Assembly: GCF_004353825.1 (NCBI RefSeq)
Contig: NZ_SMNA01000005.1
Span: 1 to 64,000 of the forward strand
Origin: Occultella glacieicola
Lineage (GTDB): Bacteria; Actinomycetota; Actinomycetes; Actinomycetales; Beutenbergiaceae
Direction: 5' to 3'
Length of the DNA stretch: 64,000 nt
Made by a program: the position numbers and the translations under genes. Under the pieces are notes generated by a model, which was not told the origin of the DNA, made no database searches, and saw only the letters and a program-made list of their open reading frames with translations. Each line of letters begins with the position of its first letter. Position 1 is the stretch's first letter. Of the stretch, positions 1-64,000 are shown one piece after another.

Positions 1-480
1 GTGGGACGGTTCGCTCAGGTGCTCGCGGAGGCAGGGCTCCGGCTGGCGGTCGTCGACGAGACGGGACGGGAGGTCGAGCCGGTCCCGACCCAGGAGGTCA
101 GGGACAACGGCGGCCGCCGTTTCCCGGCCCACCTGGACGTGGTGCCGCCGGACCACGTGCCCTCACACCGGATGTCCCGGCCACGATATGACCGGATGCC
201 GGCCGCCGCCTGGTACCACCACCGATCGATGCGGGACTGCTTCCGCGCAGTCCGCACCGGGGACCTCGACCACCCCACGGTGGCCGAGCTGGCCCGGCGC
301 CGCTGGCTCCTCATCAATCACCGGAGGGCGGCACACACGATCCGGATCGCAGAGCGCAGGCTTCGCATCGCGGCCACCGGGGCCTGGACGGCCGGGACGT
401 CCGCCGCGATCCTCGAGTACCGGCACGGCCTCGCGCTTCGCTCGGCGAACTCCCTGCGGGCCCGACCGGCCGTGCTCTGA
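1..480 (+). CDS. C-terminal part of a helix-turn-helix (XRE-type) regulator, cut by the window edge
   Basis: The reading frame is open from the first base, so the true start probably lies upstream. The residues AGLRLAVVDETG, a GRRFPAHLDV segment and a later PRYDR stretch match the C-terminal region that follows the DNA-binding domain in a common family of actinobacterial HTH regulators (family knowledge from memory). The HTH itself is not in the window. The last ~70 residues are Arg/Ala-rich. The function of the domain is unknown to me. The first GTG at base 1 may be only an internal valine. Confidence 0.55.
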   Translation: MGRFAQVLAEAGLRLAVVDETGREVEPVPTQEVRDNGGRRFPAHLDVVPPDHVPSHRMSRPRYDRMPAAAWYHHRSMRDCFRAVRTGDLDHPTVAELARRRWLLINHRRAAHTIRIAERRLRIAATGAWTAGTSAAILEYRHGLALRSANSLRARPAVL

Positions 481-549
481 CCGAGCGGCTGAGGCAGCCA
501 TGGACCGACCGGACGCGCGCGGTCGGCGCGGTAGTGCTAAACCCGATCC

Positions 550-1065
550 ATGAGCGAACGCTCAACCCTCGAGGATGTCCGCCCGCTGGGCGACGGCCCG
601 CGATCGGTGTTGGCCCGCCGGATCGGGACGGTTGCCCTGGCGCTGGTGCTGCTGGCCGCACTCGGCGGGTTCCTCGGCAACCGGGTGACGACCGAGTCGG
701 CGCCGGCGCAGGGCTACACGCTCACGGTGACCGCCGCGACGACCGCGCGGCCTGGGCAGGACGTGCCGTGGCAGGTGCGGGTGACCAACCCGGAGGGCTT
801 CGGTCCCGAGATCACCATCGCCGTGACGGCCGCCTACCTCGAGATCTACGAGACCCAGGGCTTTCACCCCGAACCCAGCGAGACCACGCGCGACGGTGAG
901 TGGCTCTACCTGACCTTCGATGCGCCGTCGGGCAGCACGTTCGTGCTGGACTACGACGCCTACATCCAGCCGAACGCGAACCTCGGCCGCAGCGGTGCGG
1001 TGGCGCTCGTGGTGGACGACGCCCGGATCGCCGAGGTGCCGATCCGCACCGTCCTGTTCCCCTGA
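550..1065 (+). CDS. Membrane-anchored hypothetical protein with an extracytoplasmic beta-rich domain
   Basis: A 171-residue protein. It has one hydrophobic segment at about residues 25-46 (LALVLLAALGGFLG), preceded by Arg residues, so an N-in/C-out anchor is likely. The rest looks like a single beta-sandwich: it contains VRVTNPEGFGPEITIAV and ends in IPIRTV-like strands. It lies 34 bp upstream of the DUF421 gene on the same strand and could be co-transcribed with it. I do not recognise a named family. TIGR02588-like anchored proteins have a similar layout, but I cannot confirm that. Confidence 0.6.
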   Translation: MSERSTLEDVRPLGDGPRSVLARRIGTVALALVLLAALGGFLGNRVTTESAPAQGYTLTVTAATTARPGQDVPWQVRVTNPEGFGPEITIAVTAAYLEIYETQGFHPEPSETTRDGEWLYLTFDAPSGSTFVLDYDAYIQPNANLGRSGAVALVVDDARIAEVPIRTVLFP

Positions 1066-1099
1066 CCCCCTCCCGACGCAGCAGAAGGAGCCCTTCGAA

Positions 1100-1579
1100 G
1101 TGGACATCGTGATCCGGGCCGCCGTCATCTTCGTCTTCCTGTGGTTCATCACCCGGGTGGTGGGCCGCTCGACCCTCGGCGAACTGAGCTCGTTCCAGCT
1201 GATCGTGTTCATCACGATGGGCGACCTCGTGCAACAGGCCGTCACCCAGCAGGACTACTCGGTGACCGCCGCGGTGCTCGCCGTGGGCACGTTCGCGATC
1301 CTGACCATCGCGATCTCCTGGGTGAACGCCCGGTGGCGCAAGGCGGCGCGGGTCACGCACGGCGTGCCGGTAGTGGTGTTCGCCGACGGCGAGCCGGCCA
1401 TGCCGCAAATGCGCCGCGAACGGCTCAGCCTCGACGACTTCATGGCGGCCGCACGTGGTCAGGGCATCACCTCGTTCGCCGAGATCCGGCTGGCGGTCCT
1501 CGAATCCAACGGCCAGCTCTCGTTCTTCACGAACGAGGGCGCCACGCAGGGCGCCCCCGAGGAACCGGAGCCTGGCTGA
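1100..1579 (+). CDS. DUF421 (YetF-like) membrane protein
   Basis: A 159-residue protein started at a GTG preceded by AAGGAG. Three hydrophobic helices fall in the first ~75 residues, with the family motif [21 protein letters not shown] cytoplasmic part follows containing [10 protein letters not shown] and the typical [15 protein letters not shown] helix. This matches DUF421 proteins (YetF/YdfS/YcaP group), whose role is poorly defined; some members sit near spore or stress functions in other bacteria. Length is normal for the short form. It shares a strand and close spacing with the anchored protein upstream. Confidence 0.75.
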
Positions 1580-1600
1580 CCCCTTGGCGCTCACCCCCGC

Positions 1601-1617
1601 TTGTAGGAAACCCACAA
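1601..1617. promoter_or_regulatory. Imperfect palindrome upstream of the carboxylase beta gene, shared with the alpha gene
   Basis: TTGTAGGAAACCCACAA is an imperfect inverted repeat (TTGTAGG / CCCACAA). A 14-of-17 identical copy lies at 12359-12375, upstream of the carboxylase alpha subunit. The two loci are about 11 kb apart but encode one enzyme, so a common operator is likely. In Corynebacterium, TetR-type FasR regulates acyl-CoA carboxylase genes through palindromic sites. Equating this site with a FasR operator is inference. Confidence 0.5.
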
Positions 1618-1677
1618 CCGATCCGGCATCCGACACGTCGGCTCCCCGAACCGCGTTGGCGAACAGTGACAACTACA

Positions 1678-3282
1678 GTGCCTGATGTGACTTCTTCCGA
1701 CGCCCCCGAGCTGACCACCACCGCCGGCAAGATCGCCGACCTCGACGCCCGGCACGAGCAGGGTCCGCAGGCACTGGCGGCCCTCGCGTCGCAGAAGCAG
1801 GCCGCCCGGGGCAAGCGCTCGGCGCGGGAGCGGATCGAGAGCCTGTTGGACGAGGGCAGCTTCGTCGAACTCGACGCGTTCGCGACCCACCGCTCCAGCA
1901 ACTTCGGACTCGACAAGAAGAAGATCCCCGGCGACGGCGTCGTGGTCGGGTACGGCACCATCGACGGCCGGCAGGTGTGCCTCTACTCCCAGGACTTCTC
2001 CGTGTTCGGCGGTTCCCTCGGCGAGGTGCACGGCCAGAAGATCACGAAGGTGATGGACCTCGCCCTGCGCACCGGGGTGCCGCTGATCGGGATCTCGGAC
2101 GGCGGCGGCGCCCGGATCCAGGAGGGTGTCGCGGCGCTGACCCAGTTCGCCGAGATCTTCCGCCGCAACGTGGCCGCGTCCGGGGTGATCCCACAGATCT
2201 CGCTGATCCTCGGCCCGAGCGCCGGTGGTGCGGTCTACTCCCCCGCGCTCACCGACTTCATCGTGATGGCGGACCAGACCTCGAACATGTTCATCACCGG
2301 GCCGGACGTGATCCGCGCGGTCACCGGCGAGGACGTCGGGTTCGAGGAGCTCGGCGGCGCACACACCCACAACGAGCGCTCCGGGGTGGCCCACTACCTC
2401 GCCGCGGACGAGGACGACGCCTACGACTACGTGAAGGCGCTTCTGCACTACCTGCCCACGAACAACCTCACCGACCCGGAGACCTACCCGGTCGAGGCCG
2501 ACCTCGAGGTCGGCGACGCCGACATCGAGTTGGACACGCTGATCCCGGACTCCGACAACCAGCCCTACGACATGCGCACCGTCGTCGAGCACGTCCTCGA
2601 CGACGAGGAGTTCCTCGAGGTCCAGGCCCTGTACGCGCGCAACGTGATCGTCGGCTTCGGGCACGTCGAGGGCCACCCCGTCGGGATCGTCGCGAACCAG
2701 CCGCAGACCATGGCCGGCACGCTGGACATCAACGCCGCCGAGAAGGCGGCCCGGTTCGTGCGCACCTGCGACGCATTCAACATCCCGGTGCTCACGTTCG
2801 TGGACGTGCCCGGTTTCCTGCCCGGGACCGACCAGGAGTGGAACGGCATCATCCGTCGCGGCGCCAAGCTCATCTTCGCCTACGCCGAGGCCACCGTGCC
2901 GCTGATCACGGTGATCACGCGCAAGGCCTACGGCGGTGCGTACATCGTGATGGGCTCCAAGCAACTGGGCGCGGACATCAACCTGGCCTGGCCGACGGCG
3001 CAGATCGCCGTCATGGGCGCCAGTGGTGCGGTGAACATCCTCCAGCGCGGGGCCCTCAAGAAGGTGGCCGACGACGGCGGGGACGTCGAGGCCGAGCGGG
3101 CCCGGCTGGTCGCCGAGTACGAGGAGGCGATCGTGAACCCGTGGGACGCCGCCCAGCGCGGCTATGTCGACGCGGTCATCGCACCGTCCGAGACCCGAAC
3201 CCAGATCGTGCGCGGGCTGCGGGCGCTGCGGACGAAACGGGCGTCGCTGCCCGCCAAGAAGCACGGGAACATCCCGCTGTGA
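1678..3282 (+). CDS. accD: Acyl-CoA (propionyl/acetyl-CoA) carboxylase beta subunit, carboxyltransferase
   Basis: 534 residues, the normal length for actinobacterial AccD-type carboxyltransferases. It transfers CO2 from carboxybiotin to acetyl- or propionyl-CoA, giving malonyl- or methylmalonyl-CoA for fatty-acid synthesis. Landmarks: [15 protein letters not shown] near the N terminus, the [11 protein letters not shown] oxyanion segment, [13 protein letters not shown], and the C-terminal crotonase fold with VPGFLPG and [14 protein letters not shown]. The GTG at 1678 is one of several possible starts (1666, 1687); no strong ribosome site separates them. The epsilon subunit gene overlaps its stop. 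The alpha subunit lies at 12.5 kb. Confidence 0.93.
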
Positions 3283-3536
3283 GCACGACCAACGGGAACG
3301 GCTCCTACGCGGCCGTCGGCGAGGTGCCCGACGACGTGGTGAGGGTCATGCGCGGCGAGCCCGACGATGTCGAGTTGGCCGCCCTGGTGGCCGGGATCCT
3401 GGCCGCCCGCGCCGGCACCCCGGACGACATCGACGACGGCACGCAGACCTCCGCATGGCGCGATCCCGGTCACCGGCTCGGCCTGCCCGCCCGCCCCGGC
3501 CGGGCCGCATGGCGGTGGAGCGCGCACGGGTCCTGA
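3279..3536 (+). CDS. accE: Acyl-CoA carboxylase epsilon subunit
   Basis: 85 residues, starting at a GTG that overlaps the beta-subunit stop by 4 bp (GTGA), so the two are translationally coupled. It has the hallmark of AccE/PccE: a helix [22 protein letters not shown] followed by a Trp-containing C-terminal tail ([21 protein letters not shown]). Epsilon subunits bind the beta hexamer and increase activity of actinobacterial complexes. The long motif here is given in two overlapping parts: [10 protein letters not shown] and [10 protein letters not shown]. Confidence 0.85.
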
Positions 3537-3607
3537 CGCACCCGGGCAGCCCGAGCACCCTGCCCGAGCGCCCTGCCCGACGGCGCCACTCGCCGCCCCG
3601 GGCCGGT

Positions 3608-4444
3608 TCAGGCCCCGAACGCCGCGAGCACGTCCCGCGCGAGACCGATCCGCCGCACCCGGTCCTGGGCGCCGGTGCCGTCCGGCGCGGAGATCACGAC
3701 CCGGGCACCGTCGGAGGCCACCGTGAGCGGCGCATCCAGGTGACCGACGAGCGCCCCGAGCAGGCGCGCGACCACGGGTGCCACGAGCGGGAGGTCGGCA
3801 GCCGGGGCCATCAGGGTCACCTTCGCGGGCAGCCCCGACCCCGGCTGCAGGGTCATCGCGCGGGCGTCCACGATGCCCGGGAACGGCTCCCAGCGGTCGA
3901 ACCCGCGATCGGCGTCTACCCCGGCCGCGAACACCGGCAACGGCGCTCGGGCGGCCAGCGCCACGAGCTCACGGCGGGCCTCGCCGTAGGCGTTCACCCG
4001 ATGCAGCGGTTCCTCGCTGCGCCAGGACTCGACGCGCGCGTCCCGACCCTCGACGTGGCCGGCCATCGCCCGTCGTGGCCCGACGAGCCGATGCCGGCGC
4101 GGCAGGGCGAGCGGCACGAGCGCCGGATCGACCGTCTCCTGAGGCACCAGGTGCCAACCGTTCGCCTCCGCCCAGACCGCCCATTCGCCGTCGTACGCCT
4201 GCTCGTCGGCGAGCGCCCGGGACTCGGCGAGGCGGGTGTACAAAGTGGCCCCGGCACCGAACGCGACCAGGAGCAGCACCACGACGAGGACGGTGGTCCA
4301 GGGCTGCCCGAGCCGCGAGAGTGCGCCCGTGGCCGCCAGCAGGAACAGGACCAGCAGCGGCGCCAGGATGGCGCCGACCACGACCGGCAGGCCGCGTCGG
4401 CGCCGGTCGTGCTGCGGGCGACCCGACGGCGTCGACCCGCTCAT
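3608..4444 (-). CDS. Two-TM protein at the 3' end of an ESX-like module
   Basis: 278 residues. Two hydrophobic helices lie at about residues 18-40 (LPVVVGAILAPLLVLFLLAA) and 48-66, followed by a ~200-residue cytoplasmic domain. That domain contains WAVWAEANGWHLVPQ, which resembles the opening of DUF3137-type domains. The start overlaps the upstream YbaB-like gene by 4 bp (ATGA), so it belongs to the five-gene minus-strand operon that begins at 6390. Its role is unknown; its position suggests a membrane partner of the secreted-type proteins encoded upstream. Confidence 0.72.
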   Translation of the reverse strand: MSGSTPSGRPQHDRRRRGLPVVVGAILAPLLVLFLLAATGALSRLGQPWTTVLVVVLLLVAFGAGATLYTRLAESRALADEQAYDGEWAVWAEANGWHLVPQETVDPALVPLALPRRHRLVGPRRAMAGHVEGRDARVESWRSEEPLHRVNAYGEARRELVALAARAPLPVFAAGVDADRGFDRWEPFPGIVDARAMTLQPGSGLPAKVTLMAPAADLPLVAPVVARLLGALVGHLDAPLTVASDGARVVISAPDGTGAQDRVRRIGLARDVLAAFGA

Positions 4445-4836
4445 TCGGGAGGTGCGTCGAAGATCCGCGCCGGCAGCCCGTTCCGGTAGGTGCCCTGCAA
4501 CTGCTCCCGGAGTTCGGGCGAGTCGCCGAGCTCGTCCGCGGCGATCTCCTCGACCTGCGCCGCCAGCCGGCGCAGCGCGTCGTCGTGCGCTCGCATCAGG
4601 CTCAGGTTCAGCGCCAGCGGCGAGGACCGGGTGGCGGCCTCGGTGAACTCGACGTCCTGGATCAGCCCGGTCGAGTCGATCACGACCTTGACGTCCCGCT
4701 GCGGCGACCACGACTCGATCCGGACCCCACCGAGCCGGTCGTTGGCGCTGCGCATGGCGCCGGCCCGGTCGGTGGCCAGGGCGGTCAGCGCCCGGAGCTG
4801 TCGCACCGACTCCTCGTAACCCGCTTGCCAGGACAT
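4441..4836 (-). CDS. YbaB/EbfC-like protein, ESX (EspL-like) context
   Basis: 131 residues with the helix-strand-helix plan of YbaB/EbfC proteins: an N-terminal helix, the strands VRIESWSPQRDVKVVIDSTG and IQDVEF, then a long C-terminal helix LMRAHDDALRRLAAQVEEIA. YbaB-like proteins in mycobacterial ESX-1 loci (EspL) stabilise secreted substrates. The neighbouring EspC-like and WXG-like genes make that comparison reasonable. It overlaps the upstream gene by 1 bp and the downstream gene by 4 bp. Nucleoid binding is the alternative role. Confidence 0.72.
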   Translation of the reverse strand: MSWQAGYEESVRQLRALTALATDRAGAMRSANDRLGGVRIESWSPQRDVKVVIDSTGLIQDVEFTEAATRSSPLALNLSLMRAHDDALRRLAAQVEEIAADELGDSPELREQLQGTYRNGLPARIFDAPPE

Positions 4837-5696
4837 CAGTCCGTCGCCTCCTGTACGCCGCCGTAGCCGGCATTACCCAGTCCCGCGATGCCCGGGATGA
4901 TGTCGCCGAGCTGTGGACCACCGGAGTTCAGGACCGTCTCCAGCTTCTTCAGCGACGGCACCAGTTCGGTCAGGGTCCCGTCGAGGCTCTGGACCAGGGT
5001 GGCGAACTTCTCGATCGCCGCCGTGACCTTCTCGATCCAGTCCGCTGCCCTGGTGCTCCACTTCGCGATCGTGGTCGCAGCCTGCGCCCCGATCCAGGCC
5101 AGGCCGATCCCGACCGTGGCGAGGCACTCGACCACCCACGAGATGAGCTTGCCGACCAGATCCGCGATCAGGTCACGGACGATCGCACGGACCGCTGCGA
5201 CGATGCCGCTCGCGACCGCGAACCCGACACTGAGCCCGGTCGCGACGCCCGCCATCGACGAGATCGTGCCGCTGGTGATGTTCGCAACCTGGCGGTAGGT
5301 GTCCGCCGTGGCGCCGATCCATGGCTCGAGCGCGGCCTGGACGGCGGCATCGAAGTCGGCGGCGACGGTGGTCAGGTGGCTGGAGATGTTCGACCAGGTG
5401 TCCGAGATCGCTGTGACCTCGGCCGGGTCGCCGGCCAGGATGTCCAGGAACTCCGGCAGCGGCGGCATGTGGTCCAGCAGGAACCCGGCGACGCTCGAGG
5501 CGAGGGTCGCGATCGGGTCGACCACCGCGGCGGCGAGGTCCGTGACGGACCCCGCGAGCCCGAACAGGGCCCCCGCCCAGTTCCCGTTCTGCACGGACTC
5601 GACGGTGCTGTCGATCGGCCCGACGATCTTCAGGCTCTGGTACCACTCGCCCAGTTCGGGCCGGTCGACCGTGACCGGTGCTACCAGCTCGCTCAC
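4836..5696 (-). CDS. WXG100-like protein with long hydrophobic C-terminal region
   Basis: 286 residues from a GTG overlapping the upstream EspC-like stop by 4 bp. Residues ~95-145 form a helical hairpin: a helix beginning TWSNISSHL, then LEPWIGATADTYRQ, which carries a WxG turn followed by a Y-x3 spacing as in WXG100 substrates. An Ala/Gly-rich hydrophobic stretch follows (SVGFAVASGIVAAVRAIV, then ATVGIGLAWIGAQAATTI), with two or three membrane-capable helices. The C-terminal ~50 residues form an amphipathic helix (IEKVTAAIEKFATLVQSLDG). There is no toxin domain or signal peptide. It is probably a secreted or pore-like ESX substrate; this is inference. Confidence 0.7.
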   Translation of the reverse strand: MSELVAPVTVDRPELGEWYQSLKIVGPIDSTVESVQNGNWAGALFGLAGSVTDLAAAVVDPIATLASSVAGFLLDHMPPLPEFLDILAGDPAEVTAISDTWSNISSHLTTVAADFDAAVQAALEPWIGATADTYRQVANITSGTISSMAGVATGLSVGFAVASGIVAAVRAIVRDLIADLVGKLISWVVECLATVGIGLAWIGAQAATTIAKWSTRAADWIEKVTAAIEKFATLVQSLDGTLTELVPSLKKLETVLNSGGPQLGDIIPGIAGLGNAGYGGVQEATD

Positions 5697-6010
5697 AGCG
5701 ACTCGATGAACTTCGTGAGCCGGCCCGCCGTGTACTGATCGACGGTGTCGTAGTTGTTCGCGATGGCGGTGAGGGTGGTACCGAGCCCTCCCACCACGCC
5801 CTGCGACCCGGCGATCCCGGCCTGCCCGATGGCCTGCACCGCGTTCGCCGGCGGCGTCAGGAAACTGCACAGGATCCCGAAGGCGTGGGCCGACATCTGC
5901 GTCGCGGTCCCGGCCGCCGACCGAGCCTCCCCGATCCGTGCCGCGATCCCGGCGACGTCGTTCGCGTGCGCCCGCACCGCGTCCGTGTCGACCTCGAGGT
6001 CGAATCCCAT
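5693..6010 (-). CDS. EspC-like type VII secretion target protein
   Basis: 105 residues, all helical, with no signal peptide. The opening (FDLEVDTDAVRAHANDV) and the AFGILCSFLTPPANAV turn are typical of the EspC/T7SS-target family: two helices around a conserved aromatic/Pro turn, then a C-terminal Y-x3-D segment (NNYDTVDQYT). Such proteins are exported by ESX systems, often as dimers with a WXG or PPE-like partner. The partner here is probably the 286-residue protein whose GTG start overlaps this stop. No ESX core genes (EccB/C/D) are in the window. Confidence 0.75.
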   Translation of the reverse strand: MGFDLEVDTDAVRAHANDVAGIAARIGEARSAAGTATQMSAHAFGILCSFLTPPANAVQAIGQAGIAGSQGVVGGLGTTLTAIANNYDTVDQYTAGRLTKFIESL

Positions 6011-6012
6011 GC

Positions 6013-6390
6013 TCAGAGCCTCCCGTTGATGATGTCGTCCAGGGCGTCGATCGTGGAGGTGTCCGACAACATGCTCGGGTCGGGTCGTCGCGGCGTCGCG
6101 CCACCGGTGAGGTCGCGCCGCGCGGCGGCGAGTGCGGCCAGCAGGCCCTCGCGCAGTTCCTCCGGAGTGAGGTCGATGATCTGCGGTCCGAACTGGGCGT
6201 CGACGAGCAGTCCCTGCCGGTCCACGGTCGCCTGGACGATGCCGTCGTCCGACTCCCCGATGCCGCGGTCCGGCAGATCCTCACCGGTGAGCGCCGTGGC
6301 CTTCGCCTGCGCGGCTTCGAGCTGGGCCCGGATCCGGGCGCGGACCGCTTCGAGCATCTGGGATTGTGACTCCACCGTACGAGGATGCAT
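6013..6390 (-). CDS. YbaB/EbfC-like protein, first gene of the ESX-like module
   Basis: 125 residues. A long N-terminal helix (MLEAVRARIRAQLEAAQAKA) is followed by the strands GIVQATVDRQGLLVDAQFG and the helix LTPEELREGLLAALAAARRD, the YbaB/EbfC layout. The C-terminal tail is disordered. The ATG at 6390 leaves 2 bp to the EspC-like gene, so it heads the operon 6390 to 3608. It is a second, distinct YbaB-like protein in one five-gene unit. The 145 bp to the divergent DUF885 gene must hold both promoters. Confidence 0.75.
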   Translation of the reverse strand: MHPRTVESQSQMLEAVRARIRAQLEAAQAKATALTGEDLPDRGIGESDDGIVQATVDRQGLLVDAQFGPQIIDLTPEELREGLLAALAAARRDLTGGATPRRPDPSMLSDTSTIDALDDIINGRL

Positions 6391-6535
6391 GACCGCACGG
6401 GCGGCCTCCAAACACGGCCCATGGGGAGAAGTCCCCCCGACCGGGCCGGCACCACCGTGAGGCTCAGCGTGACGCGGTCGACGCCGGCGACGCGGCCCCG
6501 GCCTCCCCGTGCGAGTCCGGGTAGCGTGGGGCCTC

Positions 6536-8218
6536 ATGACCGATGCCCCCAGCCCCCGCACCCCCACGCCGACCGACGCGATCGCGGATGCCTTCGTCGA
6601 CATCCTCGCCGAGCTCAGCCCGATCGCCGCGACCGGGATGGGCATCACCGGCCATGATCACCGGCTCGACGACTTCTCCCCGGCCGGCGAGCAGGCCCAT
6701 GCCGCCGCTGCCCGGAAGGTGCTCGCGGATCTGGCGGACGTCGAGCCCGTCGACGATGTGGACCGGATCACGCAGGCCGCGATGCGGGAGCGCCAGGGGC
6801 TGCTCCTCGAACTCTCGGAGGCGGACGAGAACCTCGCCGACCTCAACGTGATCGCCTCGCCGGTGCAGGGCATCCGCGAGGTGTTCGACCTCATGCCCAC
6901 CGACACGGCCGCGGACTGGGAGACCATCGCGGAGCGGATGCACGCCGTCCCGGCTGCCGTGGACGGCTACATCTCCTCGCTCCGGCTGGCCGCGTCGCGG
7001 GGCTTGGTGGCCGCCGTCCGGCAGGTCACCGAGTGCGTGAAGGAGGCGGACGACCTCGCCGGGGACGCCTCGTTCTGGACCACCTTCGCGACGGGTGCGC
7101 GGCCGGACGACGAGGCGCCGCCGTCCGCCCTCGCCGGCCACCTCGCCGACGGTGCCGCCCAGGCACGAGCGGCGTACGGCACGCTCGCCTCCGCCCTGCG
7201 GGACCTGGCCGGACAGGCCCCGGCGGACGACGCCGTGGGGCGGGAGCGCTATGCGCGGTTCTCGCGCCGCTTCCTCGGCGCCGCGATCGACCTCGACGAG
7301 ACCTACGAGTGGGGCCTGGAGGAGCTCGCCCGGATCGTCGCCGAGCAGGAGCAGGTGGCCGCCCGGATCGGCGGGCCGGGCACGGCCGTGCGGGACGCGA
7401 TGGCCACCCTGAGCGCCGACCCCGCCCGCAAGCTCCACGGCACGGAAGCGCTGCGCGAATGGATGCAGACCACGTCCGACGCCGCACTCGCCGCGCTGGC
7501 GGACACCCAGTTCGACATCCCCGAACCGGTCCGGCGGCTGGAGTGCCGCATCGCTCCGACCCAGTCGGGTGGCATCTACTACACCGGCCCCAGCGAGGAC
7601 TTCTCCCGGCCCGGACGGATGTGGTGGTCGGTCCCGGAGGGCGTGACCGAGTTCGACACCTGGGTCGAGAAGACCACCGTCTACCACGAGGGCGTGCCGG
7701 GTCACCACCTCCAGGTCGGCCAGACCGTGTACCGCTCCGCCCTGCTGAACCGCTGGCGTCGGATGGCCTGCTGGGTCAGCGGTCACGGCGAGGGCTGGGC
7801 CCTCTACGCCGAGCGGCTGATGGCCGACCTCGGCTTCCTCGACGACCCGGGCGACCGGCTGGGCATGCTGGACGGACAGCGGCTGCGCGCAGCCCGCGTG
7901 GTGATCGACCTCGGCGTGCACCTCGGCAAGCCCTGCCCGGACGAGTGGGGCGGCGGCATCTGGGACGCCGAGAAGGCCTGGCCGTTCCTCCAGGCCAACG
8001 CGAACATGGCCGAGGGGTTCCTGCGGTTCGAGCTGAACCGGTACCTTGGCTGGCCCGGACAGGCGCCCGCGTACAAGGTCGGACAGCGGCTCTGGGAACA
8101 GATCCGGGACGAGACCGCGGAGCGCGAGGGCGCGGACTTCGACCTCAAGGCGTTCCACCGGCGCGCCCTGGACGTCGGCTCCGTCGGCCTGGACACCCTG
8201 CGCGAGGCGTTGGTGTGA
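6536..8218 (+). CDS. DUF885 family putative zinc metallopeptidase
   Basis: 560 residues, the usual DUF885 length. The signature is VYHEGVPGHHLQVG at about residue 381: the HExxPGHH zinc-binding pattern of the family, with an EGWALYAERLM helix about 35 residues further on that probably supplies another ligand. The N terminus has no signal peptide, so it is cytoplasmic. Family members are predicted carboxypeptidase-like or oligopeptide hydrolases; the substrate is unknown. It overlaps the next gene by 4 bp (GTGA). Confidence 0.85.
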   Translation: MTDAPSPRTPTPTDAIADAFVDILAELSPIAATGMGITGHDHRLDDFSPAGEQAHAAAARKVLADLADVEPVDDVDRITQAAMRERQGLLLELSEADENLADLNVIASPVQGIREVFDLMPTDTAADWETIAERMHAVPAAVDGYISSLRLAASRGLVAAVRQVTECVKEADDLAGDASFWTTFATGARPDDEAPPSALAGHLADGAAQARAAYGTLASALRDLAGQAPADDAVGRERYARFSRRFLGAAIDLDETYEWGLEELARIVAEQEQVAARIGGPGTAVRDAMATLSADPARKLHGTEALREWMQTTSDAALAALADTQFDIPEPVRRLECRIAPTQSGGIYYTGPSEDFSRPGRMWWSVPEGVTEFDTWVEKTTVYHEGVPGHHLQVGQTVYRSALLNRWRRMACWVSGHGEGWALYAERLMADLGFLDDPGDRLGMLDGQRLRAARVVIDLGVHLGKPCPDEWGGGIWDAEKAWPFLQANANMAEGFLRFELNRYLGWPGQAPAYKVGQRLWEQIRDETAEREGADFDLKAFHRRALDVGSVGLDTLREALV

Positions 8219-9018
8219 CCCGTTCCGACCACGGGTCGGACCTCACGCCCGACGGCGGTGTGACCCCGGCCGGGCCGGAACCGGTCGTGATCGCGGTGTA
8301 CTACCCGACGGCGGAGGGTTTCGACGTGCCGCCGACGGCTGCGGACCTGCAGGACACAGGTCCCGGTCCCTCACTGGCGGCCAGACTGCGGGCGGGCCTG
8401 GCACTCGGCGTGTCCGGGGGCCTCGCCACCGGTGGCCTGATCGGCGGGCTGAACCCCGTCTTCAGCGACGGTCCGGCGGGACTCCTGCTGCTGATCGGGG
8501 CGGTCGGCGTCGTGGGTCTGACGATCGCCTTCCTGCTCAGGTCGCGTGGCGTCCTGGTCCGCCCCGGTTCACTGGCGCTGACGACCCTCGCCGTCACCCT
8601 GCTCGCGTTCGGTGCGATCCTGCTGCTCCTGCGGGACAACACCGGTTGGCTCGTGGTGGTCCTGGGTGGCCTCGCCGCCGTCGTGGCCCTGCGGTACCGC
8701 AACGCCGAGCGCACCGTGGCCACACAGCGGGCGGCCTGGCTGGCGGGCTGGCCCCGCCTGGTGCAGGACCCGCGGTACATGATCGGCAGGGTCAGCGACC
8801 TGACCCTGAAGCACCCGAACGATCAGCACTTCTCGATCTCCGGATCGGTCACCTACCCGGACGCCGGCGGCGTCGAGCACGTCGTCGCGATCCCTGGCGG
8901 TGTGGTGCCCCGCGCCGGTGGTGTCCAGCCGCCGGCCCTGTACGCGCCGGTGGTGGTGTGGCACAGCCCCGACAACTCGGTGGTGCTGCTGCGGTTCTCG
9001 GCCGCGCTCGCTCCGTAG
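8215..9018 (+). CDS. Multi-pass membrane protein with a C-terminal soluble domain
   Basis: 267 residues from a GTG overlapping the DUF885 stop. Four hydrophobic helices lie between about residues 62 and 160 (SGGLATGGLIGGL, GLLLLIGAVGVVGLTIAFLL, LTTLAVTLLAFGAILLLL, WLVVVLGGLAAVVAL). The C-terminal ~90 residues are beta-rich (a YMIGRVSDLTLKHPND strand pair, then YAPVVVWHSPDNSVVLLRF). No family recognised. The coupling to DUF885 suggests a shared transcript. Confidence 0.7.
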   Translation: MTRSDHGSDLTPDGGVTPAGPEPVVIAVYYPTAEGFDVPPTAADLQDTGPGPSLAARLRAGLALGVSGGLATGGLIGGLNPVFSDGPAGLLLLIGAVGVVGLTIAFLLRSRGVLVRPGSLALTTLAVTLLAFGAILLLLRDNTGWLVVVLGGLAAVVALRYRNAERTVATQRAAWLAGWPRLVQDPRYMIGRVSDLTLKHPNDQHFSISGSVTYPDAGGVEHVVAIPGGVVPRAGGVQPPALYAPVVVWHSPDNSVVLLRFSAALAP

Positions 9019-9110
9019 CCGCTGGGTCGGGGCACGGCGACAGGGGCACTCCCGGACGGCGTGGGCATCGGCCGGGCGAGGTCGTCGCTGGTGCGGTGAC
9101 CTCGGCTGCG

Positions 9111-9635
9111 TCAGCCTCGTTCGCAGAGCGGTCCGGCCCCGTCGAACTCGGCGCTGTCGGTGCAGGTGCGGTACTCCCAGGTCCGGGACCCGAGCAGGTC
9201 CTGGGTCGCGTCGGTGTAGATCTCGATGCCGTCGATACCGGCTCCCACGCGGTAGTAGGTGATGATCGGGTCTCCCTCGACGGTCGGCCGCTGGACCGCA
9301 GTCTCGGCACCCGGACCGTCCGCGCCACCGGCCGTGTTGAGGCAGGTCACAACGTCGGCGGGCCACTCCGGCTCCCCCTGCTGGAAGACCACGTCACCGC
9401 AGTCGGGCAGGGGCTCGCGATCGCGGAACTGCGCCGGCGCAGCGGCCGAGGTCCTGGAGGTCTCGATCAAGGACTCGCCGGGAGCGGACGAGGAGTAGGG
9501 CGAGTCGAGCGGGGCCGGAGCCGACGTCTCGGTGCTGCAGCCGGCCAGAGCAAGTCCCAGGACGAGAGCGCCACCGCCGAGCCGGTGCACAAGTTCGGCC
9601 ACACCCCGGACCGCGGGTTCGACCACGACGCCCAC
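9111..9635 (-). CDS. Secreted lipoprotein of unknown function
   Basis: 174 residues with a lipobox LALAGC at about residues 28-33, after the hydrophobic GGGALVLGLALAG, so a diacylglyceryl-cysteine anchor is expected. The mature part begins with a Ser/Thr/Pro-rich linker and then has a globular domain with a Cys pair (LPDCGDVVF, TCLNTAGG) and later YRTCTDSAEFDGAGPLC, so disulfides are likely. The first 10-12 residues upstream of VAELVHRL are unusual for a signal peptide, so the real start may be internal. The downstream gene on the + strand ends 92 bp away. Confidence 0.65.
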   Translation of the reverse strand: MGVVVEPAVRGVAELVHRLGGGALVLGLALAGCSTETSAPAPLDSPYSSSAPGESLIETSRTSAAAPAQFRDREPLPDCGDVVFQQGEPEWPADVVTCLNTAGGADGPGAETAVQRPTVEGDPIITYYRVGAGIDGIEIYTDATQDLLGSRTWEYRTCTDSAEFDGAGPLCERG

Positions 9636-9709
9636 CTCCGCTCAGCCTGCCCCGAACCGCTGGGACGGCGGCAACGGGCTTCCTCCGACGAGCCCGCGCC
9701 GACGAGCCG

Positions 9710-10690
9710 TCACGGTGACTGTGTCGCACCGACGGCCGTCCTTGCACGACCACCCGTGATCCGCGCCCGCGCGGCCGCGACGATCGCAGCCACCGTCTCC
9801 TCCCACGCAGTGAACGTCACACCGAAGACTTCGGTGGTCTCCTCATGCGTGGCGACGAAGGGAGCATCGAACTGGTAGAGCATCTCGATGATCTCCCCGA
9901 GTTGCGGCTGCGCCAGCCCGAGCAGCCGCAGGACCGGCCTCGGGATCCGTGACACTCTGGCCCTCGGCAGACCGCCCGCCGCCGCGACGTCCTCGGCGAC
10001 CTGACGGATCGACCGGGCCGGGGCGCTCGGCACGTGCCAGGCCCTGCCCCAGGCCCGCTCGTCCTCGGCGAGGGTGAGGATGGTGCGGGCGATGTCGTCG
10101 ACGGCAGTCCAGGTGTGCGCGGCATCCGGATCTCCGACGACAGCGGCACGCCTGCCCCGGAGCACCGGGTCCACCAGACGCGGGCCCGCGTGGGCGCCGT
10201 CGGTGGAGACCACCTGTGCGCCGACGTAGTCGGAGCCACGCAGTTCCAGCGTCCGGATCCGTCCCGCCCGATGCGCGGCGACCAGGTCGGCCCAGATCCG
10301 GGCCCGGATCGCGCCCTTGCGGGTGGGCGGGTCGATCGGGGTCCGGGCGCTCATCGGGCTCGACCCCGCCGGGTACACGTAGAAGTTGCCGACGAGCGCG
10401 AGCACGGCTCCGCTCGACTCGGCCGCGCCCATCACCTCCCGGTGGATCGGCGGCCAGCCCGCCTGCCACTGCCGATAGGGCAGGTTGACGGCGTTGACGA
10501 TCACCGAGGCGCCGGCCGCCACCTCGCCGAGACCGCCGGCCGCCACGTCCAGCGCGACCCGGTCGATCCCGGGCCGGTGCGGCCCGCTCCCCGACCGGGT
10601 CACCACCGTGACCCGGTCACCGCGCGCGGCGTACCTGCTCGCCGTGGTCGCGCCGATGGGTCCGGCTCCGAGGACAACGATCCGTGCCAT
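9710..10690 (-). CDS. NAD-dependent epimerase/dehydratase-like SDR protein
   Basis: 326 residues. The N terminus carries a Rossmann dinucleotide motif, IVVLGAGPIGATTASRYAARG, with Gly-x-Gly-x2-Gly spacing; a long extended-SDR body follows with YVYPAG in the active-site region and RTLELRGSDYVGA. The ATG at 10690 was preferred because the longer frame runs into the operator. It is divergent from the TetR gene at 10802, with three palindromes between them, and is very probably the regulator's target. Substrate unknown. Confidence 0.82.
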   Translation of the reverse strand: MARIVVLGAGPIGATTASRYAARGDRVTVVTRSGSGPHRPGIDRVALDVAAGGLGEVAAGASVIVNAVNLPYRQWQAGWPPIHREVMGAAESSGAVLALVGNFYVYPAGSSPMSARTPIDPPTRKGAIRARIWADLVAAHRAGRIRTLELRGSDYVGAQVVSTDGAHAGPRLVDPVLRGRRAAVVGDPDAAHTWTAVDDIARTILTLAEDERAWGRAWHVPSAPARSIRQVAEDVAAAGGLPRARVSRIPRPVLRLLGLAQPQLGEIIEMLYQFDAPFVATHEETTEVFGVTFTAWEETVAAIVAAARARITGGRARTAVGATQSP

Positions 10691-10706
10691 GATTCCTCCA
10701 TGTTGT

Positions 10707-10770
10707 GAACAGTGTTCTCTATTGCGAACAGTGTTCACCCGAGTAGAGTGATCCGTCAAGAACACTGTTC
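10707..10770. promoter_or_regulatory. Triple palindromic operator between the SDR gene and its TetR regulator
   Basis: Three copies of the 11-bp palindrome GAACANTGTTC lie in the 111-bp divergent intergenic region, at 10707-10717, 10726-10736 and 10760-10770. All three arms are perfect; only the central base differs in strand sense. Spacings between starts are 19 and 34 bp. Position and symmetry are as expected for a TetR-family dimer binding its own promoter and that of the divergent gene. Confidence 0.8.
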
Positions 10771-10801
10771 ACACTTTTCGACCGAAGGCACCGCACGCCC
10801 C

Positions 10802-11584
10802 ATGCAGCCCGCCCCGTCCGACCCGCCGGATCCGCCCACACGGCCCACACAGCCCGCATCCCGGACCCCGCGTGAGCGTGCCCGCGCCGCGATGATCGAC
10901 GACGTTCTCACCGTGGCCCGGCGCCAGCTCGGCGAGGTCGGCGCCGCCGGGCTCTCGCTTCGGTCGGTCACGCGCGAGGTCGGCATCTCCCCGTCGGCCG
11001 TGTACCGCTACTTCTCGAGCCGGGACCACATCCTCACGGGGCTGATCCTGGAGGGCTACACGCGTCTCGGCACGGCCGTCACCGCAGCCGACGACGCGCT
11101 CCCGCCGGACCGCGTCACCACCCGGTGGCACCAGGTCTGGCACAGCACCCGAGACTGGGCCGTGGCCAACCCTCACGAGTACGCCCTGCTCTACGGCACC
11201 CCGGTGATCGGGTACGACGCGCCCCCGGAGACGGTCGAGCCGGCCACCCGTGTGGTGGTCCGTCTCACGGAGATCTTCTTCCACGCGGCCCGTCGGGACC
11301 TGCTCACCGACCGCGTGGACCTCAGCGACCCGGCGCCGACCCCGGGCCTGCGCGAGGACGCCGAGAGTCTCTTGCGCACGATCGACGCCCTGGGCGTGCC
11401 CGTGCCGGCCGGTCTCGACCCGGCCGACCCGGTGCGGGTGGTGAATGCCTGGAGCGAACTGTTCGGCGCCATCTCGTTCGAGCTGTTCGGGCACTACGTC
11501 CGCAGCATCACCCGGCACGCCGAGCACCTCGACACGCTCGCGGCGGCCACCGCCCGACAGCTCGGTCTGCCCGAGCGGGACTGA
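10802..11584 (+). CDS. TetR/AcrR family transcriptional regulator
   Basis: 260 residues. After a Pro-rich N-terminal tail (~25 residues), the HTH occupies about residues 38-85: LGEVGAAGLSLRSVTREVGI followed by SPSAVYRYFSSRDHIL, the canonical TetR recognition helix. The C-terminal ligand domain contains WAVANPHEYALLYGTPV, typical of the TetR_C_13-like group. Divergent from the SDR gene over the triple GAACANTGTTC site, so autoregulation and control of the SDR gene are inferred. Start at the ATG after the operator; upstream in-frame codons lie within the operator. Confidence 0.88.
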   Translation: MQPAPSDPPDPPTRPTQPASRTPRERARAAMIDDVLTVARRQLGEVGAAGLSLRSVTREVGISPSAVYRYFSSRDHILTGLILEGYTRLGTAVTAADDALPPDRVTTRWHQVWHSTRDWAVANPHEYALLYGTPVIGYDAPPETVEPATRVVVRLTEIFFHAARRDLLTDRVDLSDPAPTPGLREDAESLLRTIDALGVPVPAGLDPADPVRVVNAWSELFGAISFELFGHYVRSITRHAEHLDTLAAATARQLGLPERD

Positions 11585-11633
11585 CGAGAACACGGTCGAC
11601 GGCGGCCGCGCGCCGGGCGGATACGCTCGCCGG

Positions 11634-12275
11634 ATGCGCACGCTGCTTCTTGCCTCCGCCTCGCCGGCCCGAGCCGCCACCCTGCGCGCCGCCGGGCTGG
11701 AGCCCCTGATCCGGGTCGCCGACCTCGACGAGGACGCGGTCCTGCGCGAGCACGCCCGATCCCGACCGTCGGACCGCCCCGCCTCCACCGTGGCGGAGGC
11801 GGTCCTGATGCTGGCCCGAGCGAAGGCCGAGCACATCGCGCAGGCGCCGGGCGCAGCCACTTCCGCCGACCGGCCGGACGTCATCCTTGGCTGCGACTCG
11901 CTGCTCGAACTCGACGGACGCGCTCTGGGCAAGCCCGGCACGGTCGAGCGCGCGACCGGCCGCTGGCGGCTGATGCGCGGCCGGACCGGGGTGCTCCACA
12001 CGGGCCACTGGCTGATCGGTGCCGACGGGCGCAGCGTCGGGAGGGTCTCGAGCACCACGGTCCACTTCGCCGACCTCACCGACGCCGAGATCGAGGCGTA
12101 CGTACGTACCGGCGAGCCCCTCGCCGTCGCCGGGGCGTTCACGATCGACGGTCTCGGCGGAGCCTTCATCACCGGCATCGAGGGCGACCACCACGGCGTG
12201 GTCGGGATCAGCCTGCCGCTGCTGCGCACGATGCTCGGCGAACTGGGTCTGAACTGGACGGACTTCTGGTCGTAG
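11634..12275 (+). CDS. maf: Maf-like nucleotide pyrophosphatase
   Basis: 213 residues. Maf landmarks are the N-terminal LLLASASPARAATLRAAG, the DLDEDAV segment, the VILGCDSLLELDG strand-loop and the C-terminal GGAFITGIEGDHHGVVGISLP. Maf proteins hydrolyse non-canonical or modified dNTPs/NTPs (dTTP/UTP/pseudo-UTP types) and limit their incorporation; which substrate applies here cannot be read directly. It lies 49 bp after the TetR gene and may share transcription with it. Start at an ATG. Confidence 0.88.
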   Translation: MRTLLLASASPARAATLRAAGLEPLIRVADLDEDAVLREHARSRPSDRPASTVAEAVLMLARAKAEHIAQAPGAATSADRPDVILGCDSLLELDGRALGKPGTVERATGRWRLMRGRTGVLHTGHWLIGADGRSVGRVSSTTVHFADLTDAEIEAYVRTGEPLAVAGAFTIDGLGGAFITGIEGDHHGVVGISLPLLRTMLGELGLNWTDFWS

Positions 12276-12358
12276 TCGGTCAATGAGACGCACCCGACCC
12301 GATTTTGTACCTGTTGCACTACGACATCCGCGAGCCGCGCCTCAACCTACGGCACCGT

Positions 12359-12375
12359 TTGTAGACACCCCACAA
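12359..12375. promoter_or_regulatory. Second copy of the carboxylase-associated palindrome
   Basis: TTGTAGACACCCCACAA lies 170 bp upstream of the carboxylase alpha ATG and matches 14 of 17 positions of the site at 1601-1617. The flanks diverge, apart from a nearby CCGG in both, which argues for a conserved binding site rather than a duplicated segment. The rest of the 270-bp gap (12276-12545) shows no gene; it ends in GAGGAGAG, 3 bases before the ATG. Confidence 0.5.
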
Positions 12376-12545
12376 GTCAGCCGGAAGTGCGTTGCGCCGA
12401 AGAACAGACTTCCGCCTGCCCGGGAGTCGCGATTGGGCACATCGCCGCGGCAGGGCTAGCGTGAACCGACGCCGACGTGCCCAAGGGCGCCGACCGGCTT
12501 GACCAGAGGCGCGGCGACGGCGCGCCGACCGATCGAGGAGAGTGC

Positions 12546-14387
12546 ATGTCGACGAGCGCGGCGACCACCACCCAGAATCACCCGCTGCGCAAGGTGCTCA
12601 TCGCCAACCGCGGCGAGATCGCGGTCCGCGTGGCCCGTGCGTGCCGGGACGCCGGTATCGCCTCGGTCGGCGTCTACGCCGACTCCGACCGCGACGCCCA
12701 GCACGTCCTGCTCACCGACGAGGCCTTCGCCCTGCACGGCGTGCGGGCCGCCGAGACCTACCTCGACTCCGCCAAGCTCCTCGACGTGGCCCGCCGAGCC
12801 GGCGCGGACGCGATCCATCCCGGGTACGGGTTCCTCTCCGAGAACCCCGACTTCGCCCGCGCCGTGATCGCCGCGGGCCTGACCTGGATCGGCCCGCCAC
12901 CGGCCGCGATCGACGCCCTGGGGGACAAGGTCAGCGCCCGGCACATCGCCCAGCGCGCCGGGGCGCCGCTGGTGGCCGGCACACCCGACCCGGTCTCGGA
13001 CGCGAGCGAGGTGCACGCCTTCGCCGCCGAGCACGGGCTCCCGGTCGCGATCAAGGCCGCCTTCGGTGGCGGCGGGCGCGGCCTGAAGGTCGCCCGCACG
13101 GTCGAGGAGATCGACGAACAGTTCGAGTCCGCGGTCCGGGAGGCCACCGCGGCGTTCGGACGCGGCGAGTGCTTCGTCGAACGCTTCCTGGACCGGCCCC
13201 GGCACGTGGAGACCCAGTGCCTCGCCGACGACCACGGCACCGTCGTGGTGGTCTCGACCCGCGACTGCACCCTGCAGCGCCGGCACCAGAAACTGGTCGA
13301 GGAGGCCCCGGCGCCGTTCCTCACCCCGGAACAGGACGCCGAGCTGCGGCAGGCCTCCATCAGCATCCTGCGCGAGGCGGGCTACCGCGGCGCCGGCACC
13401 TGCGAGTTCCTCATCGGCACCGACGGCACCATCTCGTTCCTCGAGGTGAACACCCGGCTGCAGGTCGAGCACTGCGTCACGGAGGAGGTCGCCGGGATCG
13501 ACCTCGTCCGTGAGCAGTTCCGGATCGCGGCCGGTGAGCCGCTCGGCTACACCGAGGTGAGCACCCGGGGCCACTCGTTCGAGTTCCGCATCAACGGGGA
13601 GGACCCGTTCGGCAACTTCCTGCCCTCCCCCGGCACCATCAACTCGCTGCGCTGGCCGAGCGGCCCGGGCGTGCGGGTCGACTCCGGCGTGGTCGGCGGG
13701 GACGTCATCTCCGGGGCCTTCGACTCCATGCTCGCGAAGGTCATCGTCACCGGTGCGACCCGGACCGAGGCCCTGCAGCGGGCGCGCCGGGCGGTCGCCG
13801 AGACCGAGGTCACCGGTATCCCCACGGTGCTGCCGTTCTTCCGGGCGGTGCTCGCGGACGCCGACTTCACCGCGGCCACGGTCGACGACTTCCGCGTCCA
13901 CACCACCTGGATCGAGAGCGAGTTCGCCGAGCGCCTCGCCCCGCCGCACGACGGCGGCCGTGCTGCACCCGCCCCGGCCCCCACCACCGCGGCGCCGGCC
14001 GAGTCGGCCACCGAGCGGGTGGTCGTCGAGGTGGGCGGGAAGCGGCTCGAGGTGGTCCTCCCGGCCGGCCTGAGCCTCGGCGCGACAGGACGTGCCCGTA
14101 CCCCGAAGCGCCCGCCCCGCCGGGCCACGAACCGTTCCGTCGGCGCCGGCGGTGGTGGGAACGCGCTGGCGAGCCCGATGCAGGGCACGATCGTGAAGGT
14201 CGCCGTGGCCGACGGCGAGATCATCAACGAGGGTGACCTCGTGGTGGTCCTCGAAGCCATGAAGATGGAGCAGCCGCTGGTCGCGCACCGGTCCGGTCGG
14301 GTCCACGGGCTCAGCGCCGCGGTCGGCCAGACCGTCGGGTCGGGCACCGTGATCTGCCAGATCGACACGCTGGAGGACGGCGACTGA
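12546..14387 (+). CDS. accA3: Acyl-CoA carboxylase alpha subunit (biotin carboxylase plus biotin carrier)
   Basis: 613 residues. Domains in order: biotin carboxylase N-terminal domain ([18 protein letters not shown]), ATP-grasp with the Gly-rich [15 protein letters not shown] and [17 protein letters not shown], the catalytic [10 protein letters not shown] region, the C-terminal domain, a disordered Ala/Pro linker (~475-535), then the biotinyl domain with EAMKMEQP, whose Lys is biotinylated. It forms carboxybiotin for the AccD/AccE complex encoded at 1.7-3.5 kb. Start is the ATG after the Shine-Dalgarno-like GAGGAGAG. Full length for the AccA3/AccA2 family. Confidence 0.94.
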
Positions 14388-14450
14388 CCGCAAGGTGCCC
14401 GAGCCCTGAGACGACCCGGCGGCCTTCGGCGCTCGCCCTAGGCTGATCGG

Positions 14451-15455
14451 GTGACCCACGCGCTGAACCCCGACGGCCGACGCGCCCACGGACCCGCCGA
14501 CGCCTGGGTCCAGTGCGGTTGCGGCCAGCGCCACTGGGGCACGGCCGGTGCAGCCGGGCTGCTGCTCGCCGACGGCGGCCCCACGGACGTTGCGCCCACC
14601 CGCGTCGTTCTGCAGTTCCGCGCGGCCTGGTCCCACCACGGTGGCACCTGGGGCGTTCCTGGTGGCGCCCTGGACCCCGACGAGGACTCCCTGACCGGTG
14701 CCCTGCGCGAGGCCGAGGAGGAGGCCGGGATCCCCCCGGCCGCCGTCGCCCCGCTGGCGACCTCGGTGCTGCGCCACCCGGACTGGTCCTACACGACCGT
14801 GCTCGGCAGGACCGTCCGCCACGTGGATCCGGCCCCGACCGACGCCGAGAGCGCCGAGGTCGCCTGGGTCGACGTGGACGAGGTCGTGAACCGCCCCCTG
14901 CTGCCGGCCTTCGCGGAGGCCTGGCCGAGTCTGGCCACCCTGCTGCGGGTGCGCCCGGTGCTGGTCGTGGACGCGGCCAACGTGGTCGGTTCCCGCCCGG
15001 ACGGCTGGTGGCGGGACCGGGCCGGCGCGGCGTCCCGGCTGGCCGGCGAACTGGCCGCCCTCGCCGCGCGCGGGGTGCCCGCCGGCCTGCTCGGGCTGCC
15101 CGCGGACCACTGGTGGCCCGAGGTCGTGATGGTGGTGGAGGGCGCGGCCCGCGGGATCACGATCGGGCCCGATGACCACGCCGTCTCGGGTGCCGGTCAG
15201 CCCGGCCCGGTGCTGCCGCGGGTGCGCATCGTGGACGCGGCCGGCTCCGGTGACGACGAGATCGTGCGGCAGGTCGTCGCGGCCCGGGCCCCGGCCACCC
15301 CGGCCCGGGCCCCAACGGCCCCGACCTCGGCAGTCGCTGGACCGGCCGTCACGGTCGCCACGTCCGACCGTGGCCTTCGCGAGCGGGTGAGCGCGGCCGG
15401 GGGCCGGTGGGTCGGCGTCTCCGCGCTGCGGGCGCACCTCGATTCCGCTCACTGA
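14451..15455 (+). CDS. NUDIX hydrolase fused to a C-terminal NYN/PIN-like domain
   Basis: 334 residues from GTG. The N-terminal half has a complete NUDIX box: [20 protein letters not shown] followed by EAGI, preceded by [13 protein letters not shown]. From about residue 165 a second domain begins with [20 protein letters not shown], where early Asp and Asn residues resemble the acidic site of NYN/PIN nucleases; later [12 protein letters not shown] and [13 protein letters not shown] supply further conserved Asp residues. NUDIX enzymes cleave nucleoside diphosphate-X substrates; the second domain suggests RNA processing. Substrate unknown. Confidence 0.85.
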
Positions 15456-15499
15456 GAGACCCGCATCCCCGAGTGGCCCGCCCGCGTAGGCTGACCCTC

Positions 15500-16474
15500 A
15501 TGAGCGCACGCACCGCCTGGGGAATCGGACTGGCCACTCTGACCGGCAGCGGCCAGGTGCTCGACGTCTGGTACCCCGCGCCCGGCCTCGGCCAGACACC
15601 CGCGCAGAGCGCGGGCCCCTACGGCGTGCCGGCCAACCTTGCGGCCCTCGCCGTGACCGACCCCGACCGCGGCACCCGCCAGGTGATCCGCCACGTGACC
15701 ACCGATCTGGACGTTCCGCCGTCGGACACCGCCGACGCCTACCTGCGCCTGCACCTGCTCTCCCACCGGCTCGTGGAGCCGAACACGATCAACCTCGACG
15801 GCATCTTCGGGGTGCTGCCGAATGTCGTCTGGACCTCGGCCGGCCCCTGCGCGGTCGACGATTTCGAGCAGACCCGGCTCCGCTTGCGGGCCGCTGGGAA
15901 GGGACGCCACATCCAGGTCTTCGGCGTGGACAAGTTTCCCCGGATGACCGACTACGTGCTGCCCGCCGGCGTGCGGATCGCGGACGCGGACCGGGTCCGG
16001 CTGGGCGCCCACCTGGCCGAGGGCACCACCGTGATGCACGAGGGCTTCGTGAACTTCAATGCGGGCACCCTCGGCGCCTCCATGGTCGAGGGCCGCATCT
16101 CCCAGGGCGTCGTCGTCGGCGAGGGCACGGACATCGGCGGCGGTGCCTCCATCATGGGCACCCTGTCCGGCGGGGGGTCGGTGCGGGTTTCGATCGGCGC
16201 TCGGTGCCTGCTCGGTGCGAACGCCGGCCTCGGGATCTCCCTCGGCGACGACTGCATCATCGAGGCGGGCCTGTACGTCACCGCGGGCACGAAGGTGACG
16301 CTGGTCGGTGACGATGCCGCCGCCGGTGAGACCGGCCGACGGGTGGTCAGCGCCCGGGCGCTCTCCGGCACCTCGAACCTGCTGTTCCGGCGCAACTCCA
16401 CGACCGGCGCGGTGGAGGCCTTCGAGCGCTCGGGCTCGGGGATCTCGCTCAACGCGGCGCTGCACGCCCAGTAG
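15500..16474 (+). CDS. dapD: 2,3,4,5-tetrahydropyridine-2,6-dicarboxylate N-succinyltransferase
   Basis: 324 residues. It succinylates tetrahydrodipicolinate in the lysine/diaminopimelate pathway. The actinobacterial DapD form is recognisable by the N-terminal [20 protein letters not shown], the central [22 protein letters not shown] and a left-handed beta-helix with hexapeptide repeats ([20 protein letters not shown]). The conserved [14 protein letters not shown] loop is the CoA/substrate site. Its pathway partner dapC is at 20.6-21.7 kb on the other strand. Start at ATG 15500. Confidence 0.94.
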
Positions 16475-16482
16475 GTCCGGCG

Positions 16483-17385
16483 GTGGCCCAACGTCGTCGG
16501 CGACGCCCCTGGCGGATCGCGCTCGTGCTGCTGGTCACCCTCGGGCTCACCATCGCGGCCGTGAACGTGGTGCAGAGCCTCGTACGGCTGCCGAGCCCAC
16601 CGCTGGTGCAGCGGTGCCTCGCCACGGACGGTTCGACGTCGGTCGCGCTGGACCCGGAGCAGGCCGCCTACGCGGCCCTGATCTCGGCGATCGCCACCGA
16701 ACGTGGCCTGCCGGCCCGCGCTGTCACGATCGGGCTGGCCACCGCCATGCAGGAGTCCCGGCTCGCGAACCTCGACTACGGCGACCGGGACTCCCTCGGC
16801 CTGTTCCAGCAGCGCCCCTCGCAGGGCTGGGGCACCGTCGAACAGGTCACTGACCCCGTCCACGCCACGAACGCGTTCTACGACGCCCTGGTCCGGGTGC
16901 CGGACTACGAGCGCCTGGAGGTCACGGTCGCCGCACAGGAGGTGCAGCGCTCGGGCTTCCCGGACGCGTACGCCCAGCACGAGCAGCTCGCGCGGCTGTT
17001 CGCGTCCGCGCTGACCGGGCACTCACCGGCCTCCGTGGTGTGCCGCCTCGCTGAGCCGGACCCGGCCACGACCGCGGCCCTGCCCGCGATGTTGTCCACC
17101 CGGCTGGCCCGGGACCTGCCGAGCGTGTCGATGGTCGCCGCGGAGGCCGACCAGCTGCTCGGCGTCGAGGCTCTGGTGCCCGACGGCGGAGCGGACTCCC
17201 GGGACCGGCTCGCCTGGGCGGTGGCCCAGTGGGCGGTCGCGACCGCCCACGAGACGGGCGTCAGCGAGGTGGTTGTGGCCGGGCAGCGCTGGGTCCGGTC
17301 GGAGGGCGCACGGGCCGCGTGGGCGCCGCTGCCCGAGGGCGCCGTGGGCGCCGACGACCCGGCCGGCACCGTCCGGGTGCGCTGA
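16483..17385 (+). CDS. Membrane-anchored lysozyme/transglycosylase-like protein
   Basis: 300 residues from a GTG 8 bp after dapD. An Arg-rich N-terminal tail (QRRRRRPWR) and one hydrophobic helix (residues 12-33) anchor it. The extracytoplasmic part includes GLATAMQESRLANLDYGDRD then SLGLFQQRPSQGWG, which follows the pattern of actinobacterial lysozyme-like proteins: a Glu in MQESR and the LGLFQQRPSQGWGT motif. The C-terminal ~100 residues have no named fold visible. Likely cell-wall related; enzymatic activity is inferred from the motif only. Confidence 0.75.
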   Translation: MAQRRRRRPWRIALVLLVTLGLTIAAVNVVQSLVRLPSPPLVQRCLATDGSTSVALDPEQAAYAALISAIATERGLPARAVTIGLATAMQESRLANLDYGDRDSLGLFQQRPSQGWGTVEQVTDPVHATNAFYDALVRVPDYERLEVTVAAQEVQRSGFPDAYAQHEQLARLFASALTGHSPASVVCRLAEPDPATTAALPAMLSTRLARDLPSVSMVAAEADQLLGVEALVPDGGADSRDRLAWAVAQWAVATAHETGVSEVVVAGQRWVRSEGARAAWAPLPEGAVGADDPAGTVRVR

Positions 17386-17448
17386 GCCCACGCCCGCCGG
17401 GGCCGACCTGGGACCGGTAGCCCCGGGCCGGCCGCCACCATCGGGGCC

Positions 17449-18243
17449 ATGAACCCCATGCTGAAGAAGGTCCTCGTCCTGACCGGCGCGACGGTGGTAC
17501 TCGTGCTCGGCGCCGTCGTCGCGATGACCGTGTGGGGCGATCAACTCGTGGACACCCTGCCCTCCTCCGCGCGCCGTGCCCGTCGCTACCTCTGGCTCGT
17601 GATCCCGGTGCTGGTGGCACTGGTCGGGACCCTGCTGCGCGGGCCGATCACGCGCTGGATCCTGAAGGACGGCAGCGACACGCGCGACTCGGGCATCGCC
17701 GTCGGTCGGGTCGTCTCGGTCAGCCGCACCGGGATGAGTGTCAACGACGTCCCGCAGCGGCGCTTCGAGCTGGACGTCGAGACCCCGGAAGGCACCCGGT
17801 TCCGGTCCCGGGCCACGCAACTGGTCCCCGAGCACGAGCTCGGCCGGTACCGGCCGGGCACCCTGGTCCCGGTCCGCCACCGACCCGGTCGCACGAAGTC
17901 CGTCTCGCTGGTGACCGACTCCCCCGCCGCGGCGAGGGCCGCGCTCGCCGATCACCTGGTCGCCAGGGGCCTGACCACCCCGGAGCAGCTCGACGTCTCC
18001 AGCCGTGGGGTCCGCACCCACGCGGTGCTGACCGCGGCCACACCCACCGGTCAGGTCCGCGACGCCCACACCCAGCTGCGGCTCGCCCTGGTGGTGACCC
18101 GGCCGGACGGATCCCAGTACCCCGCGAGCCAGGAGCTGTACGTGCCCCGGAACGCGCTGCCGCACCTGCGGGTCGGCGCCCGTGTCGCCGCGTTCGTGCT
18201 GCCGGAGGACGAGCGGCGGGTCTCCGTCGGCCTGGCCGTCTGA
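17449..18243 (+). CDS. Membrane protein, first of a tandem paralogous pair
   Basis: 264 residues. Two N-terminal TM helices (~7-28 and ~45-66) are followed by a soluble region made of two related beta-rich units: SVNDVPQRRFELDVETPEG at ~100 and RDAHTQLRLALVVTRPDG at ~200. The gene at 18294-19085 has the same units in the same order, so this is a tandem duplication with an internal repeat in each copy. No named family recognised; role unknown, probably a membrane-associated binding domain. Confidence 0.72.
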   Translation: MNPMLKKVLVLTGATVVLVLGAVVAMTVWGDQLVDTLPSSARRARRYLWLVIPVLVALVGTLLRGPITRWILKDGSDTRDSGIAVGRVVSVSRTGMSVNDVPQRRFELDVETPEGTRFRSRATQLVPEHELGRYRPGTLVPVRHRPGRTKSVSLVTDSPAAARAALADHLVARGLTTPEQLDVSSRGVRTHAVLTAATPTGQVRDAHTQLRLALVVTRPDGSQYPASQELYVPRNALPHLRVGARVAAFVLPEDERRVSVGLAV

Positions 18244-18293
18244 CCGCCCACCCGTCCGTCCGAACGTTCGTCCGTCCGACAAGGAGCACCCCC

Positions 18294-19085
18294 ATGCGGA
18301 TCCTGCGTGTGATCGCGATCCTGGCCATCGTCCTGGCCGTCGGCTGGTACGCCGCCGTCGCCCTGAACGCCGGCGGCGGCGTCGACGCCTGGCTGAACGA
18401 GTCCATCGGCGTGGTCATCACGGTGGTCGTCATCGCCGGGACGGTCCTGTCCCTGACCGGTCACGGTGGCGTGGGCGCCCAGCTCGGCACGGCTCGGGGC
18501 CGGGCCTCCCGGGACTTCTCCGACGCACCCGTGGCGATCGGCACCCTCGTGGACGCCGAGCACACGGGCTGGACGGTCAACGACATGCCGCAGCTGGACC
18601 TGGTGCTGGACGTCGAGACACCGCAGGGCCAGCGGTTCCGTGCCGCGACCACCACCCTGTTCGCCCATCACGAGCTGGGCCGGCTCACCGTCGGTGCCCA
18701 TTGTCCGGTCCGGTACCGGCCGCAGGACCTGAGCCGGGTGGAGTTCGCAGTCGACGCCGACCCCGAGGAGATCCAGGCGGCCTTCAACGCCGTCATGGTC
18801 CGCCACGGTCTGACGGACCCGGCCGCACTCGAGGTGGCCGCGCGTGGCGCGGTGACGACCGGCGTGGTCACCGGGCTGCATCCCACCGGACAGGTCCGCG
18901 AGGACCACTCCGAGGTCGAGGTGCAGCTACTCGTCACCCGCCCGGACGGGAGCCGGTACCCGGCCACGAAGACGTCGTTCGTGCCGCCGACGGCGATCGA
19001 GGCCGTCCAGGTCGGGCGGATCGTCGAGCTGCGGGTGCTGCCGTGGGACGAGCAGCGGATCGCGCTGGCCCTCCCGGTGAACTGA
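18294..19085 (+). CDS. Membrane protein, second of the tandem paralogous pair
   Basis: 263 residues starting at an ATG preceded by AAGGAG. Two TM helices at the N terminus (residues ~5-23 and ~38-57), then TGWTVNDMPQLDLVLDVETP and, further on, REDHSEVEVQLLVTRPDG, which mirror the two units of the gene upstream. The C-terminal VGRIVELRVLPWDEQRIALA aligns with VGARVAAFVLPEDERRVSVG of the first copy. The transcript ends in the perfect hairpin at 19086-19117. Confidence 0.72.
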   Translation: MRILRVIAILAIVLAVGWYAAVALNAGGGVDAWLNESIGVVITVVVIAGTVLSLTGHGGVGAQLGTARGRASRDFSDAPVAIGTLVDAEHTGWTVNDMPQLDLVLDVETPQGQRFRAATTTLFAHHELGRLTVGAHCPVRYRPQDLSRVEFAVDADPEEIQAAFNAVMVRHGLTDPAALEVAARGAVTTGVVTGLHPTGQVREDHSEVEVQLLVTRPDGSRYPATKTSFVPPTAIEAVQVGRIVELRVLPWDEQRIALALPVN

Positions 19086-19117
19086 GAGAACCCCGGCACT
19101 GGCGTGCCGGGGTTCTC
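19086..19117. terminator. Bidirectional terminator hairpin between convergent genes
   Basis: A perfect 14-bp stem (GAGAACCCCGGCAC paired with GTGCCGGGGTTCTC) with a 4-base loop TGGC begins directly after the stop of the membrane-protein gene and lies 16 bp before the citrate-synthase stop on the other strand. No long T run follows, as is common in high-GC actinobacteria. Confidence 0.85.
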
Positions 19118-19133
19118 CCATCGGAGCGGGGCG

Positions 19134-20432
<1,299 letters not shown>

Positions 20433-20499
20433 CATGTCCCTTCCTTGATTCTGGTTGCCGACGGGCAAGCGGTGCCCGGGCGAAAGATCTTCCGTCTCC

Positions 20500-20529
20500 A
20501 ACGTACTCGCCGATCCGGGTGTTTCCCAA
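20500..20529 (-). promoter_or_regulatory. Possible sigma-70-type promoter for citrate synthase
   Basis: On the minus strand, TTGGGA (-35-like) is followed after 18 bp by TACGTT (-10-like), ending about 65 bp before the gltA start. The match to consensus is partial and actinobacterial promoters vary, so this is a weak call. The remaining bases up to the dapC stop show nothing else. Confidence 0.3.
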
Positions 20530-20554
20530 ACGGCTGCCGCTGCCCGGCCGTGGG

Positions 20555-21682
20555 CTACCGCATGCTGGACAGGCGCTGCGCGGCCGCCCGGATCCGTTCG
20601 TCGGGCGCGGTCAACGCGATCCGCACGTGACCGGTGGCGGCCTCGCCGTAGAACGCCCCGGGCCCGGCCAGGATGCCGTGGTCGGCCAGGTCGCCGAGGG
20701 TGCTCCAGCAGTCACCACCACCGGCGACGGGCCGGATCCACAGATACAGGCCCGCCTCGGAGTGGTCGACGGCGTAGCCCGCCGTGGTCAGGGCGCTCAC
20801 CAACAGCTCCCGGCGAGCGCCGTATGTCGCCCGTTGGGCGGCCACGTGGGCGTCGTCGCCGAGGGCGGCCGTCATGGCGGCCTGGACCGGCGCCGGGATC
20901 ATCATGCCCATGTGCCGGCGCAGCAGCAGGATCGAGGCGATCAGGCTCGGGTCGCCGGCCGCGAACGCGGCGCGGTAGCCGGCCAGGTTGGACTGCTTCG
21001 ACAGCGAGTAGACGACCAGGAGACCGGTGTGATCGCCCGAGGCGACCGATTCCTGCAGAAGGCACGGGACGCCGTCGTCCGTCCACGGCGCGACCCACGG
21101 GAGCTGTGCGTAGCACTCGTCGGACGCGACCACCGCCCCGACCTCCCGGGCTGCGCGGACCACGCCGCGCAGTCGCTCGGCGCCGAGGACCTGCCCGGTC
21201 GGGTTGCTGGGTGAGTTCACCCAGACCAGCCGGACGGCGGGGTCACCGGCCCAGGCGGCGACGTCGTCGGCGACCAGCACCTCCGCCCCGGCCAGGCGGG
21301 CGCCCACGTCATACGTGGGATAGGCGGCGCTCGGCACCACGACCTTGTCCCCGGGGCCGAGCCCCAGCAGCGACGGCAGCGCGGCCACGAACTCCTTCGA
21401 ACCGATCGTGGGCAGCACCCCGTCCGGGTCCAGACCGTTCACGCCGCGGCATCGTGCGAACCAGTCCACGACCGCCGCCCGCAGCGCGGGGGTGCCGTGC
21501 GCTGTCGGATATCCGGGGGCGTCTGCGGCGGCCCGGAGCGCGTCCTGGACCACCTGCGGGGTCGGGTCGACGGGCGTGCCGATCGACAGGTCCACGACCC
21601 CGCCGGGGTGCCGTCGGGCCCGCTCGACGTAGGGGGCGAGCGCGTCCCACGGGTAGGCGTCGCTGAGCTGGACGAAGCCCAC
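20555..21682 (-). CDS. dapC: Succinyldiaminopimelate transaminase (PLP aminotransferase class I)
   Basis: 375 residues from GTG. It transfers an amino group from glutamate to N-succinyl-2-amino-6-ketopimelate. Fold-type I features: IGSKEFVAALPSLLGLGPGD, the AYPTYDVGARLAGAEV strand, VNSPSNPTGQVL (substrate/PLP loop) and the PLP-lysine segment YSLSKQSNLAGYRAAF. The actinobacterial DapC group has this length. Only 3 bp separate it from fdxA upstream; this fdxA-dapC pairing is conserved in many actinobacteria and supports the assignment over a generic aminotransferase. Confidence 0.92.
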   Translation of the reverse strand: MGFVQLSDAYPWDALAPYVERARRHPGGVVDLSIGTPVDPTPQVVQDALRAAADAPGYPTAHGTPALRAAVVDWFARCRGVNGLDPDGVLPTIGSKEFVAALPSLLGLGPGDKVVVPSAAYPTYDVGARLAGAEVLVADDVAAWAGDPAVRLVWVNSPSNPTGQVLGAERLRGVVRAAREVGAVVASDECYAQLPWVAPWTDDGVPCLLQESVASGDHTGLLVVYSLSKQSNLAGYRAAFAAGDPSLIASILLLRRHMGMMIPAPVQAAMTAALGDDAHVAAQRATYGARRELLVSALTTAGYAVDHSEAGLYLWIRPVAGGGDCWSTLGDLADHGILAGPGAFYGEAATGHVRIALTAPDERIRAAAQRLSSMR

Positions 21683-21685
21683 GCC

Positions 21686-22006
21686 TCACTCGCCCTGCGG
21701 CGGGAGCGCGGCGATGATCGGGTGGTCCTTCTCGATCAGACCCATCTTGGCTGCGCCACCGGGCGAGCCGATGTCGTCGAAGAAGTCCACGTTGGCGCGG
21801 TAGTACTCCGACCACTGGGAGGGCACGTCGTCCTCGAAGTAGATCGCCTCGACAGGGCAGACCGGCTCGCAGGCCCCGCAGTCCACGCATTCGTCCGGGT
21901 GGATGTACAACGAGCGTTGGCCCTCGTAGATGCAGTCGACGGGACACTCGTCGATGCAGGCCTTGTCCTTGACGTCCACACAGGGCTGCGCGATCACGTA
22001 GGTCAT
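21686..22006 (-). CDS. fdxA: 7Fe ferredoxin (3Fe-4S / 4Fe-4S)
   Basis: 106 residues. Start at the ATG preceded by AGGAGG with an 8-bp gap. The first cluster uses [17 protein letters not shown] (Cys at 3Fe-4S spacing), the second [15 protein letters not shown] (C-x2-C-x2-C-x3-C-P). The C-terminal extension with the [16 protein letters not shown] segment is typical of the actinobacterial FdxA type. It serves as a soluble electron carrier. It is followed by dapC at 3 bp in one operon. Confidence 0.95.
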
Positions 22007-22132
22007 GGATGGTCCCTCCTGAACCTTGCTGGCGGCGTCACGAATCAACCGCCGCCGGGGCTGCTCCGCCTAGTATCTCCCATCAGAGGGTGACGGCGTG
22101 ATTCGTTCCGCGCCGCGCCCGGAGGGGAGTCC

Positions 22133-22381
22133 ATGGTCGACGAACGCGAGCCCAGCGGCACGCTGCCGCCGTTCTGGCATGGCTGGCAGGTGGGTGAGCG
22201 CGTCGTGGTCCGCTACCGGCTCGAGGCAGGCGGGGTCAGCGACGCCCTCGGTGAGCTCGTCCGGGTGGACGAGTCCGGCGTCGAGGTCGCCACCCGGCAC
22301 GGGCTGGTGGCGGTCGAGGCCGGCGACATCGCGCTGGGCAAGCGGGTGCCACCGGCGCCGCCGCGACGGGTGCGCGGCTGA
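22133..22381 (+). CDS. Small SH3-like domain protein (Rv0428c N-terminal domain type)
   Basis: 82 residues. The body (VGERVVVRYRLEAGG, DALGELVRVDESG, then VEVATRHGLVAVEAGDIALG) corresponds to the small beta-barrel found at the N terminus of Rv0428c-type GNAT proteins. Here it stands alone with no acetyltransferase attached. GGAGGGGAG lies just upstream of the ATG. Divergent from fdxA. Role unknown. Confidence 0.72.
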   Translation: MVDEREPSGTLPPFWHGWQVGERVVVRYRLEAGGVSDALGELVRVDESGVEVATRHGLVAVEAGDIALGKRVPPAPPRRVRG

Positions 22382-22411
22382 GGCGGCAGCGGCAGCCGGC
22401 CTGGGCTACCG

Positions 22412-24445
22412 TCAGCCGGCGTCGTCGGCGTCGGCGTCCTCGGCCGACGGCGCAGGTCCGCAGATCACCCGGTTCCAGGCCGAGTAGCGGTGGCTGTAGG
22501 TGTCGTCGGTGATCACCTCGCCGTCGCGGGAGACGGTCCTGGTGACGTTGACCGAGAACCCGTTGGAGCCTCCCCGCTCCGGGGTGCAGTTCGCCGAGGT
22601 GTTGTAGACGGTCTGGGGCGACGTGAAGTTGTACCGGCTGCCGGTGGTGATGTTCACGTCGAACACGTCGGTGCCCCAGAGGGTGACGACCACCTCGTCA
22701 TCGGTGACGTAGGCCTGGATGAGCACGCCGTAGCCGGTGTTGTTCTCCCAGACCATGTCGATGCTGGGGTCGTACACGGTGGCCTCGCGGCCCTCGGGGT
22801 AACGGGAGAACCATCGTGAGTGGGGCTGGTGGGTGACATCGGTCAGCCCGGCCTCGAAGCCGGCGTTGAATGACGTCGTGGAGACCTGGGACAGGCCACC
22901 ACCGATCGCCTCGCTCTCGAACCCGTTCACGACCACGCCGGAGACGCTGTAGCCGTTCGCCGAGGTGATCGGCCGGAGCGCGTCGAGCAGGGAGAACTGC
23001 TCACCCGGGAGCACCAGGGTGCCGTTGATGTGCGCGGTCCCGGCGAGCAGGTTCTGGGTCCGGGTCGGGTCGTGCGGGTACGGGGTGGCGTAGGTGCCGA
23101 TGACCTCGGTGACGCCGAGCGCCTCGGCGTCCGCGGTGGAGAACTCCGCCTCCGTCTGGGTCAGCTCGAGGGTGGCGGTCCGGGCCGCCGGGTCCGGGTT
23201 CACCGCGGCGGCGCGGACGGTCTCGGCGAGCGCGGCCGGGTCCAGCCCGGTGCCGGTGACGGCCGGGACGATGGTCGGTCCGTTGTCGCCGAGCACGATC
23301 TGTGCGTCCTTGGGGGTCTCGCCGATCGAGGGGACCTTCGTCGTGACCAGGTCGCCGAGCGCCATGCCGTCCATGGTGAGCGTGAGGGTGGCCCCGTCCA
23401 CGGCGATCGTGGCGGCGGACGCCAGTTCGGCCGGGGTGAGTTCGGCCGTCGTGTCGTTGACGGCGACCGTGACCGGGCCGCTCAGCATCGGCTCGACCTG
23501 CTCGGTCATCGCCGCCGCGATCACGTCGGAGTCGACCGTCGGGCTGGTCGCCTCCGACGGGAGCTCCAGCGGGCGCGGCGCGGTGAGCCATTCGGCGGCG
23601 AGCACCTCGCTCGCGCCCTCGACGTCGAGCCCGACGCCGTCGGCGGGTTCGGTGATGGCGGCGGCACCGTCCACGAACTCGATGACACCTTCTGTGGGCG
23701 GCACATCGAGGCTCTGGGCGAGAGCGGCCACGGCAGCGTCGAGGGCGGCCTCGTCGACCGTGGACACGACCGGCTGGTCGCCAAGGCCGAACACGTGACC
23801 GAGCACGACCCGCGGGTCGAGGGTGAACCCGGTGATCCGGGCCACGGTGGCCTCCGCGTCCACATCGAGCCCGGCGGTGGTCGGGTCGAGCTCGCCGGAG
23901 GCGTCGCCGTACGCCACCGGGACGGGGCTGATGCGAGCCTCCGCGAGGCCCTCGTCGAGGGTGCGGACGGCGTCGTCGACCGCCAGACCCGAGATGTCCA
24001 CGCCGGCCACCCGGGTGTCGCCAGGCACCCGGTCACCGAGGAACCAGGCCCCCGCCGCATAGGCGCCGGCGAGCACGACGATCACGGCAGCCGTCCAGAT
24101 CAGCGCCTTCTTGGCCCGCCCCGTGCGCTTGCCCTTCGGCTTGCGTCCCTTGCCACCAGCTGCCACTGCGCTCTCGTCCCCTGCTGGTTCATCCCGTCCA
24201 CCGGCGGACTCGCCGGCGACCACGTCATCGAGATCGGGGGCCGGCTCGGCCGCTGCGGCTGGCTCGACGGGGACCTCGGGCTCCGCGACCTGCGCGTCGA
24301 TCACCTGCGTCGCCGCGGCATCCGTGGGCTCAGCGGGCGTGGCGCCCTGCTGTGCCTCTTCGGAGCCGTCGGGACCGTCGGTCCCGGCGGCCGTGTCCGG
24401 CGTGTCGTGTTCGTGTCGCAAGCAGATGTCCTTCGTGTCGGCCAC
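22412..24445 (-). CDS. VanW family protein with tandem peptidoglycan-binding-like domains
   Basis: 677 residues. An acidic, Ala/Pro-rich cytoplasmic tail (~110) and a Lys/Arg-rich stretch (KGRKPKGKRTGRAKK) precede one TM helix (ALIWTAAVIVVLAGAYAAGAW). The extracytoplasmic region has two repeated YoaR/PG_binding_4-like units (DTRVAGVDISGLAVDDAVR and later SGPVTVAVNDTTAELTP), then the VanW domain with LLDALRPITSANGYSVSG, GGGLSQVSTTSFNAGFEAGL and HSRWFSRYPEGREATVYDP. Family members are cell-surface proteins, function unproven. Single-gene unit. Confidence 0.9.
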   Translation of the reverse strand: MADTKDICLRHEHDTPDTAAGTDGPDGSEEAQQGATPAEPTDAAATQVIDAQVAEPEVPVEPAAAAEPAPDLDDVVAGESAGGRDEPAGDESAVAAGGKGRKPKGKRTGRAKKALIWTAAVIVVLAGAYAAGAWFLGDRVPGDTRVAGVDISGLAVDDAVRTLDEGLAEARISPVPVAYGDASGELDPTTAGLDVDAEATVARITGFTLDPRVVLGHVFGLGDQPVVSTVDEAALDAAVAALAQSLDVPPTEGVIEFVDGAAAITEPADGVGLDVEGASEVLAAEWLTAPRPLELPSEATSPTVDSDVIAAAMTEQVEPMLSGPVTVAVNDTTAELTPAELASAATIAVDGATLTLTMDGMALGDLVTTKVPSIGETPKDAQIVLGDNGPTIVPAVTGTGLDPAALAETVRAAAVNPDPAARTATLELTQTEAEFSTADAEALGVTEVIGTYATPYPHDPTRTQNLLAGTAHINGTLVLPGEQFSLLDALRPITSANGYSVSGVVVNGFESEAIGGGLSQVSTTSFNAGFEAGLTDVTHQPHSRWFSRYPEGREATVYDPSIDMVWENNTGYGVLIQAYVTDDEVVVTLWGTDVFDVNITTGSRYNFTSPQTVYNTSANCTPERGGSNGFSVNVTRTVSRDGEVITDDTYSHRYSAWNRVICGPAPSAEDADADDAG

Positions 24446-24530
24446 CCGACGTGGCCCCCCGGCGCGCCATTCTACCGGCCCCCAATACCACGCCCGTGCA
24501 CCTCGATGGTCGGATGAGGCAACGAAAGTG

Positions 24531-25049
24531 TCACGGAATCGTGGTCATCCGTCCATGGAAATGCAGGATCGCACCGCCCGCACCGGGCACCCGCGCCGCA
24601 GCCAGGACCCGGCCGACGACGACGTCGTGGGAGGCCGCCGTCCGGATCCACTCCGTCTCACACTCCAGCCAGGCGCTCGCGCCGTCCAGGATCGCCGCCC
24701 CGCTGACCTCGCCCCGACGGTGCGCGATCGTGGCGAGCTGACCGAAGGCGGGCCGGCCGGGGGTGGCCAGCCAGTCCGCCGCGGCGAGGGCGTCGCCGCC
24801 GAGGATGCTGGCGGCCCAGCGCGCGCCGGGTTCGACGGCCTCCCGCAGCCGGGCGTCCGAGTGCACGCAGAACAGCACGGTGGGCGGGTCGAGGGAGACC
24901 GAGACCAGGGACGTCGCGGTCATCGCGAGATCCTGGTTGCCGTGGCGCACCGCCACCACGCTCACCCCGGAGGCGAGCCGGGACATGGTCGCCCGGAACT
25001 CCTCCCGGGCCTCCTCGCTCACCTCGGAGCCCGGCTCAGACGTCGTCAC
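24531..25049 (-). CDS. Flavin reductase-like (FMN-binding split barrel) protein
   Basis: 172 residues. Start at a GTG preceded by GGAGG, 13 bp inside the end of the upstream MshB gene. Features: FRATMSRLASGVSVVAVRHG, the AMTATSLVSVSLDPPTVLFC core typical of flavin reductase/HpaC-like proteins, and GRVLAAARVPGAGGAILHF at the end. It probably reduces or binds FMN/FAD with NAD(P)H and supplies a monooxygenase partner; none is next to it. Confidence 0.88.
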   Translation of the reverse strand: MTTSEPGSEVSEEAREEFRATMSRLASGVSVVAVRHGNQDLAMTATSLVSVSLDPPTVLFCVHSDARLREAVEPGARWAASILGGDALAAADWLATPGRPAFGQLATIAHRRGEVSGAAILDGASAWLECETEWIRTAASHDVVVGRVLAAARVPGAGGAILHFHGRMTTIP

Positions 25050-26619
25050 GGAACCACCTCCGCGGCGCGAAGGCCCCGAGGAGCACGGCGAACATGACAC
25101 CGAACAGCCAGGCGATACCGATCGAGTCGTCGGCGACGATCACGTCGCCGCCGGGCCCGAGGTAGGTCATCGCGAGCACGGTGAGCACCACCCCGGCGCC
25201 ATAGCCGAGGAGTCCACGGGCGTCGGCGAAGGTCCGCGCCAGGACGCCGGCGGCGAGGACGGCCACCAGGCCGATGACGAGGCCCCAGGGCTCGGACCAC
25301 CGGTGGAACGCGGTGCCGGTGGCACCGAGGATGACCCCGAGCAGGACGGAGAAGACCGTCATCACCGGCGGGTACCACGACGGCGGTGGCTCCGGGTCGG
25401 CACCGGACCGGTCGTCGGCATCGGGCCGAGCACCGGCACCGGCACCGACGTCCGCACCGGCGGGTGCGCCGGCCGGTTCGCCGTTCCGGGCCGCCGGGAC
25501 CCGTGCCAGGAGCCGCTGCAGGTCCGCGCGGGTGCCGTGCCCGGCGGCGACCTGCAGGCCGGCCCGCGCGGGGATCGGCGCCAGGATGTCGTTGCTGAGC
25601 GCGAACCACCCGACCGCGTCCACCGCGTCGACCCGGGTGGCGAGCTGCACCTGGGTGCGGTGCGCCGTCATGGCGGCCACGACCTGCCCGGCCACCGTGG
25701 TGACGTCGACCTCGAAGTCCACCTCGCCGTCGGGCACCACCTGGCTGGCCAGCTCGCCGTCCGGCTCCGGCACGGACAGCGCGCCCCCGTTCACGCCCGT
25801 CCGGGGACGATCGGGGTGGGTCTGCAGCCACGCGGTGGCCCGCCGGGACGCCTGCGCCCCCCGCACCGAGAACGCCACGATCGGTACCCGCCACGGACCG
25901 CCACCCCCGCCAACACCCCGATGTTCGCCCCCGATGCCCCCAAGTTCGCCCTCGGCGACGCCCCGAGTGCGCGGTTCCCCCCGGTCACCGTCCGCGTGAG
26001 CCGTGGGAAGCGCGCGTTCGGCGGCGCCGGAGCGGGGTGAGGGGGCGGGCGAGATGGCGGTCGAGGGGTCGGTCGGGCCGGCGGCCAGTTCGACGGCGCG
26101 CATGGTGACCCGATGGATGTGCACGTGATCGGGATGCCCGTAACCGCCGTCGGGCTCCTCGGTGATCACCAGGTCGGGCCGCTGCGCCCGGATCAGCCCG
26201 GCCAACAGCCGGGCGGGGCCCTCGACGCCCGCACGCGAGAACGCGTCCGGCGTGGCGTCGGCGGCTGGCACGGCCCGCACCGTGGAGCCCGGGGCCCAGG
26301 CCATGCCGGAGTCGGTGTAGGACGCGGTACCCGGCTCGGCGACGGAGTCGAGGAAGACGTGCCGGCGCACCCCGAGGGCGGCCAGGGCGGCGGACAACTC
26401 GGCCTCCCGCACGGCGGCGAGGCCCTGCCCGTCCCCCTCCAGGTGCTTGAGGTCGCCCGGGATCACCTCGCCCCGTTCACCTCGGGTCGCGGTCACCACG
26501 GTGACGTCGGCACCGGCTGCGAGTCTGGCCAGGACCGCTCCGGCACCGAGGGTCTCGTCGTCGGGGTGGGCGAACGTCGCCAGCACGCGCACCGCCCCGG
26601 CGGGAATCGGATCTGTCAC
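25036..26619 (-). CDS. mshB: MshB-type GlcNAc-Ins deacetylase fused to a C-terminal multi-TM domain
   Basis: 527 residues. Start is a GTG after GAGGATGCTCCG; longer frames lack a ribosome site. The N-terminal ~350 residues are a PIG-L deacetylase: ATFAHPDDETLGAGAVLARL (zinc-binding HPDDE) and GGYGHPDHVHIHRVTMRAV (second His site). It would deacetylate GlcNAc-inositol in mycothiol synthesis. A low-complexity insert (Pro/Gly/Glu-rich, ~195-255) interrupts the domain. From about residue 415 five TM helices follow (a DUF6113-like region), joined by a GAPAGADVGAGAGARPDAD linker. In many actinobacteria the two parts are separate genes. Confidence 0.87.
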   Translation of the reverse strand: MTDPIPAGAVRVLATFAHPDDETLGAGAVLARLAAGADVTVVTATRGERGEVIPGDLKHLEGDGQGLAAVREAELSAALAALGVRRHVFLDSVAEPGTASYTDSGMAWAPGSTVRAVPAADATPDAFSRAGVEGPARLLAGLIRAQRPDLVITEEPDGGYGHPDHVHIHRVTMRAVELAAGPTDPSTAISPAPSPRSGAAERALPTAHADGDRGEPRTRGVAEGELGGIGGEHRGVGGGGGPWRVPIVAFSVRGAQASRRATAWLQTHPDRPRTGVNGGALSVPEPDGELASQVVPDGEVDFEVDVTTVAGQVVAAMTAHRTQVQLATRVDAVDAVGWFALSNDILAPIPARAGLQVAAGHGTRADLQRLLARVPAARNGEPAGAPAGADVGAGAGARPDADDRSGADPEPPPSWYPPVMTVFSVLLGVILGATGTAFHRWSEPWGLVIGLVAVLAAGVLARTFADARGLLGYGAGVVLTVLAMTYLGPGGDVIVADDSIGIAWLFGVMFAVLLGAFAPRRWFRDDV

Positions 26620-26680
26620 CGGAGCATCCTCGCACCACCGGCCGCGCGCTCGCGCACCCGGCCGCACGGGGCCGGCGGGC

Positions 26681-28609
26681 TCAGGCCTTCCGGGCGCGGG
26701 ACGCCGCCTTGCTGCGGTCGTTCTGGTCGAGGATCACCTTGCGGATCCGCACGGCCGTCGGGGTGACCTCGACACACTCGTCGTCGCGGGCGAACTCGAG
26801 GGACTCCTCGAGGGTGAGCTTGCGCGGCGGGACCACGTTCTCGAACGACTCCGAGGTGGCGGAGCGGATGTTGTTGAGCTTCTTCTCCTTGGTGATGTTC
26901 ACGTCCATGTCGTCACCACGTGAGTTCTCGCCGACGATCTGGCCCTCGTACACCTCGGAGGTCGCCTCGATGAAGAACGAGCCGCGCTCCTGCAGGTTCA
27001 GCATCGCGAACGGCGTCGCCACCCCGGCACGGTCGGCCACCAGGGAGCCGGTGGTCCGGAACTCGATCGGGCCGGCCCACGGCTCGTACCCCTCGGCGAT
27101 GGAGGAGGCGATCCCGGTGCCACGGGTGTCGGTCAGGAACCGGGTCCGGAACCCGATCAGGCCACGGGCCGGGACCAGGAACTCCATCCGCACCCAGCCG
27201 GTGCCGTGGTTGGACATGTTCTCCATGCGACCCTTGCGGGCCGCGAGCAGCTGGGTGACCGCGCCGAGGTACTCCTCGGGCACGTCGATGGTCATCCGCT
27301 CGACCGGCTCGTGCACCTTGCCGTCGACCTCGCGGGTGACCACCTGCGGCTTGCCGACGGTCAGTTCGAAGCCCTCACGGCGCATCTGTTCCACCAGGAT
27401 GGCCAGCGCCAGCTCGCCGCGGCCCTGCACCTCCCAGGCGTCCGGGCGTTCCGTGGGGAGCACCTTGAGCGAGACGTTGCCGATCAGCTCGCGGTCGAGG
27501 CGGTCCTTCACCTGACGTGCGGTGACCTTGGACCCCTTCTCCCGGCCGGCCAGCGGGGAGGTGTTGATCCCGATGGTCATCGAGATCGCCGGGTCGTCCA
27601 CGGTGATCAGCGGCAGCGGGCGCGGGTCCTCGGCGTCGGTGAGGGTCTCCCCGATGGTGATGTCCTCGATGCCGGCGACCGCGACGATGTCCCCGGGGTT
27701 CGCGACGTCCGTCGGCACCCGGTCCAGCGCCTTGGTGCGCAGCAGTTCACTGATCCGCACGTTCTGCAGGCTGCCGTCGCGGCGGGCCCACGCGACCGTC
27801 TGGCCCTTGCGCAGCGTCCCGTTGTAGATGCGCAGCAGCGCCAGGCGACCGAGAAACGGCGAGGCGTCGAGGTTCGTCACGTGCGCCTGCAGCGGTGCGT
27901 CCTCGGTGTAGGAGGGGGCCGGGATACGCTCGAGGATGGTGCTGAACAGCGGCTCGAGGTCCGGCGAGTCCGGCAGTTCGCCGTCGGCGGGCTGGGTGAT
28001 GCTGGCGCGGCCCGCCTTCGCGGAGGCGTACACGACCGGGACGTCGAGGATCGCGTCCAGGTCCAGGTCGGGCGCCTCGTCGGAGAGGTCGGAGGCGAGG
28101 GAGAGCAGCAGGTCCTGGGCCTCCCCGACCACCTCGGTGATCCGGGCGTCCGGTCGGTCGACCTTGTTCACGACGAGGATCACCGGCAGGTTCGCCGCGA
28201 GCGCCTTGCGGAGCACGAACCGGGTCTGCGGCAGCGGGCCCTCGGACGCATCCACGAGCAGCACCACGCCGTCCACCATGGACAGCCCACGCTCCACCTC
28301 GCCACCGAAGTCGGCGTGCCCCGGGGTGTCGATGACGTTGATCGTCACGCCCTCGGCGTGGCCCGCGGCGGCAGCGGCCGGGCCGGCGTACTCCACCGCG
28401 GTGTTCTTCGCGAGGATCGTGATCCCCTTCTCGCGCTCGAGGTCACCGGAGTCCATGGCGCGCTCGTCCACGTGGTCGTGCGCTCCGAACGCACCGGACT
28501 GCCACAGCATCGCGTCCACCAGGGTCGTCTTGCCGTGGTCGACGTGCGCGACGATCGCGACGTTGCGCAGATCGGTGCGCTGCAGCAGGCCAGTCGTGGG
28601 CACACTCAT
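26681..28609 (-). CDS. typA: Translational GTPase TypA/BipA
   Basis: 642 residues. G domain: IVAHVDHGKTTLVDAML (P-loop), RGITILAKNTAVEY-type switch (here EKGITILAKNT), VIDTPGHADFGGEVERG (G3) and NKVDRPDA (G4). Domains II, III and V follow, with the BipA-specific GRGELALAILVEQMRREGFEL and the C-terminal KLTLEESLEFARDDECVEV. It acts on ribosomes in stress adaptation and 50S assembly. Single-gene unit after mshB. Normal length. Confidence 0.96.
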   Translation of the reverse strand: MSVPTTGLLQRTDLRNVAIVAHVDHGKTTLVDAMLWQSGAFGAHDHVDERAMDSGDLEREKGITILAKNTAVEYAGPAAAAAGHAEGVTINVIDTPGHADFGGEVERGLSMVDGVVLLVDASEGPLPQTRFVLRKALAANLPVILVVNKVDRPDARITEVVGEAQDLLLSLASDLSDEAPDLDLDAILDVPVVYASAKAGRASITQPADGELPDSPDLEPLFSTILERIPAPSYTEDAPLQAHVTNLDASPFLGRLALLRIYNGTLRKGQTVAWARRDGSLQNVRISELLRTKALDRVPTDVANPGDIVAVAGIEDITIGETLTDAEDPRPLPLITVDDPAISMTIGINTSPLAGREKGSKVTARQVKDRLDRELIGNVSLKVLPTERPDAWEVQGRGELALAILVEQMRREGFELTVGKPQVVTREVDGKVHEPVERMTIDVPEEYLGAVTQLLAARKGRMENMSNHGTGWVRMEFLVPARGLIGFRTRFLTDTRGTGIASSIAEGYEPWAGPIEFRTTGSLVADRAGVATPFAMLNLQERGSFFIEATSEVYEGQIVGENSRGDDMDVNITKEKKLNNIRSATSESFENVVPPRKLTLEESLEFARDDECVEVTPTAVRIRKVILDQNDRSKAASRARKA

Positions 28610-28770
28610 CCGCAGTACTCAATTCCGAGAGGGGGAAGGGGGAACGCGCCAATCCATCACGGGGCGCCGACATCATCCTACCGGCGTCCGCCAGTCGCAC
28701 CTAGTGGCGAGTGCCGTCGTGGCGGTGAGGTGGCCCACACCGCCGACGCAGCCCACACCCCCGGGACACG

Positions 28771-28804
28771 GCAGGACCCGGCGGTGCACCCCGCCGGGCC
28801 CTGC
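28771..28804 (-). terminator. Terminator hairpin downstream of the peptide ABC ATPase gene
   Basis: GCAGGACCCGGCGG pairs with CCGCCGGGCCCTGC: 14 bp with one A/C mismatch and a 6-base loop. It lies 55-88 bp beyond the stop of the ATPase gene on the minus strand, beyond the GTGTTGCC repeats. It probably ends the importer's ATPase transcript. The rest of 28610-28858 is the repeat and short unassigned sequence. Confidence 0.65.
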
Positions 28805-28805
28805 A

Positions 28806-28853
28806 GTGTTGCCGTGTTGCCGTGTTGCCGTGTTGCCGTGTTGCGAGGTTGCG
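28806..28853. repeat. Tandem octamer repeat, GTGTTGCC
   Basis: Four exact copies of GTGTTGCC (28806-28837), a fifth as GTGTTGCG and a decayed sixth (AGGTTGCG) run head to tail. The array lies between the stop codon of the ABC ATPase gene (28859, minus strand) and its terminator, so it is transcribed in the 3' untranslated region. It is not a CRISPR array: units are 8 bp with no spacers. Slippage-prone, so copy number may vary between strains. Confidence 0.9.
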
Positions 28854-28858
28854 AGCGC

Positions 28859-30688
28859 CTAGACCCCGGTGCCGGAGCTGCGCTGGGTGTCCATCCCGGC
28901 CAGGGGGTCGCCGCCCGCGTGCTCGGCTCCGTACTCGTCCTCCGCGGCGAGTTCCGCCACCGCCGCGCTGAGCAGCGCGTCGCGGGTCTCCCGGCGCACC
29001 CTCTGCTCCTCGGGGTTCGGCACCGGAACCGCCGCGATCAGCCGCTGCGTGTACGGGTCCTGGGGATTGTTCACGATCTGCCCGGTCGGGCCGATCTCGA
29101 CGAGCTTGCCGTGGTGCATCACGGCGATCCGGCTGGACAGCATCTCCACCACGGCGAGGTCGTGGCTGATGAACAGGCACGCGAACCCGTGCTCGCGCTG
29201 CAGCTCACTGAACAGTTCCAGCACATGGGCCTGCACCGACACGTCGAGCGCGGACGTCGGCTCGTCGGCGACCAGCAACGCGGGCTCGAGGCTGAGCGCC
29301 CGGGCGATGCCGACACGCTGACGCTGACCACCGGAGAGCTCATGCGGGTAGCGGTTCCGCATGGACCGCGGCAGCTCGACCTGGTCCAGCAGGATGTCGA
29401 TCCGCTTCGTCAGCTCGGCGCCCTTGATGCCGGTGTGCAGCATCAGCGGCTCACCGATGGACTCCCCGATCGGCAGCCGCGGGTTCAGCGAGGAGCCCGG
29501 GTCCTGGAACACGATGCCGATCGACTTGCGCAGCTCGCGCAACTCCTTGGGTCCGATACCGACCATGTCGGCGCCGTTGATGGTCAGCGAGCCGCCGGTC
29601 ACCGGGAGCAGCCCCACCACGGCCCGGCCGATGGTCGTCTTGCCGGAGCCGGACTCCCCCACCAGACCGACGACCTCGCCACGGTTGATGCTCAGGTCGA
29701 CGCCGTCGACCGCCTTGAACGCGGGCGTGCGGCCACGCTTGGGGTACTCGATCTCCATGCCGACGGCGTCCATCACCCGCTCGCCGAACGGCGCCTCCGC
29801 CTTCGTGTGCTTCGAGGACGGCGACCCCGTCGGTGCGGGCTCGGTCACCTCGGCCCGGCTGTGGGCACCGAGGTGCGGCACCGCGCCGAGGAGTTCCTTC
29901 GTGTACTCGTGTTCGGGGTGGTTGAAGATCTTGTCGGCAGTGCCGTGCTCGACGACCCGGCCCCGGCGCATGACGATGATCTTGTCCGCCATGTCCGCGA
30001 CCACGCCCATGTCGTGGGTGATCAGGACGATCCCGGAGTCGATCCGGGAGCGCAGGTCCCGCATCAGCTTGAGGATCTCGGCCTGCACGGTCACGTCCAG
30101 GGCCGTCGTCGGCTCGTCCGCGATGAGCAGCTTCGGGTCGCACGAGAGGGACTGGGCGATCATGGCGCGCTGGCGCTGGCCACCGGAGAGCTGGTGCGGG
30201 TAGGAGTGGAAGCGCACCTCCGGGTTCGGCATCTCCACGAGCCGGAGGAGCTCGAGCGCTCGTTCCTTCGCCGCCGCGGGGCCCATGTCGAAGTGGGTCC
30301 GGAGCGTCTCGACGATCTGGAACCCGACCGTGTACACGGGGTTCAGGGCCGTCATCGGCTCCTGGAAGATGACCGAGATCTCCTTGCCCCGGATCTTGCG
30401 CATCGCCGGGCCGGTCAGGCCGATCAGCTCGTTGCCACCGATCTGCGCGCTGCCGCTGGCGCGCCCGTTCGGGGGCAGCAGGCCGAGCAGCGACATCGAC
30501 GACTGGCTCTTGCCGGAGCCGGACTCACCGACGATGGCGAGCACCTCACCCGGGTGCACGTCGTAGCTGATGTCGATCGCGGCCGGGAACCACTCGCCCT
30601 CGACGTAGAAGTCGACGTTGAGTCCGTTCACGGACAGGATGGGCACACCGGTGGGGCTGGGGGTCTCTTCGGTGGTCTGCGTGGTCAC
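28859..30688 (-). CDS. Peptide/oligopeptide ABC importer, fused double ATPase (DppD-DppF type)
   Basis: 609 residues with two full nucleotide-binding domains. Domain 1 (to ~310): Walker A GESGSGKSQSSM, signature LSGGQRQRAM, Walker B LLIADEPTTALD. Domain 2: Walker A GESGSGKTTIGRA, signature LSGGQRQRVG, Walker B LLVADEPTSALD. Each carries the oligopeptide-type C-terminal motif (NHPEHEYTKELLGAVP; NPQDPYTQRLIAAVP). In many bacteria the two ATPases are separate; the fusion energises the permeases at 31.4-34.0 kb. A PH-domain-like gene on the other strand lies between them. Start GTG with AAGGAAGG upstream. Confidence 0.93.
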   Translation of the reverse strand: MTTQTTEETPSPTGVPILSVNGLNVDFYVEGEWFPAAIDISYDVHPGEVLAIVGESGSGKSQSSMSLLGLLPPNGRASGSAQIGGNELIGLTGPAMRKIRGKEISVIFQEPMTALNPVYTVGFQIVETLRTHFDMGPAAAKERALELLRLVEMPNPEVRFHSYPHQLSGGQRQRAMIAQSLSCDPKLLIADEPTTALDVTVQAEILKLMRDLRSRIDSGIVLITHDMGVVADMADKIIVMRRGRVVEHGTADKIFNHPEHEYTKELLGAVPHLGAHSRAEVTEPAPTGSPSSKHTKAEAPFGERVMDAVGMEIEYPKRGRTPAFKAVDGVDLSINRGEVVGLVGESGSGKTTIGRAVVGLLPVTGGSLTINGADMVGIGPKELRELRKSIGIVFQDPGSSLNPRLPIGESIGEPLMLHTGIKGAELTKRIDILLDQVELPRSMRNRYPHELSGGQRQRVGIARALSLEPALLVADEPTSALDVSVQAHVLELFSELQREHGFACLFISHDLAVVEMLSSRIAVMHHGKLVEIGPTGQIVNNPQDPYTQRLIAAVPVPNPEEQRVRRETRDALLSAAVAELAAEDEYGAEHAGGDPLAGMDTQRSSGTGV

Positions 30689-30774
30689 GCCCGCACACCT
30701 TCCTTCCTTCGGCGTCCGTGGGTCTCACGACGCTGGCGAGCAGGCCGGGAACCTGCGAGTGGGAGCATGGGGAG

Positions 30775-31401
30775 ATGATCGGTCCGACCCTGACGTTCCG
30801 CACGCTGTTCGCGCGCGCACTGACCATCATGGTCGCGGTGGTGGCGGTGTGCGCCCTGGTGTTCTTCGTGCTCGACGGCGGATGGCGCGAGCTGGCCCGC
30901 TCCGGCCCGGTCACGCTGTTCGTGGTCGCGGGCGTCTGGGCCCTGTTCTGGAACCCGCTGGTGGAGGTGTCCGACGGCGGCATCACGATCGTGAACGTGC
31001 TCCGGACCACGCAGATCCCGTGGCCGACGCTGGCCGCGGTGGACACCCAGTGGGCCCTGCGCGTCCACACCGATGACGGCCGCCGCCACTCGTCCTGGGC
31101 GGTGCCGGCCAGCAGCGGCATGGGCGCCCGGACCCGCCGACCATCGCGTTCCGGCGTGCAGAAACAGCCCGGCGATGCGGACCGCGGCAGCGCCGCCGAG
31201 GGCCGCACCACGATCTCCGGAGCGAGCGCGGACGCCGTCGCTCTGGCCATCGGGACGCGCCTGGAGGCGCTCACGGAGGCCGGTCATCTCGGGCGAGGCA
31301 CCATCGGTGCCGTGCACCCGGTCGTGACCTGGAACCGTGAGGTGCTGGTCGTGCTCGGCATCCTGGCCCCCCTGAGTGTCCTTGGCCTCACGCTGGGCTG
31401 A
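30775..31401 (+). CDS. PH-domain-like membrane protein inserted in the ABC operon
   Basis: 208 residues. Two TM helices lie at residues ~13-35 and ~45-60 (VTLFVVAGVWALFW), followed by a bacterial-PH-like strand set (VEVSDGGITIVNVLRTTQIPW) and a basic, Arg-rich loop (ARTRRPSRSGVQKQPGDADR), then a final TM helix. This fits the DUF2581/bacterial PH family of membrane proteins. It reads against the importer genes on both sides. Unknown role; association with the transporter is not established. Confidence 0.7.
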   Translation: MIGPTLTFRTLFARALTIMVAVVAVCALVFFVLDGGWRELARSGPVTLFVVAGVWALFWNPLVEVSDGGITIVNVLRTTQIPWPTLAAVDTQWALRVHTDDGRRHSSWAVPASSGMGARTRRPSRSGVQKQPGDADRGSAAEGRTTISGASADAVALAIGTRLEALTEAGHLGRGTIGAVHPVVTWNREVLVVLGILAPLSVLGLTLG

Positions 31402-31418
31402 GCAGGTCCGGCCCGCCG

Positions 31419-32498
31419 TCATGACGCGTGGGCCTGGGACACCTCGGCCTGGCCGCGGCGCGCGGCGCGGGCCATCTTCCGGGCCGACGGGATCCGGCGC
31501 TGCCGCGGGTCGAACGCGTCCCGCAGTCCGTCACCGATGAAGTTCACGCAGAGCGCGATGACGATGATGAACAGGCCGGGCCACCAGAACAGCCACGGTC
31601 TGGTGCTGAACGAGGACTGGTACTGGTTGATCAGTTGTCCCAGGGAGACGTTCGGCGGCGTGATGCCGAAGCCGAGGTAGCTCAGGGCCGTCTCGAGCAG
31701 GATCGCCGAACTCATCAGCAGCGTGGTCGCCACGATGATGACACCGATGGCGTTCGGCAGGATGTGCTTGAAGATGATCCGTGAGTTGCTCGCCCCGGCC
31801 ACCCGTGCGGCATCGACGAACTCCCGCTCGCGCAGGGACAGGAAGTCCCCGCGGACGAGCCGGGCCAGACCGGTCCAGGTCACCGCGCCGAGCGCGATGG
31901 CCAGCGGCAGCGGGTCCGCGCCGCCGAAGAGCTTCCCCAGCACGGCGCCGATCACGATGGTCGGGACGGTGATGACCAGGTCGGTCATCCGCATCAGCCC
32001 GGTGTCGGCCCAGCCGCGGAAGAAGCCGGAGAGTGCGCCGACGATCACGCCGACGGCAGTGGAGACCAGACCCACCACGATCATCACGAGCAGGGAGGTC
32101 TGCACGCCGCGCATGACCCGGGCGAAGATGTCGTGCCCGATCTCGTCCTGGCCGAACGGGTGCGGGCCGATCGCGAAGCCCTCCGGGCTCCAGGGCATGG
32201 TCAGTGTCGGGGCGCCGCCCGGGTTGACGATGGTGTTGGTCTCGTTCGGACCGTAGGCCCACCACCCGGAGATGTACCAGGAGTCGGTGAACACCGGGAA
32301 CCCGATCGAGGTGAGCGCGAGGAGCAGGACGAAGGCCATCACGATGATGCTGATCATCGCGCCCTTGTGCCGGAAGAACCGGGCCCGGACGATCTGACCC
32401 TGGGACTTGCCCTCGACCTCCTTCATCTCGATGGCGTTCTCGGCCGATTCGACGCGCCCGTCGTCCGGGGTCGGGTCGGTCATGTGGTTGGCACTCAT
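31419..32498 (-). CDS. Peptide ABC importer permease (DppC type)
   Basis: 359 residues. A charged N-terminal tail (~45) precedes TM1 (MISIIVMAFVLLLALTSIG). An extracytoplasmic segment then contains FGQDEIGHDIFARVMRGVQT, typical of DppC/OppC, followed by five more TM helices and the EAA loop SLREREFVDAARVAGASNSR leading to IIFKHILPNAIG. Its ATG overlaps the DppB stop by 4 bp. It forms a heterodimer with the next permease. The C-terminal tail is basic. Confidence 0.93.
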   Translation of the reverse strand: MSANHMTDPTPDDGRVESAENAIEMKEVEGKSQGQIVRARFFRHKGAMISIIVMAFVLLLALTSIGFPVFTDSWYISGWWAYGPNETNTIVNPGGAPTLTMPWSPEGFAIGPHPFGQDEIGHDIFARVMRGVQTSLLVMIVVGLVSTAVGVIVGALSGFFRGWADTGLMRMTDLVITVPTIVIGAVLGKLFGGADPLPLAIALGAVTWTGLARLVRGDFLSLREREFVDAARVAGASNSRIIFKHILPNAIGVIIVATTLLMSSAILLETALSYLGFGITPPNVSLGQLINQYQSSFSTRPWLFWWPGLFIIVIALCVNFIGDGLRDAFDPRQRRIPSARKMARAARRGQAEVSQAHAS

Positions 32499-34030
32499 GC
32501 GTTCACCCGGATTCTTGGGTCGAGGACGGCGTAGACCAGGTCCGCGACAATGTTGGCCACGATCGCCAGGAACGCGACGATCAGCAGGTAGGCCATCACC
32601 GGCTCGATGTCGTTGCCGGCCAGCGATTGCAGGAAGAGCTGTCCCATCCCGGGTCTGCCGAAGATGCGCTCGGTGATGATCGCGCCCCCGATGAGGGTGA
32701 TCACGTCGATCGGCACGATCGTCGCGAGCGGGATCAGGGTGTTCCGGAAGCCGTGCCGCACCACGACGGTGCGCTCGGACAGGCCCTTCGCCCGAGCCGT
32801 GCGGATGTAGTCCTGGTTCATCACCTCGAGCATGCTGCCGCGCGAGTACCGGGTGTACGAGGCGAACGAGATCAGCATCAGGGCCAGCGTCGGCAGGATC
32901 AGGTGGGCGTAGGAGTCGAGCACGCCGACCCACCAGTTGCCGCCGAGGTTCGGGGTCCGGTCACCGATCGTCGCGATCGGGCGCCCGTTCACGGCGTTCG
33001 AGTTGTAGAACGGTCCCCAGACGCTCATCACCTGGTCGATGAAGATCAGTCCGGCCACCAGGAAGGCCACGATGCCGCCGGTGCGCGCCGACTGCTTCCA
33101 GTCCGGTCCGCGGTACAGGACCCCGATCCCGATCCCCACCAGGGCCGCGAGCAGGCCGAGGCCGGCCGCGATCGCCCAGTTCATGTACGGCGTGAGGTAG
33201 TAGAACAGGTAGAACCGGATCGGGTACCACAGCGCCACGCCGAGGGCCGCGCAGGTCAGCGCGGTGTAGAGCGCGCGCCGGTTCTTCAGGCCGGTGGACA
33301 GCGAGGTCACCGCGAACGCGATCACCACGGAGGTCACCGCCAGGATGACCGGTCCGATGTTGGGCTCGGACCACCAGCCGGACAGCTGCAGATACGCGAG
33401 GGCACCGATGGTGGCCGCCGCGCCGATCGCGGCGTTGATCAGTCGGCGCCGCAGCTCCCCACCGATGGCGAGCTGCCAGAGGAACCCCGCGAGGAGGCCG
33501 ACGCCGATCACCACGCCCCAGGCGATCCACGGGTCGGCCAGGAAGTCGTTGAACCCGATCGCGCCCCACTGCTTGAGCAGGACCGCGACCCAGAAGGAGG
33601 GCAGCGAGAAGAGCAGGAACGAGACGAACGTGATCAGGTAGTCGAAGCCGCTGTACTGACGCAGGGCGGAGACGATGCCGACCGCGACGCCGAGCAGGAT
33701 GGACAGCACGGTCGCGGCACTGACCAGTTGGATGGTCGAGATGATCGCGCCCTGGAGCAGTTCGCTCACGGGGCGGTTGGTCACCCATGAGTTGCCGAGG
33801 TCGCCGGTGAGCACGCCACCGATCCAGTCGAGGTAGCGCTGGACGACCGGCTGGTCCAGTTGGAGCAGCTCGATCCGTTGCGCGATCAGGAATTCCTTGT
33901 TCGGATCCGTGGACGTCCGCAGGTCCTCGAGGGGGTCGAGCGTCAGGTCGACCAGCAGATACAGCAGGAAGGACGAGACGAGGAGGATGCCGAGTCCGAT
34001 CAGAACTCGGCGAATGATGAATCTCAACAT
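32495..34030 (-). CDS. Peptide ABC importer permease (DppB type), unusually long
   Basis: 511 residues, about 180 more than the usual 310-340 for DppB. Normal features at the ends: MLRFIIRRVLIGLGILLVSS, GDLGNSWVTNRPVSELL, and the EAA loop EVMNQDYIRTARAKGLSERTV. Between about residues 165 and 365 extra TM segments occur (WIAWGVVIGVGLLAGFLWQL, IGALAYLQLSGWW, a series around PYMNWAIAAGLGLLAALVG). Long DppB forms occur in some actinobacteria. The ATG at 34030 was chosen; the longer start lacks support. Confidence 0.92.
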   Translation of the reverse strand: MLRFIIRRVLIGLGILLVSSFLLYLLVDLTLDPLEDLRTSTDPNKEFLIAQRIELLQLDQPVVQRYLDWIGGVLTGDLGNSWVTNRPVSELLQGAIISTIQLVSAATVLSILLGVAVGIVSALRQYSGFDYLITFVSFLLFSLPSFWVAVLLKQWGAIGFNDFLADPWIAWGVVIGVGLLAGFLWQLAIGGELRRRLINAAIGAAATIGALAYLQLSGWWSEPNIGPVILAVTSVVIAFAVTSLSTGLKNRRALYTALTCAALGVALWYPIRFYLFYYLTPYMNWAIAAGLGLLAALVGIGIGVLYRGPDWKQSARTGGIVAFLVAGLIFIDQVMSVWGPFYNSNAVNGRPIATIGDRTPNLGGNWWVGVLDSYAHLILPTLALMLISFASYTRYSRGSMLEVMNQDYIRTARAKGLSERTVVVRHGFRNTLIPLATIVPIDVITLIGGAIITERIFGRPGMGQLFLQSLAGNDIEPVMAYLLIVAFLAIVANIVADLVYAVLDPRIRVNA

Positions 34031-34145
34031 CGTGGGGAGATACCTCGCAACCGGCTCGGGCACATGGCCGTGGAGTCTACGCCGACACCACCGCGATGCA
34101 GCCCGAACCTCTAGGGGTGGGGAACCAGCTGATCTGCAGTCACGC

Positions 34146-34180
34146 GAGGGGCGCCGGGACGGGTTGTCCCGGCGCCCCTC
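34146..34180 (-). terminator. Hairpin between the binding-protein and permease genes
   Basis: A perfect 15-bp stem (GAGGGGCGCCGGGAC / GTCCCGGCGCCCCTC) with a 5-base loop lies 43 bp after the stop of the substrate-binding protein on the minus strand and upstream of the permease. It has no U-tract. Such hairpins often lower downstream expression or protect the upstream mRNA, which would give more binding protein than permease. Confidence 0.75.
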
Positions 34181-34222
34181 ACGTGCTTCGTCAGCTAGAG
34201 GCTAGCGCTGAACCGAACCGGC

Positions 34223-36091
34223 TCAGCTCGAGGCCTCTTCAGTGGCGGTCGTGCTCCACTCCCAGAAGTTCCAGAAGATGGTCGGCGAGATGGAGATCGG
34301 GTCGATGCCCTCGACCTCCGTGTTGTACGCCGTGACACCCGGGAACTGGAAGATCGTGACACCGAACGCGTCGTTGACGAGGTGAGTCTCGACCTCGGCC
34401 AGGATCTCGCCCTGGCGCGTGGTGTCGGTCTCGATCTGCAGCTCGTCGAAGAGTGCGTCCACCTCGGCGTTGGAGTAGCCACCGAAGTTGTTCAGGCCAC
34501 CGGTGCGGTAGTTCGCGTCGGACTCCGACACGGCCGTGGAGGTGGACTGCCAGCCGAACAGCGACGCGTCGTAGCCACTGGAGTCCTCGAGGAGGGTGCC
34601 CCAGTTGTCGTCACCGCCGTCGATCACGTTGAACAGGCCGTTCTGGCCCGCCGACTCGGCGATCAGCTGGTACTCCTGCTGACGACGCACGTTGCTCGCG
34701 CCGTAGAGGAACCGGACGTCGATCGGGGTCGTGACCCCGGCCTCCTCGATCAGCGCGGTCGCTGCCTCGAGGTCGGTCTCGGCCGGGAACTGCTCGCCCA
34801 TGCCGTTGACCGCGGTCACCACGTCGTAGTTCGGGGAGCCCGGGATCGAGGTGTAGGAGTTGCGGACCTCGGCCTCGGGGTTCAGCGACAGGATCAGGCG
34901 GTCGATGATGGTCTGGCGCGGGATCAGCTTGAGGAACGCCTGCCGAACCGCCAGGGCCGTCGCCTCGTCGCCGCCGTAGGTGGCCGGGTCGAACGGGCCG
35001 CCGTTGTCGAACATGACGTCGACGTGCTCGTAGGTGCCCTCGTCCTGGGTGACGATGTTGTAGCCGTCGCCGAGCGCCTCGAGCGAGGCCAGCACATCCG
35101 CGGTGGACTGCGGGGAGATCACGTCGACCTCACCGTTCTCGAGCGCCTGGACCTGAGCCATCGGGTCCTCGTTGTAGCGGATCGTGACCCGCTCGACCGT
35201 CGGCGCGTGGTCACCGGTGTAGTCCGGGTTCGCGACCAGGGTCACGTACTGCCCGTTGACGTACTCCTCGAGCAGGTACGCACCGGAGGACAGGTACAGG
35301 GACTCGTCGTCCGGAAGCGCGTCACCGAACTGGAAGCCGGTGTTCCAGAACTGCGAGATCGGGCTGAGCGCCTCGGCGTCGCGGTCGTTCACGGCCGCGA
35401 TCAGGGCGTCCTTGGCCTCCTGCGCGTCGTCGATGTCGAGCGCGTGCCCGGCCACGACGTGCGCGGGGACGCCAACACCGAAGTTGACCTCCCAGTCAGC
35501 GAACGGCTTGGAGTAGACGAGCGTGATGCTCTGGCCGTCCTCGGAGATCTCCGGGGTCTCCTCGACGAGGGCCAGGCCGGCGCTGGTGTTGTTGAAGAAG
35601 ACGCCGGCGTCGACCTCGTCCTGGTTGGTGACGTTGCCCTCCTCGTCCTCCTCGGCCTCCACCGTGTTCATGTGGCCACTGGTCGCGGCCCAGGTGAGGA
35701 GCATGTCCGCGGCGTCCACGGGGGTCCCGTCGGACCAGGTCACGTCATCGTTGATCGTGTAGGTGATCGTGAGCGGGTCGTCGCTGACCTTCTCGTACGT
35801 GCCGAAGGACTCGTCCGTGACGAGGTTGAGGTCCTTGTCGTAGTAGTTGAAGCTCGAGTTCATCAGGTACAGGACGATGGCGTTGGCCGTCGCGTTACCG
35901 GTCGCCGTGCTCGAGTTGTACTCGTAGAACGGCTGGTTCCAACCGATGTTGATGGAAGTGCCCTCGTCGATGCCGGCGTTGCCACCGTCACCGCCGTCAG
36001 TGCCCTCGTCCCCGGGCGGGGTGCAAGCACTGAGCACGAGCGCACCTGCTGCGACGGTCGCAGCCAGGGCGGAAATGCGCCGGATCTTCAA
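34223..36091 (-). CDS. Peptide ABC importer substrate-binding lipoprotein (family 5)
   Basis: 622 residues counted from a TTG (LKIRRISALAA). Signal peptide ending in the lipobox LVLSAC at ~22, then an acidic Gly-rich linker. The SBP_bac_5 fold shows FGTYEKVSDDPLTITYTIN, DVTWSDGTPVDAADMLLTW, and WNTGFQFGDALPDDESLYL. A second in-frame start (ATG 36112, MPSIGG) would place AGGAGG inside the coding sequence, whereas AGGAGG lies 4 bp before the TTG, so the TTG is favoured. Captures peptides and delivers them to the permeases. Cognate genes follow at 34.0, 32.5 and 30.7 kb. Confidence 0.9.
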   Translation of the reverse strand: MKIRRISALAATVAAGALVLSACTPPGDEGTDGGDGGNAGIDEGTSINIGWNQPFYEYNSSTATGNATANAIVLYLMNSSFNYYDKDLNLVTDESFGTYEKVSDDPLTITYTINDDVTWSDGTPVDAADMLLTWAATSGHMNTVEAEEDEEGNVTNQDEVDAGVFFNNTSAGLALVEETPEISEDGQSITLVYSKPFADWEVNFGVGVPAHVVAGHALDIDDAQEAKDALIAAVNDRDAEALSPISQFWNTGFQFGDALPDDESLYLSSGAYLLEEYVNGQYVTLVANPDYTGDHAPTVERVTIRYNEDPMAQVQALENGEVDVISPQSTADVLASLEALGDGYNIVTQDEGTYEHVDVMFDNGGPFDPATYGGDEATALAVRQAFLKLIPRQTIIDRLILSLNPEAEVRNSYTSIPGSPNYDVVTAVNGMGEQFPAETDLEAATALIEEAGVTTPIDVRFLYGASNVRRQQEYQLIAESAGQNGLFNVIDGGDDNWGTLLEDSSGYDASLFGWQSTSTAVSESDANYRTGGLNNFGGYSNAEVDALFDELQIETDTTRQGEILAEVETHLVNDAFGVTIFQFPGVTAYNTEVEGIDPISISPTIFWNFWEWSTTATEEASS

Positions 36092-36291
36092 TGTTCCTCC
36101 TATGGATGGCATGGAGCCCCCTGTCCCGGACCGGTTCCGGAAAGACCTGATGGGTCTGACGAGGCAGAGCGTCCGCCATGGACACCGGAACTGTACACAC
36201 GCTCAGTTGCCATCTCGCCCTTTGGTCACAAGGTTGTGGCCGCATCGTTATCCAAGTGAGACCCGAGTGCGTCCCTTTCCGGGAAGTGGTA

Positions 36292-36640
36292 ATGAGCCGG
36301 AAACGTCACTGCTATGCGCTGGTCACGTCGCTGCCCGACCTCGCGCCCGCCATCGCGACGGACGTCGGTGCACTCGTGGAACTGAGCCAACCGAGGTCCG
36401 AGGCGACGCAGTCGCGGCGCGGATCGCGCTCCCACCGACCGACCGATCCCGCTTCATCGCGGTGGCGAGTTCCGCCGTCGGGCTCCTCGGCGTTGCCGAG
36501 GTTCAGTTCTACGGCTCCGCGATGCGCCGGGCATTCGGTTCGGCGCGGTTGCACGACCTGCATGTCGTATCCGAGGCCCGACGGCGGGGCGTCGCCACCG
36601 CGTGGTTCGCTGCGGCTCGGGAGGGAGCCCCCTCCCTCGG
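36292..36640 (+). pseudogene. Frameshifted and truncated GNAT acetyltransferase remnant
   Basis: In one frame from ATG 36292 the peptide includes LAPAIATDVGALVELSQPRS, like a GNAT N terminus. From about 36405 the coding resemblance continues in a different frame: RIALPPTDRSRFIAVASSAV, GLLGVAEVQFYGSAMRRAFG and LHDLHVVSEARRRGVATAWF, the last being the acetyl-CoA loop (R/Q-x-x-G-x-A pattern). The C-terminal third is missing. A frameshift near 36400-36425 followed by truncation explains this. The gap from 36092 to 36723 otherwise holds only the SBP promoter region and the icd ribosome site. Confidence 0.45.
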
Positions 36641-36723
36641 CGGGTGCCGGGCGCAACCCTCGCGCCGGACACCCGATATCTTGATGTCGAGCGATTCCCC
36701 GACCAGCAGAGGATCTTCTTCGT

Positions 36724-38943
<2,220 letters not shown>

Positions 38944-38972
38944 GCTGCGCGCGGCACGCGCGGGACGCATGT

Positions 38973-39014
38973 ACGACGGCGGCCGTCACCTCTCGTGGTG
39001 ACGGCCGCCGTCGT
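38973..39014. terminator. Strong terminator between convergent icd and SnoaL-like genes
   Basis: An 18-bp perfect stem (ACGACGGCGGCCGTCACC with its complement GGTGACGGCCGCCGTCGT) around a 6-base loop TCTCGT, followed on the + strand by CTTT. It starts 29 bp after the icd stop and ends 11 bp before the stop of the gene on the other strand, so it serves both directions. Confidence 0.88.
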
Positions 39015-39025
39015 CTTTGATCGGC

Positions 39026-39430
39026 TCAGGCGTCGATCTGCTCGCCGTGGTGGTCGGCGAAGCCCTCCGGGGCCCGGTCCAGGAACGCGGTGACCGAGGC
39101 GATCCGGCCGTCCGGCGCGAGCACCAGCACGTCGGTGCCGGTGGCGAAGGAGGTCCCGTCGGTCAGGAGGATCTCCCAGCGCAGCCGGGCCCGGTCCGGC
39201 AGTAGATCGGGTTCGTCGAGGTGCCGCAGGGTGGCCCCGCCGACGTGCCCGACGAACTCGTCCCGGAAGGCGCCGAGGGAATGCGCCCCGGTGAGGACAC
39301 CGACCGTCGCGTGGTAGTCGATCTCGTCGGTGAAGACCGTGGCCGCGACCCGGCTCCGTTCGGCCGGGTCGGCCGTGTTCCAGAACCGGGTGTAGCCGGT
39401 GATGATCCGGTCCGTCGTGGTGGTCGTCAT
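39026..39430 (-). CDS. SnoaL/NTF2-like protein
   Basis: 134 residues. A cone-shaped NTF2-like fold is suggested by the order IITGYTRFWNTADPAERS, VFTDEIDYHATVGVLTGA, FRDEFVGHVGGATLR, RLRWEILLTDGTSFATGTDV and RIASVTAFLDRAPEGFA. The last three strand segments with a central Tyr/His pair are typical of the SnoaL-like superfamily. Divergent from the XRE regulator with inverted repeats between them, so it may be that regulator's target. Start ATG 39430; substrate unknown. Confidence 0.8.
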   Translation of the reverse strand: MTTTTTDRIITGYTRFWNTADPAERSRVAATVFTDEIDYHATVGVLTGAHSLGAFRDEFVGHVGGATLRHLDEPDLLPDRARLRWEILLTDGTSFATGTDVLVLAPDGRIASVTAFLDRAPEGFADHHGEQIDA

Positions 39431-39506
39431 GTCGTGGTCCTCTCGTCGGTCGGCTCCCGGGTGGAGCCGGGACGTCCACGGTGAGGCGGCGACCGGTCGT
39501 GCGTCG

Positions 39507-39550
39507 ATGACGCGTGAGGTCATGTCCGTCGCCATGACCCCGGGGGTCAT
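39507..39550. promoter_or_regulatory. Two ATGAC/GTCAT inverted repeats between divergent genes
   Basis: A 17-bp palindrome with arms ATGACCCC and GGGGTCAT around a central G lies at 39534-39550. A second, shorter ATGAC...GTCAT pair with a 7-bp gap lies at 39507-39523, 27 bp upstream. Both fall in the 156-bp region between the SnoaL-like gene and the XRE regulator, and share the ATGAC/GTCAT arms. The regulator at 39587 is the obvious candidate binder. Confidence 0.65.
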
Positions 39551-39586
39551 TGCCGCAGGTCCACGGTTGTGGGCAGGCTGTTCGGC

Positions 39587-40381
39587 ATGACGATGACGAC
39601 GGGCGGGGCGACGGGCGTGGGCCCACTGGTGCGGCGATGGCGGGAACGGCGCCGACGGTCCCAACTCGATGTCTCGATCGCCGCCGATGTCTCCACGCGG
39701 CACCTGAGCTGCATCGAGACCGGTCGGTCCCGACCGAGCCGGGACATGATCGAGCGGCTCTGTGACGAGCTCGACGTGCCGCTGCGGGAGCGGAACGCGT
39801 TCCACCTGGCCGCGGGCCTGGCCCCGGTGCACCGGGAGCGCCCCCTCGCCGACCTCGGTGCGGCGCGCGAGGCGATCGACGCCGTGCTGGCCGGGCAAAA
39901 CCCGAACCCCGCGGTCGCCGTCGACAGCCGCTGGGACCTGCTCGCGGCCAACGCCGCGATGCGCCGGTTCCTGGCTGACACCCCCGAGTCCCTGACCGGG
40001 CCACCGCTGAACATGCTGCGCGTGAGCCTGCACCCGGACGGGTTCGCGGGACGCCTGCGCAACCCGGCGCAGTGGCGCCGCCACGTGCTCCGGCGAGTCC
40101 GCCGGCAGTGGGAGCGCACCGACGACCCGGCGCTGGCGGATCTGCTCGAGGAGCTGGAGTCCTACCCCGCTCCCCCGCCCGGGGGTGACGTGCGGGCGGT
40201 CGGCGACGACATCGCCGTGCCGATGATCCTGGGCACCGAGTTCGGGGACCTGTCCCTGTTGTACGCCGTGACCGTGTTCGGTTCCCCTCGGGACGTGACC
40301 CTCGACGAGATCGCCATCGAGACGTTCTTCCCGGCCGACGACACGACCCGCCGGATCCTCGTGGCAGCAGCCGCCGGCTAA
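39587..40381 (+). CDS. XRE-family regulator with MmyB-like ligand domain
   Basis: 264 residues. HTH at ~15-65 (RRWRERRRRSQLDVSIAADV then STRHLSCIETGRSRPSRDMI). The C-terminal MmyB-like region contains NPNPAVAVDSRWDLLAANAA and later GDLSLLYAVTVFGSPRDVTL, a hydrophobic ligand pocket of the family. Start ATG 39587, with a second ATG six bases later. Its stop overlaps the end of the AI-2E gene by 4 bp. Likely regulates the divergent SnoaL-like gene. Confidence 0.88.
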   Translation: MTMTTGGATGVGPLVRRWRERRRRSQLDVSIAADVSTRHLSCIETGRSRPSRDMIERLCDELDVPLRERNAFHLAAGLAPVHRERPLADLGAAREAIDAVLAGQNPNPAVAVDSRWDLLAANAAMRRFLADTPESLTGPPLNMLRVSLHPDGFAGRLRNPAQWRRHVLRRVRRQWERTDDPALADLLEELESYPAPPPGGDVRAVGDDIAVPMILGTEFGDLSLLYAVTVFGSPRDVTLDEIAIETFFPADDTTRRILVAAAAG

Positions 40382-41559
40382 CGCGGCGCGGGCGGAGCCG
40401 CTGCCGGGTCGAGCTTCATCTCACGTTCGGGCTCGAGCACGATCTTGGCGACGGCCCAGCCGACGGCGGTGACAGGTACGGCGAGGATGGCGCCGAGGAT
40501 GCCGCCGAGGATGGTGCCGATCGTGAGCGAGAGCAGGATGACCAGTGGATGCAGCTTCAGCGACTGCCCCATCACGACCGGCTGGAGGAAGTCCCCCTCA
40601 AGCTGGTTGACCGCGATCACCAGGATCACCACGATCAGCGCCGTGACGGGTCCGTTCGCGACCAGGGCCACGAGCGCGGCGAAGATCCCTGCCACCGTGG
40701 CGCCGACGAGCGGGATGAACGCGCCGAAGAACACGACCACCGCGAGGGGCAACGCGAGTGGCACGCGCAAGATCGCCAGGCCGACGCCGATCGCCACGGC
40801 GTCCACCAGTGCCACCAGCGCGGTGCCCCGCACGTACCCGCCGAGGACCTTCACGGCCGTGGTTCCGATCCGTTCGCCCCGGTCGAGGTGCTCACCCTGC
40901 AGCGGCGTGAGGAAGAAGTTCCAAATCTTCTCCCCGTCCTTGAGGAAGAAGAACAGGACCACGACGATCAGGATCAGACCCGTGATCACCTGACCGACCG
41001 CCGACAGGCCCGCGACGGCGCCCGAGCCGAACTGCGCACTCGTGACGAACTCGGTGACGGAGTCGAGCACGGAGTCCCAGTCGATGTCGAAGGAGACCTG
41101 GAACCGCTGCGAGATCTCCTGGAGCTCGGCCAGACCCTCGCGCGCAGCGGTGGCGAGTTCCTCCCATTGGTTGCGCACTGCGAAGACGATCCCGGTGACC
41201 ACGCCCCCGATGAACACGACGGCTGCGATGAGGGTCAGCCAGGTGGCGAGCAGGGCCGGGACCCCCCGTCGGCGCATCCATGCGACCACCGGTGTGAGCG
41301 CCGCGGCCAGGATCAGGGCGACCATCAGCGGGATCGCGACAAGCTTGACCTGCACGAGGGCCAGGACGATGACCGCGGCACCGGCGACCAGGATCATCAC
41401 CTGCAGCGTGCGAATGCTCGCCCGGCCGAGACGGTCCGTCCAGAGGGGGGACGTCCCGCCCGGGGCACGCGGCCCCGTCACCGTGGCCGCGGGTGCCGTG
41501 ACGGCCTGCCGAGCACTCCTGCCCGGCCCCCGCCTGCGCCGAACCCTGCCGATCACCAC
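40378..41559 (-). CDS. AI-2E family (PerM/TqsA-like) membrane protein
   Basis: 393 residues. Start is the first of two adjacent GTG codons after CCAAGGGGG. Eight hydrophobic segments appear: two near the N terminus (VMILVAGAAVIVLALVQVKL; LMVALILAAALTPVVAW), then LLATWLTLIAAVVFIGGV, GQVITGLILIVVVLFFFLKDG, and a C-terminal cluster ending LLSLTIGTILGGILGAIL. The LKDGEKIWNFFLTPL and FFGAFIPLVGATVAG segments are typical of AI-2E family transporters. Substrate unproven. Its stop overlaps the XRE gene by 4 bp in convergent orientation. Confidence 0.88.
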   Translation of the reverse strand: MVIGRVRRRRGPGRSARQAVTAPAATVTGPRAPGGTSPLWTDRLGRASIRTLQVMILVAGAAVIVLALVQVKLVAIPLMVALILAAALTPVVAWMRRRGVPALLATWLTLIAAVVFIGGVVTGIVFAVRNQWEELATAAREGLAELQEISQRFQVSFDIDWDSVLDSVTEFVTSAQFGSGAVAGLSAVGQVITGLILIVVVLFFFLKDGEKIWNFFLTPLQGEHLDRGERIGTTAVKVLGGYVRGTALVALVDAVAIGVGLAILRVPLALPLAVVVFFGAFIPLVGATVAGIFAALVALVANGPVTALIVVILVIAVNQLEGDFLQPVVMGQSLKLHPLVILLSLTIGTILGGILGAILAVPVTAVGWAVAKIVLEPEREMKLDPAAAPPAPR

Positions 41560-41653
41560 ATCTGCCCCCTTGGGCGTCGGGCGCGTCGCGCCTCCCGTTC
41601 CTCCGAACGTCCACCAGGTCCGCCCTCGCCGACCGCGCGAGACCTCCGTGAGC

Positions 41654-42265
41654 CTAGGCCGTGTTCTGCGGCCCTGCATCACGTACGCCCGCCGCCTCCT
41701 GCGCCCCCGCCTCGACGCGGGCGGTGTATCCGGACCACCACGCCACGTTGCCCTCCTCGGGAAGGTTCGAGACGCCGTCGCGCAGGCCGATCGCTCCGTC
41801 GATCTGCTCCCGGACGATGTCCGCATGACCGGCGTGCCTGGCGACCTCGGTCGCGACGTGCACGAGGATCCAGCCGAGCGTGACGTCGCCGTGCTCGCCC
41901 CACCAGGGCACCACCCCGGGTGAGTCGACGTCGAGCGCCGCGATCGTCTCGGCGGCGTGCTCGCGGACGCGGGCGTACAGGTCCAGGATCGAGGCCGTGG
42001 ACTCCTCGGGCGTCACCCACATGTCCGCGTTCGGCTCGGCGTCCTCGGCCATCCAGGGCTGCGGATCGGGGAACGGACGCCCGAAGACGTTGCCGAAGTA
42101 GTCGGACTCGACGGCGGCCACGTGCTTGACCAGGCCGAGCAGGTTCGTGCCGCTGGGCACCATGGGGCGGCGCAGGTCGTACTCACCCAGGCCGTCCAGT
42201 TTCCAGAGCAGCGCGTTCCGCTGCGAATCGAGGTAACGGGTCAGGATCGCCTTCATCTCAGCCAT
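41654..42265 (-). CDS. DinB/DUF664 family protein
   Basis: 203 residues. Four-helix DinB fold: MKAILTRYLDSQRNALLWKL, the LVKHVAAVESDYFGNVFGRP helix with an internal metal-ligand His, and VTLGWILVHVATEVARHAGH with two further His, typical of the DinB metal site. Family members include bacillithiol/mycothiol-dependent enzymes (DinB/MDMPI). Mycothiol use is plausible here but not shown. Start ATG 42265; a second Met at codon 4 is an alternative. Confidence 0.85.
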   Translation of the reverse strand: MAEMKAILTRYLDSQRNALLWKLDGLGEYDLRRPMVPSGTNLLGLVKHVAAVESDYFGNVFGRPFPDPQPWMAEDAEPNADMWVTPEESTASILDLYARVREHAAETIAALDVDSPGVVPWWGEHGDVTLGWILVHVATEVARHAGHADIVREQIDGAIGLRDGVSNLPEEGNVAWWSGYTARVEAGAQEAAGVRDAGPQNTA

Positions 42266-42383
42266 GGGCCGAACGCTAGCGTGGGTCGGTGACATCGGCG
42301 GCGGCCGTCCGCTCGCGGTCCCGACACCGGATGGTGCCACCACCCGCATCGCATCGCCGGGGCACTCCTGCGAGACTGGCGCG

Positions 42384-43808
42384 ATGAGCGACGCGACGAC
42401 GCACGGCGCCAACACCATCCTCATCCTCGGTGCCTCGGGCGATCTCACGAACCGGCTGCTGCTGCCGGGTCTCGGTTCACTCCTCGCCGACGAGCCGACC
42501 CGTGAGGTCCGCGTCGTCGGGGCGGACATCGCCGACCTCGGCCAGGAGGACTGGGCGGAGCGGGTGCGTTCGGGTCTGAGCGGCGCCGGGGTGCCCGAGC
42601 CGGCCACGAACGCGATCGTGGCCGACACCCGGTACGTCCGCACCGACGTGCTCGATGTCGACGCCGTCGACAGCCTGCTCAACACCGTGGACGGGCCCAC
42701 GATCATCTACTTCGCACTCCCGCCGCGCATCACCGCGGGCGTCTGTGCCCTGCTCGAGCGGCGCGGCGTCGCTCCGGGGACCAGGCTCGCCCTGGAGAAG
42801 CCCTTCGGAAGCGACCTCGCGTCGGCGGAAGCGCTGAACGTCCAGCTCCTCAAGGTCGTCGAGGAGAACCGGATCTTCCGGGTGGACCACTTCCTCGGCC
42901 TCAGCACGGTGCTGAACCTGTTCGGGGTCCGGTTCGCGAACCGGCTACTGATGCCGGTGTGGAAGTCGGCGCACATCGAGAAGGTGGTCATCCGCTACGA
43001 CGAGAACCTCGCGCTGGAGGGCCGGGCCGGATACTACGACCGGGCCGGCGCGCTCGTGGACATGATCCAGTCGCACCTGCTGCAGGTCCTCGCGTTCTTC
43101 GCCATGGAGGCCCCGCGGACCCTGGACGCGGAGCACGTGCGCTCGCTCAAGGCCCAGGCGCTGCTGGCCGCCCGGGTCTGGGGCGACGACCCGACCACCG
43201 CCTCCCGACGGGCCCGGTACACCGCGGGCACCATCGGCGACCGCGAGGTGCCGGACTACGTCGCCGAGGAGGGCGTGGACCCGGCGCTGGACACCGAGAC
43301 CCTGGCCGAACTGGTCGTCGAGATCGACAACGAGCGCTGGCGCGGGACACCATTCGTGCTGCGCAGCGGCAAGGCGCTCGGCGAGGCCGTCAAGCAGATC
43401 GAGGTCTACTTCCGCGAACCGGCCCACGTGCCGAGCGGGCTGCACGGCACCGGCAGCCCGGACCTGCTCATCCTCGGGCTGAAGCCGGCCGAGATGGTCA
43501 TCTCGATGTCCGTCAACGCCGAGGGGGACCCCTTCGAACTCGAGCAGAAGGAGTTGCGGGCAACCCTCGGCGCCGCCCGGATGCTGCCCTATGGCGAGGT
43601 CCTGGGCCGGATGCTCGACGGTGATCCCCTGCTCTCGATCCGCGGCGACGTCGCGGAGGACTGCTGGCGCATCGTGGCTCCGGTCCTCGCCGCGTGGCGG
43701 GCCGACGAGGTCCCGATGCAGGACTACCCGGCCGGTTCCGCAGGGCCGGAGGGTTGGGGTGCCGTGCCGGGCGTCAACGACCCGGTCGTCGCCCCTCCCG
43801 TCGGCTGA
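42384..43808 (+). CDS. Glucose-6-phosphate dehydrogenase family protein with a divergent active-site motif
   Basis: 474 residues. Rossmann part: ILILGASGDLTNRLLLPGL with the family GASGDL fingerprint. The catalytic region reads RVDHFLGLSTVLNLFGVRFA; canonical enzymes have RIDHYLGK, so the usual Lys is Leu here. The C-terminal half retains PTWNSEHI-like VWKSAHIEKVVIRYDENLALE, YYDRAGALVDMIQSHLLQVL and FRIDE-like segments. The catalytic His is present. It may be a paralogue with altered substrate. Start ATG 42384; the 3' end overlaps the convergent MFS gene by 35 bp. Confidence 0.87.
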   Translation: MSDATTHGANTILILGASGDLTNRLLLPGLGSLLADEPTREVRVVGADIADLGQEDWAERVRSGLSGAGVPEPATNAIVADTRYVRTDVLDVDAVDSLLNTVDGPTIIYFALPPRITAGVCALLERRGVAPGTRLALEKPFGSDLASAEALNVQLLKVVEENRIFRVDHFLGLSTVLNLFGVRFANRLLMPVWKSAHIEKVVIRYDENLALEGRAGYYDRAGALVDMIQSHLLQVLAFFAMEAPRTLDAEHVRSLKAQALLAARVWGDDPTTASRRARYTAGTIGDREVPDYVAEEGVDPALDTETLAELVVEIDNERWRGTPFVLRSGKALGEAVKQIEVYFREPAHVPSGLHGTGSPDLLILGLKPAEMVISMSVNAEGDPFELEQKELRATLGAARMLPYGEVLGRMLDGDPLLSIRGDVAEDCWRIVAPVLAAWRADEVPMQDYPAGSAGPEGWGAVPGVNDPVVAPPVG

Positions 43809-45129
43809 GGTCCCCGGCGGCGAGCATCGTACGGCGGCCCGCGGGCACCAGGAGGGCAACCGCGGCAGCCGCGATCAGCAGCACACCGGCGGCGATCATC
43901 AGGACCTCGACACTGTAGAGGTCCGCGAGTGGACCGAACACCGCCATGCCGAGCGGCATGGACACCGCCATCACAAGGCCGACGAAGCCGAACACCCTGC
44001 CCTGGCGCTCCGGCTCGACGGTCTCCTGGAGCACCGTGAACGACGGCGTCGAGAAGAGCGGCACGAACAGGCCGATTCCGAACATGAGGGCCAGGAACAC
44101 CCAGAGGTTCGGAGCGAGGCCGAGCGCGGCGGTGAGGCCGCCGAAGACGAAGACGGATCCGAGCATCATCAGGATCCGGTTCCTGAGCCCGCCCCAGGCC
44201 GCGATGAGTGCGCCGCCGAGCGTCATGCCGATGCTGAACGCCAACTCGTTCGCGGTCAGTTTCCAGACCTCCTCGCCGAACGTGCGCACGATCAGCAGCG
44301 GGGTGAGGTACGAGGGTGCCGCGACCAGCAGGAACACGACCCCGAAGAGCAGGAGGACCCAGCGGATGAACGGGTGGCGCCCCACGTACCGCACTCCCCC
44401 GACCAGGTCGTCGAAGTAACCGGGCAGCGGCCCGTCGACGTCGCGGCGCACGATCCGCGGCACCGAGAGCACCACCAGCAGGCCGATGCCGATGGCCGCG
44501 GTGGTGACGTCGACGAAGAAGATCGCGACGATCGAGAAGTTCGCGTACACGGCCGCGGCGGCCGCCGGTGCCACGAGCATCATCGCGGACTGGATGGTCC
44601 CGTTCAGGCCATTGACCCGCATCAGCTTCGAGGTGGGAACGAGCTGCGGGATCAGCGCGGAGACCGCGGGCAGCTGGATCCCGGCGCCGATCGAACGGAT
44701 CGCCAGCGTGCCGTAGAAGAGCCACAGGTGGTCGGTGCCGGCCAGCATCAGGATCGCCAGCGCGAGCGTGGTCACCGCGATCGTGCCGTCGGCGGCCATG
44801 ATGAGTCGCTTCCGGTCGAGCCGGTCCGCCCACACGCCGCCGAAGATCGACACGATCGCCTGCGGCAGGAAGCCGAACACCGAGGCCAGCGCCATCACCG
44901 AGCCGGACTTCGTCTCGAGGGTCAGGTGCCACATGATCGCGTACTGGACGAGCATCGACCCGAACAGGGTTACGGTCTGGCCGCTCAGGAAGATCGTCGC
45001 GTCCCGGCGCCACCGTGGCTTCGCGGCGACGTCGTCCGGGACCCCCGGATCGGGGCCGGCAACAGACCCGGCATCAGGGCCGGCGCTACCGGCCGCGGTG
45101 CCGGGCTCCTCGGGCGGGCGGGTGGACAT
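43774..45129 (-). CDS. Major facilitator superfamily exporter
   Basis: 451 residues. Twelve hydrophobic helices are countable between residues ~45 and 425. The motif-A equivalent is GVWADRLDRKRLIMAADGT between TM2 and TM3, with FLSGQTVTLFGSMLVQYAIM at TM1; such MFS proteins of the MefE/Tet(V)-like group export macrolides or other drugs, but substrate cannot be read. The C-terminal cytoplasmic tail is basic. The 35-bp overlap with the G6PDH-like gene is convergent and leaves no room for a terminator. Confidence 0.88.
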   Translation of the reverse strand: MSTRPPEEPGTAAGSAGPDAGSVAGPDPGVPDDVAAKPRWRRDATIFLSGQTVTLFGSMLVQYAIMWHLTLETKSGSVMALASVFGFLPQAIVSIFGGVWADRLDRKRLIMAADGTIAVTTLALAILMLAGTDHLWLFYGTLAIRSIGAGIQLPAVSALIPQLVPTSKLMRVNGLNGTIQSAMMLVAPAAAAAVYANFSIVAIFFVDVTTAAIGIGLLVVLSVPRIVRRDVDGPLPGYFDDLVGGVRYVGRHPFIRWVLLLFGVVFLLVAAPSYLTPLLIVRTFGEEVWKLTANELAFSIGMTLGGALIAAWGGLRNRILMMLGSVFVFGGLTAALGLAPNLWVFLALMFGIGLFVPLFSTPSFTVLQETVEPERQGRVFGFVGLVMAVSMPLGMAVFGPLADLYSVEVLMIAAGVLLIAAAAVALLVPAGRRTMLAAGDLSRREGRRPGR

Positions 45130-45329
45130 CCCCCATGGTCCGCCCGAGGACCGACATCGGTCCACGCCCTGGGCCGACGCAGGTGTGGGTCCGGATCGTG
45201 GTGGTGCAATCAGATGAGGCACACCCACCTCGACCCTGGCACGCCGCGCCCCAGGCCCACCCCCACCTCGCTCGCCCCAGGGCCGCGACACCGTTGCGGT
45301 GCGGGGACGACGCACCCGGCACGTCGCGA

Positions 45330-45527
45330 TCACACCACAGGGCCCGAACCGATGATGAACGCGCTGGACGCTAGGCCGGCCAGGCTCTCGGTCGCCTGGA
45401 ACCGTTCGACGGCGTAGAACGCCATCGTGGTCATGAGCAGGTAGAAGATCATCCCCATGAACGAGCTGGTGACGATCGCGAGGATGAAGTTGCGGGTCCA
45501 GCGGACGCCCGTGGTGCGGTCGGTCAC
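45330..45527 (-). pseudogene. N-terminal fragment of a second MFS transporter
   Basis: A 65-residue open frame with RNFILAIVTSSFMGMIFYLL and FYAVERFQATESLAGLASSA, matching TM1 to TM2 of an MFS exporter. It ends in a stop directly after FIIGSGPVV, where a normal protein would enter TM2-TM3, and no frame nearby continues it. Start has TGACCGACCGC context. The 562-bp gap from 45130 to 45691 shows nothing else: the stretch 45130-45329 has no supported gene. Confidence 0.6.
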
Positions 45528-45691
45528 GTCGTCGGCCTCTCCCTCTCGTCGACGCCGCGACCCCCGATACGCGGCGTCCCGTGCAGCCTAGGGATCCCGG
45601 GTGCGACGATGCCCTCTGATGCCACGAGTTGCCGTCGGTCACCGCGGCGGCGACCGGCCGCCGTCGGGCTCGGCGCGTGGACCGGACCGGC

Positions 45692-46708
45692 TCAGAGCGG
45701 GACCGGCAGCCCCGAGGCGACCGACCGCTGTGCCGCGGTCACGACGGCGAGCGTGCGCGCGCCCACGGCACCGTCGGGCTGCGGGGCCCGGCCGGTGCGC
45801 ACGGCGTCGAGGAACTCGTCGATCATCCGGGCGTCCAGGTCCGCGCCGAAGCCGGCCCAGAGCTCGCCGCCGGCGTCGTAGCCGGACACGTGCGCCGCGA
45901 ACGGGTCGATCCGCACCGACCCGGCGGTGCCGTGCACCTCGAGGGTCAGGCCGCCCCAGGTGGGTGCGGACTCCGGTTGGCTCCACGAGCAGTCGATGGT
46001 GGCGATCACCCCGGACGGGTAGCGGACCGAGACCACTCCCCCGGTCTCCACACCCACCCCCGCGTCGGCCCGCAGGATCCGGTTCGTCACGGCGTGCACC
46101 TCCTGCGCGGGCTCGCCCAGGAGCGCGTCGATCAGGTCCGCGACGTGCACGACGTGGTCCACGAGCGCGCCGCCGCCGGAGCGGGTCGGGTCCGTGAACC
46201 AGGACCGCTGGGCCAGCGGCATCTTGCCGTTGTTGGTGCCGAGGATGGAATAGATCTCACCGAGCTGGCCGGCACGGACCCGCGCCACGAGATCGGTGAA
46301 CGCGCTCGCGAACCGGACCGGGTAGGCCGTCATCAGGATCACCCCGGACGCGTCGGCAGCGGCGACCATGGCGGCGGCGTCCGTGTCGGAGGTGGCCAGC
46401 GGCTTCTCGCAGAGCACGTGCGCACCGGCGACGGTCGCCAGTTCGGTCAGTTCGCGGTGCGCGGTGTTCTCCGCACAGATCACGACGGCGTCCGGCGCCT
46501 TCGCGAGCAGGCTCGCCACGTCCTCGACGTAGGTCACGCCGTGCTCGGCGGCGAACCCCGCGCCGCGCACGGTGCCGGGGTCGTACGGGCCGGGGTCGGT
46601 GCCGAGCACCTCGACGTCCGGCATCGCGGAGAGGATCCGGGCGTAGGAGGCGGCGTGGGTGTGCGCGAAGGACAGGATGCCGATGGTCAGCGGCGTGGTG
46701 GTGGTCAT
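45692..46708 (-). CDS. Gfo/Idh/MocA family oxidoreductase, second copy of the operon
   Basis: 338 residues. N-terminal Rossmann fold (LTIGILSFAHTHAASYARIL), the CEKPLATS motif after HVLCEKPLA, and a C-terminal beta-sheet domain with GGGALVDHVVHVADLIDALL, where His/Asp residues form the usual catalytic pair. The canonical GxGxxG is replaced by ILSFAHTH, a known variation in some family members. It is translated from an ATG overlapping the neighbouring paralogue by 4 bp. Probably a sugar or inositol dehydrogenase; substrate unknown. Confidence 0.87.
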   Translation of the reverse strand: MTTTTPLTIGILSFAHTHAASYARILSAMPDVEVLGTDPGPYDPGTVRGAGFAAEHGVTYVEDVASLLAKAPDAVVICAENTAHRELTELATVAGAHVLCEKPLATSDTDAAAMVAAADASGVILMTAYPVRFASAFTDLVARVRAGQLGEIYSILGTNNGKMPLAQRSWFTDPTRSGGGALVDHVVHVADLIDALLGEPAQEVHAVTNRILRADAGVGVETGGVVSVRYPSGVIATIDCSWSQPESAPTWGGLTLEVHGTAGSVRIDPFAAHVSGYDAGGELWAGFGADLDARMIDEFLDAVRTGRAPQPDGAVGARTLAVVTAAQRSVASGLPVPL

Positions 46709-47724
46709 CGCGGGCTCCCCTCGGTGCTCGAATGTGCGGAATCGGCTGGATCGGCCGGCAGGTCCACCGGCACGCCGCTCGCGGCCGAGGCCAGCACCGC
46801 CTCGGCGAGCGCGACGGCCCGGACACCGTCCGTGCCGGCCACGGATGCCTGGGTGCCGGACTCGATCGCGGCCCAGAAGTCGGCGAGCTCGGCGGCGTAC
46901 GGGCTCTCCGACGGGTCGGTGGCCGGGAGGTAGCCGCCGGCGTCGGCCGGGCCGCCCAGCTGGACCCGCACCGTGTCGGAACGCGCCATGTCGTACCGGA
47001 GCAGGCCGGCGTCCCCGGCGATCTCGAACGAGGAGGTGAACCGCAGGCCGGGATGTCCCCAGACGCCGTAGACATGGCTGATCGCACCCGAGGTGTGGGT
47101 CAGCAGTACCGCGGCACTGGCGACCCGACCGCCGTCGCCGGCCTTCGCCGTCGAACGGGCGAACACCCGGGCGACCGGACCGGCGAGCCACTCGGCCTGG
47201 TCGAGATCGTGGATCATCTGATCGAGCACGATGCCGCCGGAGCGGGCTTCGTCGAAGAACCAGTCCGCCTTCGGGGCCGCGCTCATCCGACGGAACCGGG
47301 CCACGGCGACCGTGCCGATCCGGCCGGCCCGGATCGCGTCGCGCGCGGCCACGTACTCCGGGAAGTAGCGCACCACGTGGGCGGGGAACACCCGCACCCC
47401 GGCCGCCTCGGCGGCCCCGACGACGGCCGCCGCCTCGACGGACGTGCGCGCGAGCGGCTTCTCACAGATCACGTGCTTACCGGCGGCGATGGCCGCGAGG
47501 GCGAGCTCGGCGTGGGTGGCGGTCGGGGTGACGATGTCCACCAGGTCCACCTGCGGCCACAACTCGGTGAGGGTGTCCGCGGTGCGGAACCCGAAGGTGT
47601 CCGCGAGCGCGTGCGCCCCGTGCTCGGAGTGGACCACCACGTCCGCCCCCAGGGCCCGCCAGCCGGCAGCGTGCACCCCGGAGATACCGCCGGCGCCGAT
47701 CAGGCCGACGCGTGGTGCGCTCAT
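46705..47724 (-). CDS. Gfo/Idh/MocA family oxidoreductase, first copy of the operon
   Basis: 339 residues. GLIGAGGISGVHAAGWRALG carries the dinucleotide motif, HVICEKPLARTS the family EKP motif, and GGIVLDQMIHDLDQAEWLAG the C-terminal active-site helix with Asp/His. It overlaps RidA upstream by 4 bp and the second oxidoreductase downstream by 4 bp, so the three form a tight unit. The two oxidoreductases are clearly distinct in sequence, so they probably act on successive or different substrates. Confidence 0.88.
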   Translation of the reverse strand: MSAPRVGLIGAGGISGVHAAGWRALGADVVVHSEHGAHALADTFGFRTADTLTELWPQVDLVDIVTPTATHAELALAAIAAGKHVICEKPLARTSVEAAAVVGAAEAAGVRVFPAHVVRYFPEYVAARDAIRAGRIGTVAVARFRRMSAAPKADWFFDEARSGGIVLDQMIHDLDQAEWLAGPVARVFARSTAKAGDGGRVASAAVLLTHTSGAISHVYGVWGHPGLRFTSSFEIAGDAGLLRYDMARSDTVRVQLGGPADAGGYLPATDPSESPYAAELADFWAAIESGTQASVAGTDGVRAVALAEAVLASAASGVPVDLPADPADSAHSSTEGSPR

Positions 47725-48122
47725 GCCTTCCTCGCCGCGACGGCCTCGACCTCGACCAGTTGGCCGGGGTAGCCGAGCACGGTCACGCCGATCAACGTGC
47801 TCGGCACGTCATGGTCGGCGAACGCGTCCCGGACCACCTCCCAGACCCTGACCAGATCGGGTTGGGAGGTGGTGGCCACCAGCACCCGGGTGGACACGAC
47901 GTCGGTGAGGGACAGGCCGACGTCCGCGAGTGCCTGCCGAAGGTTCGCCACGACGGCGTTGGCCTGGCCGACGGGATCCCCGAGCGCCACGACAGCGCCG
48001 GTTTCGTCGAGGGGGCAGGCGCCGGCGAGGAAGACCAGCTCTGCACCGGGACCTGCGGACGCGGCGTAGGCGTACTCGGTGGGTGCCAGGGTCTCGGAAC
48101 GGATCAGGCGCACATGGCTCAC
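47721..48122 (-). CDS. RidA family (YjgF/Rid) protein
   Basis: 133 residues. The Rid fold is visible as AYAASAGPGAELVFLAGACP, VGQANAVVANLRQALADVGL and the terminal TVLGYPGQLVEVEAVAARKA. The usual active-site Arg (R-x-x-V) is within STRVLVATTS. Canonical Rid enzymes deaminate reactive enamine/imine intermediates. It heads the operon with the two Gfo/Idh/MocA genes, overlapping the first by 4 bp; a sugar-amine or amino-acid degradation route would fit. Confidence 0.88.
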   Translation of the reverse strand: MSHVRLIRSETLAPTEYAYAASAGPGAELVFLAGACPLDETGAVVALGDPVGQANAVVANLRQALADVGLSLTDVVSTRVLVATTSQPDLVRVWEVVRDAFADHDVPSTLIGVTVLGYPGQLVEVEAVAARKA

Positions 48123-48156
48123 TTGCTCACCGTATCGAACGGTGAGCGTCCGCGGG

Positions 48157-48567
48157 TCACTGGATGAGACAGAAGGGGTGACCGGCCGGGTCCAGGAAGA
48201 CGCGGAAGTTGCCGTCCTCGGACGGCTGGTGCTCGTGGCGCCGGGCGCCGAGGGCGAGCACCGATGGTTCGGAGGCGTCGATGTTCGCGACGGTCAGGTC
48301 CAAATGGACCTGCTGGGGGTGGGCGCCGCCGGGCCAGGTCGGCGTGACCCAGTCCTCGATCCGTTGGAAGGCGAGGGCGGGGCGGCCGTCCGGGCGCTCC
48401 GGGCTCACGCCGCCGCCTGGCGGGACCAGGTTGACCCAGTCCCGGTCCGCGCCCGGCTCCATCGGCCAGCCGAGCAGCTCCGAGTAGAACCGCCCGAGCT
48501 CCAGGGCGTCGGGGCAGTCGAGGATGATCAGGTCGAGGACGGGTTTCGCGATCGCTGCGTCGGTCAT
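48157..48567 (-). CDS. VOC family (glyoxalase-like) protein
   Basis: 136 residues. Two beta-alpha-beta-beta-beta units: LDLIILDCPDALELGRFYSE and, after the QQVHLDLTVANIDASEPSVL unit, the closing NFRVFLDPAGHPFCLIQ. The pattern follows the VOC superfamily; possible roles include drug or aldehyde binding. Metal ligands would be the His in VHLDL and the Glu/Gln region. Start ATG 48567. Confidence 0.85.
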   Translation of the reverse strand: MTDAAIAKPVLDLIILDCPDALELGRFYSELLGWPMEPGADRDWVNLVPPGGGVSPERPDGRPALAFQRIEDWVTPTWPGGAHPQQVHLDLTVANIDASEPSVLALGARRHEHQPSEDGNFRVFLDPAGHPFCLIQ

Positions 48568-48694
48568 GCGACGACCGTAGCCGCGACTCCGGACGATCCA
48601 CGTCCGGATGGCCCGGCCGGCCTCCCCCATGAGCCGGATGCAGGGCCGCGAGGGGCATGGTCGACTGGAGGAACCACCGACCACGGAGGAACCG

Positions 48695-49222
48695 ATGAGC
48701 CACACCCTCGCCGAGGAGTATCTGCTGCTGGTTCTCGACGACGACTCGGGTCGACCACTGATCGACGCGAACAGCCTGCACACGGCGATCGCCGCGGCCG
48801 CGCTGACGGACCTCGTCTCCGACGGCGCCCCTCGAGGTGGCCGAGAGGCGGACGGGCCGGTGCGGAAGGGCCGATTCGCCCGGACCGGGCGGTCCCTGCC
48901 TGCTGACCCGCTGCGTCTGGCGATCCTCGACAAGGCCCACGACCGCAAACCCAAGGACGCCGTCGCTGCCCTCGGCGGGATGTTCTCCTGGTCGGACCGG
49001 GCCAAGACCCTCAAGGAACAGCTGCTCGAAGGGCTCGCCGGTGAGGGCGTGCTCGAGCAGCAGGAGAGCAAGATCCTCGGGATCTTCCGGCACCGCCGTG
49101 CGCCGGGTGATCGACGAGGCCACCGCTGTCATGATCACGACGTACACCTGAGCCACGTCCAGCCGCGGGGGCAATCACCCATCTCGGATGGTGCCGCGGC
49201 CGCCGGCGAGCCGTCAGGGTGA
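48695..49222 (+). CDS. GPP34-family protein, damaged C terminus (likely pseudogene)
   Basis: Start ATG after CGGAGGA. Residues 1-~130 are the GPP34 (Golgi phosphoprotein 3-like) fold: LAEEYLLLVLDDDSGRPLID, ALTDLVSDGAP, and LKEQLLEGLAGEGVLEQQESKILGIF (given in parts). From ~130 the frame becomes Arg/Gly/Pro-rich and non-family-like, ending at 49222. In another frame, VRRVIDEATAVMITTYT ends at 49151 and looks like the true family C terminus. This points to an internal deletion and frameshift: ILGIF is followed almost at once by the family's last helix. Confidence 0.6.
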   Translation: MSHTLAEEYLLLVLDDDSGRPLIDANSLHTAIAAAALTDLVSDGAPRGGREADGPVRKGRFARTGRSLPADPLRLAILDKAHDRKPKDAVAALGGMFSWSDRAKTLKEQLLEGLAGEGVLEQQESKILGIFRHRRAPGDRRGHRCHDHDVHLSHVQPRGQSPISDGAAAAGEPSG

Positions 49223-49263
49223 GCCTGCGGGTCCAACGGGGACCCAGGATGCGAGGCGTGACC

Positions 49264-49653
49264 GTGGATTTCTGGCAGAGTTTCTGGGACATCATCTGGT
49301 GGTTCTTCTGGGCCTTCGTGTTCATCTCCTATCTGATGGCGTTGTTCTCGATCGTCGCTGACGTGTTCCGGGACCGGGAGCTGAGCGGCTGGGCCAAAGC
49401 CGTCTGGATGATCTTCCTGGTGTTCGTCCCGTTCCTGACCGCGCTGATCTACCTGATCGCGCGCGGCAAGGGCATGGCCGAGCGCAGCGCCGGCCAGGCG
49501 CGACAGGCCCAGGACGCCGCCGACAACTACATCCGCTCCGTCGCAGCGACGAGTCCTTCGGATGAGATCGCCAAGGCGAAGGGCTTGCTCGACTCCGGGA
49601 CGATCACGGCCGAGGAGTTCGAGCGGATCAAGGCGCGCGCCCTGGCCGCGTGA
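49264..49653 (+). CDS. SHOCT domain membrane protein (PLDc_N-like)
   Basis: 129 residues from GTG 49264 (VDFWQSFWD), with GAGG 7 bp upstream; earlier in-frame starts (49219, 49249) have worse context. Two TM helices: IIWWFFWAFVFISYLMALFS and VWMIFLVFVPFLTALIYLIA, joined by DRELSGWAKA as in PLDc_N/DUF2721-like small membrane proteins. The C-terminal ~30 residues are a SHOCT motif (IAKAKGLLDSGTITAEEFER). Overlaps the SulP gene by 4 bp. Confidence 0.85.
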   Translation: MDFWQSFWDIIWWFFWAFVFISYLMALFSIVADVFRDRELSGWAKAVWMIFLVFVPFLTALIYLIARGKGMAERSAGQARQAQDAADNYIRSVAATSPSDEIAKAKGLLDSGTITAEEFERIKARALAA

Positions 49654-51350
49654 GCCACCCCGAGGAACCGGTGGGTCCGGTGTCCGCCGCCGCGCGCCGG
49701 ACCCGCCGATCCTGGTTGCTCCCCACACTCACCGGATATCGGCGGGAGTGGCTGCTGCCGGACGTGGTCGGTGGGCTGTCTGCCGGGGCCGTCGTGGTTC
49801 CGCAGGCGATGGCCTACGCGACGATCGCCAACCTGCCGGTCCAGGTGGGCCTGTACACCGCGATCGTGCCGCTGGCCGTATACGCCCTGCTCGGTGGGTC
49901 GCGAACGATGAGTGTGACGACCACGTCCACGATCGCGACGCTGACGGCGACCACGCTCGTCTCGGCCGGCGTCGCCGCGGGCTCCGACGACGCCCTCGGC
50001 TCGCTCATGACGCTGACCCTGCTGGTCGGGATCGTGCTGCTGATCGCGCGGCTGCTGCGACTCGGGTCACTTGTGGAGAACATCAGCGGCGCAACCGTCC
50101 TCGGCCTGAAGATCGGCGTCGGGGCGACCGTCGCCGTCGGACAGCTGCCGAAACTGCTCGGGGAGACGGGAGACTACTCCGGCCACGGATTCCTCCGTTC
50201 CCTCGCCGCCGTGGGTCAGGCGCTCGACACCGCGAATCCGGCGACCGTCGCACTGTCGGTCGCCTCGATCGCCGTGCTCGTCGTGCTCGCCCGGTTCGCG
50301 CCGCGGGTGCCGGGCCCCGTGATCGTGGTGGTCGCCGGCATCCTGCTGGTCGCCGTGGCGGGCTTGGAGGCGCGCGGGGTCGCCCTGATCGAGCCGGTCC
50401 CGTCCGGGCTGCCGATCCCCGGTCTGCCGGACCTGGACGGTCTCGCCGCGCTCACCCCGGGAGCGTTGGCGATCTCGGTCATGTCGTTCCTGGAGTCGGC
50501 CACGGTCTCGCGGACGCTCCGCACGCCCGCGGAGCCCCCGGTGGACGCCGACCGGGAACTGTTCGCGACCGGCGCTGGGAACGTCGCGGGGGCCTTCTTC
50601 ACGGCGATGCCCGCCGCCGGCGGGTTCTCGCAGAGCGCGGTGAACCAGAACGCCGGCGCGAAGACCCAACTCTCGACGCTGGTCACGGTCATGCTCGCGG
50701 TCCTGGTCGCCGTGTTCCTCGGTCCGGTGGTCAGTCTGCTGCCGCAGGCGACGCTGGCCGCGATGGTGTTCGTCGCGGTCGTCGGCCTGATCAACCTGCC
50801 CGAACTGGTCCGCTGGGCCGGGATCAGCCCGATCGACTTCTGGATCGCACTCCTCGTGGCCGCCATCGGACTGACCGCCGGCCTGCTCCCGGCCGTCGTG
50901 GCCGGCGTGGTCGTCACCCTCGGGCTCGTGCTCCGGGAGCTGAACCGGGCAGCCGTCACGGCCGGCGAACACCAGGGCGACGTGCTGGCCGTGCATCTGG
51001 GCAACGGTCTGTACACGGCCAACACCAGGTCGAACACGACCGCGGTCGAGGAGCTGGTCGCGGCCGAGCCCGGGGTGGCCAGGGTCGTACTCGACCTGCA
51101 CCGACTGGCCGCGATCACGATCACGGTGCTGGACGGGCTCGCGGAGCTCGACCGCGCGCTGGCCGGCACCGGCGTCGAGCTGCACCTCGCCGCGTTGCCG
51201 CCGAGGGCCGCGGTCGTGGCCCAGCGGGTGGCGTGGTACCAGAAGCTCGAGGCGGACGGCCGGGTGCACGCCACGGTCGACGAGGCCCTGGCCACCCTGG
51301 GATCGGCCTCGGGCCCCGCCGCCAGACCGAGGCCTAGCATCAATCCATGA
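49650..51350 (+). CDS. SulP family inorganic anion transporter with STAS domain
   Basis: 566 residues. N-terminal VGGLSAGAVVVPQAMAYATI with the family's AMAYA segment, TM bundle of ~12 helices (AIVPLAVYALLGGSRTMSVT; ALAISVMSFLESATVSRTL; AAGGFSQSAVNQNAGAKTQL), and a C-terminal STAS-like part after residue ~455 (VARVVLDLHRLAAITITVLD). The SLC26/SulP family moves sulfate, bicarbonate or dicarboxylates; the substrate cannot be read. GTG start overlapping the SHOCT gene by 4 bp, and overlapping the VOC gene by 4 bp. Confidence 0.92.
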   Translation: MSHPEEPVGPVSAAARRTRRSWLLPTLTGYRREWLLPDVVGGLSAGAVVVPQAMAYATIANLPVQVGLYTAIVPLAVYALLGGSRTMSVTTTSTIATLTATTLVSAGVAAGSDDALGSLMTLTLLVGIVLLIARLLRLGSLVENISGATVLGLKIGVGATVAVGQLPKLLGETGDYSGHGFLRSLAAVGQALDTANPATVALSVASIAVLVVLARFAPRVPGPVIVVVAGILLVAVAGLEARGVALIEPVPSGLPIPGLPDLDGLAALTPGALAISVMSFLESATVSRTLRTPAEPPVDADRELFATGAGNVAGAFFTAMPAAGGFSQSAVNQNAGAKTQLSTLVTVMLAVLVAVFLGPVVSLLPQATLAAMVFVAVVGLINLPELVRWAGISPIDFWIALLVAAIGLTAGLLPAVVAGVVVTLGLVLRELNRAAVTAGEHQGDVLAVHLGNGLYTANTRSNTTAVEELVAAEPGVARVVLDLHRLAAITITVLDGLAELDRALAGTGVELHLAALPPRAAVVAQRVAWYQKLEADGRVHATVDEALATLGSASGPAARPRPSINP

Positions 51351-51745
51351 CCATGCACTGGACCCTCGGTGGTGATGCGAACGATCCGCACCGACTGGCA
51401 CAGTTCTGGGCGAGTGCGCTCGGATACGTCGCCGAACCGGGCTACGACGACCCGGACGGTGCCTCGATCGTCGACCCGGACGGGGTCGGGCCGGCGATCG
51501 GGTGGCTGCGCGTTCCCGAGCCGAAGACCGCGAAGAACCGGCTCCACATCGACATCCGAGTGGCCGGCGAACCACCGTGGGACTGGGTGTCCCGCGCGGA
51601 GCTGATCCGGGCGAAGATCTCGGAACTGACCGCGCTCGGGGCCACTCGGGTCCGGGAGGAGCACTACCGCGACGACGACGGCCGCACGGTCCTCGGCCAC
51701 GTGGTGATGGCCGACCCCGAGGGGAATGAGTTCTGCGTGGCCTGA
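51347..51745 (+). CDS. VOC family (glyoxalase-like) protein in the SulP operon
   Basis: 132 residues. It overlaps the SulP stop by 4 bp (ATGA). Architecture: WTLGGDANDPHRLAQFWASA followed by ALGYVAEPGYDDPDGA, then NRLHIDIRVAGEPPWD and GHVVMADPEGNEFCVA, typical of actinobacterial glyoxalase-like VOC proteins where His and Glu in LHIDI and EGNEF are potential metal ligands. No functional link to SulP is known. Confidence 0.85.
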   Translation: MTMHWTLGGDANDPHRLAQFWASALGYVAEPGYDDPDGASIVDPDGVGPAIGWLRVPEPKTAKNRLHIDIRVAGEPPWDWVSRAELIRAKISELTALGATRVREEHYRDDDGRTVLGHVVMADPEGNEFCVA

Positions 51746-51764
51746 CGCGCAGTTCCGGTCCGGC

Positions 51765-52505
51765 TCAGCCCGCGAGCGCCCGCAACGCCGGGGCGAGTCG
51801 CTCGGCATGCGCACGGTCGTGGCGGGTGGCCTCGGCGGCTAGGGCGGCGAGAGCGGCGTTGTGCGCGCGTCGCAGTTCCTGCTGTTCGACGGCGGACGGC
51901 CGGGTCGCGGTCAGGGCGTCCAGTTCGGCGGTGGGCAGCTGGTCGACGCCGCGGCCCTGGTGCGGGTTCAGTCCGTGCCGCAGGCAGGCGAGCGAGACCA
52001 GCCGCTCCCGGAGCCCGTCGAGCATGATCGTCGCCTGCCAGAGCCGGCCCCGGGCGACGGCGGAGCGGGAGTGGAGCGCATGCAGCCAGGCCATCGCGAT
52101 CAGGCCGGCCGGGTCCGGCAGGTTCGGCTCCGTGGCCGGGTTGGGTGTGCCGAAGAGCACCCGGAACCCCGGCTCGGTGGCGCGGAAGTCATCGTGGCGC
52201 CAGAACGAGAGGTCCACCTGGAGCGAGTTGGCGAGCAGGAACACCCGGAACAGGGTGCCCGCCCCGCGGACGTCGAGGGTGTCCGCGACGTCCTGTTCGG
52301 CCCGCATCCAGGCGGTCCACTCCTCGGCGACGCCATCCGGGTCCACGCCGTCGGCGATCTGCAGGGCGAGGTCGATGTCGGACCAGCGGTCCTGGCGACC
52401 GGTTGCCGCGGAGCCGACCAGCGCGGCCCCGACCACCCGGGGGTCGGACCGGGCCCGCTCTCTCAGGAGCTCGGCCAGCCCGTCGCGGTACTCGGTGGTG
52501 AACAT
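51765..52505 (-). CDS. Nucleotidyltransferase-domain protein
   Basis: 246 residues. The Polbeta-like nucleotidyltransferase motif is VVGAALVGSAATGRQDRWSD followed by IDLALQ, i.e. GS-x5-G-x5-DxD. The rest is helical (LIAMAWLHALHSRSAVARGR). Members of this family include aminoglycoside adenylyltransferase-like and MNT-type antitoxin proteins. I cannot tell which applies. Start ATG 52505. Confidence 0.85.
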   Translation of the reverse strand: MFTTEYRDGLAELLRERARSDPRVVGAALVGSAATGRQDRWSDIDLALQIADGVDPDGVAEEWTAWMRAEQDVADTLDVRGAGTLFRVFLLANSLQVDLSFWRHDDFRATEPGFRVLFGTPNPATEPNLPDPAGLIAMAWLHALHSRSAVARGRLWQATIMLDGLRERLVSLACLRHGLNPHQGRGVDQLPTAELDALTATRPSAVEQQELRRAHNAALAALAAEATRHDRAHAERLAPALRALAG

Positions 52506-52526
52506 CCGCCGATCGTAGGCGTGCGG

Positions 52527-53141
52527 CTACCGGTCCGTCGCGGGGCCGACGGCGAACAGTGCCAGCGGGAGGTGCCCTTCGGGAAGCGCGTCGTGCGCCG
52601 CCTCCCGCAACCGCTCGTCGTCGACGCCGGCGACCAGGGCGGCCCCGAGTTCCTCCTCGGCCGCCTGGAGATACAGGTTCTGGCTGAGATGCCCGGCCTC
52701 CAGCCAGACGTACCGCTCGCCACGGTCCGGTGGCTGGTCGGCGAAGTCCCGCGCGGCGGCGCCGAGGTCGGCGCCGATCACCACCAGCGCCGCAGCCCCG
52801 GCCAGCCAGTCCTCGTCGACGAATGACCCGGCGGCGAAGTCCCGGCGACGGTCCCCGGCCGTGCGCCGGGACACGGCGTCGGCATCGGCGTCGTACCGGT
52901 ACACCCCGGCCGGGAGACCGTCGACGCCGCCGACGACGACCGCCAGTGACAGTGGGTAACGGGCGTGCGCGGACGGCACGCTGCGACGACCGTCGCCGAC
53001 CGGTCCGAGCGCCGCCCGGAGCAGCCGCGAGAGCTGTTCGGAACTCATCGGCCCGGCCGAGAACCGGCGGCTGGTCCGCCGTCGGCGCAGGAGATCCTGC
53101 AGCGGACTCGAGGCAACGGGTTCCGCCGACTGCGCCTGCAT
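52527..53141 (-). CDS. SagB-type nitroreductase-family protein
   Basis: 204 residues from the ATG 53141. Nitroreductase/SagB features: LLRRRRTSRRFSAGPMSSEQ, RYPLSLAVVVGGVDGLPAGVY (given over its first 20 residues), YDADADAVSRRTAGDRRRD, EAGHLSQNLYLQAAEEELG and the end PEGHLPLALFAVGPATDR. It lacks the usual second Arg-rich C-terminal segment, so it may be shortened. The frame is open upstream through Ala/Glu/Thr repeats and continues from the ASCH gene, so it may instead be the C-terminal half of a fusion. Confidence 0.7.
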   Translation of the reverse strand: MQAQSAEPVASSPLQDLLRRRRTSRRFSAGPMSSEQLSRLLRAALGPVGDGRRSVPSAHARYPLSLAVVVGGVDGLPAGVYRYDADADAVSRRTAGDRRRDFAAGSFVDEDWLAGAAALVVIGADLGAAARDFADQPPDRGERYVWLEAGHLSQNLYLQAAEEELGAALVAGVDDERLREAAHDALPEGHLPLALFAVGPATDR

Positions 53142-53215
53142 GGCCTCGATCGCCTCAATGGCCCCCGTGGCCCCCGTGGCCTCGGTGGCCTCGGCCGCGT
53201 CAGGATCGCGACCGG

Positions 53216-53617
53216 TCACCCGGAAGAACTCCTGAACCACCAAGGCCTCGTCGTCGATGACGAATCCGGCCGGCAGTTCGGCCCGTGTTTCGGGGTGTCC
53301 CAGAACGCCTGGTGCGCCCGGCGCCAGTCGGTCCTCGACGTGAACCCCTCCCCCTCGGCAGGCGCGACGTCGTCGTCCACGTCGCTCAGGCGGACCACCC
53401 GGACCTCGGTGTTCTCCAGGATCGCGACGCGCTCCCCGGCGGAGTCGACCAGCGCGAACCTGGCACCGACCTGCGGCACCGGCTCGCCGGCGGTCTCGTA
53501 GGCGACCAGCAGGGAACTGGTGGCCGTCTTCGTCCCGGCCAGGGCCGCGGCGACCAGCGCGTCCCGCAACGTCCCGGGAGTCGCGAGTTCCGCCGTCGGG
53601 AGGTCGTCGATGTCCAT
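53216..53617 (-). CDS. ASCH domain protein, apparently frameshifted
   Basis: Start ATG 53617. N-terminal ~100 residues: LRDALVAAALAGTKTATSSL, then VPQVGARFALVDSAGERVAI and WRRAHQAFWDTPKHG, typical of the ASCH (YqfB-like/RNA-binding) family. After AFWDT the frame ends in a non-family stretch; the other frame supplies PETRAELPAGFVIDDEALVV and QEFFRVTG, the normal family C terminus. A one-base loss in a CCCC run near 53292-53295 restores the family order. The corrected frame then runs into the SagB-like gene. Confidence 0.62.
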   Translation of the reverse strand: MDIDDLPTAELATPGTLRDALVAAALAGTKTATSSLLVAYETAGEPVPQVGARFALVDSAGERVAILENTEVRVVRLSDVDDDVAPAEGEGFTSRTDWRRAHQAFWDTPKHGPNCRPDSSSTTRPWWFRSSSG

Positions 53618-53782
53618 CGACCCACTCTCGCACGCGACCGGCCGCAGGTCGGCCGCCCGTGGGCTAACGGCCGACGGGCGCCTCCGCGGAAGCGGCGACC
53701 TGCTCGGCCGACAGCAGCCGTACCTGTTGCGCGCCGATCGGGCCGAGGGCGCGCTGAGCGCCGCGGCCAGGTAGGCCATCAC

Positions 53783-54214
53783 CTACTGGGCCGATGCCGC
53801 CTCCGCGTAGCGGTCGAGCACCGTGACCCAACCGCCGCCGTACTGGGCACGCGCCGCGGCCGGTTCGGCGAAGCTCTCCCACCCGTCATGCTCGAGGGTG
53901 ACGAGCGTCCCGTCGCCCGCGGCAGCGAAGGAGACCACGACACGGCTCGCGGCGTCCGGTTCCCTACCCGGGTGCCACGTGAACGACACCATGGTCGGCG
54001 GGTCGGCCTCGATGATGGTCCCCCAGACCGCGGTCTGCCCGGCGGGGCCGGTCTCGACGAACCGTGACCCGTCGAGGGTGACCGAGGAGCCCTCGCCGAA
54101 ACAGCCGAAGGAGGCCACGGGCCACCAGGACCCGATGTCGCTGACGAACAGGGCGTAGGCGGTCTGGAGTTCGCAGGCGGCGAACACCTGACGGCGGATC
54201 GGGGGCAGGGTCAT
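53783..54214 (-). CDS. SRPBCC (AHSA1-like) domain protein
   Basis: 143 residues. START-like AHSA1 fold: QVFAACELQTAYALFVSDIG, WWPVASFGCFGEGSSVTLDG, and SFTWHPGREPDAASRVVVSF with TLVTLEHDGWESF at the helix. Its ATG overlaps the stop of the ArsR gene by 4 bp, the usual ArsR-SRPBCC pair in which the regulator controls the SRPBCC gene. Ligand unknown. Confidence 0.88.
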   Translation of the reverse strand: MTLPPIRRQVFAACELQTAYALFVSDIGSWWPVASFGCFGEGSSVTLDGSRFVETGPAGQTAVWGTIIEADPPTMVSFTWHPGREPDAASRVVVSFAAAGDGTLVTLEHDGWESFAEPAAARAQYGGGWVTVLDRYAEAASAQ

Positions 54215-54543
54215 GTCGGACTCTCCTGTGGATCGGACGGTGCGCTGGAGCGCTCGACGTGGGTGACGAAGGAGCTGAGCGCCGTGTCCCACTGCTGGGT
54301 GAGCCAGACCTGGACGGCGGCGAGTCCGGCCGGCGCCAGCGCGTAGAGGTTTCGAGTGCCGACCGATCGGTGCTCGATCAGACCGGCGCCCTCGAGCACC
54401 TTGAGATGCTTGCTCACGGCGGGTCGACCCACGGGCAACCGGTCGGCGATGCCGCCGACCGGGCACGCCCCGTCGCGCAGGACCTCGATGATCCGCCGCC
54501 GCGTCGGGTCACCGAGGGCGTCCAGCGCCGCTTCCGCTTCCAC
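54211..54543 (-). CDS. ArsR family winged-helix regulator
   Basis: 110 residues from GTG with GGAGG just upstream. HTH: ALDALGDPTRRRIIEVLRDG, then IADRLPVGRPAVSKHLKVLE, the wing VGTRNLYALAP. No metal-site Cys pair in the usual CVC position, so it is not an arsenic/antimony sensor by motif; it pairs with the SRPBCC gene downstream. The symmetric site at 54553-54585, directly upstream, is its probable operator. Confidence 0.9.
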   Translation of the reverse strand: MEAEAALDALGDPTRRRIIEVLRDGACPVGGIADRLPVGRPAVSKHLKVLEGAGLIEHRSVGTRNLYALAPAGLAAVQVWLTQQWDTALSSFVTHVERSSAPSDPQESPT

Positions 54544-54552
54544 ATCGCCTCC

Positions 54553-54585
54553 GTTGCCCGTCGGTAACCGTTACCATACGGCAAC
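54553..54585. promoter_or_regulatory. Symmetric operator upstream of the ArsR gene
   Basis: A 13-bp palindrome GGTAACCGTTACC (54563-54575) is flanked at equal distance by outer arms GTTGCC (54553-54558) and GGCAAC (54580-54585); all four arms are symmetric about base 54569. It lies 9 bp before the ArsR GTG. The inner arm GTTACC and outer arm GTTGCC differ by one base, which suggests a doubled half-site. Autoregulation is inferred. Confidence 0.72.
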
Positions 54586-54620
54586 CGAGCCGTCGGCGCC
54601 ACCCCCCGCAAGCAGTCCGG

Positions 54621-55028
54621 CTACGCACGCTGGGCGTCGAGCGGCGCCTTGAGGCCGATCCGGTGCCCGTCCGGGTCACGCAGGATGGCCAGGCGCTGGC
54701 CCCAGGGCATGTCGGTCGGCGCCTTCACGATCGGCGTCCCGGCGGACTCGAACTCGGCGACCAGTGCATCGAGTCGCTCCGCCGAGTCGAGCACAAGGTC
54801 CACCTGCGGCCCGCCGGGGGCAGGCTGTGGCGCGGTCGCGTCCCACCACGAGGCGAAGCCGGTCGAGTGCAGGACGACGGGGATGCCCGTATTGGTCGAG
54901 ACCCAGGCCTCGGCGGGGCCGTCGCCGCGCCGATTGCGGGTCACGAACGCGATCCCGAGCCGTTCGTAGAACGATCGGCTCCTCTCGAGGTCCGCGACGA
55001 CGAGGTTCACTTGACCGACGGCGACCAT
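54621..55028 (-). CDS. VOC family (bleomycin-resistance-like) protein
   Basis: 135 residues. VGQVNLVVADLERSRSFYER, TNTGIPVVLHSTGFASW, then GPQVDLVLDSAERLDALVAE and ILRDPDGHRIGLKAPL at the end. The final DPDGH motif is typical of VOC proteins. Possible dimer with a shared ligand pocket. Start ATG 55028. Lies 14 bp from the haemoglobin gene. Confidence 0.85.
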   Translation of the reverse strand: MVAVGQVNLVVADLERSRSFYERLGIAFVTRNRRGDGPAEAWVSTNTGIPVVLHSTGFASWWDATAPQPAPGGPQVDLVLDSAERLDALVAEFESAGTPIVKAPTDMPWGQRLAILRDPDGHRIGLKAPLDAQRA

Positions 55029-55042
55029 CGACGCAGTCCTCC

Positions 55043-55501
55043 CTACGAAGCCGGGTCTCGGAGACCGTCCCAGGACCAGGACGGCAGGTCGAGCCGCGCC
55101 GGGACGTCGTCGGCGCTCTCCTGGTACCGATTCATCACGCTGGTGGTCGCCCACGACCAGTAGTCGTGGAGCACCTGCCACAACCGGTCCTCGGCGTCGA
55201 GGCCGACGTCCGCCAGGGCTTGATCGAAACAGGAGATCGCGCGACGATCCATCTCCTCGTGCGGGCCGTTGCCACTGTGCATCCGCACGACGGCGGTCTG
55301 GTCGCCGTAGCGCTCCGAGTACATCGCCGGCCCACCCAGCGCCTCCGCCCAGTAGGCGGCGAGCCGCTCGCTGTGGTCGGCGCGGAAGCCGTGGCTGAAC
55401 GCGTGGCTCACGACCTGGTCGGCCATCACGCGCTCATGCCAGGCGAGGGCGAGTTGCCTCAGTCCGTCGTAGCCGCCCGCCGCCTCGTACACGGTCGTCA
55501 T
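55043..55501 (-). CDS. Truncated haemoglobin (group II-like)
   Basis: 152 residues, somewhat longer than the ~130 of many trHb2 proteins. TVYEAAGGYDGLRQLALAWH, AYWAEALGGPAMYSERYGDQ and VVRMHSGNGPHEEMDRRAIS contain the Tyr/Gly and proximal His positions expected of the 2-on-2 globin fold (His in MHSGNG). The C-terminal WSWATTSVMNRYQESADDVP helix is typical. May handle O2 or NO. Start ATG 55501. Confidence 0.87.
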   Translation of the reverse strand: MTTVYEAAGGYDGLRQLALAWHERVMADQVVSHAFSHGFRADHSERLAAYWAEALGGPAMYSERYGDQTAVVRMHSGNGPHEEMDRRAISCFDQALADVGLDAEDRLWQVLHDYWSWATTSVMNRYQESADDVPARLDLPSWSWDGLRDPAS

Positions 55502-55571
55502 GCGGCCACGGTACGCCGCGACGTCCCGGGATGGACGCATTCGCCCAGTCCGTACGGGCACCGGTGGGCGC

Positions 55572-56102
55572 TCAGCTGATCCGTGACTGGATCTCGCGGA
55601 TCGTCGTGCCCAGGATGCCGCGTGAGAGAAGCCCGCCCCCGAGCGGACCGGCGGAGTCGCTGCCCACGGCTGGTAGTTGTCGCAGCGCTGCTCGCTCCCG
55701 CTCACTCAGGTGCGCCACCTGCCACCGGATCTCGTCCTCGACCGCTTCCGGTCGATCCGGGTGCGCCAGCGATACCGCCTTCGCCGCGTATGCGGCCGCA
55801 CCCAGGGCATGAGCACCCATGTGCGCGACCGCCGCGGCCTGGGCGAGCGCCCTGGCCGCCGCCGCGCCGGCCGGCGTGGTCGCGGCACCTGCCGCCCGCA
55901 CCGCCACGAATCGTCTGGTGATCTCCTCGGCGGCGGTGCTCTGCCCCGAACTGTAGGCACGCGTGCGGGTCACCACGTCCCGGACCTCGGCGGCAACCGC
56001 GTCATCGGCGTCGAACAGGACAAGCGCACGCTCGGCGCAGGCCAGCGCCCACCGTGCCAAGGCCCGCCGGTCCGAATCGCTGAGGGTCTGCGCCGATGCC
56101 AC
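55572..56102 (-). CDS. Imm-5-like putative immunity protein, no toxin nearby
   Basis: 176 residues, helical throughout. LARWALACAERALVLFDADD, ARALAQAAAVAHMGAHALGA and EIRWQVAHLSERERAALRQL follow the pattern of the family annotated as putative immunity protein (Imm-5-like). No polymorphic toxin gene is adjacent. Similar orphan copies occur in many actinobacterial genomes. Start ATG 56102. Family call from memory, not from a search. Confidence 0.6.
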   Translation of the reverse strand: MASAQTLSDSDRRALARWALACAERALVLFDADDAVAAEVRDVVTRTRAYSSGQSTAAEEITRRFVAVRAAGAATTPAGAAAARALAQAAAVAHMGAHALGAAAYAAKAVSLAHPDRPEAVEDEIRWQVAHLSERERAALRQLPAVGSDSAGPLGGGLLSRGILGTTIREIQSRIS

Positions 56103-56195
56103 GACCAGATCGTGTCACACCGGAACCGGCCCATCGGCCCGCTGTGCGGCCTGGCGGCACCGGCACGCAGCAGCCTCCTGCCTAGAATCGGCGGC

Positions 56196-56774
56196 ATGGT
56201 CACGGACGACTACTCGATCCAGCCACTCACGGCGCAGACGTGGGGCGCGTTCGCTGCTCTGGTGGAGCGGCACAACGGAATCTTCGGCGGGTGCTGGTGC
56301 ACCTACTTCCACGACTGCGCCGACCGAGGGCCGGGTTACGAGGGCAGCCGCGCGTTCAAGGAGCAGCTGGTCACGGAAGGACAGGCTCACGCGGCGCTGG
56401 TGATCATGGACGACGAAGCGATCGCGTGGGCCGAGTACGGCACCCCGGATGAACTGCCGAACATCCATCACCGCAAGCAGTACGTCGCCGAGGCCGACGT
56501 CACGCCCGACTATCGAATCACCTGCATCTTCGTCGACAAGCGTTACCGGAGGCAGGGCTACGCCCGGGCGGCGCTGGCTGGTGCACTCGACCAGATTGCC
56601 GCGCGGGGCGGCGGTGTGGTCGAGGGCTACCCGCACGAAGTCGGTGAGAAGCGGATGAACAACTCATTCGTCTACAACGGGACTCGCACGATGTATGAGC
56701 AGGCCGGCTTCGAATTCATCCGCACCAAGGGGCTGAAGAACACGGTGATGCGCCGGACGATCCAACCGGCCTGA
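56196..56774 (+). CDS. GNAT family N-acetyltransferase
   Basis: 192 residues from ATG 56196. The acetyl-CoA motif is VDKRYRRQGYARAALAGALD (Arg/Gln-x-x-Gly-x-Ala in motif A), with ITCIF as the preceding strand. N-terminal HNGIFGGCWCTYFHD and C-terminal NGTRTMYEQAGFEFI are typical of the family with a conserved CWCTYF turn, seen in antibiotic-neighbour GNATs. Substrate unknown. Confidence 0.88.
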   Translation: MVTDDYSIQPLTAQTWGAFAALVERHNGIFGGCWCTYFHDCADRGPGYEGSRAFKEQLVTEGQAHAALVIMDDEAIAWAEYGTPDELPNIHHRKQYVAEADVTPDYRITCIFVDKRYRRQGYARAALAGALDQIAARGGGVVEGYPHEVGEKRMNNSFVYNGTRTMYEQAGFEFIRTKGLKNTVMRRTIQPA

Positions 56775-56806
56775 TCCACCCAAGATGCTGCCCGCGCGCT
56801 GGCGGG

Positions 56807-57241
56807 TCAGGCCCAGTCGCGCCTCAGCAAGCCGTACACCCAGGAATCGGACACGGCACCGTTGACGATGCAGTCCGCGCGTAGTGTCCCCTCACGCACG
56901 AAGCCAAGTTTCTCCAGCACGCGCGCCGATGCCCCGTTGCGGGTATCGGTCTCGGACTGGACCCGGTTGAGGTCGAGCGTGTCGAAAGCCCACTGGAGCA
57001 GGACGCGCGCCGCTTCCGTCGCATAGCCGTGGCCCCACGCAGCCTCCTTGAGGCAGTAGCCAAGGGAGGCGCTTCGGAAGTCAGCATCCCAACTGTTGAA
57101 GGTGCACCAGCCGACGAACGTGCCGTCGGACCTGCGCTCGATGGCCAGCCGTGCGCCGCTGCCATCCTCCGCCATCCGTCGGCACCCGGCCATGAAGCGC
57201 GCGACCGAGGTCGGGTCGGTCGATCCGCAGTCGTTCGGCAT
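56807..57241 (-). CDS. RimJ/RimL-type GNAT, N terminus probably frameshifted
   Basis: 144 residues counted from ATG 57241 (MPNDCGSTDPTSVARFM). The C-terminal GNAT core is intact: RMAEDGSGARLAIERRSDGT, AWGHGYATEAARVLLQWAFD (acetyl-CoA loop) and NGASARVLEKLGFVREGTLR. Normal family members have ~30 more N-terminal residues with the LDDV signature. In another frame upstream, FTLDDVYLAAIEVPVVQPDR is visible near 57220-57300, so a frameshift has probably split the gene. Confidence 0.68.
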   Translation of the reverse strand: MPNDCGSTDPTSVARFMAGCRRMAEDGSGARLAIERRSDGTFVGWCTFNSWDADFRSASLGYCLKEAAWGHGYATEAARVLLQWAFDTLDLNRVQSETDTRNGASARVLEKLGFVREGTLRADCIVNGAVSDSWVYGLLRRDWA

Positions 57242-57552
57242 CCCGGTCGGGCTGGACCACGGGTACCTCGATGGCGGCGAGGTAGACGTCGTCGAGAGTG
57301 AACGCGGTCCCGCTGACGAACCGCATGCCGCGGCGACGGCACGCGGGACGCAGGGCATCCAGCCACGCCTGGGCTGCCGGTGATCGCCTCGCCACGTCTC
57401 ACTGTCCCACGGCCGCGTCGCCCGGTTCCGCCATGAATGAGCCGGGCCCAACCCCTGTGCCGACCGGATCTGGACCACACGCTGCACCGGAGCACCAACG
57501 AGTATCAGCGGGTGGAACCATCACCACGTAGCCTCACGAGGCTGCGCGGGCC
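57242..57552. other. 311-bp stretch with only a GNAT N-terminal remnant
   Basis: Between the GNAT and the kinase stop there is no intact gene. The minus strand near 57220-57320 encodes FTLDDVYLAAIEVPVV in a frame different from the GNAT gene downstream. The remainder (to 57552) shows no supported coding sequence, RNA or repeat. Confidence 0.5.
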
Positions 57553-58101
57553 TCACGGGACCCGTCGGCCGGGAGCACTCCATCCGACATCGGCAAGGAC
57601 CTTCCTGAGGGCCGCGTGCTCGCTGTGGCCCGCATCGAAGATCACTTCCCCAAGGTCGTCGATGCGGTCACCGGCGACGTACCAGGATGTGACCTGCTCC
57701 TCGGTGACCTCGACAGCGAGCGGTTTGGTGCGGTGCCGCCTCAGGGTCTCCCCCAGTTCCAGTTCGTAGTAGTACGCGCGTGTGAGGCCCAGATGGTCCG
57801 CACGCAGTTGGGTGAGCATCTCGCCGTATATCTCGGCGTGCAGGATGCCTTCGATGACGACGTCGAGCCCGTGATCGAGCGCAAAGCGCGCCGACATGTC
57901 GATGTACGGAACACTCAGCGCACCCGGGCGATCACGGACGTGGAGGATCTCCCGCCGAAGCACGTCGTGCCCGATGATCGCGACACCACGCGGACGCGCC
58001 TGCCGAATGGAGCGCGCCAAGTGCGACTTCCCGCTTCCGGAGTTCCCACGGATGATGATCAGTCTCGAGGAGTCGGAACCAACCCGGGCCCCTTCGCTCA
58101 C
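57553..58101 (-). CDS. P-loop kinase of the zeta-toxin-like group
   Basis: 182 residues from GTG. Walker A IRGNSGSGKSHLARSIRQA, then GHDVLRREILHVRD, the DVVIEGILHAEIYGEM catalytic region and LRRHRTKPLAVEVTEEQVTS (Arg-rich lid), a layout common in AAA/zeta-type kinases of unknown substrate. The GTG overlaps the stop of a HigA remnant by 4 bp. Zeta toxins phosphorylate UDP-GlcNAc, but most similar actinobacterial proteins are uncharacterised; toxicity is not assumed. Confidence 0.8.
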   Translation of the reverse strand: MSEGARVGSDSSRLIIIRGNSGSGKSHLARSIRQARPRGVAIIGHDVLRREILHVRDRPGALSVPYIDMSARFALDHGLDVVIEGILHAEIYGEMLTQLRADHLGLTRAYYYELELGETLRRHRTKPLAVEVTEEQVTSWYVAGDRIDDLGEVIFDAGHSEHAALRKVLADVGWSAPGRRVP

Positions 58102-58244
58102 GGGACATCGAGCGGCGTGACCGCGGCGACCCGTTCAGGCAGAGTCCGACGTGCGAGGCGCGGCCCGTGGTTCGACTGCACGTTCATCCAGAGCTCCTCT
58201 GCGGTCCCGACGTAGCGCCGGCGGATAGCGGTCTTCGAGTCGGA
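58098..58244 (-). pseudogene. HigA-type antitoxin C-terminal remnant
   Basis: The last 48 codons in one frame read SDSKTAIRRRYVGTAEELWM then NVQSNH, ending VAAVTPLDVP. The other HigA gene at 59412-59687 has TALRLGRYFGIEPQFWLNLQ and ends VAAITPLQVA, which aligns well. The DNA-binding HTH is missing here. Its stop overlaps the kinase start by 4 bp. Remnant of an earlier HigA copy, or of an HTH-kinase pair. Confidence 0.65.
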
Positions 58245-58331
58245 CGATGTCACGTTGGGGCGGAGCTCGGCCACCGTCCGGCACAGCGCAACGTCCGGAT
58301 GGCTGGCCGGCCGCGAGCATAGGGTGCTCTC

Positions 58332-58925
58332 ATGCCTCCTCCCCGCACCATCCCCCTGTTGCCGTGCGCCGACATCGGCGAGATCGAGACGTTCTTCGCC
58401 GCCCTGGGATTCCGCACCACCTACCGTCAGGACCGACCCTATGCGTGCCTCGGGGTCAACGGTCACGGGTTCGACCTGCAGTACTACGGCCTGGACGGTC
58501 ACACACCAGAGTCCTCGCACAGCTCCTGCCTCGTCATCGTCACGGACACAGGCCCGATCTGGGAGGAGTTCGCGTCGGGACTGCGCGAGGCCTATGGCCG
58601 CCTCCCGGTGAAGGGATTCCCGCGCATCACGAGGCCGCGCCCCCGAAAGAACGCCGGCGGGCTGAGCGGCTTCAGTCTCGTCGACCCGGCCGGCAACTGG
58701 ATTCGATTCTTCCGCGACGGCGATTCGGAGGCCGCGCTCTCCGAAGTCAGTCGGCTGGGTGAGGCCGTTCGGAACGCCGTCGTGCTCGCGGACAGCAAAG
58801 GGGACGTAGCCCAGGCCGCCAAGATCCTCCAGGGTGCGATCAATCGCGCAACCGCTGACGATCCAGCGCACGACGAAGCCAGAAGTCTCCTCTCCGAACT
58901 GACCGAGCGCCTACCGGAGGCCTGA
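58332..58925 (+). CDS. VOC family protein with C-terminal helical extension
   Basis: 197 residues from ATG 58332. N-terminal VOC domain: IPLLPCADIGEIETFFAALG, YACLGVNGHGFDLQYYGLDG and GFSLVDPAGNWIRFFRDGDS. An extra C-terminal ~55-residue helical pair (AVVLADSKGDVAQAAKILQG then ARSLLSELTERLPEA) resembles a TPR-like arm and distinguishes it from the other VOC proteins in the window. Similar to bleomycin-resistance-type proteins. Confidence 0.87.
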   Translation: MPPPRTIPLLPCADIGEIETFFAALGFRTTYRQDRPYACLGVNGHGFDLQYYGLDGHTPESSHSSCLVIVTDTGPIWEEFASGLREAYGRLPVKGFPRITRPRPRKNAGGLSGFSLVDPAGNWIRFFRDGDSEAALSEVSRLGEAVRNAVVLADSKGDVAQAAKILQGAINRATADDPAHDEARSLLSELTERLPEA

Positions 58926-59059
58926 GTCAGGCACTCGCTCATACGTTGAAACCGAGCTCGCCACCGCATCAGCGAGCACATGATGCGGCACAGAGTCGAG
59001 ATGTGCGCCGGTCGCGGCCGCACAAACGGCCTGACGCCGCGTTGCGCCGGACGTCGTCG

Positions 59060-59383
59060 TCATGCTCGTGGCATCCCATTCGCTCCGAACTCGATGCCCT
59101 CGGCCTCCAGCCGTTTCCGTGCCGCGTGATGAACCACACCGCGTTGGCGCGGTTCCTCCTCCAACAGCCTGAGCAGCGTGCCGCGCTCGGTATTCTCGTG
59201 TTCGACAACTGCGATCCGCACGCTCCAGAACGGATCCGCCGCGAATCGGTCGAGCACTCGCGCCGTCGCCGACGAGTTCATCGAGAACGCGGACGCGCCG
59301 TCGAACAACGGCTTGCGCACTGTCCCACCGACCCGAACGACGAGAGCCGCTGCGTTACCACCCGACAGCAACTCTTCCGTCAC
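59060..59383 (-). CDS. Short chimeric frame: phosphotransferase start plus LRV-like repeat
   Basis: 107 residues. The first ~33 (MTEELLSGGNAAALVVRVGG, TVRKP) resemble the N terminus of aminoglycoside phosphotransferase-like kinases (GGN then VVRVG-TVR-P). From residue ~35 the sequence changes to a variant LRV/HEAT-type repeat: ATARVLDRFAADPFWSVRIA and HHAARKRLEAEG. Neither family is complete, so this looks like two broken genes joined. Its expression is uncertain. The 485-bp gap 58926-59411 contains nothing else supported. Confidence 0.45.
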   Translation of the reverse strand: MTEELLSGGNAAALVVRVGGTVRKPLFDGASAFSMNSSATARVLDRFAADPFWSVRIAVVEHENTERGTLLRLLEEEPRQRGVVHHAARKRLEAEGIEFGANGMPRA

Positions 59384-59411
59384 CCGTCCACTCGATCGGA
59401 GTGCTCGCCGT

Positions 59412-59687
59412 TCACGCCACCTGCAGCGGCGTGATTGCCGCTACCTGCTCAGCTACTCGATCCTCAGCAACCTCCACGTCGTAACGGGACTGCAGATTGA
59501 GCCAGAACTGCGGCTCGATCCCGAAGTAGCGACCCAGCCGCAGCGCGGTGTCGGCCGTGACGGCACGCTTGCCATGCACGATCTCGTTGGTACGCCGCGG
59601 CGGCACGCCGATCGACACAGCGAGCTTGTTCTGGGTGATGCCGAACCCCTCGATGAAGTCCTCCATCAAGACCTCACCGGGATGCAC
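59412..59687 (-). CDS. higA: HigA-type antitoxin (XRE), probable start-codon loss
   Basis: 91 residues from GTG 59687. HTH: NKLAVSIGVPPRRTNEIVHG, KRAVTADTALRLGRYFGI, C terminus VAEQVAAITPLQVA. Homologues usually begin a few residues earlier (AEKLYPPVHPGEVL). The upstream codon in the expected position is ACG at 59709-59711, four bases after AGGAGG, where ATG would be expected; the start may be mutated. The partner HigB is a stump immediately upstream. Activity is doubtful. Confidence 0.75.
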   Translation of the reverse strand: MHPGEVLMEDFIEGFGITQNKLAVSIGVPPRRTNEIVHGKRAVTADTALRLGRYFGIEPQFWLNLQSRYDVEVAEDRVAEQVAAITPLQVA

Positions 59688-59719
59688 CGGCGGGTAGAGC
59701 TTCTCAGCCGTCTCTCCTC

Positions 59720-59788
59720 CTAGTGATGGTCCACGATCTGCACGTCCTCGGCACCAGCATCGGTCCAGACCGGTATATAACGTCTTGC
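59720..59788 (-). pseudogene. HigB-type toxin C-terminal stump
   Basis: About 22 codons ending in a stop read RRYIPVWTDAGAED then VQIVDHH, which resembles the C terminus of HigB/RelE toxins. The rest of the toxin is absent; the remaining frame runs into the ychF terminator hairpin (59771-59814), marking the deletion edge. It lies in the usual order, toxin first, then higA. Confidence 0.5.
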
Positions 59789-59814
59789 GTCAATAACGCT
59801 AGACGTTAAACCGG
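59771..59814 (-). terminator. Terminator hairpin at the end of ychF
   Basis: A long imperfect hairpin: TAACGTCT (59778-59785) pairs with AGACGTTA (59801-59808), and after a T-T mismatch GCGT pairs with ACGC around the loop CAATA; outer CGGT and ACCG arms extend the stem. It overlaps the last codons of ychF on the minus strand and marks the boundary of the damaged region. Confidence 0.6.
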
Positions 59815-60884
59815 AACTCCACCACGTCGCCGTCGGCCATCACGTAGTCCTTGCCCTCGATCCGCACCCGGCCGCGGGCCTTCGCCTCGGCCATCGACCC
59901 CGCGCCGACGAGGTCGTCGAACGAGACCACCTCGGCCTTGATGAAGCCGCGCTGGAAGTCTGTGTGGATCACCCCGGCCGCCTGCGGTGCGGTCCAGCCC
60001 TTGTGGATCGTCCAGGCCCGGGACTCCTTGGGACCTGCGGTCAGGTAGGTCTGCAGCCCGAGGGTGTCGAACCCGACCCGGGCCAGCTGGTCCAGGCCGG
60101 CCTCCTCCTGGCCGGTCTCGGCGAGCATCTCGGCGGCCTCCTCCGGTTCCAGCTCGACCAGTTCCGCCTCGAACTTGGCGTCCAGGAAGATCGCCTCGGC
60201 CGGGGCGACCAGCTCGCGCAGCTCGGCCTGCATGGACGCATCGGCGAGGCCCTCGTCGTCGGTGTTGAACACGTAGATGAACGGTTTCGCGGTCATCAGC
60301 CCGAGTTCGGCGACGATCTCCGGGTCGAGACCGGCCGCGTCGCCACCGGCGGAGATCGTGGTGCCCGCCTCGAGCAGGGCGAGCGCGCCCCGGGCGGTCT
60401 CGAGCACCTTGGCGTCGGTCTTCTTGCCCTTGACCTCCTTCTCGAGCCGCGGGATCGCCTTCTCGAGGGTCTGCAGGTCGGCCAGGATCAGCTCGGTGTT
60501 GATGGTCTCGATGTCGTCCTTCGGGGACACCTTGCCGTCCACGTGGACCACGTCCGGGTCCGCGAACGCCCGGGTGACCTGGCAGATCGCGTCCGCCTCC
60601 CGGATGTTCGCGAGGAACTTGTTCCCCAGGCCCTCGCCCTCGCTGGCGCCCTTGACGATGCCCGCGATGTCCACGAACGAGACCGTGGCCGGCAGGATCC
60701 GCTCGCTGCCGAAGATCCCCGCCAGGACGTTCAGCCGCTCGTCCGGGAGCGGGACCACCCCGATGTTCGGCTCGATCGTCGCGAACGGGTAGTTCGCCGC
60801 GAGCACGGTCGCGCGGGTCAGCGCGTTGAACAGGGTGGACTTGCCGACGTTGGGCAGGCCGGCGATGCCAATAGTGAGAGCCAC
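59799..60884 (-). CDS. ychF: Redox-regulated ATPase YchF (Obg-family GTPase fold)
   Basis: 361 residues. Start is the GTG 60884 (VALTIGIAGLPNVGKS). P-loop IAGLPNVGKSTLFNALT, the NYPFATIEPNIGVVPLPDER switch, VDIAGIVKGASEGEGLGNKF, and the C-terminal TGS domain KARGRVRIEGKDYVMADGDV. YchF binds ATP rather than GTP in many organisms and acts in translation/oxidative stress. Normal length. Ends in the hairpin at 59771-59814. Confidence 0.96.
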   Translation of the reverse strand: MALTIGIAGLPNVGKSTLFNALTRATVLAANYPFATIEPNIGVVPLPDERLNVLAGIFGSERILPATVSFVDIAGIVKGASEGEGLGNKFLANIREADAICQVTRAFADPDVVHVDGKVSPKDDIETINTELILADLQTLEKAIPRLEKEVKGKKTDAKVLETARGALALLEAGTTISAGGDAAGLDPEIVAELGLMTAKPFIYVFNTDDEGLADASMQAELRELVAPAEAIFLDAKFEAELVELEPEEAAEMLAETGQEEAGLDQLARVGFDTLGLQTYLTAGPKESRAWTIHKGWTAPQAAGVIHTDFQRGFIKAEVVSFDDLVGAGSMAEAKARGRVRIEGKDYVMADGDVVEFRFNV

Positions 60885-60930
60885 GGAATAGCAGTGTACG
60901 GGCCCGCGACGGGGCGCCCGGGCAGCCGCC

Positions 60931-62523
60931 TCACGCGTAGGACATGACCTGCTGGAGCAGCTCGGGACCACGGCGGTCGAAGATCCGCGCACCCCACCGG
61001 ATGCCGAGCAGCATCACCGCGACCCCCTCGACCACACCGACTCCCAGCGTCAGCCAGCCGAGCAGCGCGCTGGAGGTGAGCAGGGCCGCGATCGCGAGCG
61101 CGAGATACGGCAGCGACACCACCATGCTCGCGAGGGATCCGAGGCCCTGCGAGATCATGGTGGCCATGGCTGCCCCCTGGGGTTGCTTGAACGGGCTGTC
61201 GCCGGGTTTGGGCGTCGGGTACAGCAGCCGGGCCGATGTCACGCTGGACACCCCGAGCGAGACCCCGAGCGCCCCGAGGGACGCGCCGAGTACGACCGGG
61301 GCGAGGTCCCACCGTCCGGTCACCCCGAGGGAGATCGCCGCGAAGGCGGCCACCACGACCAGCCCGGGGATCCCGACGGCGAGTACCCGGCCCGTCCGGT
61401 CGTCGCGCCCCGAGACGCCGGTCGCCACGTGCAGCGCGAACGCGCTGCTGTCGTAGGAGATGTCCGCGGAGATCGCGTAGCCCAGGATCCACGCGGTCAG
61501 CGGCGCGAGGATCAACAGGATCTCGTTCGCGGACCCGCCGCCGACCGCGAGCAGCACCACCGGCAGCAGCGGGATCACGGCGACCGACCCGGAGTAGCGC
61601 GGGTCGCGGAACCAATAGGTCAGCGCCCGGGCCGCCACGGCCCCGGCGGGGGTGGCCGGCGTCCGGTCGAACCAGCCCAGCCCCTTCGACCGGCCCTTGC
61701 CCGCCCCCGCCGTGGGCGGGGACACCAACGACCGAGCGAGCGAGACGTCCCACAGCCACCACAGCAGACCCAGGGCGAAGCCGGCGATCAGCAACCGGGC
61801 GAGCGCGAGGAGCCATTCGCCGTCGTGCACCGATCCGGCGAGCCCCCACGGGGCACCCAACGGCGTCCACCCGGCCATCCGGGCGACCTGTTCGAGCAGC
61901 GCCGGGATCTGCTCGGCCAGGCCCGATCCGCCCTCCTCCAGGCGGGCGGCACCCCAGGCGAACGCGGGCCCGACCAGCATGATCGGCACGAACGCCGCGA
62001 TCGTGAGCACCTCGCGGTAACGGCGCGACTCCAGCAACGGGGCCAACGCCGTCGTGATCGCCCGGGACCCGACCACGCAGAGCGCGACGGCGAGCGCGCC
62101 GCCGACCAGGGCGGCCAGCAGCGTCGCTGGCTCGCGGACCCAGGCCAGCGCCATGCCGAGGGCGAGCGCGACCATGGCGAAGCCCGGCACCGAGGTCAGG
62201 CCGGCCGCGGTCAGGCCGGCGAGCAGGCTGCGCCTGGGCACCCCGTAGGTGACGAGCCGCTGTGGGTCCAGCGTGGCGTCCACGCCGAAGGCGAACAGCG
62301 GGACCACCCACCAGGCGAGCACGGTCACGGCCCCGACGATCGTGACCACGTCCGTGGTGATGTGCGGGTCCGCGCGGACCCCGACGACGGTGCCGAAGAC
62401 GGCCATGACGACCAGGCCGGCCGCGTACAGGGCCGCGAGGATGAAGCCGATCAACTGCCAGACGCTGCGCTTGAAGCTGTTCGCCATCAGCGTCAGGCGC
62501 AGCCTCACGAAGAGCGCAACCAT
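60931..62523 (-). CDS. ABC-type exporter permease
   Basis: 530 residues from ATG 62523. About twelve TM helices: RSVWQLIGFILAALYAAGLV, VVTIVGAVTVLAWWVVPLFA, LLAALVGGALAVALCVVGSR, VAVIPLLPVVLLAVGGGSAN and GVTGRWDLAPVVLGASLG among them. The soluble loops have no catalytic motifs. It overlaps the ATPase gene by 19 bp and is its membrane partner, probably an ABC-2 exporter of unknown substrate. Confidence 0.86.
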   Translation of the reverse strand: MVALFVRLRLTLMANSFKRSVWQLIGFILAALYAAGLVVMAVFGTVVGVRADPHITTDVVTIVGAVTVLAWWVVPLFAFGVDATLDPQRLVTYGVPRRSLLAGLTAAGLTSVPGFAMVALALGMALAWVREPATLLAALVGGALAVALCVVGSRAITTALAPLLESRRYREVLTIAAFVPIMLVGPAFAWGAARLEEGGSGLAEQIPALLEQVARMAGWTPLGAPWGLAGSVHDGEWLLALARLLIAGFALGLLWWLWDVSLARSLVSPPTAGAGKGRSKGLGWFDRTPATPAGAVAARALTYWFRDPRYSGSVAVIPLLPVVLLAVGGGSANEILLILAPLTAWILGYAISADISYDSSAFALHVATGVSGRDDRTGRVLAVGIPGLVVVAAFAAISLGVTGRWDLAPVVLGASLGALGVSLGVSSVTSARLLYPTPKPGDSPFKQPQGAAMATMISQGLGSLASMVVSLPYLALAIAALLTSSALLGWLTLGVGVVEGVAVMLLGIRWGARIFDRRGPELLQQVMSYA

Positions 62524-63407
62524 GCCAACCCCTCCGCGCTCTGCCGCCCGCCGACCAGGTCGACGAACCGGTCCTCCAGACTGGCCCCGGCCCGGACCTC
62601 GTCGACCGTGCCCGCCGCGAGGATCCGCCCGGAGGCGATGATCGCGACGTGGTCGCACATGCGCTGCACCAGGTCCATCACGTGCGAGGAGACCACCACG
62701 GTGCCGCCGCTGCGCACGTAGGACGCGAGGATGTCGCGGATGTTCGCCGCGGAGACCGGGTCGACGGCCTCGAACGGCTCGTCGAGCACGAGGATCGCCG
62801 GCGCGTGGATCAGCGCGGACGCCAGGGCGACCTTCTTGGTCATGCCGGCGGAGTAGTCGACCACGAGCGTCTTCGCGTCCGCGGCCAGGTCGAGCGCGCG
62901 CAGCAGGTCCGCGGTGCGCTCGGCGACGACGTCCCGGTCCATGCCGCGCAGGAGCCCGGCGTAGGTGATCAGCTGTTCGCCGGTGAGCCGGTCGAACAGA
63001 CGCACGCCGTCGGGCAGGACCCCGAGCCGGCGCTTGCCCGCGACCGGGTCGGACCAGAAGTCGGCGCCGTGGATGCTCACGGTGCCGAAGTCGGGGCGGA
63101 GCAGGCCGGTGGCCATCGACAGCATGGTGGTCTTCCCGGCGCCGTTCGGCCCGACGATCCCGTAGAAGGAGCCGCTCGGGACGTCGAGGTCGACGCCGGC
63201 GACGGCGGTCTTGTCACCGAACCGCTTCCACAGGCCGCGGATCGAGAACGCGGCGTTCGGGTCCGGAGGCGGCGGCGGTGCGGTGGGCTGCGGAGCGCCC
63301 TGGGGCTGGCCGGCGACCGGCCGCGGTGGCCGGAGCGCATCGGGCGCGGGTGGGGCGAAGGGGTCCAGGCGGGGCGGACCCGAGGGCGGCGGTTGCTGGG
63401 CGGACAT
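62505..63407 (-). CDS. ABC transporter ATP-binding protein
   Basis: 300 residues. A Pro-rich disordered N-terminal tail (~50). Walker A GIVGPNGAGKTTMLSMATGL, the signature YSAGMTKKVALASALIH (the ABC-2-type form of LSGGQ) and Walker B ILVLDEPFEAVDPVSAANI with the H-loop VVVSSHVMDLVQRM. Operon with the permease (19-bp overlap). Probably an exporter ATPase. Confidence 0.92.
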   Translation of the reverse strand: MSAQQPPPSGPPRLDPFAPPAPDALRPPRPVAGQPQGAPQPTAPPPPPDPNAAFSIRGLWKRFGDKTAVAGVDLDVPSGSFYGIVGPNGAGKTTMLSMATGLLRPDFGTVSIHGADFWSDPVAGKRRLGVLPDGVRLFDRLTGEQLITYAGLLRGMDRDVVAERTADLLRALDLAADAKTLVVDYSAGMTKKVALASALIHAPAILVLDEPFEAVDPVSAANIRDILASYVRSGGTVVVSSHVMDLVQRMCDHVAIIASGRILAAGTVDEVRAGASLEDRFVDLVGGRQSAEGLAWLRSS

Positions 63408-63509
63408 GGCACCACCGTAGGCGGTGTCCGGGCCCGACGGCGGAGCGTGGGTTCGCCGTCAGCGCGTCAGTTCCGCGCATTGTCGGTGACCGATGCGAGA
63501 GTGGAGGAC

Positions 63510-64000
63510 ATGGACGTCATCGGGGTTCTTCTGGCCGTCGCGGCGCTGTTCGCGGGCGTCGCCGCAGGGTGGTTCGCCGGCCGCGCGGGCGGTGCCGGAC
63601 TGCGCGAGCAGCTCGCCTCCGAACGCAGGTCCGCCGAGCAGCAGGTGACCACCCTGGAGCGCGCCCACACCGAGCGGGTCGGGGCCCTCGAGCGCAACGG
63701 GGCCGAGCAGGTCGCCGCGCTCGAGCGTGCCCAGGCGGCCCGGCTGGAGGACGAGCGGGCCGGCTTCGCCGAACGCCTCGCGGCCCAGCAGGAGCACTTC
63801 ACGCAGCGGCTCGAGCAGCAGGCCGAGGCCGCGCGCGAGCGGTTGGGCGCGGAACGCGCCGACGCCCAGGGCCGCCTCGAGACGGAGCGGGCGGCCGCCC
63901 GAGAACGGCTCGAGGCCGAGCAGGCCGCCACGAAGGAGCGTCTGGACGAGATGCGCGCGGATCAGAAGCGACTCTCGGACGACTTCGAGGCCCTGTCCCG
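63510..64000 (+). CDS. rmuC: RmuC-like protein, 5' part only (window edge)
   Basis: Open from ATG 63510 to the last base, at least 163 residues. N-terminal TM helix (VIGVLLAVAALFAGVAAGWF), then an uninterrupted Glu/Arg/Ala coiled coil (QLASERRSAEQQVTTLERAH; AAARERLEAEQAATKERLDE). This matches RmuC (DNA recombination/rearrangement protein), whose C-terminal nuclease-like domain would lie beyond the window. GTGGAGGAC precedes the ATG. Confidence 0.75.
   Translation, partial: MDVIGVLLAVAALFAGVAAGWFAGRAGGAGLREQLASERRSAEQQVTTLERAHTERVGALERNGAEQVAALERAQAARLEDERAGFAERLAAQQEHFTQRLEQQAEAARERLGAERADAQGRLETERAAARERLEAEQAATKERLDEMRADQKRLSDDFEALS

Follow-up and report, generated by a model that had tools for sequence, protein, structure and literature searches.

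A five-gene YbaB-EspC-WXG module in Occultella as a probable substrate-and-chaperone cassette of a distant ESX system

Results

The window, by which we mean the whole 64,000-nucleotide stretch of Occultella (Ruaniaceae) DNA that was analyzed, carries five tightly packed genes at positions 3608-6390 on the minus strand, in the order P1-P2-P3-P4-P5. P1 (6390-6013, minus strand; 125 aa, ATG start) encodes a YbaB-like protein, YbaB-a, predicted to be a cytosolic chaperone subunit. It is followed by two predicted ESX substrates, the EspC-like small partner P2 (6010-5693, minus strand; 105 aa, ATG) and the WXG-type protein P3 (5696-4836, minus strand; 286 aa, GTG), then by P4 (4836-4441, minus strand; 131 aa, ATG), YbaB-b, a predicted second chaperone subunit, and by the membrane protein P5 (4444-3608, minus strand; 278 aa, ATG), a predicted membrane partner. 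P1 and P2 are separated by a 2-bp gap, and the remaining genes overlap by 4 bp (P2/P3), 1 bp (P3/P4) and 4 bp (P4/P5). The original prediction, made from the sequence alone, had placed five genes in this order on one strand at these coordinates, with four junctions overlapping or 2 bp apart and no ESX core gene among them; all of this holds, the junctions ranging from -4 to +2 bp and none of the five genes being a core gene. Judging by sequence, its neighbors are accD/accE, for acyl-CoA carboxylase, on one side and a DUF885-like gene on the other. Since Ka/Ks values against Occultella aeris and O. gossypii were 0.09-0.32 across the five genes, indicating purifying selection on all of them, the genes look real. 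The P3 gene of the window is approximately 87% identical to its counterparts in these two congeners.

P2 scored well above the curated cut-off of the Pfam family T7SS_ESX_EspC (PF10824; 43.7 vs 23.5 bits) and nothing else in the genome matched EspC at E<=0.01. Its C-terminal YxxxD motif, YDTVD at residues 87-91, follows the helices. Y occupies the first position of the motif in 60 of 72 aligned rows and F in another 7, and D or E is found four residues on in 71. In P3, the PWIGATADTY turn that had been pointed out before indeed contains a WxG (W126, G128), which was present in 30 of 32 aligned homologues. P3 remained below the Pfam WXG100 cut-off (23.1 vs 27.3 bits), and a P3 profile matched solved ESAT-6-like chains in the PDB, the best at 2.9e-4. 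Its score for EspA_EspE (PF18879) was also below cut-off (19.2 vs 27 bits), and we therefore rejected membership of this family; P3 may only work like EspA/EspE. The long hydrophobic tail attributed to P3 earlier was borne out in part, in that hydrophobic windows occur at residues 41-74 and 148-203, but the remainder after residue 203 is coiled-coil-like and not hydrophobic. Pfam and NCBIfam scans at E<=10 found no toxin family in this protein, and the idea that it is itself a toxin was rejected on these grounds. As judged from the motifs, the YxxxD of P2 and the WxG of P3 are a predicted bipartite ESX signal, and the two proteins would pair and be secreted.

The two YbaB-like proteins are at the edge of the Pfam YbaB family (PF02575; cut-off 25.5 bits), with P4 scoring 25.6 and P1 24.7 bits, and the whole-genome search likewise placed P4 over and P1 under the cut-off. 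In the YbaB tree, P1 proteins of Ruaniaceae, Microbacterium and Nocardioides formed one clade (support 97/98), and P4 proteins formed their own clade (92/97), separate from P1 and from the YbaBs of loci with long P3 forms, in keeping with the earlier statement that two different YbaB genes flank the substrates. Two YbaB genes were found near P3 in all 13 short modules away from contig edges, a tally that counts P3 matches and in which some genes are counted twice. Exceptions or long branches in the tree were the upstream YbaB of genome G080, which did not group with P1, and the YbaB of locus L152. In family f17 some long-P3 loci carry two YbaBs of their own, and a second YbaB is therefore not unique to the short branch. 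One might suppose that these proteins bind DNA, as does YbaB/EbfC, and regulate the adjacent substrate genes instead of acting as chaperones, a reading favored by the family name and by published descriptions of YbaB proteins as nucleoid-associated. We consider it very unlikely, since P1 and P4 are both acidic (pI 4.5 and 4.8, respectively), and since for the mycobacterial relatives espE/espF mRNA was measured in EspH deletion work to test this very point (PMC6107294), and work on EspL excluded that it acts on espE, espF and espH at the level of transcription (PMC6319747). The putative function of P1 and P4 as a cytosolic chaperone, suggested here by gene order and kinship within the family, agrees with published work on EspH, EspL and EspD.

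Additional information on the YbaB proteins came from a second unit. The PF02575 search of the window's genome returned four stretches, namely P1, P4 and a pair in a single 255-aa protein encoded on contig C1, which has two YbaB domains (41.3 bits). The next genes encode a protein of 104 aa, one of 233 aa that contains a WxG and has a hydrophobic end, and one with four TM segments. Within the window's genome the similarity of the 104-aa protein to P2 (0.044) and of the 233-aa protein to P3 (0.0035) is weak; in genome G010 the P3 model matched with 7.7e-9. Six further loci that we inspected hold seven such units (G010, G163, G006 and four in G001), and in all seven a small gene and a WXG-type gene follow the YbaB gene. 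Two YbaB domain matches were obtained in six of them and one in that of G006. A gene for a membrane protein followed in three cases, namely the window's genome, G010 and G163. In a tree of YbaB domains, the first halves formed one clade (96/99), and 6 of 7 second halves were on the same side as P1 of a branch supported at 91/86. Two YbaB domains joined in one chain suggest a YbaB heterodimer. Because two YbaB families are co-inherited in the modules and fused double-YbaB versions exist, P1 and P4 most likely form such a heterodimer as well.

The hydropathy profile of P5 (pI 9.9) shows two TM segments close to a basic N-terminus and, after them, a soluble domain approximately 200 aa long. Searches of Pfam, NCBIfam and the PDB reached no family for it. 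An assignment as EccE was considered and rejected, as no EccE occurred among Pfam matches at E<=10 and no PDB relative was found. P5 is the most divergent of the five proteins and evolves fast; in genomes G021 and G002, the second module of G009 and locus L078 it was assigned by position and weak similarity, and in G080 it was not found. The soluble domain is predicted to be cytosolic from the basic N-terminus, and with this putative topology P5 could act as a membrane partner of the other proteins.

Inspection of the neighborhoods of homologues, as the original prediction had proposed, revealed that the order P1-P2-P3-P4-P5 is conserved in 14 of 18 modules with a short P3, the fifth gene being identified partly by position only. 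These 18 comprise the window, single modules in G008, G010, G001, G021, G017 and G002, two in G009, and nine named loci (L030, L051, L055, L072, L078, L080, L090, L142 and L152). The exceptions are L030, where P5 comes first, L072, with the order P5-P2-P3-P1-P4, L142, which has no visible P5, and L152, where a P5-like gene precedes P4. Since the models for P1-P5 were made from Ruaniaceae rows, matches at L027-L029 were built in, and gene order at these loci was judged separately. The module of G021 has an additional P3 copy after P5.

The P3 family extends beyond these modules, with 81 P3 genes, counted by gene, in 77 named loci. Long P3 proteins occur mostly in Pseudonocardiales and carry the P3 domain as their N-terminal head, with toxin domains in some of them. 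Among 35 long proteins scanned, RHS was found in 7, Endonuclea_NS_2 in 5, YwqJ deaminase in 4, and EndoU and Toxin-deaminase in 1 each; the other scanned proteins had long extensions and no named toxin family at E<=0.01. At the same threshold the EspA/EspE family (PF18879) matched 14 and PPE 17 of the 35. A P3-domain protein that includes a GH-E nuclease domain is also encoded in genome G001. A tree was built from 45 of 101 rows, 11 contig-edge rows having been dropped and long rows more than 80% alike thinned; in it, one branch set the short forms apart (1 change vs 13.9 in shuffles), although the support of this branch was only 77. The short branch spans Ruaniaceae, Microbacterium and Nocardioides.

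These relationships bear on two explanations in which toxins play a part. The module might be a toxin-immunity unit, P3 being a membrane-acting antibacterial toxin exported with P2, P5 its immunity protein and the YbaBs export chaperones. Homologues of the P3 domain do head proteins with RHS, Endonuclea_NS_2, YwqJ and GH-E domains, the middle of P3 is hydrophobic, and P5 is a fast-evolving membrane protein. However, the long forms retain the N-terminal region including its hydrophobic part, which therefore resembles a delivery region; purifying selection acts on P3 (Ka/Ks 0.16-0.18); no P5 of its own adjoins the additional P3 gene of G021; and the P5 domain is predicted to be cytosolic, again from the basic N-terminus, so that this explanation appears unlikely. 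Even less probable, and the least probable of the alternatives weighed, is a degenerate toxin locus, in which a YbaB-EspC-toxin set would have lost its toxin part and would persist as a remnant. Such sets are common, as 38 of 57 long P3 genes away from contig edges have an EspC-like gene as well as a YbaB gene close by (1 has the EspC-like gene only and 18 have neither), but decay is difficult to reconcile with purifying selection on all five genes, with one branch setting apart the short forms of Ruaniaceae, Microbacterium and Nocardioides, even at a support of only 77, and with the specific second YbaB family that accompanies them.

A search for ecc genes elsewhere in the genome, another check proposed at the outset, located an ESX core on two contigs other than that of the window, which is C19. 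Contig C14 carries genes for EccD (with a YukD domain), EccB, an S8 mycosin and two WXG100 proteins, each above its Pfam cut-off, and contig C21 carries EccC, also above its cut-off. In G001 all five module genes lie between rarD and FNR and adjoin mycP-eccB-eccD. The genes rarD and FNR are direct neighbors in the genome of the window, where they lie beside mycP. Long-type YbaB-EspC-P3 units occur near the core in G127 and G201. A rule that the module always lies beside the core is nonetheless false, as core genes were present only at L019 (the locus of G001) among 86 loci checked, and at L145 and L151 among 14 further loci (one of these 14 being the window genome's own eccC locus).

The distribution of P3 likewise connects it to ESX. 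Among 248 genomes of the order, 23 had a P3 match, 16 of them strong and 7 weaker by a line at E<=1e-30 that was drawn after the matches were seen. EccB was present in all 16 genomes with strong P3 matches compared to 28 of the 232 others (p=7e-14, a value that is too small because the genomes are related) and in 5 of the 7 genomes with weaker matches. Among 24 genomes of the family, EccB occurred in 8 of 8 genomes with P3 and in 6 of the 16 others (p=0.006, too small for the same reason), and in genus g8 both P3 and EccB were found in the same 2 of 8 genomes. Of 21 loci taken from the 77 named ones, 20 genomes could be searched, and EccB was present in all 20. The occurrence of EccB without P3 in 28 genomes indicates that the module is not required for ESX. 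As neither an ATPase nor a membrane core is encoded in the module and homologues of P3 track EccB, we rejected the option, left open by the original prediction, of a self-contained system; its other option, a remote accessory unit of an ESX system, is supported by a core on other contigs and by the same co-occurrence. Neither of the two outcomes named beforehand as refuting the prediction, a gene order not conserved in relatives or a genome devoid of an ESX core, was obtained. EspG was not detected in the window's genome at E<=0.1 and did not exceed the cut-off in 16 further module genomes (two weak sub-cut-off matches; G225 67% complete), and it was present in 6 of 7 long-form genomes searched.

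Discussion

Taken together, we consider it likely, with a probability of roughly three in four, that the module is a substrate-and-chaperone cassette, comparable to EspE/EspF/EspH, of the only ESX system (T7SSa) detected in the genome, encoded far from the secretion machine itself. The five-gene set probably prepares a non-toxin protein pair and feeds it into the ESX machine. P2 with its YxxxD and P3 with its WxG would pair as a substrate of the helical-bundle type, the two motifs making up a composite ESX signal. P1 and P4 would act as a cytosolic chaperone, most likely a heterodimer, and keep the hydrophobic P3 shielded until it is handed over. P5 would anchor the complex at the membrane through its cytosolic domain, and EccC, EccB and EccD would then export the P2-P3 pair.

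The closest parallels are the EspE-EspF-EspH and EspA-EspC-EspD sets of mycobacterial ESX-1, which likewise combine a small EspC/EspF-like protein and a longer EspA/EspE-type partner with YbaB-like proteins. EspH binds EspE and is needed for the secretion of EspE and EspF (PMC6107294), and EspL interacts with EspD and stabilizes EspE, EspF and EspH (PMC6319747). Similar to the module described here, which lies away from its core, espACD is located more than 260 kb from ESX-1, and two different YbaB-like proteins, EspL and EspD, interact there. In contrast to the ESX-1 units, P3 of the window scores below the EspA_EspE cut-off, both YbaB genes surround the substrate pair within one operon together with a P5-type membrane protein, and module genomes have no EspG over the cut-off.

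Other systems show a related organization. The T7SSa sets PE-PPE-EspG and EspB-EspK share with the predicted cassette a two-partner WxG/YxxxD-type logic and a dedicated chaperone; in the window's genome, with no EspG detected, the place of EspG is taken by YbaB-like proteins. Chaperones of the EspG type are named in a survey of T7SS variants, which also reports the absence of EspG from some ESX-4-type systems. The LXG toxins of T7SSb, with their Lap partners and EsaE, likewise have a trafficking domain, small partners and a chaperone; however, they belong to another phylum and other families, and P3 of the window has no toxin domain that we found. As in the WXG-type polymorphic toxins (PMC3482391), the P3 domain is N-terminal in long RHS, nuclease and deaminase proteins, whereas P3 of the window is in the short branch and has no such domain that we found; the word "YbaB" was not encountered in the text of that paper that was searched. 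Within the open-access journal papers searched, no description of the module or of double-YbaB units was found. We tentatively propose, as a possibility to which we give somewhat less than even odds, that in EspG-less T7SSa an obligate YbaB heterodimer, encoded by flanking genes or fused, is the chaperone for a warhead-free cargo that shares the delivery domain of polymorphic toxins, with P5 as its dock.

The YbaB pair accompanies the cargo genes across families and also exists in fused versions, and it bears on how cargo is recognized where EspG is lacking. If the heterodimer is real, the EspL-EspD chaperone complex, which was proposed from co-precipitation, would gain an evolutionary counterpart. 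Moreover, a toxin-free pair with toxin-bearing homologues may help to uncouple delivery and killing in ESX-mediated antagonism.

Across the whole window genome, a search for the YbaB/EbfC family (PF02575, E<=0.1) matched only the four ESX-type YbaB stretches, namely the two YbaB-like proteins of the five-gene module (P1 and P4) and two stretches within one protein on contig C1, and no canonical YbaB/EbfC was found. The second cassette, located at about 149.2-151.5 kb on C1 (locus L160, 5196-7469), comprises a fused double-YbaB protein, a small EspC/PE-like protein, a WXG-type protein with a hydrophobic end and a four-TM protein, and related units occur in the relatives G010, G163, G006 and G001 (n=4 in G001). 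On contig C14 of this genome, a second putative subtilase-like open frame, so labelled by reading its sequence, adjoins the esx pair and lies opposite to the core's mycP (L002, 1120-3033).

Among the EspC-like partners in relatives, the gene in G021 (L020, 11740-12100) matched in frame over only about its first 57-60 residues, with no match in that reading frame for the remainder, and this broken match may reflect an assembly error or damage. In G201 (L151, 9452-10795) the EspC-like domain sits inside a 447-aa open frame, which suggests that its EspC-type partner is possibly fused or extended.

In addition to its four double-YbaB units, G001 carries one five-gene module and two long-P3 units, in which the P3 domain heads a long protein and one of which contains a GH-E nuclease domain (L019, L023, L024 and L174-L176 for the cargo loci of this genome). 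A single genome thus holds a large repertoire of ESX cargo.
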